From a virus, in the IMG/VR virus record IMGVR_UViG_3300039309_000221, positions 1 through 52,776 of that record: a stretch of DNA of 52,776 nucleotides; one strand, 5' to 3'. Position 1 is the stretch's first letter; each line of letters opens with the position of its first letter. Of this stretch, positions 1 through 52,776 are shown piece after piece. The notes beneath the pieces are model-generated. The model was not told the origin of the DNA and searched no databases. It worked only from the letters and a program-made list of their open reading frames with translations. A program made the translations under genes and the position numbers.

Positions 1-2
1 AA

Positions 3-626
3 TTAAGTGATGCAGATCGTCAGTTCTTAATATCACCAGAGAATAATATTCCTACTGCCGCACCGGGAGGAAAGGTTGATATTGGAGGAGCGAGAAGGAC
101 TAATAGACAGGAGACGGAAAGTATTGTCATCAAGCCATCGCAGGTCGTCAATCAGATTAGAAAGCCGCAGGCGCAGACACAGGCGCAAGCGTCAGTTCAA
201 CAACCTTCGCCGCAACAGCCGCCTAATCAGCAACTCATCCAAGCATCAGAGAGATACCCGATACAAATACCGAATATAGCTGGGAAGCAAAATATAAATA
301 TACCGAAGGATAATGATGTTTTTACGGATGTATCTTCGCCGACAGTAAGTTCTATTGTTCCCGTTATACAAAGAGTTGTTTCTTCCAATGGAAAAAATAT
401 TCATATAGCTTCGGTCGAAATTATTAATGCTGATACATTGGAAAGTATAAAAAGTACGAGGACAAATGCGGCTGGAAGATGGTCAATATCATTGCCAATA
501 GGAAGATATAGGACATTGATAAGTAAGACTGATATTATGACAAAAGAAAGAATGGAGGTGATAAATGATTTTGTCATCGATGGAAGACAATCTCCGTTAG
601 AGTTAGAAAACGCGGTTCTGAAATGA
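3..626 (+). CDS. C-terminal part of a structural/adhesin-like protein with a carboxypeptidase-regulatory-like domain (5' end outside window)
   Basis: The frame is open from the first bases of the window and stops at the TGA ending at 626, so the start lies upstream. The visible 207 residues begin with a Gln/Pro-rich low-complexity linker (roughly residues 45-80). They end in a compact beta-rich segment (about residues 125-205) in which an IxIxSVEIINADT strand is followed by T-N-A-A-G-R-W-S-I and L-P-I-G-R-Y. That pattern is typical of carboxypeptidase-regulatory-like beta-sandwich domains found in phage baseplate and tail proteins. Seen: the open frame, the linker and the domain pattern. Inferred: a virion surface protein. 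It overlaps the next gene by ATGA. An ATG at 438 exists inside the frame but would cut off the domain's upstream strands. Confidence 0.6.
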   Translation, partial: LSDADRQFLISPENNIPTAAPGGKVDIGGARRTNRQETESIVIKPSQVVNQIRKPQAQTQAQASVQQPSPQQPPNQQLIQASERYPIQIPNIAGKQNINIPKDNDVFTDVSSPTVSSIVPVIQRVVSSNGKNIHIASVEIINADTLESIKSTRTNAAGRWSISLPIGRYRTLISKTDIMTKERMEVINDFVIDGRQSPLELENAVLK

Positions 627-943
627 GAAACAAAATATTAAGATACATAAAATACTTTTTTCATATTGGTAAAAATGATTGGGTTAATATAGATATTATT
701 AATAAAAGTAAAAAGAAATCAAAGTTTATAGATATTGATGGAAAAAAGTTAATATTGACAGAAGATTTATGCGGCGATTTTTATGAGAAGCGGATCGGTG
801 GATGTTTGGAGCCACATAGATTAGGCGGTCCTGCGGTAGAAAGCCTTAATGGATATAAGCAATGGTGGTATGAAGGAGAGAATATAAATTGTTCTTCGCA
901 GAAAGAGTTTGAGAGAATATTAAAGTTAAAACTATTTTGGTAA
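623..943 (+). CDS. Small protein with a GPA-x-NGYKxWW repeat-like motif
   Basis: A 106-residue product whose ATG overlaps the stop of the preceding gene (ATGA at 623-626), which implies translational coupling. The N-terminal part is Lys/Ile rich. Near residues 65-85 it has H-R-L-G-G-P-A-V-E-S-L-N-G-Y-K-Q-W-W-Y-E-G. This resembles the short H-R-x-x-G-P-A / W-x-x-N-G-K repeats common in phage and poxvirus proteins, which resemble MORN repeats. No enzyme signature is visible. It closes the run of ordinary phage genes before the 353-base non-coding stretch upstream of the IsrB-like gene. Function unknown. Confidence 0.6.
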   Translation: MRNKILRYIKYFFHIGKNDWVNIDIINKSKKKSKFIDIDGKKLILTEDLCGDFYEKRIGGCLEPHRLGGPAVESLNGYKQWWYEGENINCSSQKEFERILKLKLFW

Positions 944-981
944 ATATATGAATAGAAATAAAAGATATATTAGAAGATAAC

Positions 982-1270
982 AGCCACAATTGTCAATAAC
1001 CATCATATATTATGGTGGCTTGTGCGAAGAAATCTAACCAGTTTCTTTTGATCAAGACTAAAATATTGTACTAGACAAGAGTAAAATCAATAAGCAGATC
1101 AGGACCGTATATCTTTTCATCAAAAGAGAAATCTGCGAGACGGAAAAGAAATGGTGAATGTGCTAGCATAAAGCACAGCGGCTTAAAAGGTATATAGAGA
1201 ATGTTTCGCTAGTTTTCTTTCCCTACGATCTGCCTATGTCGAAGCGAGTTGGATAAAGTGCTTACGCACA
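982..1270 (+). ncRNA. Candidate omega-RNA (guide-scaffold RNA) of the IsrB-like nuclease
   Basis: The 944-1296 stretch has no credible gene but is rich in pairing. AGCCAC (982-987) pairs with GTGGCT (1015-1020), with an alternative hairpin CCATCATA/TATGGTGG nested inside. GTGCT/AGCAC forms a hairpin at 1160-1176. GCAGATC (1094-1100) can pair with GATCTGC (1227-1233) over long range. GTGC/GCAC (1258-1269) is followed by a T run, giving a terminator-like 3' end just before the nuclease ATG. Established knowledge: IscB/IsrB proteins use an RNA encoded directly upstream, roughly 200-300 nt long, with the guide at its 5' end. The guide would then correspond to bases near 960-981. The position, strand and length fit; no covariance model was run. 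Confidence 0.6.
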
Positions 1271-1296
1271 TTTTTTAGAAGGAAATAGAAAATAAA

Positions 1297-2328
1297 ATGT
1301 CAGTTCCAGTTTTAGACAGAAATAAAATACCACTTATGCCTTGCTCTGAAAAGCGAGCTGCAAAGCTTATGGATAAGGGGCAAGCGAAGCCATATTGGCA
1401 AAAGGGTATTTTCTGCATAAAGCTGACCAAAGAGCCATCTGCAAGAAATTATCAAGAGGTAGCGTTGGGAATAGACCCAGGAAGCAAAAGAGAGGGTTAT
1501 ACAGTTGCTACTAAAAATAATGTTGTTCTTAACATAACTACAAATACGCCAGATTGGATTAAAATCCATATGGAAACAAGAAGAAATCTACGAAAAACAA
1601 GAAGATATAGGAAAACTCCATATAGAAAATGTAGATTAAATAGAAAAATAAACAAAGGATTTATTTGTCCAAGCACAAAAGCTCGTTGGTGTTCTAAATT
1701 AAGAATAATAAATCTTTTGAGAAGAATATTGCCTATCTCTTTAATAAATGTAGAAGATATAAAGGCGGAGAAAAAAGAAGGTAAAAGCAGATGGAATAGA
1801 AGTTTTTCTGGATTAGAAACTGGTAAAAATTGGTTCTATAAAGAAATAGTAAAATTAAATATTAAACTTATTTTGACAAAAGGAACAGATACGGCAGAGC
1901 ATAGAAAACAAAGAGGTTTTAAGAAATCAAAAAAGAAATTAGATTATATTTGGGAAACTCATAATGTTGATAGTCATTCATTAGCAGAAATAGTTTTAGA
2001 AAAAGAGATAAAACCTTATACTGGAATGTATAGAATAGATTTTCTTCGATATCGTAGGAGACAGTTGCATGTTCAAAACCCTATAAAAAATGGAAAGAGA
2101 AGACAATATGGTGGAACAGTTTCATTAGGACTATCAAGAGGAAGTGTTTTGCGTTATATAGGTAATAATAAAAGTTGGAAAAATAAAATCTATTATTTAA
2201 GCGGAACAAGTAATGGACAATTAACTATCTTAGATCTAAAAGATGATAGAAAAGTTTCTCATTGTATAAAAATAATAGATATAAATATATTATATATTAG
2301 TAAATATAAGGTATTATTTTGTAAATAA
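1297..2328 (+). CDS. isrB: IsrB-like RNA-guided nuclease (PLMP + RuvC, no HNH)
   Basis: A 343-residue protein. It opens with the IscB-family PLMP domain (I-P-L-M-P at 11-15, then S-x-K-R-A-A-K-L-M-D-K-G-Q-A). The RuvC-I motif is A-L-G-I-D-P-G-S-K with D60, and an arginine-rich bridge helix (RRNLRKTRRYRKTPYRKCR) runs from 95. RuvC-II follows with E153 (N-V-E-D-I) and RuvC-III with D225 (H-N-V-D-S-H). The C-terminal part has R-R-R-Q-L and Y-G-G-T as in the target-adjacent-motif-interacting region. RuvC-II and RuvC-III are only about 70 residues apart, so there is no HNH insertion. That, plus a length near 350, separates IsrB from IscB. Family knowledge: IsrB nicks DNA under guidance of an upstream omega-RNA. 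All three RuvC acids are present. AAGGA (about 1280) precedes the ATG. No tnpA transposase is seen nearby. Confidence 0.88.
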   Translation: MSVPVLDRNKIPLMPCSEKRAAKLMDKGQAKPYWQKGIFCIKLTKEPSARNYQEVALGIDPGSKREGYTVATKNNVVLNITTNTPDWIKIHMETRRNLRKTRRYRKTPYRKCRLNRKINKGFICPSTKARWCSKLRIINLLRRILPISLINVEDIKAEKKEGKSRWNRSFSGLETGKNWFYKEIVKLNIKLILTKGTDTAEHRKQRGFKKSKKKLDYIWETHNVDSHSLAEIVLEKEIKPYTGMYRIDFLRYRRRQLHVQNPIKNGKRRQYGGTVSLGLSRGSVLRYIGNNKSWKNKIYYLSGTSNGQLTILDLKDDRKVSHCIKIIDINILYISKYKVLFCK

Positions 2329-2357
2329 TAAAATTATTAAAAAATGGAATATAATTT

Positions 2358-3059
2358 ATGAGCTATAAAGCTACGATTTTGTGTATTGATCCTCCTTATC
2401 TTTTCAAGGATCCACTTACGATGAGCGAAACTCCTCGTGGAGCGATGTCGAATTATCCTCCTCTAACAATAGAAGAGCTAAAAAAACTACCAATAGCAGA
2501 TATTGCAGACCCATCGGGAGCACTCCTTGCGTTATGGTGTCCCTCATCGCTTATCCAAAGCGGGCTTGATTTAATGAAAGTGTGGAACTTTGATTTTAAG
2601 CAGACTTGGATATGGGTAAAAATTAAAAAGAACATAAATATGAATGGCGATATAAATGATGTTTTAAGTATGTATATGGGTCATACTTTTAGACAATGCC
2701 ACGAAATATGTTTATTGGGCATCAATAATACAAAAGTATATAAGAAGCGTATAAATAAAGCTCAAAGATCGGTTTCATTTGCTGCAAATGCAAGACATTC
2801 AGAAAAGCCAGAAGAATTGCAAAACAGATTAGATATTATGTTCGGAAATAATGTTAATAAAATTGAATTATTTGCTCGTAGGCAGAGAAAAGGGACTATA
2901 TGTATTGGCAATGAGGCTCCTATGACATTTAATGAAGATATTAGATTATCTCTTTCCAAATTAATGGATTTATCAGATGATAAAATATCTTTAATAAAAG
3001 AAACTATTAATTTAGATAAGATTGATAATGAAAAATTAGTTTCTATTTGGAATGATTAG
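2358..3059 (+). CDS. MT-A70 family adenine-N6 DNA methyltransferase
   Basis: A 233-residue protein with the catalytic D-P-P-Y at 11-14 close to the N-terminus, then Y-P-P-L-T-I-E-E-L-K-K-L-P and A-L-L-A-L-W-C-P. Next come W-I-W-V-K, the F-R-Q-C-H-E-I-C-L-L-G segment and the A-R-H-S-E-K-P-E motif. The fold order and the ending F-A-R-R are typical of MT-A70 enzymes, which transfer a methyl group from S-adenosylmethionine to N6 of adenine. No partner restriction enzyme is obvious, although an HNH endonuclease gene follows. Possible roles are self-protection of phage DNA or expression control. It starts 29 bases after the IsrB-like gene, so the two may share a transcript. Confidence 0.85.
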   Translation: MSYKATILCIDPPYLFKDPLTMSETPRGAMSNYPPLTIEELKKLPIADIADPSGALLALWCPSSLIQSGLDLMKVWNFDFKQTWIWVKIKKNINMNGDINDVLSMYMGHTFRQCHEICLLGINNTKVYKKRINKAQRSVSFAANARHSEKPEELQNRLDIMFGNNVNKIELFARRQRKGTICIGNEAPMTFNEDIRLSLSKLMDLSDDKISLIKETINLDKIDNEKLVSIWND

Positions 3060-3109
3060 ATAATCTATTTCGTGAGCAGTAAATTACCGCTTTTAAGCGG
3101 TGGCAATTG

Positions 3110-3652
3110 ATGAGGAATATGGTTGAGAAAAAAGTTCTTTTGTTAAATGAAACCTACGAAACTCTCTCTTTTATTAACGAGCGGCGGGCATTAAAATTAT
3201 TGTTTAAGGGCAAGGTTGATGTTTTGTCCGTTTGGAATGATGATGTTTTTCTTATCTCTGGCAAAATAAAGTTGCCAGCAATATTGAGATTGAGAAAGAG
3301 AGTTCGCAGAAATTATATTGCTAACAATGGATTTAGTCGCACCGCACTTATCCGCCGAGATGATAATTGTTGTCAATATTGTCAAAAGAGACTGACGCCT
3401 AATCAGCTCACCATAGATCATATTATTCCAAAACAGAGAGGTGGGCAGACAAGTTTTACTAATTGTGTCGTTTGTTGCAAGAAATGTAATTCAGAAAAGG
3501 GTAATAAAACACCAGAAGAAGTTGAAATGAAATTAATAAGGAAACCAGTAGCACCAACATTTTCTTCGTATTATTTTGTTTCTTGTGAGCAAGAGTTTTG
3601 GCATCCAGATTGGAACGATTATCTCGGATTAAATATCAATAAGAAAGTATAA
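3110..3652 (+). CDS. HNH endonuclease (McrA/phage type)
   Basis: A 180-residue protein with the N-terminal V-L-L-L-N-E-T-Y-E-T-L-S and R-R-A-L-K-L-L-F-K-G-K pattern of a widespread phage and bacterial HNH family. The HNH core follows: C88-x2-C91, the D103-H104 pair in T-I-D-H-I-I-P, N118, then C123-x2-C126. The two cysteine pairs bind zinc and the D-H-N residues form the metal-dependent nuclease site. ATG 3110 is preferred; TTG 3107 and ATG 3119 are in-frame alternatives. A small CCGCTT/AAGCGG hairpin (3088-3100) lies just upstream. The role is uncertain: free-standing mobile endonuclease, or a restriction or packaging function. Confidence 0.82.
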   Translation: MRNMVEKKVLLLNETYETLSFINERRALKLLFKGKVDVLSVWNDDVFLISGKIKLPAILRLRKRVRRNYIANNGFSRTALIRRDDNCCQYCQKRLTPNQLTIDHIIPKQRGGQTSFTNCVVCCKKCNSEKGNKTPEEVEMKLIRKPVAPTFSSYYFVSCEQEFWHPDWNDYLGLNINKKV

Positions 3653-3656
3653 TACA

Positions 3657-3812
3657 ATGAGCAACTACATTCCGTTTATCCATAAAAATGGCAAGGTAGA
3701 TAAGAAAAAAGATAAGATAGAACAAGTCTACCTCTATATAGAAGAAGATATAATAGAAGAGAAGAAAGAAGAAAAAGAGGAAGAAAAAATTACAATAATT
3801 GCGATATTTTAA
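3657..3812 (+). CDS. Small highly charged protein (51 aa)
   Basis: ATG at 3657 lies five bases after the stop of the HNH gene and the frame runs 51 codons to TAA at 3810-3812. The N-terminal half is S-N-Y-I-P-F-I-H-K-N-G-K. The C-terminal half is an E/K-rich stretch predicted to be helical, ending in a hydrophobic I-T-I-I-A-I-F. No family is recognised. The tight spacing supports translation, but the ribosome binding site is weak and low-complexity composition can keep a frame open by chance. Confidence 0.4.
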   Translation: MSNYIPFIHKNGKVDKKKDKIEQVYLYIEEDIIEEKKEEKEEEKITIIAIF

Positions 3813-3927
3813 GAGTTTTAATTTTGTTTATGGCTTAATTATTTGGTCATAAATCGATCAAGAAACATTATTACTATTATTGTAGAGCGGTTTGTCTCAA
3901 ATATTAAATCAATGTTAAGATTTCTTA

Positions 3928-3975
3928 TTAAGAGATAGTTCTCTTGTATTTAGTTAAGAGATAATGGTTATCTCT
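3928..3975 (+). promoter_or_regulatory. Paired operator-like repeats upstream of the 3997 gene
   Basis: TTAAGAGATA occurs twice, at 3928-3937 and 3954-3963. Each copy is part of a small inverted repeat: AAGAGA/TCTCTT at 3930-3945 and AGAGATAA/TTATCTCT at 3957-3975. They end 21 bases before ATG 3997 in an otherwise gene-free 184-base gap (3813-3996). Such paired dyads are typical of repressor or activator sites. An OmpR-type DNA-binding domain is encoded about 250 bases downstream, which makes local autoregulation a possibility. No promoter was assigned with confidence. Confidence 0.35.
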
Positions 3976-3996
3976 CTAAAATACAGAGGTCTTCAT

Positions 3997-4257
3997 ATGA
4001 GCACACAAGTTATTCCCCAAGGCAGTTCAGTTGTCATTACTGACGACGAAAGAAATTATCAAGAAAGAGAAATTGAGAAAACATTACATCGTATGTCAGA
4101 TGTTGTGTCAAAAGATTTCTCCGACGCAAATAGTGATCGTTCTCACATTGCTCGCGATTTAGTGCAGAACGTTACATTCACACGACAGGATGTAGTTGCA
4201 GCTATCACAGCCGCAACCGCCGGTCTAACAAATCAAATTAACTCCACTCGAATATAA
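3997..4257 (+). CDS. Unknown 86-aa protein preceding the cryptic winged-helix frame
   Basis: ATG 3997 is chosen because AGAGG sits at a good distance upstream (about 3985-3989); an earlier in-frame ATG at 3964 lies inside the inverted repeats. The product is hydrophilic and probably helical (D-D-E-R-N-Y-Q-E-R-E-I-E-K-T and D-R-S-H-I-A-R-D-L), ending A-A-I-T-A-A-T-A-G-L-T-N-Q. No family is recognised. Its last 29 bases overlap, in another frame, the beginning of a clear OmpR-type winged-helix sequence (4229-4450). Either this gene or its frame-shifted product may be the real partner of that domain. Confidence 0.5.
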   Translation: MSTQVIPQGSSVVITDDERNYQEREIEKTLHRMSDVVSKDFSDANSDRSHIARDLVQNVTFTRQDVVAAITAATAGLTNQINSTRI

Positions 4258-4450
4258 GCTATTAGTTTATTTAATAGAAAATATAGGTATTCCACAGACA
4301 AGAGAACAGTTATTGAAAACTATTTGGGAAGTTAATCCAAGCTCAAATACAAGAACAATTGATGTGCATATTAAAAGATTAAGGGGAAAGTTAGGGGCAT
4401 TAGCATTTTTGATAAAAACAGAGTTTGGAATAGGATATGTAATAAGTTAG
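4229..4450 (+). pseudogene. OmpR/PhoB-type winged-helix DNA-binding domain without a usable start codon
   Basis: Frame 4229-4450 translates to 73 residues that match the effector domain of OmpR-family response regulators from end to end. They include I-K-L-T-P-L-E-Y-K-L-L, then R-E-Q-L-L-K-T-I-W, T-R-T-I-D-V-H-I-K-R-L-R-G-K-L and the C-terminal F-G-I-G-Y-V-I wing. There is no ATG, GTG or TTG before the domain, because the frame is closed by TAA at 4226-4228. No receiver domain is present. It overlaps the end of the 3997 gene in another frame, so a +1 shift in or near the A-rich overlap would fuse the two. Options: a remnant of a captured regulator, a frameshift-expressed fusion, or initiation at ATC 4232. 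Confidence 0.6.
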
Positions 4451-4461
4451 TATAATAATAA

Positions 4462-4653
4462 ATGTTTTGTCAGAATTGCTCAAAATTGCTTATATTAAGC
4501 ACAAAAAAGAAATGTTTCAAGTGTGGCGGATTGGTTATCTCAAATATTGCGGTTCTTTGTGAAAATTGTTCGGCGGCAGACAAGAAATGCTCCTGCTGCT
4601 TAAAAAGTTTAGTTCCGCCTCCTATGCACAAAAAATGTAATTGCGGGAAATAA
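4462..4653 (+). CDS. Small multi-zinc-ribbon protein (63 aa)
   Basis: A 63-residue protein dominated by cysteines: C-Q-N-C, C-F-K-C, C-E-N-C, C-S-C-C and C-N-C. This arrangement should hold two or more zinc ions in zinc-ribbon-like knuckles. Such small phage proteins often bind nucleic acid or protein partners, but no family can be named. The ATG follows a TATAAT-like sequence closely and has no good ribosome site. It ends 10 bases before the deformylase gene, which itself ends in a zinc-binding SEC-C motif. Confidence 0.6.
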   Translation: MFCQNCSKLLILSTKKKCFKCGGLVISNIAVLCENCSAADKKCSCCLKSLVPPPMHKKCNCGK

Positions 4654-4663
4654 AGGTAAGATT

Positions 4664-5197
4664 ATGATCATTAAAAATAATGAAGAGGCATTGAGAATTA
4701 AATGTTCAGATGCAAATGAAGAAGAAGCAAAAGATATAATTCAAGCATTAGAAAAAGAGCTACAATATTCAGCATTAGCTGGACAAGAGGGTATTGGATT
4801 AGCTGCCGTGCAGATAGGTATTCCTAAAAATATTGCTATTGTTCGTATGGCGGATGCGAATATTAATTTGGTTAATTGCGGAATAGAAAAGATGTATGAT
4901 CCAGCAATGTTTCGTCAAGAAGGATGTCTATCATTCCCAAATCGATATGAGACAACGACACGACATCAAGAGATTGTTATCTCTAATAATTCGGTTTATC
5001 CAGAAAGTTTTATAGCATCGGGTCTTATCGCAGTTTGTTGTCAGCACGAGATCGATCATTTTAGCGGAAAGTTATTTATTGATCACACAATGAAACAGGT
5101 TAAAAGAAAAGTAGGACCTAATGACCCGTGCCCCTGCGGAGCAATAAATATTAATACGGGAGGAATAAAAAAGTTTAAGAAATGCTGCGGAGCCTGA
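4664..5197 (+). CDS. def: Peptide deformylase with C-terminal SEC-C zinc motif
   Basis: A 177-residue protein with all three deformylase motifs: G-I-G-L-A-A-V-Q at 43-50, E-G-C-L-S at 86-90 and H-E-I-D-H at 128-132. C88, H128 and H132 bind the metal and E129 is catalytic. The enzyme removes the N-formyl group from nascent proteins at the ribosome exit. After residue 150 comes G-P-N-D-P-C-P-C-G ... K-K-F-K-K-C-C-G, a SEC-C motif as at the end of SecA, where it binds zinc. Phage deformylases are known, but fusion to SEC-C is unusual. The second half of the motif carries an insertion compared with the typical compact form. A trigger-factor gene in the same window suggests a shared place of action. 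Confidence 0.92.
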   Translation: MIIKNNEEALRIKCSDANEEEAKDIIQALEKELQYSALAGQEGIGLAAVQIGIPKNIAIVRMADANINLVNCGIEKMYDPAMFRQEGCLSFPNRYETTTRHQEIVISNNSVYPESFIASGLIAVCCQHEIDHFSGKLFIDHTMKQVKRKVGPNDPCPCGAININTGGIKKFKKCCGA

Positions 5198-5209
5198 TAT
5201 ATATGGTTT

Positions 5210-5524
5210 ATGCATTTTTTGTTGGATGAATATGAGTTCTCTATAAAAGGCATTCAAGTTCTTTATTTTTATGCTTCGTGGATGCCGCAGCATAAAAAAA
5301 TGTTATCATCTCTTTCTAAAATGGAAGAAAAGTATCAATATGAGTTCATAGCTTTTGATACGGACTATTTTAAGTCTTTTTGTAAAAGGTTCAATGTGTC
5401 ATCAATTCCGACAATAATTATTTTGGATGATGGAGAAGAGAAAAAAAGAATTGAAGGAATTGTTTTGATAAGTTCCGTTAAGAATATGTTTTTTAATTTT
5501 GATAAGGAGAAAAATAATGGCTAA
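5210..5524 (+). CDS. Thioredoxin-fold protein lacking the CxxC active site
   Basis: A 104-residue protein. Q-V-L-Y-F-Y-A-S-W-M-P-Q-H at 16-28 lines up with the thioredoxin strand and active-site turn, and S-S-I-P-T-I-I-I-L-D-D-G lines up with the cis-proline loop, followed by G as in E-G-I. The W-C-G-P-C pair is replaced by W-M-P-Q-H, so no dithiol chemistry is expected. It may act as a redox-inactive protein-binding thioredoxin-like subunit. TGATATATA overlaps the preceding stop at 5195-5203, leaving almost no leader. The next gene's ATG is inside its 3' end (8-base overlap). Confidence 0.7.
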   Translation: MHFLLDEYEFSIKGIQVLYFYASWMPQHKKMLSSLSKMEEKYQYEFIAFDTDYFKSFCKRFNVSSIPTIIILDDGEEKKRIEGIVLISSVKNMFFNFDKEKNNG

Positions 5525-6161
5525 TAATCCAGTTCGACCGACAAGACCAGTAACAGCACCGATAACATCAGCAAAACCAGTTCCATCGACACCTTCTACA
5601 TCTGCGGCAACGCCGGTAGTTAATCCGAGACCATCTGTCCATATAAACACTATTCCAAAGAGGACAGTGTTAGGGACAACATCGGCTCATCCTATTAAAG
5701 TAACAACAGCACCAGTTGCAACTCCACAAGTAACTCAAATGCCAGCTATTAAAACTGCTCCTGTTGTGAGAAAACCACCGATGACAACGGGAATAAAGGT
5801 TGTTAAGCCGGCGAGACCTGCTACAACTGCACCAACGACATCGTCTACAACGCCGGGGACAAAGGCAGCAACACCAACTACACCGGCAGTTAAAAAGCCA
5901 GTAGGAATGCGTGGCGCTCGTTCTGCGGCAGCAGTTGCGGCAGAGGCGGCAGCAAAAGCAAAGTTTGCAGGAATACCACAAGTAACAGTTCCTACGCATA
6001 CAACTCCGGCTACGACAACACCAACACCAGCAGCAGCAACACCAGCATCAACACCGACGGCAACACCGACGGCAACACCGACGGCAACACCGACGGCAAC
6101 ACCGACGGCAACACCGACGGCAACACCGACGACGACTACACCAAAAACAACAACAAAGTAG
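5517..6161 (+). CDS. Pro/Thr/Ala-rich low-complexity protein
   Basis: ATG 5517 follows a good AAGGAG; an in-frame TTG at 5499 is less likely. The 214 residues are almost wholly Pro, Thr, Ala, Val, Ser and Lys, with no aromatic core. The protein has an Ala-rich helical stretch (R-S-A-A-A-V-A-A-E-A-A-A-K-A-K) and ends in a T-P-T-A repeat array. It looks like an extended linker or spacer, or a highly exposed decorating protein, and should be disordered. No catalytic function is visible. The following gene begins 10 bases later behind AGGAG, so the two are likely co-translated. Confidence 0.7.
   Translation: MANNPVRPTRPVTAPITSAKPVPSTPSTSAATPVVNPRPSVHINTIPKRTVLGTTSAHPIKVTTAPVATPQVTQMPAIKTAPVVRKPPMTTGIKVVKPARPATTAPTTSSTTPGTKAATPTTPAVKKPVGMRGARSAAAVAAEAAAKAKFAGIPQVTVPTHTTPATTTPTPAAATPASTPTATPTATPTATPTATPTATPTATPTTTTPKTTTK
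6049..6130 (+). repeat. 12-bp tandem repeat coding for TPTA units
   Basis: CAACACCGACGG is repeated six times in perfect register (6049-6120), followed by a partial seventh copy. Because the unit is 12 bases, copy-number change keeps the reading frame and only alters the length of the T-P-T-A tail of the Pro/Thr-rich protein. The perfect identity implies recent expansion by slippage. It is also locally much richer in G+C than its surroundings. Confidence 0.9.
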
Positions 6162-6171
6162 GAGAAATAAA

Positions 6172-6531
6172 ATGGTTAATAAAGTTAAGGCTCAGTCAGT
6201 TCCAGTAGTTCCAGTAGTTCAAGATCTAGCGGCAAAAAAGCTTCCAGATACAAAAGCAGGATCAATATGGCAAGAAATTGCTGGCGTTCCGATAGATGCT
6301 TTTGCGATACCTAATCAAATAGTTTCTGACTATTTTATTCCGTTTTTTGCGGAGCCAGATCGTTTGTTTCTAAAAGCGAAGACAAAGGCGACAGCCGCTA
6401 TTCAGTTTTTAGAAGCGACATTGGCAGCAAGATGTGTCGAAATTGTCAATATTAAGACAAGGCAGACGGCTCCTAAATATAATGTAGAGCTGACCGATAA
6501 GTATATTATTGTTTCACCAATATCGAGATAA
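6172..6531 (+). CDS. Unknown 119-aa phage protein
   Basis: The gene has a good ribosome site (AGGAG before ATG). The product opens with a Val/Pro-rich linker and then a mixed alpha/beta body: W-Q-E-I-A-G-V-P-I-D-A-F-A-I-P-N-Q, then F-L-K-A-K-T-K-A-T-A-A-I-Q-F-L-E-A-T. It ends in beta-like segments (Y-N-V-E-L-T-D-K-Y-I-I-V-S-P). No family is recognised. It lies between the low-complexity protein and a coiled-coil-like protein, with only 2 bases to the next gene, so it probably belongs to the same operon. Confidence 0.6.
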   Translation: MVNKVKAQSVPVVPVVQDLAAKKLPDTKAGSIWQEIAGVPIDAFAIPNQIVSDYFIPFFAEPDRLFLKAKTKATAAIQFLEATLAARCVEIVNIKTRQTAPKYNVELTDKYIIVSPISR

Positions 6532-6533
6532 CA

Positions 6534-6998
6534 ATGCCTGCGTTTCAGGATGAATATAAACCATTAGAAAAAGGACAGAGGCGATCAGGGCTCAAAATTA
6601 ATAATGATGAGTCAATCGCTTCTGCCACTCCTAAAAAGCCAACTGCTCAACAATTTGAGGAAGCGGTTAAAGATGTTGAGAAAAAATCCTCATCTTTTAA
6701 GATTAAGATGGCAGAATTAGCTGATGCGTTTGTCAAATCGATCAATGATAAAACATTGAAGAAAAATAAATCGATTTTCTCCGTCGAAGTAGAAAAAGAA
6801 AACTTATCTAAACTAATCCAATTAGCATCTGAAATTAATTCAGACCCAAATGAAATTGAGGGAATTGGATCATTAGGACTTATTGTTCTTTTATTTAAGA
6901 CACTTCTTTCACAGAGAGATAGAATAAATGAATTAGAATATCGATTGTTTCAAGTAGAAAATGTGAATAAGATACATCTGGAAAAAACTAATGATTAG
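6534..6998 (+). CDS. Unknown 154-aa helical protein
   Basis: The protein has a polar N-terminal tail of about 40 residues. It then shows long amphipathic helical stretches (A-Q-Q-F-E-E-A-V-K-D-V-E-K-K and L-L-S-Q-R-D-R-I-N-E-L-E-Y-R-L-F-Q-V-E) consistent with a coiled coil at the C-terminus. A short hydrophobic stretch I-G-S-L-G-L-I-V-L-L-F sits around residues 110-120, too short for a confident membrane span. It overlaps the small 6991 gene by 8 bases. Function unknown. Confidence 0.55.
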   Translation: MPAFQDEYKPLEKGQRRSGLKINNDESIASATPKKPTAQQFEEAVKDVEKKSSSFKIKMAELADAFVKSINDKTLKKNKSIFSVEVEKENLSKLIQLASEINSDPNEIEGIGSLGLIVLLFKTLLSQRDRINELEYRLFQVENVNKIHLEKTND

Positions 6999-7170
6999 TC
7001 GCGAGAAACTTCTCGATCTTATAGTTGAAGAAAAAGAAAATTATTCCAAATATAGGGCATTATGCAAGTTATACGATGTTCCTCCAAATCCAATGGCGAC
7101 GGCGAAGTTCAAGGCGAAGATGGAGATTTTCTCCGAGCTTATGGAGGAGAGAATAATTTTCGAGAGTTAG
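6991..7170 (+). CDS. Small helical protein (59 aa) overlapping the primase zinc-domain gene
   Basis: ATG 6991 overlaps the preceding stop by 8 bases, the same arrangement seen at 5517 and 7678. The frame runs 59 codons (M-I-S-R-E-K-L-L-D-L-I-V-E-E-K ... F-E-S) to TAG 7168-7170. The product looks like a compact helical protein with charged heptads. It overlaps 109 bases of the next gene as long as that gene starts at ATG 7062, an unusually long overlap. Either this small gene or the first 36 codons of the next one may be wrong. The protein-like composition favours it being real. Confidence 0.5.
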   Translation: MISREKLLDLIVEEKENYSKYRALCKLYDVPPNPMATAKFKAKMEIFSELMEERIIFES

Positions 7171-7685
7171 CACAAAAAGCTAATAGCGTTTCTCTTTCCA
7201 AAATATTTAGGTTTTACAAAATCAATATTGATGAGTTTAATAGAAAGATAGTTTGTCCTTTCCATAAAAATGGTAAAGAAGCATCTGCATCATTCTATTA
7301 TTATCCAGAAACTAACTCGTGGCATTGTTATGGATGTAAAGAGGGCTCTCGTGTTATCGATTTTGTTTCTCTTATAGAGAAATGTTCATACATTGATGCG
7401 ATCAATAAGGTTCTTTCTATATTTGAGAATGAAAATGAGATAGAAAATAGTTTTGATGATAGTATATTAAATAGAAAGTTTTTCTCTGAAAGATTAGAAA
7501 TAATGTTATCTTTTTCTGATCTGGTTCGAGAGTTTCGTTTAGAAAATGATAATGAAAAAGCTTTCAATTTTATTGAGAGTATTTGCCATATATTTGATAA
7601 TTTAGAGACAAAAAATAAGCTTAATAATGAAGCATTAAAATCAGTTATATCAAAGCTAAAAGAAAGAATTGATAATTATGCCTAA
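7062..7685 (+). CDS. CHC2 zinc-finger domain of DNA primase (split primase, N-terminal part)
   Basis: A 207-residue protein with the primase zinc-binding module: I-V-C-P-F-H (C65, H68), F-Y-Y-Y-P and W-H-C-Y-G-C (C89, C92), then V-I-D-F-V. This is the CHC2 pattern of DnaG-type primases, which recognises the template trinucleotide. The rest is helical and has no TOPRIM domain. That catalytic domain is encoded separately at 33948, about 26 kb away. ATG 7062 is the only standard start before the domain, but its ribosome site is weak and it overlaps the small 6991 gene. It is followed by the recombination nuclease genes. Confidence 0.82.
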   Translation: MQVIRCSSKSNGDGEVQGEDGDFLRAYGGENNFRELAQKANSVSLSKIFRFYKINIDEFNRKIVCPFHKNGKEASASFYYYPETNSWHCYGCKEGSRVIDFVSLIEKCSYIDAINKVLSIFENENEIENSFDDSILNRKFFSERLEIMLSFSDLVREFRLENDNEKAFNFIESICHIFDNLETKNKLNNEALKSVISKLKERIDNYA

Positions 7686-8853
7686 AATTGCAGTTATCCC
7701 AGATGTTCATTTAGGAGAGGCGACACAATTAGGAAGAGTGTCCCCAGGGACAAATATTAATAGTTGCATTATTGATCAAATTAATTTGCTCGATTTTTGT
7801 TTAGAGCAATCAATAGAGCGTGGAGTTAAGTATCTTATCTTTACAGGCGATATTTTTGATGAGCCAAAACCACCAATAACAATCATAACTCTTTTTTCTG
7901 CATTCTTAAAAAAATGCACAGATAATGGTATGATAGTTCATATTGTCGCTGGAAATCACGATATTCTTCGTATCGGGGAGACATACATATCTGCATTAAA
8001 TATTTTTGCTGAAATGGAATTAGAAAATATTTTTATTCATAATCAGATAGAAACAGCTTTTATAGAGACGACAAGTTTAACATTTGTCCCGTTTAGAGAT
8101 CGTAAATCTTTTGCATTATCCTCCAATACAGAAGCAATATTATTGATGGAAGAATTAATTAATTATGAGATCTCATCAATACCGCAATCATATAAAAAGA
8201 TATGTATCGGTCATATGGCATTAGAAGGATCTATTCCAGCATTAAATGAGATTGATGATATAGCTAATGAATTATTTTGTCCATTATCTATGTTCTCTTT
8301 ATTTGATATAACAATTCAAGGACATATTCATAAACCTCAAATATTGAAAAAACATCCATATATAGGGCACATTGGTTCATTATTTATCTCTGATTATGGA
8401 GAGGCAGATCAGAGAAAATATTTTCTTATTATTGATGATAATATTGAGGAAATAGATTTGCCGGTAAGAAAACTAAAAGAGATAGATATTATTGTTCCAG
8501 TTGGCACGGATAATAGCACGGAATATGTTCTCTCACAAATTAATAATGTTCCCATAGATAAATCTATTGTTCGTGTATCCATATCACTTTCTTCACCAGA
8601 TTTAGTTCCAGTTAATAAGGTGGATATTGAAAAGCATTTATTTGCTCGTGGAGCTTTTAATGTGTCAAGCATATCGCAGACAAAGAAATCGAATATTGTC
8701 AAAAATGAAAAGAATAAATCGATCAATCAAAAAATGGATGTTGCCTCATCAATAAAAATGTGGGCAAATAATTTTATTGACGAGAGTGAGAGAAGTCAAT
8801 TTATTGAGTTAGCATTGGATATTTTTAACGAATTGAAATCGAAAGAAAAATAA
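7678..8853 (+). CDS. sbcD: SbcD/Mre11-like nuclease subunit (gp47-like)
   Basis: ATG 7678 (8-base overlap with the preceding stop) gives 391 residues; TTG 7669 is an alternative. Metallophosphoesterase motifs are in order: D9-x-H11 (I-P-D-V-H-L-G-E), G-D-I-F-D at 57-61, G-N-H-D at 92-95, then a G-H-M and G-H-I-H-K-P-Q pair. This is the manganese-dependent exo/endonuclease that works with the SbcC/Rad50 ATPase on DNA ends and hairpins; in T4 the pair is gp46/gp47. Its partner is encoded at 9728, after an ATP-grasp gene inserted between them. The C-terminal 100 residues are a helical partner-binding region. Confidence 0.93.
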   Translation: MPKIAVIPDVHLGEATQLGRVSPGTNINSCIIDQINLLDFCLEQSIERGVKYLIFTGDIFDEPKPPITIITLFSAFLKKCTDNGMIVHIVAGNHDILRIGETYISALNIFAEMELENIFIHNQIETAFIETTSLTFVPFRDRKSFALSSNTEAILLMEELINYEISSIPQSYKKICIGHMALEGSIPALNEIDDIANELFCPLSMFSLFDITIQGHIHKPQILKKHPYIGHIGSLFISDYGEADQRKYFLIIDDNIEEIDLPVRKLKEIDIIVPVGTDNSTEYVLSQINNVPIDKSIVRVSISLSSPDLVPVNKVDIEKHLFARGAFNVSSISQTKKSNIVKNEKNKSINQKMDVASSIKMWANNFIDESERSQFIELALDIFNELKSKEK

Positions 8854-8854
8854 T

Positions 8855-9718
8855 ATGAATAATGAAGTTGTTATCTACTATCGAAAATCTTTAATGGATA
8901 AAGATGAATTATTAGCTGCGAGAAAATATATTCGATGTGTTGATTTGTTAGCACATATACCAAAATATTATTGTGATAATAATTGTTCTGACATAAATAA
9001 TTGTCATTGCGATAATGCAGGTTGTTTTCCGCCGAAATTAACTATTGGTAGGTTTTCATTATTCCCATTTTATACAGATCAGGAAGCTGAAATAAATAGC
9101 GCTGGATCGAAACTTATCAATACATATGAGCAGCATAGATATGTCGCAGATTTGCAAAATTATGTTCTCGATCTTTGTGATATGACGCCGCTAACCTGGG
9201 ACAATATTATTGATGTTCCAGATGATATTCCTCTTATTGTTAAAGGAGAGTCAAATAGTAAGAAAAATGATTGGTCAAAATCTATGTTCGCGGCGAATAA
9301 AAAAGAAGCTATTAAAGTTATAGGTAGATTATATGATGATAGTTTAATATCTCAGCAAAAACTTTACATAAGACAATATGTCCCATTAGTTAAATATATG
9401 GATGGAATAAATGGAATGCCAGTTTCCAAAGAGTTTAGAGTTTTTGTTTGTTATGGAAAAATAGTTTCTTCTGCTTTTTATTGGCAGAATTATATTGATG
9501 ATATAGGTTTTATTCCGTCAGCAAATGATATTCCGGAAGAGTTTATACAAAAGGCTATTAATAGAATAGGGAATAAGTGTAATTTTTATACCATAGATGT
9601 GGCGGAGACACAATCTGGCGAATGGATTGTTATCGAACTTAATGATGGTCAATTTGCCGGACTATCGTGCCACGATCCGAATGAGTTTTATCGAAATCTA
9701 CTTTCTATTGTTTCATAG
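8855..9718 (+). CDS. ATP-grasp domain protein (phage ATP-grasp family)
   Basis: A 287-residue protein. ATP-grasp features run P-L-I-V-K-G-E (K130), then a second lysine region and Y-I-R-Q-Y-V-P. F-R-V-F-V-C-Y-G-K (R195) comes next, then I-D-V-A (D248) and W-I-V-I-E-L-N-D-G-Q-F-A-G-L (E261, N263, D264). Those last acids bind Mg-ATP. ATP-grasp enzymes usually join a carboxylate to an amine or thiol through an acyl-phosphate. A cysteine cluster at 40-57 (C40, C44, C50, C52, C57) could hold zinc. The substrate is unknown. It sits exactly between sbcD and sbcC with 1- and 9-base gaps, so it is co-expressed with the DNA-end processing nuclease. Confidence 0.82.
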   Translation: MNNEVVIYYRKSLMDKDELLAARKYIRCVDLLAHIPKYYCDNNCSDINNCHCDNAGCFPPKLTIGRFSLFPFYTDQEAEINSAGSKLINTYEQHRYVADLQNYVLDLCDMTPLTWDNIIDVPDDIPLIVKGESNSKKNDWSKSMFAANKKEAIKVIGRLYDDSLISQQKLYIRQYVPLVKYMDGINGMPVSKEFRVFVCYGKIVSSAFYWQNYIDDIGFIPSANDIPEEFIQKAINRIGNKCNFYTIDVAETQSGEWIVIELNDGQFAGLSCHDPNEFYRNLLSIVS

Positions 9719-9727
9719 AGTAATCAT

Positions 9728-11926
9728 ATGCTTCCTTTGAGATTATTTATATCTAACCTTTCCTGCCACGAAAACTCTTTTATTGATTTTTCGCAATTTA
9801 ATTCTGCGATTATTATTGGAAGAAAAGAAAATGATGATCTTCATTCTAATGGAACAGGAAAGAGCTCAATATTTATAGCTATTGAATATTGTTTATTTGG
9901 AGAATGCCCTTTCTCATTAGATAAAATTATACGCGATGACGCTGATGCCTGCCGCGTCGTCCTCGATTTTTCTATTGATGATCAAATATATCGCATATCA
10001 CGAAAAAGAACTCGCCGCGGAACATCAGATTTAACTCTTCTTATGCAAAATAATACGCCTAATCCTTCTTACTACAAAATTATCAAAAATGATTATTTTC
10101 CAGTTGATGATAAAACATTTTGGAATGATATTAGTGGTCGCCGTGCCTCTGATACAGAACGCTATATTGAAAAGCTTATTAAGACAAATATAAAGTCCTT
10201 TCGTAATTCGATCCATTTTGCCCAGAACGATTTTGATGGGTTATCTACTTTACGACCTGAGAAAAGAAAAGCTCTTCTAAAAGAGGCTCTTAACATTGCA
10301 GTTTATTCCAAGTTAGAAAAAATTGCAAAAGAAAGAGCTTCCTTTCTTATCAAAGATATAGATAAAGCAAAAGCTCTCATCGAAAACTTCGGAGACTTAA
10401 ACTCTGATCTCTTAAAATTAAAAGAGCAACTCTCCGAAACAAAAGCCTCTCTTTCTTTCACCTCGGAAAAATTAAAACAACCAACTCTCGAATTAGATGA
10501 GGCAAACAAAGAATTAAATACTCTTATTCTTCTCCATAAAGAGTTAGAAACAAAATATTCATCATTAATTAATCAAGAAAAAACTCTTTCCTCTGAAATA
10601 TCAAAAATCTCTTCTTCTCTCAAAGAATATCAAGATAAAAAATTATTAGCAATAAAAGCAGCAAAAAATATTGTTTCCGAAATTAAAGAGATTAAGGAAA
10701 ATATCTCTTCTCTTTCAGAAATTGATTTTAATCAAATAGATATATTAACCGAACAAGTGTCCGAATTAAAACAAAAGCAAACAATTAATAATGTCGCCAT
10801 ACAAAATAATATGGCAGAATTATCTGAATTAAGAACTCCAATGCCAGATGATTTTTGTAAGCATTGTAGACAGCGATTGTCAGAAGAACATAAAGCTGCG
10901 TGTAAAGCAAAAATTGTTTCCGATATAGATAAATGTCAGAAAAATATTGCAGTAGCAAAAAAAGAAATATTAACTCTCTCTACCCAAATGATAGATGCTC
11001 AATCAAAAATTGCAGCCCTCTCAAAACAGAAACAACAATTAGATTTGCTAACAAATAAACTTTCATTGAAGAACTCTGAGCTTTCCGAAAAGAAAAAGAT
11101 GCATACAGAGATAACAGAAATCATAGAAAAATTTTCTAACTCATTGTTAGAAAAAGAAAATGAATTAGCATTCATTAATTCTGAAATTGAAAAATCTTCT
11201 TTTTCAGAAGGTAAAGAAATAGAAAATAAAATATCAGATCAAAAGAAAAAAACAGCTGCCCTTTCTTTGATTATATCATCAATAAATAAAGAGATAATGC
11301 ACGGAACAAGCTTAAAAGCTATTATTGAAAATAATATTGAACAAAAAATAAAAGATCAAAGCAAATTGCAGGAATTAAAATCAAAATTAATAGCGATAGA
11401 AAAACAGTATTATACCTACCCATCGGTCATTAATGCCTTCTCTGGGACAGGTATACCCGCATTAATTATACAAAATTGCCTCGATGATCTTCAATCGAAA
11501 GCAAATGACATATTAAATCAATTAAAACCAGAGCTACAATTATCTTTCATAATAGAGAAAACAAAATCTGATGGTGAGGAGGCTGATACATTGGATATAG
11601 AGTATTCGTTATCAGGTCGTTCCCGTTCGTATGAGCAATTATCGGGAGCACAAAAACTTTCTGCAACATTTTCATTAAAACTCGGACTATCTTTTCTTCT
11701 TTCTGATCTATTAGGGACAAATATAGAGTTTCTTCTTCTCGATGAGGTAGATCAATCGTTAGATGCGGCGAGTATAGATCAATTCGCAGAGATTGTTCGA
11801 CATTTTCAAGATAAGTTTAAGATACTAATAATATCGCACAATGATAGACTAAAAGATAAAATTGCGACAAAAATCGTCGTATCACAAGACAGTAATATGA
11901 TTAGTAGAGCGAAAGTTCTTTTATAG
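9728..11926 (+). CDS. sbcC: SbcC/Rad50-like ATPase subunit (gp46-like)
   Basis: A 732-residue SMC-like ATPase. Walker A is N-G-T-G-K-S-S at 41-47. Two long coiled-coil arms flank a zinc hook C377-K-H-C380 in the middle. The ABC signature L-S-G-A-Q is near 638-642, Walker B is L-L-L-D-E-V-D with D672/E673, and the H-loop lies in I-S-H-N-D. It forms the ATP-driven clamp for the SbcD nuclease and processes double-strand ends during phage recombination-dependent replication. The coiled-coil region is short compared with bacterial SbcC (about 1000 residues) and nearer the T4 gp46 length. The ribosome site is weak. Confidence 0.94.
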   Translation: MLPLRLFISNLSCHENSFIDFSQFNSAIIIGRKENDDLHSNGTGKSSIFIAIEYCLFGECPFSLDKIIRDDADACRVVLDFSIDDQIYRISRKRTRRGTSDLTLLMQNNTPNPSYYKIIKNDYFPVDDKTFWNDISGRRASDTERYIEKLIKTNIKSFRNSIHFAQNDFDGLSTLRPEKRKALLKEALNIAVYSKLEKIAKERASFLIKDIDKAKALIENFGDLNSDLLKLKEQLSETKASLSFTSEKLKQPTLELDEANKELNTLILLHKELETKYSSLINQEKTLSSEISKISSSLKEYQDKKLLAIKAAKNIVSEIKEIKENISSLSEIDFNQIDILTEQVSELKQKQTINNVAIQNNMAELSELRTPMPDDFCKHCRQRLSEEHKAACKAKIVSDIDKCQKNIAVAKKEILTLSTQMIDAQSKIAALSKQKQQLDLLTNKLSLKNSELSEKKKMHTEITEIIEKFSNSLLEKENELAFINSEIEKSSFSEGKEIENKISDQKKKTAALSLIISSINKEIMHGTSLKAIIENNIEQKIKDQSKLQELKSKLIAIEKQYYTYPSVINAFSGTGIPALIIQNCLDDLQSKANDILNQLKPELQLSFIIEKTKSDGEEADTLDIEYSLSGRSRSYEQLSGAQKLSATFSLKLGLSFLLSDLLGTNIEFLLLDEVDQSLDAASIDQFAEIVRHFQDKFKILIISHNDRLKDKIATKIVVSQDSNMISRAKVLL

Positions 11927-11933
11927 GAGATAT

Positions 11934-12596
11934 ATGTCAAAACAGTATAGAATAGCAATATCTGGAAAAGCGAATACAGGAAAAGATACTACCGCAAATA
12001 TGTTAGCAGTTTCAGAATTAGCTTGGAAATACGATCTTTATAGCTTTGAGGAGAGGTTCGCCTTTCGTTCCGGCTTTGGCGTTTCAGAATTAGCTTGGAA
12101 ATACGATCTTTATAGCTATGAAAAATTAGCTTTTGCTAACCCTATTAAAGAGATAATCTCTACAATGTTTCCATCACTGGATAGAGAATATCTTTTCGGC
12201 TCATCAGAGCATAGAAACAAAATAATAACAATATCACAGGAAACAGGACAGCCTATAACAATACGACAACTTCTTCAAGATATTGGTGAGAGATGTAAAT
12301 CTATTGATCCAATGATTTGGATTAATGCATTAGATTATAGTATCTCTCAAAATAAAGATCGTAAGCTTATTATTGTTTCAGATTTAAGATTTATTGATGA
12401 ATATAAATATCTCAAAAATAATGGCTTTTTCATTATCCGTATTATTAAGAATACGGATCAAAATATGACACATATATCAGAGACACAACAAGAATGTTTA
12501 ACAGATGATAAGTTTGATTATACCATTAATAATAATGGCTCAATAAATGAGCTAAATGAAAATGTGTCCAAAATAGTTGAAATATTGATGCAATAA
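11934..12596 (+). CDS. Deoxynucleoside monophosphate kinase-like P-loop protein with internal duplication
   Basis: A 220-residue P-loop protein: I-S-G-K-A-N-T-G-K-D-T-T at 9-20. L-A-F-A-N-P-I-K follows, as in dNMP kinases, then R-Q-L-L-Q-D-I-G, the D-P-M-I-W segment and L-I-I-V-S-D-L-R-F-I-D-E. These match the phage dNMP kinase (T4 gene 1 type), which phosphorylates dNMPs for DNA synthesis. Between the P-loop helix and the core, V-S-E-L-A-W-K-Y-D-L-Y-S occurs twice, adding 24 residues in frame. Ribosome site GGAGA is close to the ATG. Whether the kinase still works with the added segment is not known. Confidence 0.82.
   Translation: MSKQYRIAISGKANTGKDTTANMLAVSELAWKYDLYSFEERFAFRSGFGVSELAWKYDLYSYEKLAFANPIKEIISTMFPSLDREYLFGSSEHRNKIITISQETGQPITIRQLLQDIGERCKSIDPMIWINALDYSISQNKDRKLIIVSDLRFIDEYKYLKNNGFFIIRIIKNTDQNMTHISETQQECLTDDKFDYTINNNGSINELNENVSKIVEILMQ
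12009..12117 (+). repeat. 37-bp perfect direct repeat with a GC-richer spacer inside the kinase gene
   Basis: Bases 12009-12045 are repeated exactly at 12081-12117, 72 bases later, so the reading frame is kept. The 35-base spacer (12046-12080) is visibly richer in G and C than the surrounding gene and does not match the sequence after the second copy well, although S-F-E-E-R-F-A-F versus S-Y-E-K-L-A-F is faintly similar. This looks like a recent partial tandem duplication whose first tail was replaced or has diverged. Confidence 0.9.
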
Positions 12597-12631
12597 GTTA
12601 TCGATAATTAATCATTATCTCGCATTTGTAT

Positions 12632-12946
12632 ATGACACTCGACGATCTGAAAAGAGAAGTCGTGCCAAAGTTTCTCTCTATTGGAAGTGATAAGTTTTAT
12701 CGTATTTTATTGACTTCTTCATTGAATAAATTAGTATTATTGGGTAAAGGAGAATATAAAGGACAGCCGCCTGATATAGAATTGTTAAGAGGATATGATC
12801 AGTTTTTAATCTTGTATAGACGCGAAGGCGAAGATGTTGCGTTAGATATAGCAAAGGTTTTTCGTCGGGCTGCTCATAAAATACACTGGATAATGTTGAA
12901 AAAAGAAATGACAACAAAAAATGATAAGTTTTTGAGATTGGTATAA
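12632..12946 (+). CDS. Unknown 104-aa protein
   Basis: ATG 12632 is preferred over an in-frame TTG at 12626. The product starts M-T-L-D-D-L-K-R-E-V-V-P-K-F-L, is probably all-helical and ends with several basic residues (F-R-R-A-A-H-K-I-H-W and K-K-E-M-T-T-K-N-D-K). No family is recognised. It ends one base before the next gene. The gap upstream (12597-12631) has no clear ribosome site. Confidence 0.55.
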   Translation: MTLDDLKREVVPKFLSIGSDKFYRILLTSSLNKLVLLGKGEYKGQPPDIELLRGYDQFLILYRREGEDVALDIAKVFRRAAHKIHWIMLKKEMTTKNDKFLRLV

Positions 12947-12947
12947 A

Positions 12948-14036
12948 ATGGCAGTCATCACGATAACAATAACACGATCGCAAAATGAGGTCATCTCCGG
13001 TATTCCTCAGAGTATTGAATTAAGCACCAATATTCCATCGTCAATATTTTATACATTGGATGGTAGCGTTCCGACAACATCGTCGCCAGTATATACAAAC
13101 ATAATTTATCTTCCGACTGATCCTGCTGAATTAACAGCATATTTTACAGAGCCAGAACCTGGCGTAACAGAAACTTATACAGGCGGAGATGTTCCAATTT
13201 CATACAATGGTGTCTCATCAGTTATTTTAAGCGTCTTTGCAACCAATGGCGTCGATAGCTCACCAGTTATCGTTGAAACATTTGAGACAACAATTTTGCA
13301 TAATGCTCGCCGCCCTCATAGTGCAACAGATGCACCCGCGGGTGTGTCATACAATAATCTTTACCCATTCGGAACTAATGAGATATATCCAAATCAAAGA
13401 TATCTTAATCCTGGGGATGCGGGAATTAATGTCAATAATCCAGAATTGCCAACAATTTCCAACGGGTTTGACATCGATGGATACGCAGCATTATTTACAA
13501 ATAAGCCATATAATGTTGAGAATTATGAGATAATCAATATTAATACAGATGCGGAAGGTCAGCAGGTCGCAGGATTACCAGCAGGGAATGTTTTAGATTT
13601 TCAGTATCCGCCAGCACCACAGGAAAGCACAGAACAGTTCTCGGATAATGTTAATAATGTTTTTGATCCACAGGCTTTTGTTATCTTTCAGGACGCTTCA
13701 ATGCAGGACCCAGAAGAACCGCAGCAATTAGTAGGACAGTTTTTTACATTGTATCAGGACAGAGATACGGAATTGATGAACGAATATCTCTCGGCAGGAT
13801 ATAACGATTTTCATACTTGCACGGGCTCATTCGTGCGTAGCAGTTATAATATTCGCACAAATGAGATAACATTTGCACATTTTGATAGTAAAAATTGTCG
13901 CTGGCTCTTTAATGTATGTCAATATAAGCCTATTGGAGATTGGAAAGGAGACTTCACTCCTATAATGGATCCTAGGGGCGAGGCACATCGCCGCGTGACG
14001 GAATGGATTCCTTTCAAAAACGTACGCTTATGGTAA
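12948..14036 (+). CDS. Probable virion protein with chitobiase/FN3-like N-terminal domain
   Basis: A 362-residue, Cys-poor, beta-rich protein. The N-terminal part has I-F-Y-T-L-D-G-S-V-P-T-T-S-S-P-V-Y-T (about 30-48), the hallmark of the chitobiase C-terminal-like/FN3-like fold often found on phage tails and cell-surface proteins. The remainder is rich in Asn, Pro and Tyr with no enzymatic motif, and the C-terminus (C-R-W-L-F-N-V-C-Q-Y and W-K-G-D-F-T-P) may be a globular beta domain. Inferred: a structural or host-contact protein. It stands alone among replication genes, away from the main morphogenesis block at 36-52 kb. Confidence 0.65.
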   Translation: MAVITITITRSQNEVISGIPQSIELSTNIPSSIFYTLDGSVPTTSSPVYTNIIYLPTDPAELTAYFTEPEPGVTETYTGGDVPISYNGVSSVILSVFATNGVDSSPVIVETFETTILHNARRPHSATDAPAGVSYNNLYPFGTNEIYPNQRYLNPGDAGINVNNPELPTISNGFDIDGYAALFTNKPYNVENYEIININTDAEGQQVAGLPAGNVLDFQYPPAPQESTEQFSDNVNNVFDPQAFVIFQDASMQDPEEPQQLVGQFFTLYQDRDTELMNEYLSAGYNDFHTCTGSFVRSSYNIRTNEITFAHFDSKNCRWLFNVCQYKPIGDWKGDFTPIMDPRGEAHRRVTEWIPFKNVRLW

Positions 14037-14079
14037 ATAATTATAAATAATATTATCTTTCATCCGTCGTGCCCACCTC

Positions 14080-14088
14080 TGATATATA
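14080..14088 (+). promoter_or_regulatory. TGATATATA promoter-like element
   Basis: TGATATATA occurs 34 bases upstream of ATG 14123. The same core precedes genes at 23764, 26617 and 47530. No TTGACA-like -35 box is visible at the usual distance, which fits an extended -10-only or phage-specific late promoter. The motif is AT-rich, so a single occurrence is weak evidence. Confidence 0.35.
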
Positions 14089-14122
14089 CATAGGAACACA
14101 CAAAATAAGAAAAGATGTATAT

Positions 14123-14920
14123 ATGTCAGAAAATAACGAGCTTCGGTTATCGGTGAGTAAAGTAAAAGTTTATAGTCAGTGTCAGAAGAAATACTTCTAC
14201 CAGTATATCGCTAAGATGCCGATGCGCGATGAAGAAGGTTTTTTTATTCTCGGTAAATTATGTCATAAAGCTCTTGAACTTTTTCATTTACATTATATTA
14301 ACTTTCCTTTATCAAAAGATCCATATAATAAAATTATGGGCAAAGCTTTTAAGGATGCGTGTTTAGATGCAAAGAATGAATTAACAAAAGAGATAAAATC
14401 AGATGCTTATAGAATGATAGATAAATATCTAAAAAGTATATCTACTAATAAGAAAAATAATAAGATAGCTAATGTTCTTTTCGCTGAAAAGCAATTTAGT
14501 ATTCCAATCGCTAACGATGTGTTGCTTAGCGGCATCATAGATCGTGTCGATTTTGATGATGATCAGGTTTACCATATTTTAGATTATAAGACTACCAAAG
14601 AAAAAAGATATTTAGAAAACGACCTTTTACAGTTAAAGTGTTATTCTTATGTGCTACTTTATCAACAGCCAGAATTAAAAAAGATTAGGTGTTCTTATTA
14701 TTTATTGAAGCACGGAGAGTTAATAACAAAAGAGTTCTACCCAGAAGAGATATTAAAAGTTAAGGATGTATTTATAGATTATGCGAGTAGGATAAGAGCA
14801 GAGACGGAATATAAGCCAAATCCTAATTTTTTATGTCGATATTGCCCTTTTCTTGACTCGTGCAATGAGGGTAAAGATAAAGTTTCGCCACAATTAAAAT
14901 ACGGAGAGATTGATTATTAA
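14123..14920 (+). CDS. Cas4/AddB-like PD-(D/E)XK nuclease with Fe-S cluster cysteines
   Basis: ATG 14123 gives 265 residues; a GTG at 14069 would add 18 residues without similarity. The RecB-family nuclease pattern is complete: S-V-S-K-V-K-V-Y-S-Q-C with C20, G-K-L-C-H-K-A-L-E with H48, G-I-I-D-R-V-D with D140, and I-L-D-Y-K-T with D154/K156. Y-L-E-N-D-L-L-Q-L-K-C-Y follows, and C238-x2-C241-x5-C247 closes the sequence. One N-terminal and three C-terminal cysteines are the iron-sulfur arrangement of Cas4 and AddB. Likely a single-strand exonuclease or end-trimming nuclease in recombination. No CRISPR array or Cas1 is present, so a role in spacer acquisition is not supported. Confidence 0.85.
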   Translation: MSENNELRLSVSKVKVYSQCQKKYFYQYIAKMPMRDEEGFFILGKLCHKALELFHLHYINFPLSKDPYNKIMGKAFKDACLDAKNELTKEIKSDAYRMIDKYLKSISTNKKNNKIANVLFAEKQFSIPIANDVLLSGIIDRVDFDDDQVYHILDYKTTKEKRYLENDLLQLKCYSYVLLYQQPELKKIRCSYYLLKHGELITKEFYPEEILKVKDVFIDYASRIRAETEYKPNPNFLCRYCPFLDSCNEGKDKVSPQLKYGEIDY

Positions 14921-14934
14921 AGAAAGAAGTTAAT

Positions 14935-15693
14935 ATGGATCAAAGAGTGATAGATAATATGTTTCACATTAGATATGGAAATGGATCATTTTTTGATGAT
15001 GAGATCAAAGATTGTTCTTTTATAAAGAAAGTTATTAAGAATAAATATGGTATTGACTTATCAATATCAGAATGTTATGAGTTTTGGAGATGGAGAAGCG
15101 ATAAGTATGATGCAAGCTGGTTAAATATTGGTCAAACATCAGTTAAAGAGATTGAAGAATGGTTTGATAAGATATTTTTGTTTTTTAAGTCAGAGAATGA
15201 AAATAATTTAGAATTAGAGGAGGATAATATTTATGAAGATTGTATCCAGATAAGACAAATATTAAAGAATAAATATGATATCTATCTTTCAATAGATGAA
15301 TGCTATGATATTTGGCAGTTTTATTCAGATGAGAATAATTCTAATTGGAGCCAAATAAATAAAAAAGAGATTGAAAAAAGTTTTGTTGATTGGTGTTCAT
15401 ATTTTTGTTTTGAGATAGATGAATACCCAAAAATGGATCAGAATAGAATTAACGATATTTTTCATCAGATGCTATCTAATAACGGATCATTTCGATATAA
15501 TTTTGAGGCAGGAGATTGTGAATGGGCAAAACGAGCCATAAAGAATAAGCTTAATATAGATGTTTCGGTTGCGGAATGTTATGAGATTTGGAGATTTGGT
15601 ATAAAGAATATGAATGGAAGTGTAGTATCTTTTCACGATTATGAAGCCATTGAGTTTCTTAAAAAAATGTATGAAAGTTTTGATAAGGAATAG
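14935..15693 (+). CDS. Protein with three copies of a small helical module
   Basis: A 252-residue acidic protein. The segment I-K-N-K-Y-G-I-D-L-S-I-S-E-C-Y-E-F-W appears near residues 35-52, again as L-K-N-K-Y-D-I-Y-L-S-I-D-E-C-Y-D-I-W, and a third time as I-K-N-K-L-N-I-D-V-S-V-A-E-C-Y-E-I-W. Each copy is followed by a W/F-rich helix. The N-terminal module and the third begin with similar M-D-Q-x-x-I-x-x-x-F sequences. The 15697 gene carries a fourth, diverged copy. No family or function can be named; the arrangement suggests a protein-binding repeat that expanded by gene-internal duplication. Confidence 0.7.
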   Translation: MDQRVIDNMFHIRYGNGSFFDDEIKDCSFIKKVIKNKYGIDLSISECYEFWRWRSDKYDASWLNIGQTSVKEIEEWFDKIFLFFKSENENNLELEEDNIYEDCIQIRQILKNKYDIYLSIDECYDIWQFYSDENNSNWSQINKKEIEKSFVDWCSYFCFEIDEYPKMDQNRINDIFHQMLSNNGSFRYNFEAGDCEWAKRAIKNKLNIDVSVAECYEIWRFGIKNMNGSVVSFHDYEAIEFLKKMYESFDKE

Positions 15694-15696
15694 TTT

Positions 15697-15948
15697 ATGG
15701 ATCAAAAATCAATAGATAAAATGTTTTGTTCCGCCTTTCAATTTGACATAGATATTGCCAATATAATTATGGCACAATTAATTATTAAAGATAGATTGAA
15801 TATAAATCTTTCAATGTTAGAAAGTCTCTATTTTATAGAGTTTATGATGCCTACTGATGAAAAATGGTTTTGTATCGATACTTACGGAGAGCACGATGAT
15901 TTTGTCGTTTCAGAGTTTTATAAAATGTGCAAAGAATTAAATGGTTAA
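15697..15948 (+). CDS. Single-module paralogue of the preceding repeat protein
   Basis: An 83-residue protein beginning M-D-Q-K-S-I-D-K-M-F and containing I-I-K-D-R-L-N-I-N-L-S-M-L-E-S-L-Y-F-I. It aligns with the module repeated three times in the upstream gene, but the C-Y pair is replaced. It starts 4 bases after that gene. Function unknown. The pair probably arose by tandem duplication. Confidence 0.65.
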   Translation: MDQKSIDKMFCSAFQFDIDIANIIMAQLIIKDRLNINLSMLESLYFIEFMMPTDEKWFCIDTYGEHDDFVVSEFYKMCKELNG

Positions 15949-15970
15949 CCAAGGAAAAGGAAAATAAATT

Positions 15971-17221
15971 ATGTCAGATATAAAAGTTCAAGAGGTAGAA
16001 TACTGCAAGATTAATGTTTATTATGTTGCTGATGCTGATGAGATAGAGCGAAAGCAGGATCAGGTTCTTCAAGCTTTTAAGGACGCGCCAGTCCCTGGTT
16101 TTCGCAAGGGAAAGCAGACGATTAATGCAATAAAGATGCATTATCGCGACCAAATAAAAGAGGCTATGAAGCGCGCGTTGACAGAGAGTGCTTTTCATAA
16201 TACATTATTTGAGAAGGGTTATCGTCCATATGGAGAGCCTTATATTGGTTCTATGTTTTTTGAGCGTGGAGAGTTTAATTGTGATTTTATCATTCATATA
16301 AAACCAGATTTTGAGATTGCATCATATAAGGGATTAAATATTCCTAAACCTCATTCAGCAATGACGATAACAGATATATCTGCCGAAATAATGCAGCAGT
16401 TGCGAATTAAGTTCGGAGAGACAATACCATATGAAGATAATGATTTTGTTCAGGTTGGCGATAATATAATTATTGATTTTGATGGATCTATTAATGGACA
16501 AAATGTTCCCGCTTTATCAAAGCAAGGTGCAGTTATGGAAGTTGGCACATCAAAGTTGCCAGGGTTTGATGATATGTTGCTCGGAATGAAGCAAGAAGAG
16601 GAGAGAAAGTTTTCTCTCGTTGTTCCAGAGGGTAGTTTGCCGAGCTTAGTTGGGCAGACAATAGATTTTACGGTTAAATTATCGGCGGGGACTAAATCAA
16701 TACCTCACGCATTGAATGATGAGTTAGCTATTAAAATGGGCAAGGAAAGTTTTATTGAATTGCAGACTGATGTTGATGGAGCAGCGGCTAATAAGTATTC
16801 AATGGTATGTCGCCAAGCGATAATAGATATGGTTCAGAAAAAATTGATTATTGATAATCAATTTAAGGTTCCAGCTTTTATGACAGAGGCGGAAGGAAGA
16901 ATGCTTATCGAGAAAGCAAATCTAAAATGGGACGAAGTTGCACAAGTAGATAAGGATAAGTATTTAGAATTAGCGGAGGATAATGTTAAGTTGGCATTAA
17001 TTCTGGATAGAATTGCTGAAAATGATCCAGAGGCACAGCTGACTGATAATGAAACATTTTCGATAATAAAGGATCATTTAGCGAAGAAATACGGAGAGAG
17101 TAATGTTGACAACATATTGAAGGAAATGGTCAAAAATGGAAGTTTGCAGATGATGGCGGCACAGGTCAAAAATCAGTTTGTCCTCGATTTTATATGTAAG
17201 AATGTTAACATAATTGAATAA
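15971..17221 (+). CDS. tig: Trigger factor (ribosome-associated chaperone/PPIase)
   Basis: A 416-residue protein, close to the bacterial length of about 430. The ribosome-docking signature G-F-R-K-G-K lies at 43-48 after P-V-P. An FKBP-type peptidyl-prolyl isomerase domain follows at about 150-245 (D-N-I-I-I-D-F-D-G, G-F-D-D-M-L-L-G-M, and F-T-V-K-L), then a helical C-terminal substrate-binding region. Trigger factor docks at the ribosome exit and shields nascent chains. It is rare in phages. A complete copy with the docking loop intact suggests it acts on the host ribosome, alongside the phage deformylase, to fold abundant virion proteins. AAGGAAAAGG upstream is a good ribosome site. Confidence 0.92.
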   Translation: MSDIKVQEVEYCKINVYYVADADEIERKQDQVLQAFKDAPVPGFRKGKQTINAIKMHYRDQIKEAMKRALTESAFHNTLFEKGYRPYGEPYIGSMFFERGEFNCDFIIHIKPDFEIASYKGLNIPKPHSAMTITDISAEIMQQLRIKFGETIPYEDNDFVQVGDNIIIDFDGSINGQNVPALSKQGAVMEVGTSKLPGFDDMLLGMKQEEERKFSLVVPEGSLPSLVGQTIDFTVKLSAGTKSIPHALNDELAIKMGKESFIELQTDVDGAAANKYSMVCRQAIIDMVQKKLIIDNQFKVPAFMTEAEGRMLIEKANLKWDEVAQVDKDKYLELAEDNVKLALILDRIAENDPEAQLTDNETFSIIKDHLAKKYGESNVDNILKEMVKNGSLQMMAAQVKNQFVLDFICKNVNIIE

Positions 17222-17225
17222 AGTT

Positions 17226-17468
17226 ATGGATAGTAAAATAACTAAATTAGTAGATGAAGAAGTAAAAAATACAAAATATGTTTGTTCTGAATGTGGAGCA
17301 GATGCGATTTTTTACGAAGGCGAAGAGAATGATGAGGAGGATGATGACTACGAAGGCGAGAGTGAGTTTGGTTGGAAATTAATTTGTTATCATCCGAAAC
17401 AGATTAAGGATAGAGGTGGAAAATTAATAACAATAAATGCTGGGACAGCAATAAGAAAGGAAGTTTAA
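17226..17468 (+). CDS. Small acidic protein with one CxxC
   Basis: ATG 17226 (just beyond the trigger-factor stop) gives 80 residues; TTG 17214 is less likely. C-S-E-C is followed by a strongly acidic stretch (E-E-N-D-E-E-D-D-D-Y-E-G-E-S-E) and then a further single Cys, C-Y-H-P. It looks like a partial zinc ribbon with an acidic insertion. No family is recognised. The close spacing suggests co-translation with trigger factor. Confidence 0.55.
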   Translation: MDSKITKLVDEEVKNTKYVCSECGADAIFYEGEENDEEDDDYEGESEFGWKLICYHPKQIKDRGGKLITINAGTAIRKEV

Positions 17469-17469
17469 T

Positions 17470-17769
17470 ATGAGTTCTATATTCCCGAAGAAGTATCAAA
17501 AAATAATTGATGAGTTGCCAGAGTTTCGCGAGCAGGCAGAGGCGGCAAGCAAAGATGAGCTAAATCAAATAATTATTTTAGCCCAAGGAAATATATCAAA
17601 TATTGAGAAGGATTTAGAAGAAAATCAAGAAATAATTGATCAGAGAGAAAAATTGAAGCAAATGGTGGGTCCATACAAAGATGCGGTTCGTGTTCAGACG
17701 GCAAAGACAAAGTGGTGCCTTCATTTATTAAAAGAAAAAGGCGTAGAAATAGGAGGGAAAACCGAATAA
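17470..17769 (+). CDS. Unknown 99-aa coiled-coil protein
   Basis: AAGGAAG precedes the ATG. The 99 residues are mostly helical: E-A-A-S-K-D-E-L-N-Q-I-I-I-L-A-Q, then N-I-E-K-D-L-E-E-N-Q-E-I-I-D-Q-R-E-K-L-K-Q. Charge periodicity fits a coiled-coil hairpin. The C-terminal part T-A-K-T-K-W-C-L-H-L-L-K-E-K-G is basic. Function unknown. It is the last gene before the terminator-like inverted repeat and the first homing-endonuclease-like gene. Confidence 0.6.
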   Translation: MSSIFPKKYQKIIDELPEFREQAEAASKDELNQIIILAQGNISNIEKDLEENQEIIDQREKLKQMVGPYKDAVRVQTAKTKWCLHLLKEKGVEIGGKTE

Positions 17770-17784
17770 ATACTAATAAAACTT

Positions 17785-17820
17785 CATATAAGTAGAATTA
17801 ATTATGATTCTACTTATATG
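17785..17820 (+). terminator. 14-bp perfect inverted repeat before the 17833 gene
   Basis: CATATAAGTAGAAT (17785-17798) pairs perfectly with ATTCTACTTATATG (17807-17820) around an 8-base loop. A short T run (GAGTTTTT) follows only after about 10 bases, so it is an imperfect intrinsic terminator and could instead be a regulator site or an insertion footprint. It fills the gap between the preceding operon and the endonuclease gene. Confidence 0.6.
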
Positions 17821-17832
17821 TTGTGAGTTTTT

Positions 17833-19119
17833 ATGGTAAAAAGAAAAACAACAGAAGAGTTTATAATAGAAGCAAAAGAATTATATGGAGATAAGTTTGA
17901 TTATAGTAAAGTAGATTATAAAAATTGTAGAACTAAAATTATTATAATCTGTAAAAAGCACGGAGAGTTTGAGCAACTGCCTAACAATCATTTATCTGGA
18001 AGCGGATGCTGGTTATGTGGTATTGAAAATCAAAGAAAAGATCCAAATCTTTTTCTAAAAGAAGCAAAAGCTATTCACAATAATAAATATATTTATGATA
18101 AAGTCCAATATATAAATGATTGGACAGAAATAATAATTATATGTCCTATACATAATAAAGAGTTCAGACAATCACCAAATACTCATTTGCAAGGACACGG
18201 TTGTCCATATTGTGCAAATAACATTCAATTAACCAATGAGATTTTTGCAGATAAAGCAAATTATATACACAACTATCGCTATTCATATAATTATGTTGAT
18301 TATAAAAATAATCATACCAAAGTAAAAATAGGTTGTTTAATACACGGTATTTTTCAACAGACACCTAATGCTCATTTAAGTGGTGATGGGTGTCCAAGAT
18401 GTTCTAATTATGCAAGATTAGATACGGAGCTTTTTATTGAAAAAGCAAAATTAATCCAACCAGAAGGCAGATATAGTTATGATAATGTGTGTTATATAGA
18501 TCATCGCACGCCAATACAAATAACCTGCCTTTATCATAAAAAAGATTTTATACAAATGCCATATTTACATTTGCAGGGTCACGGTTGTCAAGATTGTTTT
18601 GCCAATGTAAAATACACAAATGAAACATATATAGAAAAAGCAAATATATTATATAATAATTTATATTGTTATGACAAATTAAATTATGATAATTGCAATA
18701 CCCCAATTATAATAATATGTAAAAAACACGGAGAGTTTAGTAGAAAGGCTTTTGTTCATTTACAAGGAGCTGGATGCCCCAAGTGTTATGAGTTTTCTAG
18801 TCGTTCTTCTAAAATAGAAGAAGAATGGCTAATCAGCTTAAATATTCCATCATTAAAGAAACAATGGCATATTTGTAAAACAAAATATTATGCAGATGGA
18901 TATGACCCAGCAACAAATACAATATATGAGTTTAATGGAGATTATTGGCACGGAAATCCAAATATTTATAAATCAGAAAATATTAATTTATCAGTAGATA
19001 AAACATATGGTGAATTATATAGAGATACTATTAAAAGAGAAGAAATAATAAGAAGCCTTGGATATAATTTGGTTGTTATGTGGGAAAGTGATTGGAAGAT
19101 ATTGAGAAAGGCGGCTTAA
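17833..19119 (+). CDS. Zinc-knuckle-array plus Vsr-like nuclease (free-standing homing endonuclease), five repeats
   Basis: A 428-residue protein. Five repeats of about 54-60 residues (about 10-62, 74-128, 138-191, 201-256 and 266-319) share F-x-x-K-A, Y-x-Y-x-x-V-x-Y, C-x2-H-x-x-F, P-x-x-H-L-x-G-x-G and C-x2-C, so each can bind zinc. The last 100 residues hold E329/E330, Y-Y-A-D-G-Y-D (D355), Y-E-F-N-G-D-Y-W-H-G-N-P (E366, D370, H373) and M-W-E-S-D-W. This resembles the Vsr-like EDxHD homing-endonuclease family (I-Bth0305I type). It stands alone between two phage genes, with no intron or intein seen. Related genes lie at 29748 and 31485. Confidence 0.78.
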   Translation: MVKRKTTEEFIIEAKELYGDKFDYSKVDYKNCRTKIIIICKKHGEFEQLPNNHLSGSGCWLCGIENQRKDPNLFLKEAKAIHNNKYIYDKVQYINDWTEIIIICPIHNKEFRQSPNTHLQGHGCPYCANNIQLTNEIFADKANYIHNYRYSYNYVDYKNNHTKVKIGCLIHGIFQQTPNAHLSGDGCPRCSNYARLDTELFIEKAKLIQPEGRYSYDNVCYIDHRTPIQITCLYHKKDFIQMPYLHLQGHGCQDCFANVKYTNETYIEKANILYNNLYCYDKLNYDNCNTPIIIICKKHGEFSRKAFVHLQGAGCPKCYEFSSRSSKIEEEWLISLNIPSLKKQWHICKTKYYADGYDPATNTIYEFNGDYWHGNPNIYKSENINLSVDKTYGELYRDTIKREEIIRSLGYNLVVMWESDWKILRKAA

Positions 19120-19401
19120 ATGGAGTTCTCGAAGACAGAAATTAAAAGTTGTTGCGGAGGAAGCTCTACCGTTTTAACATTATCGGGACCAATAACGGAT
19201 AATGTTGTTTCCCAATTAATATTATTTGGTTTTGATATAAAAGATATTTTTATCAAAGCTGGTATAGTTTATGCAGAAGGTCATAATGTCATCCTAACTG
19301 GACCAATAGGATCAAATCGTTTTAATATTAAGTTTCTATCTGAAAAAGATGTAGAGCAAAAGTTAAATGAGTTGGAAGCTATCATTAAAAAAATAGGATA
19401 A
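19120..19401 (+). CDS. Unknown 93-aa protein
   Basis: The ATG directly follows the endonuclease stop with no spacing, and the product ends two bases before the peptidase gene. It has C-C-G-G-S-S near the N-terminus, a beta-rich centre (V-L-T-L-S-G-P-I-T and V-I-L-T-G-P-I-G) and a helical C-terminus (E-K-D-V-E-Q-K-L-N-E-L-E-A-I-I-K-K). No family is recognised. Its close coupling with the peptidase hints at a related function, but this is only positional. Confidence 0.55.
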   Translation: MEFSKTEIKSCCGGSSTVLTLSGPITDNVVSQLILFGFDIKDIFIKAGIVYAEGHNVILTGPIGSNRFNIKFLSEKDVEQKLNELEAIIKKIG

Positions 19402-19403
19402 CG

Positions 19404-20063
19404 ATGTCAAATAATAGCTATTCCTATTTTGCTAATATGGATAAAGTTTTTGTTTGCCATCACGAGGCGGGGCATACTACCGCAGGACTTATTTGTAGTA
19501 TGGTTGTGACCTCGGTTGAGATTTTTAGAGAAAAGAAAGGAGTTAAAAGATTTGGCGGGCTAACAAAGTTTGATTATATATGTTCTCGTGATATTGAAGA
19601 TATTGGAGTTCCTGATATTGAATGGGAATTAAAAATAAATGAGATTGCGATTAATTATGCAGGATTAGCGGCAGAGAAGATATTCTTTGAGAAGGTTTCG
19701 GGCTCAAAAAAGTTTCCCGGTATTTGGAAAGAAGGATCGCATTTAGATACAAAGTTTGCCTGCGATTTAATGACTAAATATAATTTAGCAAATGCTGGAA
19801 AAGAAAGATTAATATTAAAAAAGAATATTATTAATAATGTTAATAAGTTGCTCCTAAAACATTGGAGCGATGTTACTCTCATCGCACAGACATTATTCAA
19901 TAAAAATATACTGATGTATTCTGATCTACAAAAATTATTGATTAGTAAATCAGAAAATAAAGACTTTTGGAGAGAGCAGTTAAAGGGCACAAATAAATTA
20001 TTTGATTTATTTGATAATGATAAGTTATCGCCAGAAGATTTTAAGAAATTAATAAAAAAATAA
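19404..20063 (+). CDS. Stand-alone FtsH-type (M41) zinc peptidase without AAA domain
   Basis: A 219-residue protein with H20-E21-A-G-H24, the zinc/catalytic motif of FtsH-family M41 peptidases. The helix Y-A-G-L-A-A-E-K-I-F-F corresponds to A-G-R-A-A-E in FtsH. G-S-H-L-D-T-K-F-A-C-D-L follows, where the Asp is the expected third zinc ligand. FtsH normally couples this to an AAA ATPase and membrane helices. Both are absent here, so the protein must either act alone or recruit a host ATPase. It may trim phage or host proteins. It lies immediately before the DNA polymerase gene. Confidence 0.8.
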   Translation: MSNNSYSYFANMDKVFVCHHEAGHTTAGLICSMVVTSVEIFREKKGVKRFGGLTKFDYICSRDIEDIGVPDIEWELKINEIAINYAGLAAEKIFFEKVSGSKKFPGIWKEGSHLDTKFACDLMTKYNLANAGKERLILKKNIINNVNKLLLKHWSDVTLIAQTLFNKNILMYSDLQKLLISKSENKDFWREQLKGTNKLFDLFDNDKLSPEDFKKLIKK

Positions 20064-20154
20064 CAAATATCTCTGATAATACCGCCCAAGTTTTTAATTT
20101 GGATGTGCCTAATAAGCCGCGGATTGTTATCAAAATATAGAAAGGTAGTCCAAT

Positions 20155-23100
20155 ATGATCGATTTTGTTTCATTGCACAATCACACATATTATTCTATTC
20201 TCGACGCGATATCTGATCCAAATGATTTATTTTTGCGAGCGAAAGAATTAGGACAAAAAGCAATAGGGATAACAGAGCACGGCTCAATAAGTTCAGCGTG
20301 GGAGTGCTTAAAAGCATCAAAGCAAACAGGGGTGCGCCTAATTATAGGTTGCGAATGTTATTTTCAGGAGAATGTTGGATCTGATGAAAAGTTTCGACAT
20401 ATAATTCTTATCGCTAAAAATGCTATTGGATATAGAAATCTGCTAACTCTAAATAAGAGAGGATTTGATCAGGGAAAGGTTTTGTCCAAAAAGGTTTATT
20501 CTATTATTGATTGGAAATTATTGGAGCAATATTCAGAAGGATTAATATGTTTGACTGCGTGTGGTAATGGAATTATATCTCAATTATTAATGAATGGAAA
20601 GTTTGATGAGGCGGAGAGGACAATAATTCGATTAAAAGAATTATTTGGGAATAGTTTTGGATTAGAAGTGCATCCAAATAATATGGATAGAATGGGGACA
20701 TATTATTCAGACAAAATTGAACAGAGTTATATTAATAGAAAATTAATCAATTTAGGCAAAAAATTATCAGTAAGAGTGGTCGCGACCTGCAATTCTCATT
20801 ATATTAGAAAGGAAGAGAGTTCGGTGCACGACACATTGTTATCGATTGGATCTCATCAGCCTATATACTCTAATTTTAGATTGAAGTATCCATTAGATGA
20901 TTTTTATCTTAAATCGGGGGATGAGGTTTTAGCTTTTTTTACGAGAAACTATGGAGAAGAGGCAGCGAGAGGTTTTTGCGAGAATAGCATATATTTTGCT
21001 GATTTATGTGAAGCACCAGAATGGATCGATCCAAAGTTTTCTAATCCATCAGGAAAAGAATTGCCAGTATTCCCAATTAAAGATGAGACTGATTATGAAA
21101 AGTTTTTAGAATGGAAAGAGGCAAATATTGATAAGTGTCCAAAGGATGAAAAAGGAAACATTCTTAAAGACGATAGTTTATATTTGAGATATAAATGTTT
21201 TAATGCATTATTATCTTTTTTTGAGAGAAGACAAATTAAGGAATATAAAAAGAAAGAATATATAGATAGATTAGAAGAAGAGTTGGATACATTAGACTAT
21301 GTAGATGTATCCAGTTATATGTTAATCGTTTCTGACTATGTAAATTGGAGCCTAAATAATGGTGTGGCAGTTGGTCCTGGCAGGGGGAGCTGCGGAGGAA
21401 GTTTAGTTGCATTTTTATTAGGAATACATCAAGCTGATCCAATAAAATATGGATTAGTTTTTGCAAGATTTCACTCAAAGCTCAGAAAGTCTTACGCTGA
21501 CACAGACTTAGATTTCTCTAAAAAGAATAGGAATAAGGTTTTTAGTTATATAGAGCAAAAATATGGTAAAGATAATTTTTCACTTATCTCAAATGTTAAT
21601 ACGATAACACCGAAAGTTTATGTAAGAGATGTGGCACGGGCTTATGAATTAGGTGGGACAAAAGAAAATGCAGTTAAAATTGGTGATGATGTTGCCAGCA
21701 TTATATCAGCAGATTATCATTCAATAAATGAAGCGTTGAGTAAAGCACCATTATTTGAGGAATATTGTAAAAGATATCCAGAGTTCATAAAAAATAATAT
21801 GATATCTGGCGCATTAAGAAGCTGGGGAGTTCACGCGTCCGGGACTATTATTAGTAAAAGACCATTAACAGGATTAGTTCCAGTTCGCATAGATAAAGAT
21901 GGTGCGGCAGTTATAGAGTTTGATAAGGATACGGCAGAAGAAGTTGGATTAGTCAAAATGGATATTCTCGGACTTTCAGAATTAGATACAATGAATGATG
22001 TTATCGATATGATAAGAAAGAATGGAAAAGAGGTTCCAAATATAGATTTTGAGCAATATGATAAAGAAACTTATGATTTGATCTCATCGGGAGATACTTT
22101 TGGTGTTTTTCAATTTGGTAAATCTGGTGGGACTATCGATTTATGTAAAAAGATAAAGCCGAAGTCAATGGAAGACCTCGCTATAATAACTACATTAGCT
22201 CGTCCAGCATCAAAAGAGATTAGAGAAGATTTTATTAAGACAAAGAAAGGAATATTAAAAGTTCAATATCTTCATCCGTTGCTCAAAAATGCGTTTCATA
22301 AAACATATGGCTTTCCATTGTATGATGAAAGTTTATTGATCCTTGCAAAAGATGTTGCTGGTTGGGATCTTGCAGAAGCTGATAAATTAAGAAAACTAAC
22401 AAAAGAAAAAGGTAAAAATCCAGAGAAAGCAAAAAAATGGGAAAAGGAGTTTATTGAAGGGGCAGTAAAAAATGGCGTTTCTGAAAAAGATGCTAACGAA
22501 ATATGGGAGCGGGTCATATTGCCCTATGGCAAATATTCCTTCAATAAGTCGCACGCTATACTTTATTCTATCATAACATATAAGACTGCCTATCTTAAAG
22601 CACATTTTCCGATAGAGTTTCTTATGGCAAATCTTATGTCAGAATTATCATCAGGGGCACAGGATGCGGACGAGAAGGTTGTCAAAATTAAAACAGAGTT
22701 AAGAAGTCGTGGAGTTTCCATATTAGCGCCAAATATTAATACATCAGAAATGGACTACAAATTAATTGATGACAAAACACTATTGACAGGGTTAAATGCA
22801 TTAAAGTTTGTCGGCGAGGAAGCTATTCTCGATATTGTTGAGAAGCGACCATTTAAGAGTTTTTATGATTTTATGGTTCGCATCGACCCTCATAAAGTTA
22901 GATCAAATACAATTCAAGCACTTATTGCGTCGGGAAGTATGGATTGTTTTGGATTGCCACGAAAGTCAATGTTTCTCTATTGCTCTGATTATAGAAAGAA
23001 GTTGCAAGTTTGGGCGAAGAAGCATAATATAGAAACTGATGAGTTCTCATATCCGTGGGAAGAGACAGATGAATGGAAGTTGCACGAATTATATGCATTA

Positions 23101-23688
23101 GAGATGAATTATTTGGGAGAAGCATTTATATGCGCGCCCGCGGATGCATATGGAAAGTTTTTTAAGGATGATCATAATACGGTTGTTGATATTAAACAAA
23201 TGAAGGATAAAGAAAAAGTTCCTAATATGAAATGCATATTGCAAAGCTTTTTTGAGTTTAAGGTTAAGAAAGAGGGATCAAAATATTATGGAATGCCAAT
23301 GATTAAAGCGGTTATTCAAGATAAAAATGGAGAGCAATGCCCGATGACTATATTTTCAGATCGTTGGATGCAAATGCAAAGAATTATGAAGAGTATGAAT
23401 AGTAAGGCAGTTTTTGATAAAGGATTGGCATTATGTTTTGCTGGAAGCACAAATAATTATGAGGATGAGATTGGTATCATAATGGAGGATTTGTTTAGTA
23501 TAGCATTGCCGCCAGCATTGCCAATAGATCGTAAGGCAAAGAAAATTAATCTGAAACAGTTAAAAGAAAAAGTTCAGCAGGTTTTGGCGGGGACAGAAAA
23601 AGAAATTGAGGAAGAGATAGAGGACGATTTAATTAATGAAGGACTGCTCGATTTAGAAAATGATATGGAGTTTCCTGACTATGAATAA
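20155..23688 (+). CDS. dnaE: C-family replicative DNA polymerase (Pol III alpha/DnaE type)
   Basis: A 1177-residue polymerase. The N-terminal PHP domain keeps its metal-binding pattern: H8-N-H10, T-E-H-G-S (about 40-44) and C-N-S-H-Y, so it may carry proofreading. The palm has G-P-G-R-G-S-C-G-G-S-L and Y-A-D-T-D-L-D-F with D451/D453, plus M-D-I-L-G-L with D603. A helix-hairpin-helix (K-F-V-G-E-E-A-I-L-D-I-V) and an OB-like region follow. It ends E-F-P-D-Y-E, echoing the SSB tail. C-family replicases occur in some large phages in place of T4-type B-family enzymes. AAAGG is at a good distance upstream. The beta clamp and replicative helicase are not in the window. Confidence 0.95.
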   Translation: MIDFVSLHNHTYYSILDAISDPNDLFLRAKELGQKAIGITEHGSISSAWECLKASKQTGVRLIIGCECYFQENVGSDEKFRHIILIAKNAIGYRNLLTLNKRGFDQGKVLSKKVYSIIDWKLLEQYSEGLICLTACGNGIISQLLMNGKFDEAERTIIRLKELFGNSFGLEVHPNNMDRMGTYYSDKIEQSYINRKLINLGKKLSVRVVATCNSHYIRKEESSVHDTLLSIGSHQPIYSNFRLKYPLDDFYLKSGDEVLAFFTRNYGEEAARGFCENSIYFADLCEAPEWIDPKFSNPSGKELPVFPIKDETDYEKFLEWKEANIDKCPKDEKGNILKDDSLYLRYKCFNALLSFFERRQIKEYKKKEYIDRLEEELDTLDYVDVSSYMLIVSDYVNWSLNNGVAVGPGRGSCGGSLVAFLLGIHQADPIKYGLVFARFHSKLRKSYADTDLDFSKKNRNKVFSYIEQKYGKDNFSLISNVNTITPKVYVRDVARAYELGGTKENAVKIGDDVASIISADYHSINEALSKAPLFEEYCKRYPEFIKNNMISGALRSWGVHASGTIISKRPLTGLVPVRIDKDGAAVIEFDKDTAEEVGLVKMDILGLSELDTMNDVIDMIRKNGKEVPNIDFEQYDKETYDLISSGDTFGVFQFGKSGGTIDLCKKIKPKSMEDLAIITTLARPASKEIREDFIKTKKGILKVQYLHPLLKNAFHKTYGFPLYDESLLILAKDVAGWDLAEADKLRKLTKEKGKNPEKAKKWEKEFIEGAVKNGVSEKDANEIWERVILPYGKYSFNKSHAILYSIITYKTAYLKAHFPIEFLMANLMSELSSGAQDADEKVVKIKTELRSRGVSILAPNINTSEMDYKLIDDKTLLTGLNALKFVGEEAILDIVEKRPFKSFYDFMVRIDPHKVRSNTIQALIASGSMDCFGLPRKSMFLYCSDYRKKLQVWAKKHNIETDEFSYPWEETDEWKLHELYALEMNYLGEAFICAPADAYGKFFKDDHNTVVDIKQMKDKEKVPNMKCILQSFFEFKVKKEGSKYYGMPMIKAVIQDKNGEQCPMTIFSDRWMQMQRIMKSMNSKAVFDKGLALCFAGSTNNYEDEIGIIMEDLFSIALPPALPIDRKAKKINLKQLKEKVQQVLAGTEKEIEEEIEDDLINEGLLDLENDMEFPDYE

Positions 23689-23733
23689 AATATTTGTGAT
23701 AAAATTAGCCCAATGATGACGGGATCGAAAACT

Positions 23734-23747
23734 CGTGATATATAGAG
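23734..23747 (+). promoter_or_regulatory. CGTGATATATAGAG promoter-like element upstream of the 23764 gene
   Basis: The 14-mer CGTGATATATAGAG is identical to the one at 26579-26592, and the 11-base core is repeated at 47499. It ends 16 bases before ATG 23764, beyond which AAGGAG lies. No -35 consensus is seen. This suggests a phage-specific promoter of the T4-late type, where a single AT-rich box is recognised. Confidence 0.5.
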
Positions 23748-23763
23748 GGACAAGGAGAAATCG

Positions 23764-24840
23764 ATGACAACAATAAAACAATTTTTAACCGCTCGACCAA
23801 AACTACTCACTCTTTATGTTAAGGTCGGAACGAGGCTGACCGACATATTAGCCTCGCTTTCTAAAAATGTTTCCGAGCATTTACGATTTATGCTTTATGA
23901 TAGAGAAAAAGATTTTGCCGAAAAGAAAGCTGCGGCAGAAAAGCTTTTAGAGGAGATGGAAGAAAATAAATATAAAGAGCTAAAATTATCAGAAATTGAT
24001 AAGATTAAAATGGATTTTCTTAAAAAAGAATATAGTAAGATAAATGATGTTAAAGTAAAACGACATTTTTCAGATACAGATTATATTGACCTAAATAGAA
24101 TTAGGCAATACGATATAGCTGAAAAAGTTTTTAATGAGATTAAAGAAAAGAATAAAGATATTGATTTTCGTAAGTTTCTGCAACTAACAGATTTATCAAT
24201 GATAGATAGTCCTCTTTCCCAAGAAAATACTTTTGATAAGGAAAAGTTTGAGGAAGCAAAAAAGACACACGAAAAAATAATGTTAGCTATTAAAAATATG
24301 AGCAATCGATTTGATAGATATGGGCAGCATAATCACGATCATATTAATTTTTCTGATTGGGAATTAGATGAAAATAATAATTATGCTAATAATGAAATTG
24401 AGGATATGGAAAAGCGACTTGTAATACTTGGAGAAAAAATACAATCAGTGAAAGCACAAAAAGAAATAGAAGAACAAAAGCCAGAACCAATTGTTTTTCA
24501 ATCATCGGTAGATATAAGCACACAGAGTATATCCGATTTTGATCAGCATTTGACGGATGCACAAAAAGATATTGAGGCAAATAAAGAAGTTTCACCAGTA
24601 ATCTCATTAATTTTAGATAAATCGCCGACAAAAGATGAATTAGAAGAGTTTAAGAAGACTTTCGAGGAAACAAAGAAAAATAATAATTGTTGTATGCTTA
24701 ATCATTCATCTAAAATAGAATTGGTCGAATTAAAGGAAGATGATAAGCAAATAACATTTGATGACTACATCAAAACCAAAGATACAGTCAATGCTAATGT
24801 TTCTGGTTTTGAGACAGTTATTGTGGGAGAAAACAAATGA
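23764..24840 (+). CDS. Unknown 358-aa acidic coiled-coil protein
   Basis: A 358-residue, highly charged, mostly helical protein. A coiled coil is likely at about 50-80 (E-K-D-F-A-E-K-K-A-A-A-E-K-L-L-E-E-M) and again near 210-240. The N-terminal 45 residues (T-A-R-P-K-L-L-T-L-Y-V-K-V-G-T-R-L-T-D) are more hydrophobic. A Cys pair (N-N-C-C-M) lies near the C-terminus. No family is recognised. AAGGAG and a promoter-like element precede it, so this gene starts the operon that includes the RecA region. Confidence 0.6.
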   Translation: MTTIKQFLTARPKLLTLYVKVGTRLTDILASLSKNVSEHLRFMLYDREKDFAEKKAAAEKLLEEMEENKYKELKLSEIDKIKMDFLKKEYSKINDVKVKRHFSDTDYIDLNRIRQYDIAEKVFNEIKEKNKDIDFRKFLQLTDLSMIDSPLSQENTFDKEKFEEAKKTHEKIMLAIKNMSNRFDRYGQHNHDHINFSDWELDENNNYANNEIEDMEKRLVILGEKIQSVKAQKEIEEQKPEPIVFQSSVDISTQSISDFDQHLTDAQKDIEANKEVSPVISLILDKSPTKDELEEFKKTFEETKKNNNCCMLNHSSKIELVELKEDDKQITFDDYIKTKDTVNANVSGFETVIVGENK

Positions 24841-25652
24841 AATGTTTCAGTTGTGAGACAGAAATTAACCCAAGGTGGAAAAATGCAATAGAGAGTAATG
24901 TTTGTCCTTTTTGCGGCGAACACATTGTTGATGAAAAGTTGAAGACATTGCTCTCAACATTAAGAGAAACAATGGATGGAATGAAAGAGTTTCAGCAAGA
25001 GCTCGATGATTGGATGTTATCAAATCATAACTACATAAAGACGAATGCAGAAAATCTGCATACTTTCATTCCAAAGGAAATATTAAAAGAGGCGGCGAAG
25101 GAAGATAAAGAAGAGTTTGAGAAGCGAAAGAATAAGAAGTTTAAGACAAAGGTGAGCACAGATTTAGGTGAAGAAGAAGTCGTCGTCGAACAAATACAAT
25201 CAAATGAAGAGGCAAACGAGTTTGCAAAGCGAGCAGAAGCGACGAAGTTTACAGAGAAAACACAATCATTAAAAGAAAAGGTTAAGCAGATTAAAAGCGG
25301 TGGCGCCGCTGCGTTGACAGCAATGGGCGGAGGCGTTATAACTGCTGATATGGTTTCTAATCTGGATAAAGCAGATGTTTCATTATATGAGAGCCAAATA
25401 ACAGGTGGTGCCGATATGGAAGCGCTGACAGGCGGCGAGCCATATGAATATGGCGATCCAAATGATGAAATAGATGATATAGGAGTTGATGATGATTTGC
25501 CACCATCACCTTTTGTTAATATGCCGGTTAAAAAAGCAGGAAGATCACAGCAGCAACAAGCCGATCTCGATAAATTAAGAGCATTGCAGGCAAACGCTGG
25601 CGGAGCGAGAAAAAGATTGCTTTCAGGAAAAGGTGGGTTTTCGAGAGGATAA
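24837..25652 (+). CDS. Zinc-ribbon protein with acidic linker (271 aa)
   Basis: The ATG overlaps the preceding stop (ATGA). The N-terminus C-F-S-C and C-P-F-C (residues 3-26) form a zinc ribbon. A helical coiled-coil region (about 35-145) comes next, then a Gly/Ala/Asp-rich flexible part with G-G-G-A-D-M and D-D-I-G-V-D-D-D-L. It ends R-L-L-S-G-K-G-G-F-S-R-G. The layout resembles a DNA- or RNAP-interacting adapter, but no family can be named. Confidence 0.6.
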   Translation: MKCFSCETEINPRWKNAIESNVCPFCGEHIVDEKLKTLLSTLRETMDGMKEFQQELDDWMLSNHNYIKTNAENLHTFIPKEILKEAAKEDKEEFEKRKNKKFKTKVSTDLGEEEVVVEQIQSNEEANEFAKRAEATKFTEKTQSLKEKVKQIKSGGAAALTAMGGGVITADMVSNLDKADVSLYESQITGGADMEALTGGEPYEYGDPNDEIDDIGVDDDLPPSPFVNMPVKKAGRSQQQQADLDKLRALQANAGGARKRLLSGKGGFSRG

Positions 25653-25653
25653 T

Positions 25654-26016
25654 ATGGTGATTAGAGTAGTAGATAATAAGAAACTACTAATGACGGTAGA
25701 GGAAAGTGCTCTTTATGATAGAATTGTGTCCAGTTATACGAATACTACAAATAATGGAAAAGATCTATTCCAAGATCTTTTTGAAACTGATGATAATGGA
25801 ATAATAAGAGCACTCATCCCTCCTTCGAAGAAAAGAACCTCATTTGAGGTATGGATATTTTTAGTTAATCTAATGGTCTCTCAACACATCGCTATTATGT
25901 ATGAACAAGCCGCGGATGTTGCGACACAATTTAAGGCAAAGATGGCGGAATTAGATAAAAAGATTGCAGAGGTAGATCAAAAACTAAAACGATTGGATAA
26001 GAAGAAAGGCGAATAA
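25654..26016 (+). CDS. Unknown 120-aa protein with C-terminal coiled coil
   Basis: ATG 25654 follows GAGAGGA; a TTG at 25633 is an in-frame alternative. It has a globular N-terminal half (S-A-L-Y-D-R-I-V-S-S-Y) and a hydrophobic central helix (F-E-V-W-I-F-L-V-N-L-M-V). A regular charged coiled coil ends in K-K-K. The tight spacing to neighbours (2 bases to the next ATG) implies a complex with the adjacent 26019 product. Function unknown. Confidence 0.6.
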   Translation: MVIRVVDNKKLLMTVEESALYDRIVSSYTNTTNNGKDLFQDLFETDDNGIIRALIPPSKKRTSFEVWIFLVNLMVSQHIAIMYEQAADVATQFKAKMAELDKKIAEVDQKLKRLDKKKGE

Positions 26017-26018
26017 TA

Positions 26019-26531
26019 ATGGCTACATTAGGAGAGTTCATCGGAGAAGGAATGGAAGATGATTTTTTAGATTTTGATCTTTCCGAGATACAGGAAATAT
26101 TGAATAATCTCAAAAATACAAATGCTATTGATTTAGCACATAGTGAATATTTGCAGCAAAGATGCTTAAATGGAGCAGATGTTCTTATCGAGTATCTCGG
26201 TAAATTAACAAAAATGGCTGGGTTTTATGAAACAAAGATTAATACAGCGAAGAATAAAGCAAGCTTGGAATATCAGAGCCCCGATGGAAAAAAAGCGAGC
26301 ACCGATATAAGGATATGGGCGGGAGCGGTCGCTCCCGAAGTTGAAGAGCTGCAAATAAAAATGGCAAAAATAAAAGCAAGTCGCTTGGTCATCGAAAAGA
26401 AATATGATTTGTTGATCAAAGCTCATCATCATTGGAAGAGCATAAGTGATGGATATAAGAAGAGCATACTAGGATATTCAGCGCCAGTTTTTAATGACGA
26501 AAAAGACGAAATACCCGAAGGATATCGGTAA
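26019..26531 (+). CDS. Possible UvsY-like recombination mediator
   Basis: A 170-residue, mainly helical protein directly upstream of recA. The order L-x-x-Y ... L-I-E-Y-L-G-K-L ... Y-E-T-K-I-N-T-A-K-N-K-A-S-L-E-Y, then a long helix and a last helix near the C-terminus, follows the layout of T4 UvsY (137 residues), which loads UvsX onto SSB-coated DNA. The likeness is in pattern and position only; residues were compared by eye. UvsY itself is a hexameric accessory of UvsX. RecA, SSB and SbcC/D genes in the same window make a mediator expected. Could equally be an unrelated helical protein. Confidence 0.4.
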   Translation: MATLGEFIGEGMEDDFLDFDLSEIQEILNNLKNTNAIDLAHSEYLQQRCLNGADVLIEYLGKLTKMAGFYETKINTAKNKASLEYQSPDGKKASTDIRIWAGAVAPEVEELQIKMAKIKASRLVIEKKYDLLIKAHHHWKSISDGYKKSILGYSAPVFNDEKDEIPEGYR

Positions 26532-26578
26532 AATAAAAAGATATAGCGAAAAATCAAAAAAGATAAAAAGTCGTAGAG

Positions 26579-26592
26579 CGTGATATATAGAG
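26579..26592 (+). promoter_or_regulatory. CGTGATATATAGAG promoter-like element upstream of recA
   Basis: The same 14-mer as at 23734-23747, located 24 bases before the recA ATG 26617, in an 85-base gene-free gap. The perfect identity of 14 bases in two intergenic gaps is unlikely by chance even at this base composition. No -35 box is visible. Confidence 0.55.
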
Positions 26593-26616
26593 TATGAACA
26601 TTTTGAGAGGATGATT

Positions 26617-27849
26617 ATGGCGAAGGACGCAAAAACAGATAAACTTACTGCATTTTTTAGAAGCTTTGCAGAAGCAGATGAGGCACTTAATTTTAGAATG
26701 GCTTGTGAAACAGTGGGAGAAAAGACCGACGTTATATCAACTGGAACACCATCGCTCGACGATGCGTTGGCGTGTGGCGGATTGCCCTGCGGCAGATTGA
26801 TACAGTACTACGGTGCGGCGGCATCGGGCAAAACTTTAATGAGCCTATTAGCTATTAAAGAGGCGCAAAAAAAAGATCCTACTGCGCGACAGTTATTTAT
26901 AGATGCAGAACAGACTTTTTCTTCAACTTGGGCAGATACTCTCGGCGTTGATACTTCGCGTGTTATTCTAATCGAAGGAGATCTTTCTAGCAATGGAAGA
27001 CGCTTATTTGAGATGTTGCTTGGTGTTCCAAAAGAAAACGCAAAACATATTCTTTCAGGAAAGAGTAGAGAGGGACTGCTTGATAAAATAATGAATAAAG
27101 AGAAAGAGTATAACATAAATATTATTGTGCTTGATAGCCTTGGAGCAATCGTGCCGCCCCAAGAAGACACGGCAGCAATTGGTAAGCAAAATATGGCACT
27201 ATTATCAAGATTTTTGACAACAACTTTCCGTAAGCTTTCTCTTGAAGTTAAAAAAGCAAATATTCCATTTGTTATTATCAATCACCAAAAGGCATCATTT
27301 GATATGTATGGGGCAAGCCATAGCTATTCTGGTGGAAACTCATATACTCACTTTTTAAGCGTTAATATCTATTTTGAGGCAGTTAATCGCGCAGACGCAA
27401 AAATATTAGATGAGAATGAAAATAGAATTGGATCAACTATACGGGCGTGCGCGGAGAAGAATAAGCTTGGTCCGCACCCTCGTCGATGCGAATTTAAGGT
27501 TAATTTTAGCTCTGGTATTATTGATAGGCATGAAGAGATTGGAAAGCTTGCAACTGACTATGATATTGTTCTTCGTCCCAATAATGTGATGTATCAATAT
27601 GGTGATGTAAAATGGCGCGGCGAGGGAGCATTTTTAGACGCCATTAAATCCTCTCCATCTCTTGCTCTCGAATTAGAGCAAAAGATAGAGCAGGCAAGAG
27701 ACACGAAATGGGAAAGAAAACGAGCCGAACAAGAGGCAATAAAAGCTGGTGAAATCCCAACGGCATCTAAAAAGCCCTCGGCATTAGATTTTATTAATTC
27801 ATCAAAAGATGAAGAAGAAAATGATCTTTCAGAAGTTGAAGGAGAATAA
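26617..27849 (+). CDS. recA: RecA/UvsX family recombinase
   Basis: ATG 26617 is preferred because GAGAGG sits six bases ahead (an ATG at 26611 lies too near it); this gives 410 residues. The core has I-S-T-G-T-P-S-L-D-D-A-L and Walker A G-A-A-A-S-G-K-T at 66-73. F-I-D-A-E-Q-T-F carries the catalytic Glu (E98), Walker B is I-I-V-L-D-S-L-G-A, and loop regions lie near M-A-L-L-S-R. Its N-terminal and C-terminal parts differ from bacterial RecA, and the C-terminal tail is acidic (D-E-E-E-N-D-L-S-E-V-E-G-E). It performs strand exchange in phage recombination-dependent replication and repair. It lies with a mediator-like gene, and the SSB gene is about 1 kb downstream. Confidence 0.93.
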   Translation: MAKDAKTDKLTAFFRSFAEADEALNFRMACETVGEKTDVISTGTPSLDDALACGGLPCGRLIQYYGAAASGKTLMSLLAIKEAQKKDPTARQLFIDAEQTFSSTWADTLGVDTSRVILIEGDLSSNGRRLFEMLLGVPKENAKHILSGKSREGLLDKIMNKEKEYNINIIVLDSLGAIVPPQEDTAAIGKQNMALLSRFLTTTFRKLSLEVKKANIPFVIINHQKASFDMYGASHSYSGGNSYTHFLSVNIYFEAVNRADAKILDENENRIGSTIRACAEKNKLGPHPRRCEFKVNFSSGIIDRHEEIGKLATDYDIVLRPNNVMYQYGDVKWRGEGAFLDAIKSSPSLALELEQKIEQARDTKWERKRAEQEAIKAGEIPTASKKPSALDFINSSKDEEENDLSEVEGE

Positions 27850-27852
27850 CAT

Positions 27853-28188
27853 ATGTCATCAGATTTTGCAATAGCGCCAACATTAACTCTCCCATCGGCT
27901 ACGAGCCGAACGAAACCATCATATCTCATCGTTTTAGAGAGTAGTAGCTTCCTCCCATCGAAAAAAACTTCCGCCGCACCAGCGAGACGCTTCATAACAT
28001 TCGATAAGCCATCGCTGCTCAACGGTTTCGTAGAAGTAAAAGGATTTTGGACAGAGTTATCAGAAGAGATAATATCGGCTACATTTTCAGATGTAATCTC
28101 TAATATTCCAAAAGAAGAGGTGGTCGAACTTATGATACCGTTTCATAAGATTGACTATATGAAGAGTTTAGTATTCAAGCAGAAGTAA
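27853..28188 (+). CDS. Unknown 111-aa protein
   Basis: AAGGAG precedes ATG 27853 at good distance, directly after recA. The N-terminal 50 residues are Ser/Thr/Pro rich and basic; the C-terminal half is compact (F-I-T-F-D-K-P-S-L-L-N-G-F-V-E-V-K-G-F-W, then E-E-V-V-E-L-M-I-P-F-H-K-I-D). A long opposite-strand frame overlaps its 5' half, but the ribosome site and the operon order favour the + strand. No family is recognised. Confidence 0.6.
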   Translation: MSSDFAIAPTLTLPSATSRTKPSYLIVLESSSFLPSKKTSAAPARRFITFDKPSLLNGFVEVKGFWTELSEEIISATFSDVISNIPKEEVVELMIPFHKIDYMKSLVFKQK

Positions 28189-28203
28189 AGAAAGGAAATT
28201 ATT

Positions 28204-28458
28204 ATGAATATAACTAAAACGGAAGTTGTTTTGGATCAAGTTAATTTGACAAGAGCTTTACAGTTGCAAAAAATAGCGCTGCTTGATTATGGAGTTTCTT
28301 TAGAAGAAGACGGATCCTTACCAGAAGGTAAATATGGCACATATTGGAGAGTATGTTTATCTTGTGGTGATTATGGTGAGCAATTTGTGACTGATTATAC
28401 TATGTTTGCTTTATCACCATTAAATGGAATTGTTGAGTTTTTCGTTAGAAATGAATAA
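28204..28458 (+). CDS. Unknown 84-aa protein
   Basis: AAAGGAAA precedes ATG 28204. A short alpha/beta protein with one C-x2-C (V-C-L-S-C-G-D-Y-G) that could be a half zinc ribbon, and a beta-rich end (N-G-I-V-E-F-F-V-R). Unknown function. It belongs to the recA-ssb operon by position. Confidence 0.6.
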   Translation: MNITKTEVVLDQVNLTRALQLQKIALLDYGVSLEEDGSLPEGKYGTYWRVCLSCGDYGEQFVTDYTMFALSPLNGIVEFFVRNE

Positions 28459-28507
28459 AGATTTTGCAAAATAAACAGCAAAAATAAAGAAAGGAAAGGG
28501 TATTAAT

Positions 28508-28786
28508 ATGGCATATAATAAGAATGTAAATCAGGTTGATAATTTGGTTCTATCGAAGACATTGCGAACAATGGAGAATAATCATTCTTCATTTGTCGGA
28601 ACAATGACATCATTAAAAGCAAAGATAAACAGGATTTGCAGTAAAGGACAGAGAACGGCTCTACCAAAGTCCCCAGCGGCTTTGAGAGTTGTTGTCAACA
28701 GAATAGCAAATAGATTGCGATCCCGTGGAGTTTCGTTATTCTTTCGTAGAACGGCGCAAGCTCGATTGGCAAGCTTTCTCAAATAG
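28508..28786 (+). CDS. Small basic protein (92 aa), possible nucleic-acid binding
   Basis: GGAAAGGG precedes ATG 28508. The product is strongly basic with R/K spread throughout: K-A-K-I-N-R-I-C-S-K-G-Q-R, R-V-V-V-N-R-I-A-N-R-L-R-S-R-G and F-F-R-R-T-A-Q-A-R. A helix followed by a basic helix fits DNA or RNA binding. No family is named. It lies between recA and the SSB gene. Confidence 0.6.
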   Translation: MAYNKNVNQVDNLVLSKTLRTMENNHSSFVGTMTSLKAKINRICSKGQRTALPKSPAALRVVVNRIANRLRSRGVSLFFRRTAQARLASFLK

Positions 28787-28865
28787 ATCATCATTAAATA
28801 GTTTAATGTTGAAATAGATAGAGTTCAATAACGAACAATAGATAAAATAACAAAAGGAAAATAAT

Positions 28866-29669
28866 ATGGCAACACAGAAATATGGCGAGATATCATATAA
28901 TGAAGATGGCGGATCATCAAATAGAAGAGAAGGTAATGGTAAAGATCTATTCCTTCGACTTAATAAAGGTCCGGAGAATTATATAAGATTGCTAACAAAT
29001 CCATATCAGTATACAATGCATAAAATTATTCTTGATGTGAATAATAAGAAGGATTATGGGCAGAAAGTTGGATGCTCAATGGCTAATGGAGGGTCGTGCC
29101 CTGCGTGTGATTGGGTAGCCGCTCAATTAGCAAGTGGCGCGGCGACAGAAGAGGAAGCAAAGAAAATGGGACCAAAGATGCGGTGGCTATTTGGATGTAT
29201 TGATAGAACAACGGGACAATATAAAATATTAGATGTTTCTTGGGCAGTTTTCTCACAAATTAAGAAACATGCGCAAAATGTAAAACATTGGGGGGATCCT
29301 AAAAACTTCGATATAAATATAAATGTGGACCCAAATGCCCCTCCAATGAATTATTATACGGTGCAAACCGTTCCACCAGTAAGCAAAGTGCTTTCAGCAG
29401 AAGATCAGAGTATTAAGGACAAGTTCCTCGACCTTGATGATCTAAAACGAAGGTCAAGTCCTCCATCAGTTGAATCAGTTCAGAAACGAATGACCTATAT
29501 ATTAGGACACGCGGGAACAGAGGGAACTACAACAACACAAGCCAAAACAACAACTGCTACACCAGCGGTAGCAGCTAAAAAGCCAGTAGCCAAGCCTACG
29601 CCAAAACCAGTAGTCGTTCCTGATGAAAGTGATGATCAGGAGGATTTTCCTGACTATGATCAACAATAA
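28866..29669 (+). CDS. gp32-like single-stranded DNA-binding protein
   Basis: A 267-residue protein with the T4 gp32-like layout. It has a basic, flexible N-terminus and an OB-fold core with a zinc site (C-S-M-A-N-G-G-S-C-P-A-C-D-W). Aromatic surface strands (W-L-F-G-C-I-D, W-A-V-F, Y-Y-T-V-Q) follow, then a Lys/Pro/Thr linker and an acidic tail D-E-S-D-D-Q-E-D-F-P-D-Y-D-Q-Q. The acidic tail is the usual protein-docking and auto-inhibitory end of SSBs. F-P-D-Y is shared with the polymerase C-terminus. It coats single-stranded DNA and organises recombination and replication proteins. AAAAGGAAAA precedes the ATG. Confidence 0.85.
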   Translation: MATQKYGEISYNEDGGSSNRREGNGKDLFLRLNKGPENYIRLLTNPYQYTMHKIILDVNNKKDYGQKVGCSMANGGSCPACDWVAAQLASGAATEEEAKKMGPKMRWLFGCIDRTTGQYKILDVSWAVFSQIKKHAQNVKHWGDPKNFDININVDPNAPPMNYYTVQTVPPVSKVLSAEDQSIKDKFLDLDDLKRRSSPPSVESVQKRMTYILGHAGTEGTTTTQAKTTTATPAVAAKKPVAKPTPKPVVVPDESDDQEDFPDYDQQ

Positions 29670-29688
29670 AGTTAATTAAATATTAACT

Positions 29689-29724
29689 AAATAAGGGATC
29701 GAAAGTTAATTTGATCCCTTATTT
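29689..29724 (+). terminator. Intrinsic terminator after the SSB gene
   Basis: AAATAAGGGATC (29689-29700) pairs perfectly with GATCCCTTATTT (29713-29724), loop 12 bases, followed by a T-rich run (GTTATTATATTTT). It lies 20 bases after the SSB stop. Its AAGGGATCGAA core is shared with the second terminator at 30865. Confidence 0.75.
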
Positions 29725-29747
29725 GTTATTATATTTTGGATATAAAA

Positions 29748-30860
29748 ATGGTAAAAAAGCATTCTTCAACAGAAGAGTTTAAAGGGAGAGCATATAAAAA
29801 ACATAATGGATACTATACTTATGAAAAAGTTGAATATATAGATGCTAAAACAAATGTGTTAATAACATGCCCAAAACATGGAGATTTTCCACAAACACCA
29901 AATCATCATTTATCTGGTCAAGGATGTAAAAAATGTTATCATGAAAGTAAAATAATAAAACAAGAAAACTTTATAGAGAGAACATTTATAATTCATAGCG
30001 GATATTATACATACAATAATGTTATATATAAAAACATGGACACCAATATATTAATAACATGTCCAAAACATGGAGACTTTCCGCAAAGACCTGATTCTCA
30101 TTTAGAAGGAAAAGGATGTCCTAATTGTGGATTAGAAAGACAGTCATTAAGACAAATATATTCAAAAGAAGAGTTTGAGCAGCTAGGATACAAAAAACAC
30201 AATGGATACTATACTTATGAAAAGACTGAATATGTAGATGCTAAAACAGATGTATTCATAACATGTCCAAAACATGGAGCTTTTTTACAAAAGCCAGTTT
30301 CTCATTTACAGGGACATGGATGTGGTTATTGTGCTAATGAAAAACGAGCAGAAAAATCCTCTTATTCGGAAGAAGAGTTTAAACAATTAGCTTATGAAGA
30401 ACATAATGGATATTATACATATAATAATACTATTTATATAAACAGTATAACAGACGTATTAATAACGTGTCCAATTCATGGAGATTTTCCACAAACACCA
30501 GTTTCTCATTTACAAGGACATGGTTGTTGGAAGTGCGCTGGAAGCACATCGAAAGGCGAGTCAGAATGGATAGCATCATTTAATAATCCAAATATAATAA
30601 AGCCAAAATCTTTAAGAATTAATGATAAGTGGTATAAACCAGATGGCTATGATGCAACAACAGGCACAATATATGAATATAATGGAGATTATTTTCACGG
30701 AAACCCAGCCTTATATAAGGCAGAAGATTTTCATCCAAATATTAAAAAGACCTATGGTGAATTATATCAAGAAACATTAAAAAAAGAAGATATATATAAA
30801 TCCGCAGGATATAAGGTAATATCTATTTGGGAAAGTGATTGGAAAAAGATAATTGAATAA
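29748..30860 (+). CDS. Zinc-knuckle-array plus Vsr-like nuclease (homing endonuclease), four repeats
   Basis: ATG 29748 (M-V-K-K) matches the M-V-K-R start of the 17833 protein; TTG 29736 is less likely. Within the 370 residues are four repeats of the Y-x-Y-x-x-x-x-Y / C-P-x-H-G-x-F / S-H-L-x-G / C-x2-C type. A nuclease end follows with G-E-S-E-W, K-P-D-G-Y-D and Y-E-Y-N-G-D-Y-F-H-G-N-P, then I-W-E-S-D-W. It is the second member of this family in the window. It stands between the SSB terminator and the resolvase gene, with a similar hairpin on either side. It shares a 35-base exact match with the 31485 gene, a sign of recent common origin or gene conversion. Confidence 0.75.
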   Translation: MVKKHSSTEEFKGRAYKKHNGYYTYEKVEYIDAKTNVLITCPKHGDFPQTPNHHLSGQGCKKCYHESKIIKQENFIERTFIIHSGYYTYNNVIYKNMDTNILITCPKHGDFPQRPDSHLEGKGCPNCGLERQSLRQIYSKEEFEQLGYKKHNGYYTYEKTEYVDAKTDVFITCPKHGAFLQKPVSHLQGHGCGYCANEKRAEKSSYSEEEFKQLAYEEHNGYYTYNNTIYINSITDVLITCPIHGDFPQTPVSHLQGHGCWKCAGSTSKGESEWIASFNNPNIIKPKSLRINDKWYKPDGYDATTGTIYEYNGDYFHGNPALYKAEDFHPNIKKTYGELYQETLKKEDIYKSAGYKVISIWESDWKKIIE

Positions 30861-30864
30861 TTCC

Positions 30865-30900
30865 AAAGGGATCGAATTAGTTTTCGATCCCTTTTCTTTT
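30865..30900 (+). terminator. Intrinsic terminator after the 29748 gene
   Basis: AAAGGGATCGAA (30865-30876) pairs perfectly with TTCGATCCCTTT (30883-30894), loop six bases, followed by TCTTTTTATC. It resembles the hairpin on the other side of the endonuclease gene (29689-29724), with the shared core AAGGGATCGAA ... GATCCCTT. Confidence 0.85.
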
Positions 30901-30912
30901 TATCTCATATGT

Positions 30913-30921
30913 TGATATATA
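30913..30921 (+). promoter_or_regulatory. TGATATATA element directly before the RuvC gene
   Basis: TGATATATA lies just after the terminator and six bases before ATG 30928. If it is a -10 box, the transcript would begin near the ATG and lack a leader. A similarly close copy precedes the 5210 gene. Weak evidence on its own. Confidence 0.3.
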
Positions 30922-30927
30922 TGATGT

Positions 30928-31488
30928 ATGAGCATTAAAAGAATAATGGGATTAGATATATCGAGCAAAACTATTGGTTGGGGCATATTAGATGTTAATA
31001 TTGAAACAAAAGAGATTAAGTATATAGATAGTGGTATTTATCATCCCTTAAAAAAAGGACATTTAATAGAAAAATTGTCTCATACAAGAGAGGCAATAAT
31101 AGATATTATATATGAATATAATCCAGATGAAATTGTTATAGAAGATATATTATTATATATCGCAAATAGATCTACCGCCAAAACTATTGTTTGTTTAGCC
31201 ACATTTAACCGTATGATATGTCTTTTAGCATATGATTATCTTAATAAGATTCCTAATTTAATATCAGTTTCTAATATTAGAAAAAGTATTAAGTTAAATA
31301 AAAAAGATAAAATGCCTATAAAAGAAGAAATACCCGAAATAATTGAAAAAAGATTAAATATAAAGTTTCCGTATTATTACAATACGCGTGGTAAAGATAA
31401 AGGAAAAAAAATACATATATCAAGTTATGATAGAAGTGATGCGCTAGCATGCGCGTTATCATTTGCATTAGATATGAATAAAAAATGA
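30928..31488 (+). CDS. ruvC: RuvC-like Holliday junction resolvase
   Basis: A 186-residue RNase H-fold protein. The catalytic acids are in order: M-G-L-D-I-S with D10, V-I-E-D-I with E72, and Y-D-R-S-D-A-L-A with D168/D171. G-W-G-I-L-D after the first Asp and the final A-L-A-C-A-L-S-F-A helix fit the RuvC family. It cuts four-way junctions, as needed before packaging of branched phage DNA. No ribosome site is apparent upstream. It is flanked on both sides by homing-endonuclease-like genes. It overlaps the next gene by ATGA. Confidence 0.85.
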   Translation: MSIKRIMGLDISSKTIGWGILDVNIETKEIKYIDSGIYHPLKKGHLIEKLSHTREAIIDIIYEYNPDEIVIEDILLYIANRSTAKTIVCLATFNRMICLLAYDYLNKIPNLISVSNIRKSIKLNKKDKMPIKEEIPEIIEKRLNIKFPYYYNTRGKDKGKKIHISSYDRSDALACALSFALDMNKK

Positions 31489-32589
31489 AAAACTCAAAAC
31501 CAAGAATAAGATTAAATAATGAAATCTTTATAGAAAGATCTATTAATATTCATGGCAATGAATATGATTATTCTTTGGTAAATTATATAAATTGTGAAAC
31601 GCCAGTTATAATTATATGTTTAAAACATGGTGAGTTTAGTCAGTTTCCTCTTAATCATACTCGTGGTTATAAATGTCCCGAATGTTCTGGGAAAAGAAAA
31701 TATACTAATGAAACTTTTATAAAAAAAAGCAAATGAATTATATAATTATTTTTATGATTATTCTTTGGTTAATTATGTAAATAATAATACTAATATAAAA
31801 ATTGTTTGTCCAGATCATGGAATATTTGAGCAGACACCTATATCACATTTATCTGGTAATAAATGTAAATACTGCACTGGCAAAGCAAAATTAAATACTA
31901 CGATTTTTGCAGAAAAAGGAAAAATTATTCATAATAATTATTATAGTTATAATAATGCTGTTTATATTGATAATAAGACAAAAGTATTAATAACATGTCC
32001 TATTCATGGAGATTTTTTACAATCACCGACTTGTCATATTAATCGTAAGGCAGGATGTCCTCAATGCTCTAAATGTAAAAAATATACCAATGAAACTTTT
32101 GCCGAAAAAGGTAAAATTATTCATAATAATTTTTATGATTATTCATTGGTAGATTATATAAATAATAAAACAAATGTTAAGATTATTTGTCCAAATCACG
32201 GTGTATTTGAGCAATGTCCATCGTCTCATATCAATCATCGTAGTAATTGTCCGCTTTGTATGAGCAATTCATCAAGAGGTGAAATAGAGTGGATAGCATC
32301 ATTTAATAATCCAAATATAATAAAACCACCATCATTAAAAATTAATGGAAAAACATATCATCCAGATGGATATGATACAATAACAAATACCGTTTATGAA
32401 TATAATGGCGATTTTTATCATGGAAATCCTATAAAATATAATCCAGAAGATATTAATCCAAAAAATAAAATATCATATGGACAATTATATCAAGAAACAT
32501 TAGATAAAAAAGCAGCTTATGAAGCTGCCGGATATAAAGTAATATCAATTTGGGGCAGTGAGTGGGATAAAAGAACAAGGAGAAAGTAG
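31485..32589 (+). pseudogene. Third zinc-knuckle-array/Vsr-like homing endonuclease, frameshifted in an A8 run
   Basis: The reading frame from ATG 31485 encodes one zinc repeat (C-L-K-H-G ... C-P-E-C) and begins the second, then stops at TGA 31734-31736. The +1 frame continues from before 31765 to 32589 with the rest of repeat two, repeats three and four, and the nuclease end (G-E-I-E-W, H-P-D-G-Y-D, Y-E-Y-N-G-D-F-Y-H-G-N-P). Eight A residues (31721-31728) sit at the break. With seven A the sequence reads F-I-K-K-A-N-E-L-Y and joins smoothly. Either a real one-base insertion, a sequencing error, or expression by slippage on the A run. Otherwise complete and close to the 29748 gene. Confidence 0.8.
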
Positions 32590-32591
32590 TT

Positions 32592-33614
32592 ATGAATAAA
32601 TCAGAAGCATATTCAATATTAGGATTAGATCAATCTTCTTCGCAAGAAGATCTAAAAAAGAGATATAGAGAATTAGCAAAAACATATCATCCAGATGTTA
32701 ATAAAGACCCAGAAGCAGAGAATAAGTTTAAGCAAGTTGGTGAGGCATATGAGTATATATCTTCTGGAAAGGCGAATAATGAAGGAAACCCATTTGCGGG
32801 AGGTAATCCGTTCGCCGGTGGCAATCCATTTGGCGGAGGGTTTAGTCCTTTTTCTGGATTTGGATTTAATCCTTTTGGGCAACAACAAAGACATCAGCAG
32901 TTTCGTAGAGAAAACATAGAGTTAAATACCACAATATCGTTTAGAGAAAGTATTCTCGGATGCTCACGAGAATTAACATTTAGCAGGAATAGTAAATGCG
33001 AAGATTGTGAAGGCAATGGTCAGGTCGTCCAAAATAATGGTTGTGCTAAATGTGGAGGAAGAGGGCAGATCACAATTCGTAACGGAAACACAATGCATAT
33101 TCGCACCTGTGATGGCTGCGGTGGAAGAATAATACAACTGCCCTGTTCATCCTGTGGAGGAAAAGGTTGGGTAGACGCGACGGTCTCTATTAATGTAAAT
33201 ATTCCATCTGGCGTTACCTCTGATAATGTTTTAAGATTGCAAGGAATGGGACATTTTATTGGTTCTGTTATGAATATGGATCAGTATACGGAGGCATTGC
33301 TTCATCTATCTGTCACACCACAGGATGGATTAAGATTAGAGAATGATGAAGTAGTCCACGACGCATCAATATCTCTTCTCGACGCATTAGAGGGATGCTC
33401 TATCTATGTGCCTACAATCAATGGACAAAGCGAGATAACTATTCCTCCACTTTCTAAAAATAAAGATGAGGTCGTCCTGCCAGATTTAGGTCCGAATAAT
33501 GGAAATCAAAAGGTAATAATTAATATTAATTATCCAATGGATATTGAAAGATTGATAGCTGCATTAAAACCAGTGCCAGAGACAGAAATAGCAATCAATA
33601 TTGAGGAGAAATAA
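32592..33614 (+). CDS. dnaJ: DnaJ co-chaperone (type I, Hsp40)
   Basis: A 340-residue protein with all the parts of a type I DnaJ. The J-domain carries H33-P-D in Y-H-P-D-V-N. A Gly/Phe region has N-P-F-A-G-G repeats (about 66-95). Four zinc-binding repeats follow (C-E-D-C-E-G-N-G, C-A-K-C-G-G-R-G, C-D-G-C-G-G-R and C-S-S-C-G-G-K-G), then two beta-barrel substrate domains. It stimulates Hsp70 (DnaK) and passes substrates to it. DnaK is not in the window and would have to come from the host or elsewhere. AAGGAG precedes the ATG. It joins the phage chaperone set with trigger factor. Confidence 0.92.
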   Translation: MNKSEAYSILGLDQSSSQEDLKKRYRELAKTYHPDVNKDPEAENKFKQVGEAYEYISSGKANNEGNPFAGGNPFAGGNPFGGGFSPFSGFGFNPFGQQQRHQQFRRENIELNTTISFRESILGCSRELTFSRNSKCEDCEGNGQVVQNNGCAKCGGRGQITIRNGNTMHIRTCDGCGGRIIQLPCSSCGGKGWVDATVSINVNIPSGVTSDNVLRLQGMGHFIGSVMNMDQYTEALLHLSVTPQDGLRLENDEVVHDASISLLDALEGCSIYVPTINGQSEITIPPLSKNKDEVVLPDLGPNNGNQKVIININYPMDIERLIAALKPVPETEIAINIEEK

Positions 33615-33615
33615 T

Positions 33616-33948
33616 ATGCCATTTAGTATAGTTTGTGAAAATTGCAAAAAGCAAAATGAACCAGTTATCGATCCGAAGACTGAAAAGGTATATTGCTCCC
33701 TCTGCGATAAAGAAATGAATAACATAACATATTTTGCAAAATCGCAAATGAAAGCGATAAAACAATTTAGAGAGAAAAGCACCAGCTCTTATTCAGTTAA
33801 ATGTGATAAATGTAATCGTGAAGGAGAGCCAAAGCTCCTTAATGGAGAGGTCGTTTGCTCAAATTGCAAAAAGAAGCTTGATAAATTATCACCAATATTT
33901 ATTAATATGTTGAAAGAACAATTAAGAAAGGGGCATAGCATTATATAA
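33616..33948 (+). CDS. Small double zinc-ribbon protein (110 aa)
   Basis: ATG 33616 follows GAGGAG and lies just after the DnaJ stop; a TTG at 33601 is in frame. Two zinc ribbons are visible: C-E-N-C ... C-S-L-C and C-D-K-C ... C-S-N-C, separated by a basic helix. Such proteins bind DNA or RNA polymerase. It overlaps the primase gene by a base (stop ends at 33948), so the two are coupled. A role with the primase as a second zinc-binding unit is possible but unproven. Confidence 0.65.
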   Translation: MPFSIVCENCKKQNEPVIDPKTEKVYCSLCDKEMNNITYFAKSQMKAIKQFREKSTSSYSVKCDKCNREGEPKLLNGEVVCSNCKKKLDKLSPIFINMLKEQLRKGHSII

Positions 33949-34718
33949 TGCTTAATCAAATTATCTCTGCCTGCCAATATTTACTTTCTTACTATCCAGA
34001 AGCAGAAGAATGTCGATCCTATATTGATAATCGTATATCAAAAGAAAGTCAAAGCTTTTTTCAATTTGGTTATTATCCAGAAGGTGATAAAATTAAAACA
34101 TTGATATCGATAGTCGGCGAGGATATATTAAGAGAAAGTAAGCTTTTGTTTTCTAAGGAAATAGGAGATGCACATTCGGTGAGAAAAGTATTCCCTTCCT
34201 ATTTTGAGAATTATCCATTAGTTGTCCCGTTTAGAGATACATATGGCGGTATTGTCGCTTTGGTTGCGAGGACATTATTGCCAGAGGATGAAAGAAAAGC
34301 AAAAGGTATAGCAAAATATAAGAATACAGTTTTTAAGAAAGGTAATTATCTTTTCGGATTATATGAGAATAAGAAGGAAATCTTGGAAAGAAATATGGTT
34401 TTTGTCGTCGAAGGTCAGTTTGATGTTATCAAATCATATCAATATGGGTTGAGAAATGTTGTCGCATTATCCTGCTCTAATATGTCATATGAGCAATTTG
34501 CATTAATAAAACGATATACAGATAATATAATCTTGTTGCTTGATAATGATGAGGCGGGCGAAAAAGGAAGAAAAAATATTATTGAGAGGTTTGGAGAGTT
34601 TGCAAATATACAAAACTTTTATCTGCCAAAGGAGGTTAAAGATATTGATCAATTCTTGCAAGAAAAATCATATGAAGAGCTGAAATATATTATAGAGGGC
34701 GATATGATTGATATATAA
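33948..34718 (+). CDS. dnaG: DNA primase catalytic (TOPRIM) domain protein, split from the zinc domain
   Basis: A 256-residue protein with the DnaG RNA polymerase core. A helical N-terminal part is followed by P-F-R-D and K-Y-K-N-T plus Y-L-F-G-L-Y. The TOPRIM motifs are V-V-E-G-Q-F-D-V (E155) and L-L-L-D-N-D-E-A-G (D199, D201), with the K-G-R-K segment after. It makes RNA primers for lagging-strand synthesis. The zinc domain that normally precedes it in the same chain is encoded separately at 7062, so the phage carries a split primase. The stop of the preceding zinc-ribbon gene overlaps its ATG. Confidence 0.85.
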   Translation: MLNQIISACQYLLSYYPEAEECRSYIDNRISKESQSFFQFGYYPEGDKIKTLISIVGEDILRESKLLFSKEIGDAHSVRKVFPSYFENYPLVVPFRDTYGGIVALVARTLLPEDERKAKGIAKYKNTVFKKGNYLFGLYENKKEILERNMVFVVEGQFDVIKSYQYGLRNVVALSCSNMSYEQFALIKRYTDNIILLLDNDEAGEKGRKNIIERFGEFANIQNFYLPKEVKDIDQFLQEKSYEELKYIIEGDMIDI

Positions 34719-34746
34719 TACTTAAGCCCTTAAAGAGGAGATATGA

Positions 34747-35232
34747 ATGGCTTATCGAGAAAAAAAAGAAAGACGACCTGCAAGATCACAACAATATCAA
34801 CACTTAATGACGGAGAGCGCTTTTTCTAATGAAATGATGGAAACTTTTTCTAATGGAGAGAGTATCTATTCTCGATTAAATCCATTTGAGTATAATGAAG
34901 AGTTGCTCGATTTGGAAGATCAATTGAAGATTGAGTTTTGGAGAGTTGTCCGAACTGGATTGACACAGAAACAATGCGCAGTTATGGAATTGACAAGAGA
35001 TGGATATACACAAATGGAAATTGCGGGACAATTAGGAATAGGGCAAGCTAGCGTGACAAAAAACCTTTTTGGGAACCTATCTTATTTACCAAAGAATATT
35101 AGTAGTTCCGACAAAAGAAAATGTAAATCTTATGGCGGAACTATAAAAAAAATGAAGAGACTTGTAGAGAACGATCAAAAAATACAAGAAATATTAGCCA
35201 AGATGAATGAAATAAGGTCATTGAAGTGGTAG
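34747..35232 (+). CDS. Sigma-region-4-like transcription factor
   Basis: A 161-residue protein. Residues 71-110 read L-T-Q-K-Q-C-A-V-M-E-L, then G-Y-T-Q-M-E-I-A-G-Q-L-G-I-G-Q-A-S-V-T-K-N-L, the typical helix-turn-helix of sigma factor region 4 and related regulators. A clear region 2 (-10 recognition) is not visible; the N-terminal 60 residues are unassigned. The C-terminal part is basic and helical. It could be a small late sigma-like factor (T4 gp55 is similarly small) or another HTH regulator, and is a candidate reader of the GTGATATATAG element. AGAGGAG precedes the ATG at a good distance. Confidence 0.6.
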   Translation: MAYREKKERRPARSQQYQHLMTESAFSNEMMETFSNGESIYSRLNPFEYNEELLDLEDQLKIEFWRVVRTGLTQKQCAVMELTRDGYTQMEIAGQLGIGQASVTKNLFGNLSYLPKNISSSDKRKCKSYGGTIKKMKRLVENDQKIQEILAKMNEIRSLKW

Positions 35233-35256
35233 AAGCATAATGTAAGGAGATGAGTT

Positions 35257-35352
35257 ATGACACTTAATATAGATGGATATACAACACAAGAACTAATTCC
35301 GCTTATTGAAGAATGGAAAAAGATGAGTGGTATGGATATAAGAGTTGTTTAA
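35257..35352 (+). CDS. Short ORF (31 aa) with strong ribosome site
   Basis: AAGGAG at 35244-35249 places ATG 35257 at the ideal distance. The frame encodes 31 residues (M-T-L-N-I-D-G-Y-T-T-Q-E-L-I-P-L-I-E-E-W-K-K) before TAA 35350-35352. The following 35313 gene begins inside it in another frame and has no good ribosome site of its own. So this could be a leader peptide that drives coupled translation, or the N-terminus of a frameshifted gene. Confidence 0.45.
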   Translation: MTLNIDGYTTQELIPLIEEWKKMSGMDIRVV

Positions 35353-35690
35353 TAAGCACAATAAATTATGCAGCTTATATAATATTGGATAGAATTGATA
35401 GCACAACAAATACCTCTAAAAGAGTTTTTCTCTGGAATAGAATGTTTATTGGTAGCACAGATATGTTTGATACATCAGTCCCATATATAAAATATGATTG
35501 TCTTTATTGTATAAATGGATTATTCACAACAAAAACAATAAATATATATCATAAAAGAATTGGATTTGTTCTTGAAGAACCAACGGCAAAAAATCCAGTT
35601 TTAAGATTTTTTTATGATCCAGATGGAAATATAAATCCACCAGTTCATTGTGATAATGAAAAATATCTAAGAGATATTTTTATGCATTAA
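35313..35690 (+). CDS. Unknown 125-aa protein
   Basis: The frame from ATG 35313 gives a compact alpha/beta product: I-S-T-I-N-Y-A-A-Y-I-I-L-D-R-I, then W-N-R-M-F-I-G-S-T-D, I-N-I-Y-H-K-R-I-G-F-V-L-E-E and F-F-Y-D-P-D-G-N-I-N-P-P. No family is recognised. It overlaps the short 35257 frame by 40 bases and may be expressed by coupling or frameshift. It is the last gene before the strong terminator at 35714 that separates the early-type block from the virion block. Confidence 0.5.
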   Translation: MEKDEWYGYKSCLISTINYAAYIILDRIDSTTNTSKRVFLWNRMFIGSTDMFDTSVPYIKYDCLYCINGLFTTKTINIYHKRIGFVLEEPTAKNPVLRFFYDPDGNINPPVHCDNEKYLRDIFMH

Positions 35691-35713
35691 AATAATAACT
35701 GAATAATTCATAG

Positions 35714-35752
35714 TGCCGCAGGGTTATTTTTAGCCTCTGCGGCATTTTTATT
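35714..35752 (+). terminator. Strong intrinsic terminator between replication and virion blocks
   Basis: TGCCGCAG (35714-35721) pairs with CTGCGGCA (35737-35744), with inner pairs GGTTA/TAGCC and a T-rich tail. This is the most stable hairpin by eye in the window and lies 24 bases after the 35313 gene stop. It marks the boundary with the downstream morphogenesis genes. Confidence 0.92.
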
Positions 35753-35772
35753 TTTTATTTTTGACGAATAAA

Positions 35773-35791
35773 ATACTATTATTAATAGTAT
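35773..35791 (+). promoter_or_regulatory. Perfect 8-bp dyad upstream of the virion block
   Basis: ATACTATT (35773-35780) and AATAGTAT (35784-35791) form a perfect dyad with a 3-base centre, 21 bases before ATG 35812 and just after TTGACG (35761-35766), which could be a -35 box. The site is well placed for a regulator acting on the first gene of the morphogenesis block. The AT-rich sequence makes chance dyads more likely. Confidence 0.4.
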
Positions 35792-35811
35792 ATACTATTT
35801 TGTGGAGCCAT

Positions 35812-36270
35812 ATGCAAAAAAAATATTCCATTGACATAGAAAAATTGAGTGAGAAGCTTACTAAAAAAGCATACAAGCTCTCTGACGTTCAAGATAAGAT
35901 TGAGAAGGTCGCGTTTGATGTTGTTCGATTTAAGAATGATGATAAGTCAGCGGCTCTTTGGCAGGTGCAGAGTGCTGATGATGGAGATTATATTGTTGCA
36001 TTATACGAGCCTGAGGAAGAGAAAATAGCTTCGCATTGGGATGTTTCTCTTAACAAGATTGCGGGGCAGATACAAGTTTCATATAAAGGCGATCCTATTG
36101 TTAAAATTGCTTCATCAAAATTAGGAATACCTGCTAACGAATTAGACAAGGTTGCCGAATATCTACCTGCGAAGTTAGCAGAAAATAAGAAATTAGTTCG
36201 TTCTCTTCTCTCCGAATTATCGCCAGCGGTAAGAAAAGAAATACTCTCTAAATACCCGGAGCTTATCTAA
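35812..36270 (+). CDS. Unknown 152-aa protein, first of the virion block
   Basis: ATG 35812 follows GTGGAG; an in-frame ACG/ATG-poor extension upstream is not supported. The product is charged and helical at both ends, with a beta-rich centre (A-L-W-Q-V-Q-S-A-D-D-G-D-Y-I-V-A-L-Y-E). The C-terminus (S-L-L-S-E-L-S-P-A-V-R-K-E-I-L-S-K-Y-P) may be helical and interacts with neighbours. No family is named. It is the first gene after the terminator. Confidence 0.6.
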   Translation: MQKKYSIDIEKLSEKLTKKAYKLSDVQDKIEKVAFDVVRFKNDDKSAALWQVQSADDGDYIVALYEPEEEKIASHWDVSLNKIAGQIQVSYKGDPIVKIASSKLGIPANELDKVAEYLPAKLAENKKLVRSLLSELSPAVRKEILSKYPELI

Positions 36271-36280
36271 GGAATACTCT

Positions 36281-37885
36281 ATGAGCAAAAATAGCATACA
36301 AGAAATGGTAAGTTCTCTTGCGAAAACGCTGGATGATAATGAACAGTTGGCGACGCCAATACTTTCCTCAAAACTTGCTAAATATCAAGAGGTTTATCCT
36401 TATGATCAGACGATAGGAATGATGTCGCGAGTAATCGAGAAGATGGCATCAAATAATACTCTTTTCATTAAGAAAGCAGATTTTCGTTCTCTTTACCAAA
36501 AGATGTATTCTACTGGAACAAAACTTGCCGAACTTTTCCCAAATGAGTTAGGCGCGGCATATGAGCCCAAAATTGAAAGAACGAAGTATGAAATCAAAGA
36601 GGTTGAGCCTTATCAGATTAAGGATCAAGTTCTTGCTAATGCGTTAGCGAATGCTTTTGATAGTTCTATTCCACTTCGTGCATACGCACAAGTGTCCGCG
36701 GAGAAAGCGGTTAAAATTGTTTCTTCATCATTAGATAATTGCACAATACATCCGACGGAAGTTTCAATAGCTGATGGTAATGAGAGAATACTTCTTATCA
36801 AGGCAGATTATGATACTCCAAAAGGGGTAACATCAATATATGTTCCTGTCGAAGTTGTCAATAATAAGGTTGCAGACGCTGGTGTTTTCATAGGGAATAC
36901 TGGTGTTATCGAGATAAATAATCAAGAGGTTAAAAACTATATCGTTTCTAATGCTGGTGCGAAATTAAAGGCTACGGCAAAGACAATATTAGCATTTTTA
37001 ACAAATGCTATATCTGGCAATAAAGAAATATCTGATACAGAATTGGCATTAATAAAACTTAATTCGGAGAGACAAGAAAAAGCATCATTAAATGCTACGC
37101 CAATATTGGGGCAAAAAATAGCAGAAGTTGTTATCAAGGATGTAGTTCTTCCGAAGAGTGATGAGTTTTCCTCTTTTGAGAAAGAGTTCTCGTCGCCATA
37201 TGGAGTTGCTTCTTTTACATTTGGTGAGAATAAGATTAAAATAGGAAGAGAGAGTATAGAGAGAGAATTAATTGCCGCTGGATATAAGAACCCGCAAGTG
37301 ATAGTTTCTGCCTGCAATGAGGGAACAGTATTTTATGCCGTTTCTATTTCTGGTGGTAGAATTGGTTTTACGGTTCCAGTAAAAATAGCTAATGGTAAGG
37401 TCTCAAAACCTGATATTATGTTATGTAATGGATCAGTTTCTTCTTTCTCGAAAGAGGGAATAAATATGTTATCCATAAATAATCAATCTGATTTTAAGGC
37501 TGCTTCTGTCGCTTCTCCATTATACGGATTAAAACCGAGTGAGCTAATTGCTAATATTAAGCAGGCGTTAGCTGATGGCAATACAGCTAAGGCTGAGGAT
37601 GCTCTTAATATTCTTGAAAAATCTGGAAATGATAATGCTTATGCGATTGGTTTTGCTGCATTTATAGGAGGGCTTAATAAAACGGCGAGTGCTCCGGTTG
37701 AAGAAAAGAAATGTTCAATGATAATTAAGAGCGCGGCAAGTCAGCATCCTTACTGCGGACATTGTAATTTACCTCTTCATAAAACATATGTTGATGAAGA
37801 TGGTCATTGCCGACCATTATATCGCAAAGGTATGAATACAGATTATGATAGTGTCCTTTTCAATACGAGCAAAATACTCGGATAA
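36281..37885 (+). CDS. Unknown 534-aa protein, probable virion component
   Basis: The gene starts 10 bases after the preceding stop behind AAGGAA. The long product has repeated beta-rich segments (I-H-P-T-E-V-S-I-A-D-G-N and V-S-I-S-G-G-R-I-G-F-T-V-P-V-K). It ends in a zinc-like motif H-P-Y-C-G-H-C-N-L-P-L-H-K-T-Y-V-D-E-D-G-H-C. There are no catalytic motifs I recognise. Its size, abundance of simple residues and position in the block upstream of terminase and portal fit a structural or assembly protein. Confidence 0.6.
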   Translation: MSKNSIQEMVSSLAKTLDDNEQLATPILSSKLAKYQEVYPYDQTIGMMSRVIEKMASNNTLFIKKADFRSLYQKMYSTGTKLAELFPNELGAAYEPKIERTKYEIKEVEPYQIKDQVLANALANAFDSSIPLRAYAQVSAEKAVKIVSSSLDNCTIHPTEVSIADGNERILLIKADYDTPKGVTSIYVPVEVVNNKVADAGVFIGNTGVIEINNQEVKNYIVSNAGAKLKATAKTILAFLTNAISGNKEISDTELALIKLNSERQEKASLNATPILGQKIAEVVIKDVVLPKSDEFSSFEKEFSSPYGVASFTFGENKIKIGRESIERELIAAGYKNPQVIVSACNEGTVFYAVSISGGRIGFTVPVKIANGKVSKPDIMLCNGSVSSFSKEGINMLSINNQSDFKAASVASPLYGLKPSELIANIKQALADGNTAKAEDALNILEKSGNDNAYAIGFAAFIGGLNKTASAPVEEKKCSMIIKSAASQHPYCGHCNLPLHKTYVDEDGHCRPLYRKGMNTDYDSVLFNTSKILG

Positions 37886-37888
37886 AAA

Positions 37889-38689
37889 ATGGATATCATC
37901 AAGTTTGCAAAGTTGTTAAAAATAAAATACGCAGTTTCTGATGCTGATGCATTAGAGAAAAGCCTTCGGAGTGATATTGCTATGCTTTACAAATATCCAC
38001 ACGAGCTTTTCAATATTTTGGAGGCGTGTGCAAAAGCAAGTCCAAGTGGAGCAGTTTCTGAGCACGAAAAAAAAGTAGTTGCTGGTGCTAAGTTTTGTGA
38101 AAATCTTCTCTTCATAATTGATTATCTTTTTGAGGTAAGAGAAACAATATCGTTAAATGATCTTAAAATGGCATTAAATGAGTTAATTCGACTTATAGAA
38201 AGTCATCGTCCAATTATCGATGATAAAAAATCGGTCGTTGATTTATCGGATGTTTCCGCATTAATATTTGAGATGATAAGGGCGACGACCGTATCTGAAC
38301 GAACAAAAAGAGATCAGCAATTCGCAAAAGCAAGAGCCGGAGTTTCTCGAATATTAAGCTTTGCTCTTTCAATGTTAGAGAAAATATCAAAAATAGAGAT
38401 GACAAATCCTGATAAGTTCATATCGTTTGAGGAAGAAAATGAAGAGGCGAATAGATTTAAGCCGAAGAGAGCACCATTATCAGTCTACGATATTGTTGAT
38501 TTTATAAGACAGCACGGACCTGAATATGGAATAAAGGATAGAGAAGATTGGGGTAAAGTATTTCGTAATAATCCGCAAATGAAAGAAGAGATGACGACAA
38601 TTATTAATGCTATTAATCGAGGACATTATCCGAGTAATGCTCCTTATATAAAAGAGAAAATTGAAAAAATATTGAAAGGTGCGGAATAA
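37889..38689 (+). CDS. Unknown 266-aa helical protein
   Basis: It starts three bases after the preceding stop. Mostly helical, with basic patches near the middle (T-V-S-E-R-T-K-R-D-Q-Q-F-A-K-A-R-A-G) and a C-terminal region with Y-D-I-V-D-F-I-R-Q-H-G-P-E-Y-G-I-K and N-P-Q-M-K-E-E. No family is recognised. Belongs to the virion block by position. Confidence 0.55.
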   Translation: MDIIKFAKLLKIKYAVSDADALEKSLRSDIAMLYKYPHELFNILEACAKASPSGAVSEHEKKVVAGAKFCENLLFIIDYLFEVRETISLNDLKMALNELIRLIESHRPIIDDKKSVVDLSDVSALIFEMIRATTVSERTKRDQQFAKARAGVSRILSFALSMLEKISKIEMTNPDKFISFEEENEEANRFKPKRAPLSVYDIVDFIRQHGPEYGIKDREDWGKVFRNNPQMKEEMTTIINAINRGHYPSNAPYIKEKIEKILKGAE

Positions 38690-38715
38690 AGACGCATATA
38701 TGTTAGGATAAACAA

Positions 38716-39435
38716 ATGAAAATATCTGAGCTTTTAATATCTATGGCAAAGTGGTTGGGATCTCCTAATAATGAGGCAATGTTACTTGCCGAATATGATG
38801 ATGAGTGTCTTTCTATTGTTGCGAGTTCTTGCGCGACAGCTGCGGAGGAATTAAAGAAAGCAGCTGAGTTAGTCGATCATATTGAGCCAGATCAGCCTTC
38901 GGTGTTAACGGCGGAGGGTATTGATGGATTAGCAGAAATAGCTACTGCTTTTGATGAGAGTAATGATGAGGGATTGAAAAAGCAGGCGGCAGTAATTGAT
39001 GAATTGCTTTTAACAATTGCGGCGCAGCCTAATATAACTTCGCAGTTGAAGAAACTTCAAGATGATAGATTAGAGCAGCTTCGATTAAAATATCAACAGC
39101 CAAGAGAAGATCAGAAGAAGGCTAATGGTATTCCTGAGATAGAAAAAGCACTGCAAAAAGCTAAAATTATGCAGCCGACGGAGATACACGATCAGCCATT
39201 AGTGGGGCGAAATTGCCCATCACATGTAGGTGCACAATTGGCACGCGTAGCAGATCATCAGTGGCAATGTGAGCTGGGCGGCGAAGTTTATGATTATGAG
39301 AATGGATATACCCTTGAAAATGGAACAAAGGTACCAGGCGGAGGAGTTCAGCATCAAACAGATCTGGTGACACATGAAAATCATCATGCAATCTTTGATA
39401 CAAGAGAAGGAAGATTGGGCACGAATAAACCTTAA
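38716..39435 (+). CDS. Unknown 239-aa protein
   Basis: Its AGGATAAACA leader is acceptable. The N-terminal 125 residues are helical and acidic (S-S-C-A-T-A-A-E-E-L-K-K-A-A-E-L). The second half is different: R-N-C-P-S-H-V-G-A-Q-L-A-R-V-A-D-H-Q-W-Q-C and G-G-G-V-Q-H-Q-T-D-L-V-T-H-E-N-H-H. This Cys/His-rich end may bind metal. No family is recognised. It ends just before a terminator. Confidence 0.55.
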   Translation: MKISELLISMAKWLGSPNNEAMLLAEYDDECLSIVASSCATAAEELKKAAELVDHIEPDQPSVLTAEGIDGLAEIATAFDESNDEGLKKQAAVIDELLLTIAAQPNITSQLKKLQDDRLEQLRLKYQQPREDQKKANGIPEIEKALQKAKIMQPTEIHDQPLVGRNCPSHVGAQLARVADHQWQCELGGEVYDYENGYTLENGTKVPGGGVQHQTDLVTHENHHAIFDTREGRLGTNKP

Positions 39436-39460
39436 CATCGAAAATAAAACATAAATGCGA

Positions 39461-39492
39461 AGCGATAGTTATATTTAGCTATCGCTTTTTTT
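39461..39492 (+). terminator. Intrinsic terminator
   Basis: AGCGATAG (39461-39468) pairs with CTATCGCT (39479-39486) around a 10-base loop, followed by a T run ending TTTTTTTG. It lies 25 bases after the 38716 gene and splits the virion block. Confidence 0.9.
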
Positions 39493-39527
39493 GTTTCACG
39501 GCTAATAATACGACATAGATATAAGCC

Positions 39528-40307
39528 ATGAACAAAAATATGCTGCAACGGATCATTGACCATCCTGACAAAAATGAGATAATAAGTAAGCTTTCATCTG
39601 GTATATCTGAGGATGATGTTTCAGCTTGGCTTTCTTCTAAGTATTCCAATGTGCACGAAAAAAGATTTGTTCTTACGGAGAGAAACTTAAAGTCATTTAA
39701 GGATAATTTTCTTGATACATATACAGTCATCCGAGATGATTTATTGAAGACAAAAGCAAATATGACATTAGCACCAGGAGAGCAACTTGCTTTATCGGTT
39801 AAGAAGAATAGTGCTTATAAAGATTTGCTTACCAGAACTGCAAATGAAGAATTAGATATTCGTCAGATTATTAAAAGGCTCGCCGCCGCTATTGAAGAGC
39901 GTCTCTCATTAACTTTTGATAGGTTAACAGAAGAGAATAATGTTAATATTAAGATAGATACTCTTTTTATGGAGCAAGTGAACACATTAAGTGGCGTCCT
40001 CGAAAAATACTATAAGTTTACAGAGATGCCACAGGCACAGGGACAGACAATAAATAACACAAACATAACAGTTTCTCTCATCGATGAGCATATAACATTT
40101 TTTCACGATATTTTTAGAGAGATGTTGACACATTTAGATACGGATAAAAGCTTATATTTGATAGAGCTTTTTAATGAGAAGTTTTCCAAATTAAAGCAGC
40201 CATCAAAAGATATAATTCCAGCAGAAATGAGATTAGCGGAAGCAAAGATGCTCTCTGAAACAATAAATAAAAAACTCGAAACGCAGGAAAAGATAAATGT
40301 CAAATAA
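39528..40307 (+). CDS. Unknown 259-aa protein with terminase-small-subunit-like N-terminus
   Basis: The N-terminal part I-S-K-L-S-S-G-I-S-E-D-D-V-S-A-W-L-S-S-K-Y, then L-T-E-R-N-L-K-S-F-K-D-N-F-L-D, resembles the helix-turn-helix start of small terminase subunits. The rest is helical (I-K-R-L-A-A-A-I-E-E-R-L-S) with a central low-complexity piece. The large terminase lies 5 kb downstream, so a packaging role is plausible but not shown; it could also be an unrelated structural protein. It overlaps the next gene by 11 bases. Confidence 0.45.
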   Translation: MNKNMLQRIIDHPDKNEIISKLSSGISEDDVSAWLSSKYSNVHEKRFVLTERNLKSFKDNFLDTYTVIRDDLLKTKANMTLAPGEQLALSVKKNSAYKDLLTRTANEELDIRQIIKRLAAAIEERLSLTFDRLTEENNVNIKIDTLFMEQVNTLSGVLEKYYKFTEMPQAQGQTINNTNITVSLIDEHITFFHDIFREMLTHLDTDKSLYLIELFNEKFSKLKQPSKDIIPAEMRLAEAKMLSETINKKLETQEKINVK

Positions 40308-42015
40308 AGATATAGAGCTTGCTAAAAAGATAGATAAAATACTTTCTTCTATAAAAGATGAAGATATTGATTTTGATGCTCTCATCAAAGATGAATTAGA
40401 TAAGGTAGCATATCCTAATAATGAGTTTTTTCAGAAGGCAGGTCCAAAAGCGAATATAGATAAATGGTTAGCTGCGGTTCGTGATATTTATTATGCAGAA
40501 AAGAATGGAATGGATAGAGTTTCTTCTATAAATATGGTGACGAAGGATTGGGAAGATATAGAGAGATATCATTTTCTTAATTGGGTTAGATTTTATGAAG
40601 GTAAATCTCATATGAAATATAAAACAGCACAAATGTGGTATGATGGAGCGCCAGGTTATTTTTTTAATACTTCGCCGCAAAAGCAGGAGCAATCCGCCAT
40701 TGTTTCCGGCAATGATTTTAATAAAGTTCAAGAACAGATGGCAAATGTTATGCCGATAGAAGAGAAAAAATCTATTATAGAGAAGCAACGAGCAAAGATA
40801 ATAGGAAGATTGGATAGCGCAGAAAAATTATTAAGAAACAATGAAGGAAGATTATTTGCAGGAGATGAATTAGCTGAATTATTAGAAGCGATATATTCAT
40901 TGAAGAAAAAAGTTAATATGGTTAATAAAATATCCTCGACGACAAAATTGTATGAGGATATGATTGTTCGAGAAGGAAATGTTCTTTCCAAAAAAGGTTT
41001 TGTTAAAGCGGCACAGTTAATTTTTAAGATTGCGAATGGCGACGAAAGCTCTGCACCAGGAGCAAATCAAATGCCAATTATAAATCCAGCACCACCGGCT
41101 CCTCCGGCACAATATCAGGGACAGTTAGGAGGATTGCCATCAATGGGTCCTGGAATGCCACAAAATCCACCGGAGAGTGCGCCAAATGAGAATATGCCGA
41201 TATCAAAAGGAATATCAGATTTTTTGGATAACTTGGATACAGGAAAAATAACAGAAAAAGAAAATCTTGAAGATGAGAAAGATAATCATAAAGCAGATGA
41301 TATTGAAGTCTTTGATACATTAAATGTATCAGATGGTGAAGATGAATTGCTTGTTTCCGAAGCCCAATTGGCGGAAGAAGCGGTTGCCCCAAAAACAATA
41401 ACTGAACCAGTTCCATTAAAAGAAGTTCCATCAAAAGATAAACCATTAGAGGTTTCAGAAAATGAAGAGTCAAATGTTGAATCAAAGGGTAAAGATTTTG
41501 ATAACATAATAGAAACAGTTTTCGCAAATATAACAGTTTTCGATATTATTGCAAAATTAGAAGATGTAGCAAAGATATTTAAGACGAGAGAAATACCGAG
41601 ACAATTATCAATAGTTGATATGATGTTGGACAGTAAAGGAATAGCAGTTTATTTTCCTGCATTAGCAGAAGCGATTAACAAGTCATTAGAGGCAAATAAT
41701 TATATAGCGACAAGATTAGATGATGTTTTGAGCAAACTACAAGGAAGTATTCGATCAGATAATATTGATCTTAAAGGTGATGAAGTGTCAAAGCAAAGTC
41801 CAGAAGTAGATGAGCTAATAAGAAAATTAAGAGATAATGAAGAAAAAGAGAAAAAAGTTAAAAGAATTAAAAAAGAGCAAGAAATTAATGAAATAATGCC
41901 AGAGAAGGTTCCAGAAAAGGAAACACCAGAAATAGATCTAAAAGAGGTCGGCGAACAAACAGCACCAGTTCAACAAGCGCCAGCACCAATAAAACAACCA
42001 ATAAAACCAGTCTAA
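40297..42015 (+). CDS. Unknown 572-aa acidic protein
   Basis: ATG 40297 sits inside the end of the preceding gene. The first 110 residues are compact (W-L-A-A-V-R-D-I-Y-Y-A-E-K-N-G, then H-F-L-N-W-V-R-F-Y-E-G-K). A helical part, a Pro/Gly/Met-rich linker (about 260-300) and a long acidic low-complexity region follow. The C-terminus is Pro/Lys/Gln rich. The pattern suggests a scaffold-like or prohead-core protein, but no family can be assigned. Confidence 0.55.
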   Translation: MSNKDIELAKKIDKILSSIKDEDIDFDALIKDELDKVAYPNNEFFQKAGPKANIDKWLAAVRDIYYAEKNGMDRVSSINMVTKDWEDIERYHFLNWVRFYEGKSHMKYKTAQMWYDGAPGYFFNTSPQKQEQSAIVSGNDFNKVQEQMANVMPIEEKKSIIEKQRAKIIGRLDSAEKLLRNNEGRLFAGDELAELLEAIYSLKKKVNMVNKISSTTKLYEDMIVREGNVLSKKGFVKAAQLIFKIANGDESSAPGANQMPIINPAPPAPPAQYQGQLGGLPSMGPGMPQNPPESAPNENMPISKGISDFLDNLDTGKITEKENLEDEKDNHKADDIEVFDTLNVSDGEDELLVSEAQLAEEAVAPKTITEPVPLKEVPSKDKPLEVSENEESNVESKGKDFDNIIETVFANITVFDIIAKLEDVAKIFKTREIPRQLSIVDMMLDSKGIAVYFPALAEAINKSLEANNYIATRLDDVLSKLQGSIRSDNIDLKGDEVSKQSPEVDELIRKLRDNEEKEKKVKRIKKEQEINEIMPEKVPEKETPEIDLKEVGEQTAPVQQAPAPIKQPIKPV

Positions 42016-42018
42016 TCA

Positions 42019-42774
42019 ATGAAGCTAAAAGAATTATTGCTTTTAATGCAAAATGCTGCCAAAGAGGCTAATAGCTCAAAACCATTGTTATGTGGAGGGA
42101 TTGCACGCGATCGTTATATGGGGCGATTAGAAAATATATCAGATCTCGATGTGACGACAGGAGATAAGACAGTTTCTGCCCTTTCAGAAAAGTTTGCGGA
42201 GATATTAAATAGAAAATACAATTTAGAGCGAAAGATAATGGATGATGGACATAGCACAATATTTATCGGAAATATAAAGATAGATTTTTCATCCAATTTT
42301 AATGTTCCCGGAATAGATCAAATATTAAAAAATATGGGAATAGAAAAAGCAACAGATTTACAAAAAGAGATGTTTAGCCGAGATTTTACCTGCAATGCGT
42401 TATTATTAGACTTTAATTTGAGGAATATAATAGATGAGACGAAAAGAGGAATGGCAGATATAAAAGATAAAAAAATAAAAACCTGCTTATCACCAGAAAT
42501 AACATTAACAACAAATAAGAATAGAATAGTCCGCTCTATATACCTTTCCTCAAAATTAGGATTTGATATAGATGAGAGTATAATTAATTTTATTAAAAGA
42601 AATCCAAATATATTAGGAAAGACCACAACAAAAAAATCAATGATAGATAAATTAAATGATGCGTTTAAGAAAGATGGTGAGAGAGCGAGCTATAATTTAA
42701 CAAAAATGGAGTTATGGAGAAAAGTCCCAATAACAGAAAATATGAAACCTTATTATCTTAAATATGTAAAATGA
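42019..42774 (+). CDS. CCA-adding/poly(A)-polymerase-like nucleotidyltransferase
   Basis: A 251-residue protein with class II nucleotidyltransferase motifs. L-L-C-G-G-I-A-R-D-R-Y (G26, G27) is followed by I-S-D-L-D-V (D42, D44), and then the second-helix motif M-F-S-R-D-F-T-C-N-A-L-L-L-D and D-I-K-D-K-K-I-K-T-C. R-I-V-R-S-I-Y-L-S-S-K-L-G-F-D is the neck region. It lacks the usual longer tail (bacterial CCA enzymes are about 400 residues), so it is a short form. Such enzymes add CCA to tRNA 3' ends or poly(A). No phage tRNA is in the window. Its place in the virion block is unexpected. Confidence 0.8.
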   Translation: MKLKELLLLMQNAAKEANSSKPLLCGGIARDRYMGRLENISDLDVTTGDKTVSALSEKFAEILNRKYNLERKIMDDGHSTIFIGNIKIDFSSNFNVPGIDQILKNMGIEKATDLQKEMFSRDFTCNALLLDFNLRNIIDETKRGMADIKDKKIKTCLSPEITLTTNKNRIVRSIYLSSKLGFDIDESIINFIKRNPNILGKTTTKKSMIDKLNDAFKKDGERASYNLTKMELWRKVPITENMKPYYLKYVK

Positions 42775-44009
42775 CAAAACAATTCAATATATCAGATCAA
42801 AGATTTGGCACGCGGACGCATAAGCATCATCCGATTGATGAAGATTTACTTAAAGAGATTAAAAAAGAGAAATTAGGACGAATAGATAATTATGATGTAT
42901 GGATTGTCAATGGTGCGATTTTAAGAGATAAAATAGATATAGACTATACTACCGGGGGAAATTGTGCCCGTTATGGTTATATTCCAATCAATGAAATATG
43001 GATAGAAGAAGATAATTCACCAAAAGATTTAGCGTGCAATCTTTTTCACGAGCTAATAGAATGTTATTTGATGTTGCATCAACATATGACATATAATAAG
43101 GCACACGAGAAGACAGATTTATTTGAGAGTATTCTTCGCAATAGAATTGGAAGTAATGTTTCAAAAGATGAAATAATTCCATTAATAAAAAATATATATG
43201 AAGGCTGGATAGAAAATAAAGGATGGAATAATAAAGATTGGATAAATAAAAAAGCTTATTATCAAGGAACAGAAGAACCAAAACCTGGTCAAAAGCAATA
43301 TAAATCAGACAAAGCAATAATCGTCCAACCAAGATTTGTAGAGCCGTTTTATCGTAATTTTGATTATTGTGATTGCGAAGGTGTCTCTGGACCACCAAAA
43401 CACGGTCCAGGGACAGGTGTATATAAGAATATGGATGAAATAAAATCGATAGAGGAGTTTCGTAAATCCAAAGAATGGTTAAATAATAAATATAAGGCTG
43501 ATGATCAATATATCGAGGATACAGATAAAAATAGAAATGAAAGAATAAGTAGAATGAGGGTGAGAGCATCAATAATGAATGAAATTATGAAGACAGCAAT
43601 AGATTTTGCTATTGATGAGCAGATAACCTCAATACCGCAGGGTGATTATGGAACTGGCGATGAAATGGGAAGTTATAGCGATAGTGTCCCGATAGGCGGG
43701 AGAACAGATCAGTATACGCCAGGGACGGATTTTGACGGAAAAACAACAGATAAATTAAATTATGGTGTCGACCAAGTTGACAATAGAACAGAAAGAGAAA
43801 CATATAAGAAAGAAGAAAAGAAACCAAAATTAGAAGAATTATTGGATAGATATCTTTCACCAAGAGAGCCGGCAATATTTGGATTGCCTGATGGCATAGA
43901 GACGCCGGAAGATTTAGACCCAGAGAGCACAATAGCTCCAAATCAACAATGGTATGGAACAACTGATAGTGGAAATACGCTTCACAATAATTTTCCTGAA
44001 AATCCTTAA
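42771..44009 (+). CDS. Unknown 412-aa protein with HExxE putative metal site
   Basis: ATGA overlap with the nucleotidyltransferase. The N-terminal domain has H93-E94-L-I-E97 followed by A-H112-E113. This matches a pattern seen in uncharacterised phage proteins (H-E-x-x-E ... A-H-E) that resembles a metalloprotease active site. The middle contains W-I-E-N-K-G-W and P-R-F-V-E-P-F-Y-R-N-F-D-Y-C-D-C-E. The C-terminal half is low-complexity and charged. Whether it cleaves peptides, for example in prohead maturation, is unknown. Confidence 0.6.
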   Translation: MTKQFNISDQRFGTRTHKHHPIDEDLLKEIKKEKLGRIDNYDVWIVNGAILRDKIDIDYTTGGNCARYGYIPINEIWIEEDNSPKDLACNLFHELIECYLMLHQHMTYNKAHEKTDLFESILRNRIGSNVSKDEIIPLIKNIYEGWIENKGWNNKDWINKKAYYQGTEEPKPGQKQYKSDKAIIVQPRFVEPFYRNFDYCDCEGVSGPPKHGPGTGVYKNMDEIKSIEEFRKSKEWLNNKYKADDQYIEDTDKNRNERISRMRVRASIMNEIMKTAIDFAIDEQITSIPQGDYGTGDEMGSYSDSVPIGGRTDQYTPGTDFDGKTTDKLNYGVDQVDNRTERETYKKEEKKPKLEELLDRYLSPREPAIFGLPDGIETPEDLDPESTIAPNQQWYGTTDSGNTLHNNFPENP

Positions 44010-44059
44010 AAATCTAATAATAAGAAAGCATAGTTAATATCATTCTTCGAGGAACACAT

Positions 44060-44965
44060 ATGTCATTAGAGAAAACAGCCCAAGAATTATTTATCGTTGA
44101 TCAAGGACCTTCGATTTATTCCGAAGAGCCTCATATGGAGCAACCTATTGAGGTTTCTATGGATGAAGCGGAGCCGGTTGAAGTTTCTAATGCACCAATA
44201 GAGGTTTCTGATAATGGAGAAAGTGATATTGTTATCTCTCTCTCCGATATTCCGGGAGCACCGCCAGGGACACCAGATCCAGAACCTGAATTAGAGGTTT
44301 CGGAAGAAGTAAAAGAAGAAAAGAAAGATGATGAGAATGATGCAAAGTCAAAAAAGAATGAAAAATGGGATTGGGCAAAACGAGGACCGACAGGATTTGT
44401 TGTCTGGATAAAAGAAAGATTTGATGATGTTCCAAAGCACTCTGGATTTGATAGTGCGGGCGTTGAACGAGCTGCTTCATATCTCGAAAGATTAGATAAT
44501 GAAATATCAAAAGCAATGAGATTAGATTTAGATGGTGAGCTGGACGCAGATAAGATAGAAGAGATTAGATCAAAGATAGAGGATGGAATAAATAGACTTC
44601 ACGATCGATTAACAAAAATAAAGAAATCAAAGAAACCTGCTAAAAAGAGAGCTGACTATATACAAGAAGGTATTGTTAAAGAGGCACAGAAGATAACTGG
44701 TGTCCAAGGTATTTTTGTCACCGTTGATCTATTTATATCAGCGATTGGTCGTGCAATGATTAATGGAATGGTATCATCTGGGAAAGATATTGAGTCACTT
44801 TTTTCGGCAGCGTGCGATAAATACAAATTAGATGATAGAGAGAAATTATCATTAACTCAATTTCTTTTTGATCTTGGTTATCCAATGATGCTTGATCGTG
44901 GAAATGTCCTTGATGAAGATTTTAATTGGGATAAATCCGAATGGATACAACAATTTAAGAGCTAA
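44060..44965 (+). CDS. Unknown 301-aa acidic protein
   Basis: The first 110 residues are a strongly acidic low-complexity stretch (E-P-V-E-V-S, P-E-P-E-L-E-V-S-E-E). A basic helical coiled-coil region (D-R-L-T-K-I-K-K-S-K-K-P-A-K-K-R) and a compact C-terminal domain (T-V-D-L-F-I-S-A-I-G-R-A-M-I-N-G) follow. A GAGGAA ribosome site precedes the ATG. No family is recognised. Position just upstream of terminase suggests an assembly function. Confidence 0.55.
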   Translation: MSLEKTAQELFIVDQGPSIYSEEPHMEQPIEVSMDEAEPVEVSNAPIEVSDNGESDIVISLSDIPGAPPGTPDPEPELEVSEEVKEEKKDDENDAKSKKNEKWDWAKRGPTGFVVWIKERFDDVPKHSGFDSAGVERAASYLERLDNEISKAMRLDLDGELDADKIEEIRSKIEDGINRLHDRLTKIKKSKKPAKKRADYIQEGIVKEAQKITGVQGIFVTVDLFISAIGRAMINGMVSSGKDIESLFSAACDKYKLDDREKLSLTQFLFDLGYPMMLDRGNVLDEDFNWDKSEWIQQFKS

Positions 44966-44969
44966 ATCT

Positions 44970-45596
44970 ATGAAAATATCAAAAAACTCAGAAAATATTG
45001 ATGACATTTGGGCAAAACGCTTTCAACAATCGCTTGAAAAATCTGCCGTTCAATCGAGAGAGGTCGACCGAAATCTTTTTGATCAGATTAATAGTGTTCT
45101 CGGCAATAAGTCAAAGTATCCATCAGTTCAAGCTGCGGTTGATGATATGAAAAATAGAAGTGGATTGACCGCATATCTTAACAAGAAGATGTCGGATGAA
45201 AAGGAAGAGAAGGTAGTGAAAAAGACCGCCGCGCCGTCAGCCGATGGGAACTCGGTTATCGATAAAAAAGTTGATGTCACCCCGATAGTTTTTAAAAAAC
45301 ATCCACAGATAGAAGAAACAATTCGTAATCATATAAAGAGTACGAGAGGTAATAATTCTATTCCTGCCATTATATTAAAAGTGAAGACAATACACGGAAA
45401 TGATGTTTCTGATGCGAGTGATTGGGAAGATGATAATTTGGTGAGATATGTAAGCCACGCTAATTTGGTTGAGAAATCTAATCATTGCCACGATAATGAG
45501 TTTCAAGGATTAGGAATTGTTGAAAATGTTTCCTCTGATAATGCCGATCCAGCAAATACCGATGCGTTTCATATTCTAATGCCCGCGAAGATATAA
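44970..45596 (+). CDS. Unknown 208-aa protein
   Basis: ATG 44970 lies just after the preceding stop. An earlier ATG at 44892 would overlap that gene and is less likely. Helical, with a Lys/Asp-rich central part, ending in compact D-A-F-H-I-L-M-P-A-K-I. It holds no known motif. The gene ends 5 bases before terminase, so it may be a packaging partner or terminase-associated factor. Confidence 0.55.
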   Translation: MKISKNSENIDDIWAKRFQQSLEKSAVQSREVDRNLFDQINSVLGNKSKYPSVQAAVDDMKNRSGLTAYLNKKMSDEKEEKVVKKTAAPSADGNSVIDKKVDVTPIVFKKHPQIEETIRNHIKSTRGNNSIPAIILKVKTIHGNDVSDASDWEDDNLVRYVSHANLVEKSNHCHDNEFQGLGIVENVSSDNADPANTDAFHILMPAKI

Positions 45597-45601
45597 TCTA
45601 T

Positions 45602-47485
45602 ATGCCGCAAGAAAAAGTTGAAAAAATTGACTTATTTGAGAAATTAAAAGCAGATCTGCTTAAAATAGATCCTTGTGCTTGGTGCGAAACCAATTTAACG
45701 CTTGAAGGTGAACCCTTTCGTCTTCATGGAAATGGTTATCGCCCATTAATGGATATATACAGATACATAGGCATAAAAGCATTAGAACCAAATGCGAAAC
45801 CAGTAATATGGGTCAAAGGACGACAGGTTGGAGCAACTATTTGTGCTTGTGCGTTAGAAATGTATTTTATGGGGAGCGGACTTTTCGGCAACAAAGATAA
45901 GCCACCTATTCGTGTTCTTCATGCTTTTCCGCAGCTCGATCACGCAGCGGCATATTCGAAAACAAAGCTTAATCAAATGATAACAATGTCTCGCCAGGTT
46001 GATAATCCTGACGCAAAAAAAGGATCAAAACAAAAATCGCTAATGCAGTCATTAATTGACCAATCATCGTCAACTAATGATTCATTAACCTTTAAACAGT
46101 TTCAGGGCGGAAATCATTTATGGGTTGAGAGTACAGGAATCGATTCTGACCGCATAATGGGGCGTTCCTGCGACATTATGCTTTTTGATGAAATTCAGAA
46201 AATTCCCGGACTTGCCATAGGAAATGCATTAAAAATATTAACAGCATCTAAGTATGGCAAGCCATCAAAAGGGGTTCAGTTTTATTTTGGAACCCCCCGT
46301 CGCAAGGGATCAGATTATCATAAAATGTGGCAATCGAGCACACAGCAATATTATCATCTTGGTTGCGAAAAATGTCATCAATATTTTCCATTATATACAC
46401 CAGGGTCGGATAGCTGGAAAAAGATTTGGCTACATGGGTATATTGTTCAGTGCCCTCATTGCGGACAAGAACAAGATAAAAGGGATGCTGCGGAAAGAGG
46501 AAAGTGGTTTGCATTAAGAGATGAAAATGACCCAGAGTGCAGAATGATTGGTTTTCATCTTAACCAGTTATATATGCCACGGTTCCAAAAAGAAGATATA
46601 CTTGGTGAGGAACCAGGGGTTCATCCAATTAATACAGAGAGAGTTTTTCATAATGAGGTGCTTGGTGAATTTTATCAGGGTGATGCATCGCCAATAACGC
46701 CAGAAGAAATACGAGAAATGTGCGGAGAGCCCGAGAGAAGATTTGTATCACGAATAGAGCCAAACAAAGATCAAATAGTTGTTATGGGAATAGATTATGG
46801 ATTAAGAGCTAATCTTGAAGAGGCGGCAAATCCTGATAAAGTTAAATCTATCGGAATATCATATAGTGTTGCTACTATTATGTTAGTCAAAGGTCCAAAA
46901 TTATTATCTATTGAGTTTGCATTGAAGTTTAAGCGAAATGATCCAGCAAGTAAAAAAGAGCTCATCGATCAGCTTATGAGGCAATATAGTGTTAATCTTT
47001 GCGTCGGTGATATCGGATATTCTAATGATTTTTCGCAAACATTGCATACAGAATATGGTGATAGATATTTAGTTTCTCGATGTGCTGGTGGCAAGCTTAA
47101 TGATTTTGTTAAGTTTAGAACTGATACTTTTCCAAAGGAAATTGTTTTTGATAGAGATCATTATATAGGCGAGTTTATAGATTTGTTAAAAGGCGGAAAT
47201 ATTAAGTTCCCATTAGGAGATTATGAAAGAATTGCGTGGCTTATAGATCATTGTTCCTCTATGGAATTAAAACCAAGCATATCAAGATTTGGCGATCCAA
47301 GTATTCATTATGTAAAAGGTGGATCAGCTAACGATGGTTTAATGAGTGCTCTAAACGCATATATAGCCTATAAGTTTATCATAACAAAGGGATTTACCAC
47401 AAATAATCCATTAGTCATCGAGCAAGGGTTTAAGAACAGAGAAAAACCTCTCGCCGTTGGTGGATATATCTCACGACGAATATAA
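45602..47485 (+). CDS. terL: Terminase large subunit (GpA-like)
   Basis: A 627-residue packaging motor. The ATPase part has a deviant Walker A, K-G-R-Q-V-G-A-T at 72-79 (K at the first position as in lambda gpA, no K before T), and Walker B I-M-L-F-D-E (D196, E197). Two zinc-like pairs follow, C-E-K-C and C-P-H-C, typical of the GpA family. The nuclease domain has G-I-D-Y-G with D398 and C-V-G-D-I-G-Y-S with D470. It cuts phage concatemers and pumps DNA into proheads together with the portal (47530). The small subunit is not certain. Confidence 0.92.
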   Translation: MPQEKVEKIDLFEKLKADLLKIDPCAWCETNLTLEGEPFRLHGNGYRPLMDIYRYIGIKALEPNAKPVIWVKGRQVGATICACALEMYFMGSGLFGNKDKPPIRVLHAFPQLDHAAAYSKTKLNQMITMSRQVDNPDAKKGSKQKSLMQSLIDQSSSTNDSLTFKQFQGGNHLWVESTGIDSDRIMGRSCDIMLFDEIQKIPGLAIGNALKILTASKYGKPSKGVQFYFGTPRRKGSDYHKMWQSSTQQYYHLGCEKCHQYFPLYTPGSDSWKKIWLHGYIVQCPHCGQEQDKRDAAERGKWFALRDENDPECRMIGFHLNQLYMPRFQKEDILGEEPGVHPINTERVFHNEVLGEFYQGDASPITPEEIREMCGEPERRFVSRIEPNKDQIVVMGIDYGLRANLEEAANPDKVKSIGISYSVATIMLVKGPKLLSIEFALKFKRNDPASKKELIDQLMRQYSVNLCVGDIGYSNDFSQTLHTEYGDRYLVSRCAGGKLNDFVKFRTDTFPKEIVFDRDHYIGEFIDLLKGGNIKFPLGDYERIAWLIDHCSSMELKPSISRFGDPSIHYVKGGSANDGLMSALNAYIAYKFIITKGFTTNNPLVIEQGFKNREKPLAVGGYISRRI

Positions 47486-47498
47486 TATTGCTCATAAT

Positions 47499-47510
47499 GT
47501 GATATATAGG
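47499..47510 (+). promoter_or_regulatory. GTGATATATAGG promoter-like element upstream of the portal gene
   Basis: The core GTGATATATAG is shared with 23734 and 26579. It lies 20 bases before ATG 47530 in a 44-base gap after terminase. An AATGAGGAAA ribosome site separates it from the ATG. A late-type promoter in front of the portal gene is functionally sensible. Confidence 0.5.
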
Positions 47511-47529
47511 TTAATGAGGAAAATATAAA

Positions 47530-49362
47530 ATGCCTATTGATCGAGTTTCTGGATTATGGACTGGACCATCGAAGAGTGAAGCTTATCTTTCTGGAAGATC
47601 TGAGATACCGAAAGTATCCTCTCAAATGGTTAAAGGAATATCTGATTATCGCCGTGGGGTTCTTTCGCAAGAAGTAGAACAAGGACTTTTTCGTGATGGG
47701 TCGAGTCCTCCAAATAATAATGCGTTAACACCGAACTCTCACGCAACTGCAAGTGTCGGTATGAAGAAAACTGCCCAAATATTATCTGGCGGTGGATTTG
47801 GTGGTGCCGGCGGAACAGTCAAGCAGATACCTGAGGTGTATAGCCCATTATGGCTTACAAGTAATCTTAATTTACCAAGGGATAGAGCAACAATAAATGC
47901 TTGGTGTCGTTCATTCTATGCATTAAATCCTTTTGTTGCCAATGCGATTAGTTTGCATAGCACATATCCGATTAGCAAATTAAGTATTAAATGTCCAAAT
48001 AAGGAGATAGAAAACTTTTTTAATGATATGATTGAGGAGACAGACCTTCTTAACATATGCGTTCAGATAGCACAAGAATATTGGCTTCTCGGTGAGAGTT
48101 TTCCTTATGGAGAATATGACGAGATACACGGAAAGTGGAGCAGATTTGTTATCTACAATCCAGATTATATGATTGTCAAAAGATCAATATCTGCAAGCGA
48201 ACCTGAGATGTTTTTAAGACCTGATGAAAACTTGAAAAAAATTGTCACATCGACGCGTCCATCAGATATTATGCAGAAAAAACAGCTAAATCAACATATT
48301 ATTGATAGCGTCCGTCGCGGCGAAAATATACCATTGGATAATTTTAATGTTTGGCATTTGGCGAGAAGAATAAGCCCTTATGAGATAAGAGGAACAGGTC
48401 TACCAGTATCAATATTTAGAATACTCATGTTATTTGATCAAATGTACGAAGCTAAGTTTGCACAAGCACAAAATCTTATCAATCCCATCACGGTCGTCAA
48501 GATTGGAACAGATGGACCAGAAGGATTGCATCCGACACACGCCGATCTTGAAGCTTGGAGAGAGTTATTCGAGACGGCTCAATTTGATCGCGATTTTAAG
48601 ATATTTACACATGCTGGCGTAGCAATAGAGCGTATTGGAGCTAGTTCTGCTATCATAGATATTAATCCAGATATACAACAGATCATAAAAATGATCTACA
48701 TAGGACTTATGGTTCCACAGGTAATAATGGAGAGTGGAGATATAACATATGCTAATGGTGGTATAGCTCTCGATGTTCTTCGACAGAGATATATAGGGTT
48801 TAGAAATATGCTCGCTATGTGGTTAAGAAGGAAAATATTTGCACCTATTTGTGAGGTTCAAGGATTTTTCAATTATGAGAATGGAAAAAAGAGATTAATA
48901 GTTCCAGAAGTCGAATGGAACCATATGTCATTATTTGATACTATGGACTATATTGGTGTTATGAAGGAATTAGCATCGGGAGAAGATGCTGCGAAAAGAG
49001 CTTCATTACATTCTCTTTACAAATGCATAGGTCTTGACTACGAAGATGAAGTAAGAAAAATGAAAAAAGAAGCGATACAAAATGCTATCGCTCTCAAAGA
49101 AAAGGCGGCATTACAAGCTCTTGATCTTAATTCATTGCGCGCATTATCTGATACAGATGAAATACCTGCTCCTTCTGCTGACGCACAAAATGCGCCTACT
49201 GAACCTGGTCAAGAGCCTCCGGTGCCTGGACAATCTACCGGAATGCCTTCGTTAGATTTAAGCTCTCCGCCTCCGATGCCATCTGGTGGAATGTCAGCGC
49301 CTGAAACTCCACCAACAGCGCCACCGGCTGCTCCTCCGGCAACTCCGCCGGCAACTCCATAA
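47530..49362 (+). CDS. Portal protein
   Basis: A 610-residue protein directly after the large terminase. The body has N-A-W-C-R-S-F-Y-A-L-N-P-F-V, Q-E-Y-W-L-L-G-E-S-F-P-Y-G-E and N-P-D-Y-M-I. W-H-L-A-R-R-I-S-P-Y-E-I-R-G-T-G and R-I-L-M-L-F-D-Q-M come next, then V-I-M-E-S-G-D-I-T-Y-A-N. These are typical of phage portal proteins, which form the ring through which DNA is pumped. The C-terminal 60 residues are a Pro/Ala/Met-rich low-complexity tail (P-P-A-A-P-P-A-T-P-P-A-T-P). A promoter-like element sits just upstream. Confidence 0.83.
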   Translation: MPIDRVSGLWTGPSKSEAYLSGRSEIPKVSSQMVKGISDYRRGVLSQEVEQGLFRDGSSPPNNNALTPNSHATASVGMKKTAQILSGGGFGGAGGTVKQIPEVYSPLWLTSNLNLPRDRATINAWCRSFYALNPFVANAISLHSTYPISKLSIKCPNKEIENFFNDMIEETDLLNICVQIAQEYWLLGESFPYGEYDEIHGKWSRFVIYNPDYMIVKRSISASEPEMFLRPDENLKKIVTSTRPSDIMQKKQLNQHIIDSVRRGENIPLDNFNVWHLARRISPYEIRGTGLPVSIFRILMLFDQMYEAKFAQAQNLINPITVVKIGTDGPEGLHPTHADLEAWRELFETAQFDRDFKIFTHAGVAIERIGASSAIIDINPDIQQIIKMIYIGLMVPQVIMESGDITYANGGIALDVLRQRYIGFRNMLAMWLRRKIFAPICEVQGFFNYENGKKRLIVPEVEWNHMSLFDTMDYIGVMKELASGEDAAKRASLHSLYKCIGLDYEDEVRKMKKEAIQNAIALKEKAALQALDLNSLRALSDTDEIPAPSADAQNAPTEPGQEPPVPGQSTGMPSLDLSSPPPMPSGGMSAPETPPTAPPAAPPATPPATP

Positions 49363-49429
49363 AAAATAATTGATTGTTAGCAATATTCTTGCATTAGATA
49401 TAGTTATTAATAGCGAGGATGTTTGCCTT

Positions 49430-51469
49430 ATGGATAAACTCATTGAAAAAATTGCTCAAAGAAGAGGATTGCTAAACAAAATAAGAGAGAAGACAAATAT
49501 TTCTGGAATAGCGGCAGAGAAGTATTTTAATCCAGAGTTGCAGCAGGTAATGGATCATTTGCGTGATGTTGACGATGGTGTTCGAGCAATAGCAATAGGG
49601 CAAGCAGTTGGAGAGGCAAATGCTCCTGAAGATCCGATAAGTTTAAAGCAGATATTGAAATCTGTTAAATCTAATTTAGCTCGTCGTGAATATATGAAAG
49701 CCGCAGCTGATCTTGGGCGCTTTCATAAGAAGGTTTTCGATATAGCTCATTTACTATCATTGTTCACCGCTAATATAGATAAAGCTCATAAAAAGTTTCT
49801 TTTTCAAGATTTAGATGAAGAGACAGCAAATAAGTTAAAGTATTTGGCTAATAAATGGAAACCAAAAGCTGCTGATTATTTTACAGTTTCTCTTATCAAG
49901 AATGCTGGTATTATGGATTTTCTTCATAATATTGGAACGGAGCGTGGTCGTGCATTAGCATATTGGGAAAAGACTTATCCAGGAAAAGTAAAAAAGTTAA
50001 AAGAGCAAACTATATCACTTCTTTCGCAATCTGAAAAGCTTAATGGAACGATTAATCAATTATTTGCTGATCTCGCAAAGGCTCGTGCAGTAAGAAATCC
50101 TGATAACTACATTAATGTATCAAATAAGATGATTAATGAAATTAAGAAATATGATGAGAGTGATCGTGGTTTTAGAAAGTATTATGAAGAAAATATAAAG
50201 GGTGATTTAGAGCAGTTTTTTAAGGAACAAGAAGAAGCTGCTGCTAAAAAAGATCAAGAGGCTGCGCCAGTATCAAATGTCAAAATACCTTCTGCCCTTC
50301 CAATTCCAAGCTTAAAGATTAATAATCCAGTTCGTCCGATTGCCGCGCCATTAGATGTTGATTTTGGGCAAGAAAAACAAAATGTTTCTCCACAAAATAT
50401 AGCTCCGAAGCAGGAAGAAAAAACTCATTCATTAGATGAACTTATTCATAAAAAGGATCCAGTTTCTGGCGATATAACATTAATAGATCCAGATACATCT
50501 GAAATCATTGGACATATAGAGGGCAATAATCCACCAGCCGTATTGCCAAATAAACCAGCTGTTGTGGAAACTAAACCAGTAGTTCCAGAAGCAAAACCAG
50601 TCCCGGCAGCAAAACCAGTCCCGGCAGCAAAACCAGTTTCAGTCGAACAAAAGCCAGCAAAAAAGAGAGAAAATCTTTTGGATTTTAAGCTTCCACTTAA
50701 ACCACCAGGTAAAAAAGCTGAATATACAGCATTTTTAAAATCATTAGAAGCTCTTGCTGATGAGAGTCCTCTAATGTTGTCAAAATATATTTCTAAATAT
50801 GCAAAGCTAATTTTTGAGAATGATCCAGAAACTGCTCTTTCTCTAATGAAAATAGCGGCTCGTGCGGAGAATAATGATGGAAATAGAGTCTCCCGTATAA
50901 GAACTAATGTATCCGAAGCAGATATGAGTTCTGCAATATCATCTGCTTGGAGTAAATTATTCAATGGAGAAAAACCATCGAAAGAGCAAATAGCTCTTAT
51001 TCTTGCTCAAAATGCATTAGAGACAAATCATAGAAAGAGTATGTTTAACTATAATATTGGTAATATAACTACAAATGGTTTAGGCACTTATGATTATTAT
51101 GATGATCTGACTACATCAGAACAAATTAAGCCTGGTCTCTGGAAAAAAATGAACCTTAAATATCGAGCATACCCATCATTAGAAGCTGGTGCTGAGGATT
51201 ATTTGAGATTCATATCATCTGGACGATATTCCTCTGCTTGGGAGCATATTTTGCATCCAGATCCTGTCGCTTACTCAAAAGCATTAAAGGCAGCGGGGTA
51301 TTATACAGCCGATGAGAAAAAATACACTTCTGCCATAAATAAGTTATATGATAGCTACTCTAAATCGCAAGGTGCACAAACTTCACAAGAACAAGGTGCT
51401 TTTTCTAACTTAGAGGCATTATTGGATAGATACATTCAGATGACCTCATCCGCGTCGAGGAGAAATTAA
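49430..51469 (+). CDS. Virion-associated peptidoglycan hydrolase with lysozyme-like domain
   Basis: ATG 49430 is preferred over TTG 49370; it has GAGGA about 11 bases upstream and gives 679 residues. The N-terminal 290 residues are helical with no known motif. A Pro/Lys/Val repeat linker (K-P-V-P-A-A-K-P-V) leads to a C-terminal domain (about 490-645). There, I-L-A-Q-N-A-L-E-T-N-H carries the catalytic Glu, N-Y-N-I-G-N-I-T follows, and Y-R-A-Y-P-S-L-E-A-G-A-E-D-Y and A-A-G-Y-Y-T-A-D-E-K-K-Y are as in endo-beta-N-acetylglucosaminidase/lysozyme-like tail enzymes. It may open the cell wall during DNA injection. Confidence 0.78.
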   Translation: MDKLIEKIAQRRGLLNKIREKTNISGIAAEKYFNPELQQVMDHLRDVDDGVRAIAIGQAVGEANAPEDPISLKQILKSVKSNLARREYMKAAADLGRFHKKVFDIAHLLSLFTANIDKAHKKFLFQDLDEETANKLKYLANKWKPKAADYFTVSLIKNAGIMDFLHNIGTERGRALAYWEKTYPGKVKKLKEQTISLLSQSEKLNGTINQLFADLAKARAVRNPDNYINVSNKMINEIKKYDESDRGFRKYYEENIKGDLEQFFKEQEEAAAKKDQEAAPVSNVKIPSALPIPSLKINNPVRPIAAPLDVDFGQEKQNVSPQNIAPKQEEKTHSLDELIHKKDPVSGDITLIDPDTSEIIGHIEGNNPPAVLPNKPAVVETKPVVPEAKPVPAAKPVPAAKPVSVEQKPAKKRENLLDFKLPLKPPGKKAEYTAFLKSLEALADESPLMLSKYISKYAKLIFENDPETALSLMKIAARAENNDGNRVSRIRTNVSEADMSSAISSAWSKLFNGEKPSKEQIALILAQNALETNHRKSMFNYNIGNITTNGLGTYDYYDDLTTSEQIKPGLWKKMNLKYRAYPSLEAGAEDYLRFISSGRYSSAWEHILHPDPVAYSKALKAAGYYTADEKKYTSAINKLYDSYSKSQGAQTSQEQGAFSNLEALLDRYIQMTSSASRRN

Positions 51470-51861
51470 TGCCGACAGAAAAACAAATAATAGATCTTGC
51501 TAATACTTTTTCTTCCTCTGATAAAGAGAAAACATTAGCAGAGTTTCTTGCAGAGGCTCTTCGTGGTAAATATGTTGAGATATATTTAGGAGATGCTTAC
51601 GAAGAGATTAGCACTGAACAGGTATCGACGGCAGCTCTCGCAGTTATATGTGGGCGTGTAATCACAGCATATAAGGAGTGTTTGGTTTTAAGTGCTGCGA
51701 CAGTTGATAGAAAATTGAAAAAATTAAAGTTAGGCAATATGTTATTCATAAATGAGGGAGCTATACGCTTTTTGACAGAAGTTAATGATGATGGCATATT
51801 AAAAGATATGTATCTCAAATCAGAGGATACGCTTGACATTAAATCATTCGCGGGGCTCTAA
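51469..51861 (+). CDS. Unknown 130-aa protein
   Basis: Begins at the last base of the preceding stop codon (TAATG). The product is a compact alpha/beta protein: L-A-E-F-L-A-E-A-L-R-G-K-Y-V-E-I-Y-L-G-D-A, then A-A-L-A-V-I-C-G-R-V-I-T-A-Y. No family is recognised. Likely virion assembly by position. Confidence 0.55.
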   Translation: MPTEKQIIDLANTFSSSDKEKTLAEFLAEALRGKYVEIYLGDAYEEISTEQVSTAALAVICGRVITAYKECLVLSAATVDRKLKKLKLGNMLFINEGAIRFLTEVNDDGILKDMYLKSEDTLDIKSFAGL

Positions 51862-51862
51862 A

Positions 51863-52582
51863 ATGCTTAATGACATATTAATAAAGATAGCAGAATATGA
51901 GAGATTAGTTAAGATAGCATACATAAGAAAACTACCTAATGGAAAATATCGAGTTCTCTCTGAAAAAGGGAAAAACCTTGGAACATATGATTCACGATCT
52001 GCTGCGGCAAAACGCCTACGTCAAATTGAGTTCTTCAAACACAGAGATAAGCATAAAGCTGATGATAAAAAAATAGATTTAACAAAAGCTGATGATTATT
52101 CATATTCTGCAATATTGCGATGCTTAAAGCAAAATGCTGATAAAGATAAAGTTATCTCATTTATGAGTATATTTAAGAAATATTTTGATGAAGCGATTAA
52201 AAATAAGCTACAAAAACCTGAAAGAGTTGCTTTACAAAAGGCGTTAATAAAGTTCAATAAAATATGTCCTATAAAAGTTGATATTAAGTTAGTCAAAAAG
52301 GCAGCAATATCAGAATTAGGAGATCCTGAGCTTGTTGGTAAGTATTTATCTGGTGTCGTCCAATTTACATTGGGAAGAATATCACCAGAAAAAAGACAAA
52401 GAGTTCTTGATAAGGTTAAATCAAAGATCTATTATCTTAATGATTTAGAAATGGCGAGCAAAAAAATGCCGGCTGCCGCTTCTATTGGTCAAGCTATCGG
52501 ATTTATCAAAAATATATTAGCTAATCACGATGCGACATATATAAGACAGGTATTAAATAGTATAGCGAGGCATTTGGGATAA
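51863..52582 (+). CDS. Unknown 239-aa protein
   Basis: ATG 51863 begins two bases after the preceding stop. An alternative TTG at 51833 overlaps that gene. The N-terminal part has L-P-N-G-K-Y-R-V-L-S-E-K-G-K-N-L-G-T-Y-D-S-R-S-A-A-A-K-R-L-R-Q-I-E, a short basic beta-hairpin motif common in phage proteins. The rest is helical and basic. Function unknown; it could be a DNA-binding virion protein. Confidence 0.55.
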   Translation: MLNDILIKIAEYERLVKIAYIRKLPNGKYRVLSEKGKNLGTYDSRSAAAKRLRQIEFFKHRDKHKADDKKIDLTKADDYSYSAILRCLKQNADKDKVISFMSIFKKYFDEAIKNKLQKPERVALQKALIKFNKICPIKVDIKLVKKAAISELGDPELVGKYLSGVVQFTLGRISPEKRQRVLDKVKSKIYYLNDLEMASKKMPAAASIGQAIGFIKNILANHDATYIRQVLNSIARHLG

Positions 52583-52583
52583 A

Positions 52584-52776
52584 ATGCTTCATCGATTAAG
52601 AAAAGTTATTCCTGGTGTTTATCGAGGATCGGCTCCGACCGAGCAGGATGTTCATTGGTTGAAAGAACATTTAGGTATTCGTAAAATTATATCATTAGAT
52701 AAAGAGAGTGGCGATAAAATAGATAATGTTTGTAAGGTGTTAGGAATAAGTCATATCATTATACCTATTGATGAGA
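52584..52776 (+). CDS. N-terminus of a dual-specificity (tyrosine) phosphatase-like protein (3' end outside window)
   Basis: Begins two bases after the preceding stop, ATG 52584. The 64 visible residues contain K-V-I-P-G-V-Y-R-G-S-A-P-T, the W-L-K-E-H-L-G-I-R-K-I-I-S-L-D segment and H-I-I-I-P-I-D-E. These match the N-terminal half of the tyrosine/dual-specificity phosphatase fold found in phages and bacteria. The catalytic C-x5-R loop would lie beyond the window, so enzyme activity cannot be judged. Confidence 0.62.
   Translation, partial: MLHRLRKVIPGVYRGSAPTEQDVHWLKEHLGIRKIISLDKESGDKIDNVCKVLGISHIIIPIDE

What the first reader, a model, noticed from the sequence alone, without database searches (positions are those of the whole stretch)
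944..2328. Phage-borne IsrB-like RNA-guided nuclease with an upstream omega-RNA candidate
A 343-residue protein with PLMP, bridge helix and all three RuvC acids (D60, E153, D225) but no HNH insertion is preceded by a structured 353-base gene-free region. The region ends in a hairpin plus T run just before the ATG. IsrB systems are known in IS200/605-type elements, usually bacterial. Here no transposase is seen and the gene sits in a large phage, where it might target competing phages, host plasmids or its own insertion site. The presumed guide would be near 960-981.
Basis: partly seen in the sequence, partly recalled or inferred. Interest (0 to 1): 0.88.

Follow-up and report, generated by a model that had tools for sequence, protein, structure and literature searches.

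The report
Phage IsrB transposon with guide RNA
A large-phage genome fragment carries a small mobile element that encodes an RNA-guided DNA-nicking enzyme (IsrB) and the guide-RNA scaffold that aims it, most likely at its own empty insertion site; this is a known kind of system in a little-described phage branch.

Summary
Observation confirmed and sharpened. The 343-aa ORF (1297-2328) is a true IsrB: DtIsrB (8dmb) is the best sequence match (E 2e-40) and best fold match (TM 0.82/0.85); D60, E153 and D225 are invariant and no HNH is inserted. The upstream RNA is an omega-RNA: a covariance model built from 40 other IsrB loci, with the window and its relatives excluded, finds it (1172-1252, 35 bits, E 3.5e-6), and its nexus pseudoknot covaries. 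Comparison with phage relatives gives the ends: a tnpA-less IS200/605-type element at 992-2357, inserted before ATGA, the start codon of an MT-A70 methyltransferase gene. ATGA fits the published IsrB TAM (NTGA). The guide is therefore about 972-991, not 960-981. A related 327-kb phage carries five IsrB elements, three omega-RNA-only elements, about four mini-elements and one Y1 transposase gene. Most likely function: RNA-guided nicking of the empty site to retain or re-copy the element (inferred). Caveats: no empty site or target was found for this copy, and two residues aligned with DtIsrB's TAM readers differ (K319, H322). Viral IsrB is already known (K2IsrB). New member of a known kind, with notable phage biology.

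The parts
972..991 (+). presumed guide (AGAAGATAACAGCCACAATT): flank immediately 5' of the element
   Evidence: unrelated among copies up to the sharp boundary at 992; DtIsrB omega-RNA has a 20-nt 5' guide (PMC9581776)
992..2357 (+). whole IS200/605-type element without tnpA
   Evidence: left boundary from nucleotide comparison with 7 phage copies; right end from the conserved ATGA junction and 29-base spacing
992..1276 (+). omega-RNA scaffold
   Evidence: alignment A2 with 10 phage copies; independent covariance model hit at 1172-1252
992..1076 (+). guide-adaptor region: S1 GTC 992-994 / GAC 1074-1076; SL1 (transposon-end hairpin) 1000-1018; SL2 1019-1056
   Evidence: consensus fold of A2; named by analogy with DtIsrB
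1094..1233 (+). proposed S2 stem GCAGATC 1094-1100 / GATCTGC 1227-1233; the covariance model pairs the 3' strand with a stretch near 1177 instead
   Evidence: sequence reading; same stem as in L002 and L009
1196..1218 (+). SL4, whose loop carries the 5' half of the nexus pseudoknot (TTCGCT 1205-1210)
   Evidence: structure counted on A3
1243..1248 (+). 3' half of the nexus pseudoknot (AGCGAG), pairs with 1205-1210
   Evidence: 6 of 6 pairs in the window; pseudoknot covaries in relatives
1256..1276 (+). 3' stem-loop plus T run, before the Shine-Dalgarno-like AGAAGGAAA
   Evidence: sequence; DtIsrB's terminal hairpin lies at the Shine-Dalgarno sequence
1297..2328 (+). isrB, 343 aa: PLMP, RuvC (D60, E153, D225), bridge helix 87-103, TAM-interacting domain, final strand 337-342
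2329..2357 (+). right end of the element; an AT-only palindrome AATAATAAAATTATT spans 2324-2338
   Evidence: same place as the GC-rich right-end hairpin of relatives
2358..2361 (+). ATGA: presumed TAM and insertion target, also start codon of the MT-A70 gene
   Evidence: all compared copies abut ATGA; DtIsrB cuts at ATGA
2358..3059 (+). MT-A70 methyltransferase gene downstream of the element, not part of it
   Evidence: Pfam MT-A70 E 3e-26

Best explanation
It is a tnpA-less IS200/605-type transposon (992-2357) in a large-phage genome, encoding the RNA-guided nickase IsrB and its omega-RNA. The transcript starts in the flank, so the 20 bases of phage DNA next to the insertion become the guide. 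That guide followed by ATGA is the sequence of the same site without the element. [quoted passage not shown] A Y1 transposase supplied in trans by another element would move it to new ATGA sites. Shown: protein family, fold, omega-RNA, element ends and ATGA junction. Inferred: transcription, nicking, recombination and trans-mobilisation.
For: Protein; AlphaFold pLDDT 88, pTM 0.85, best PDB match DtIsrB TM 0.82/0.85. RNA: a model from 40 outside loci hits the window at E 3.5e-6, its only hit in 52.8 kb; covariation including the pseudoknot. Ends and junctions. Mobility: five IsrB copies, three omega-RNA-only copies (88-91% alike) and mini-elements, with different flanks, in one 327-kb phage that also has one Y1_Tnp gene. 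Joining the flanks of one copy continues the reading frame of the gene upstream. Published DtIsrB activity and TAM (PMC9581776); donor-joint homing model for TnpB (PMC8612924).
Against: No empty site or target for the window's guide was found: 0 exact matches in IMG/VR and none in held loci. K319 and H322 stand where relatives have R and mostly Q, aligned by motif and spacing with DtIsrB R323 and Q326, whose alanine mutants are inactive. The right-end palindrome is AT-only and could be chance. No Y1 transposase in this 52.8-kb fragment. No expression data.
Confidence: 0.65

Rival explanations
1. A decaying copy: once mobile, now with altered TAM-reading residues and a worn right end, and no longer active.
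For: K319/H322 where relatives have R and mostly Q; three in-frame stops in the 11 codons after residue 343 where the nearest relatives still code; AT-only right-end palindrome.
Against: Intact 343-codon ORF with all catalytic acids and a confident full fold including the last strand despite a long branch (0.65 changes per site). Many IsrBs end at the same place and lie 27-32 bases before the next start codon. Both pseudoknot halves are intact.
Confidence: 0.2
2. A phage weapon: IsrB kept to cut competing phages, plasmids or host DNA that match a fixed guide.
For: Phage-borne and in an all-virus clade of 8 rows, 100/99 support; omega-RNA-only elements may give a related phage several guides.
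Against: The guide is simply the flank of the insertion and differs between insertions; no foreign target in IMG/VR or held loci; sharp transposon ends.
Confidence: 0.08
3. A nuclease-dead RNA-guided regulator of the downstream methyltransferase gene, comparable in kind to phage TldR.
For: The element sits directly before a start codon; phage RNA-guided regulators exist (abstract of PMC13418256).
Against: All three RuvC acids are kept; insertion at start codons is shared by copies before unrelated genes.
Confidence: 0.04

Closest known systems
IsrB of Desulfovirgula thermocuniculi (DtIsrB, PDB 8dmb)
   Same: domain order, catalytic acids, no HNH, about 350 aa, omega-RNA upstream of the gene with nexus pseudoknot, NTGA-type TAM
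   Different: about 30% identity in the fold alignment; phage host; K319/H322 at positions aligned with R323/Q326; longer stretch with extra predicted hairpins before SL4 than in most relatives
K2IsrB (viral metagenome contig, PMC9581776)
   Same: an IsrB from a viral contig, active in vitro, NTG TAM
IscB (OgeuIscB and others)
   Same: PLMP, RuvC, bridge helix, omega-RNA
   Different: IscB has an inserted HNH; the window protein does not, and scores under the IscB cut-off (114 against 175)
TnpB of ISDra2
   Same: guide taken from transposon flank; proposed donor-joint homing
   Different: Cas12-type protein, guide at the other end, double-strand cuts

Membership tests
IsrB (OMEGA nickase) | PLMP, bridge helix and split RuvC with D/E/D | tested here: met
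IsrB (OMEGA nickase) | no HNH domain, about 350 aa | tested here: met
   343 aa, RRXRR only; Foldseek best match DtIsrB
IsrB (OMEGA nickase) | omega-RNA upstream with conserved core and nexus pseudoknot | tested here: met
IsrB (OMEGA nickase) | guide at the 5' end, from the element's flank | tested here: inconclusive
   position follows from the boundary; no transcript data and no matching empty site
IsrB (OMEGA nickase) | NTG(A) TAM next to the target | tested here: inconclusive
   ATGA abuts the right end, but the presumed TAM-reading residues differ
IsrB (OMEGA nickase) | RNA-guided nicking of the non-target strand | not testable with these tools
   needs biochemistry
IS200/IS605-type element | hairpins near both ends and a short fixed target at the junction | tested here: met
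   met in relatives; the window's right-end hairpin is weak
IS200/IS605-type element | Y1 transposase tnpA | tested here: not met
   none in the window, one in the related 327-kb phage; tnpA-less members that rely on a transposase in trans are common (own knowledge)
IscB | HNH inserted in RuvC | tested here: not met
TldR-type regulator | lost RuvC catalytic residues | tested here: not met

The most novel reading that the evidence does not exclude
Large phages carry an RNA-guided nicking-homing family: several IsrB genes share a pool of trans-acting omega-RNAs on IsrB-less elements, inserted at ATGA gene junctions where element and genes share stop and start codons, and the window's IsrB has a changed TAM preference.
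Probability: 0.25. Interest if true: 0.7.

Novelty: new member of a known kind. Interest (0 to 1): 0.45.

Why it matters
IsrB is held to be the ancestor-like relative of IscB and Cas9. A phage branch with several copies, orphan guide RNAs and a readable insertion rule would be a natural setting in which to test whether RNA-guided nicking works as homing, comparable to phage nicking homing endonucleases.

Tried and rejected
Rfam search: nothing credible; the group II intron hit is far below its cut-off. Free energy alone is not significant. Empty-site search by the upstream ORF and the MTase: no informative relatives. Guide search in held loci and IMG/VR: nothing. Flank genes of other copies: rIIA relatives keep an ATGAA start without the element, and rIIB relatives give only weak support for one empty joint; no clean empty allele. 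A first pseudoknot count used a wrong motif and a later one wrong columns; both were redone. I first read the missing C-terminal tail as loss of the essential last strand; rejected because many IsrBs end there and the model has a strand at 337-342. The neighbouring HNH as a split IscB part: no support beyond a weak profile match.

Full report
Setting. The window is a 52,776-base linear IMG/VR virus record. Terminase large subunit, portal protein, endolysin, SbcC-like and DNA polymerase III alpha genes mark it as part of a phage, probably a large one. No tRNA genes and no close relative among 50,697 phage records for bases 1-25000.

Protein. ORF 1297-2328 (343 aa) matches Pfam RRXRR (E 8e-37) and, partially and under its cut-off, NCBIfam IscB. 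The best solved relative by sequence is DtIsrB, 8dmb (E 2e-40; 2e-48 with a profile). D60, E153 and D225 are invariant among 57 aligned sequences. AlphaFold gives pLDDT 88 and pTM 0.85, and Foldseek puts 8dmb first (E 1.4e-28, TM 0.82/0.85), ahead of the IscBs. There is no HNH insertion.

Relatives. IMG/VR holds about 60 loci with relatives, and GTDB genomes hold many (the 80-locus limit was reached; mostly Cyanobacteria, Chloroflexi and Poribacteria). Annotated phage records hold one (LR745208, 44%). In the tree the window lies in an all-virus clade of 8 rows with 100/99 support; sampling is uneven.

Element ends. Copies in phages were compared by nucleotide: five in one 327-kb phage, one in a 394-kb phage, one on a short contig. 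Similarity starts sharply at GTCAATAACC (window 992) and ends at an ATGA. In most close relatives the isrB stop codon is the TGA of that ATGA, so isrB and the next gene overlap by four bases. In the window isrB stops 29 bases earlier, a spacing found in many other IsrBs of phages and bacteria (27-32 bases). The element is therefore 992-2357 and abuts the ATG of an MT-A70 gene (2358). In 10 of 12 compared elements, the window included, ATGA is the start of a downstream ORF of 74 or more codons; this may reflect selection against insertion inside genes as well as target choice.

RNA. Minimum free energy alone is unremarkable (z -1.64). Alignment of the phage copies shows long invariant blocks. 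A covariance model was built from 40 other IsrB upstream regions, with the window and its clade excluded (A3). It finds the window at 1172-1252 with 35 bits, E 3.5e-6 in 120 kb, and nowhere else in the window. On A3 the structure including the nexus pseudoknot pairs in 92.7% of cells against 67.9% after shuffling, with a covariation score of 0.722 against 0.218. The window forms all six pseudoknot pairs (1205-1210 with 1243-1248). A second count over 61 loci agrees (4.72 pairs of 6 against 3.79). Where the S2 stem begins in the window is ambiguous, because the region holds extra predicted hairpins.

Guide and TAM. By the published layout (20-nt 5' guide, TAM 3' of the target; PMC9581776) the guide is 972-991 and the TAM is ATGA at 2358-2361; DtIsrB accepts ATGA. 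No match to guide plus NTGA exists in IMG/VR. One caution: where relatives have R and mostly Q in the motif GKRLxQ, the window has K319 and H322. The motif is equated with DtIsrB R323 and Q326 by spacing only. R323A and Q326A are inactive in DtIsrB, so TAM preference or activity may differ.

Mobility. The 327-kb phage also carries three omega-RNA-only elements (449-461 bases, 88-91% alike, different flanks), about four mini-elements with a single hairpin ending at ATGA and one Y1 transposase gene next to a tnpB-like frame. No Y1 gene was found in the window record, the 394-kb phage or LR745208. Reverse-complemented, the junction reads TCAT followed by a hairpin, the layout of an IS200/605 left end. 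This is compatible with mobilisation in trans, which was not tested. Joining the flanks of the copy at 110843 extends the rIIB-like frame beyond the junction, compatible with an empty site but not proof of one.

Function. Most likely RNA-guided nicking of the empty site for retention or homing, as proposed for TnpB (PMC8612924). The steps after RNA and protein identity are inference. Viral IsrB is not new: K2IsrB came from a viral metagenome contig (PMC9581776), and Borg elements carry multicopy IsrB (PMC12660748). Standalone omega-RNAs are known for IscB (PMC9581776). What seems little described, within the papers searched, is the multicopy phage family with IsrB-less omega-RNA elements and its placement at start codons.

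Noticed in passing
3079-3109: Single hairpin GTAAATTACCGCTTTTAAGCGGTGGCAATTG directly before ATGA (3110), the probable start of an HNH gene; it resembles the mini-elements of the 327-kb phage and may be a remnant of the same family.
   Followed up: partly
3110-3652: Free-standing HNH endonuclease whose HNH part matches those of Cas9d and IscB (NCBIfam), two genes from an IsrB that lacks HNH; its N-terminus weakly resembles the PLMP domain. Probably an ordinary phage HNH.
   Followed up: partly
L025-L027 (327-kb phage, record positions 73379, 75938, 99327): Three IsrB-less elements that keep the omega-RNA, both ends and a shared 3' part, each with a different guide flank: candidate trans-acting guides.
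   Followed up: partly
L024 (327-kb phage, record positions about 44900-45800, minus strand): IS605-type tnpA (Y1) gene next to a tnpB-like frame; possible source of transposase for the IsrB elements.
   Followed up: partly
15971-17221: Phage-encoded trigger factor (Pfam Trigger_N and Trigger_C).
   Followed up: no
4664-5197: Peptide deformylase gene with a cysteine-rich tail.
   Followed up: no
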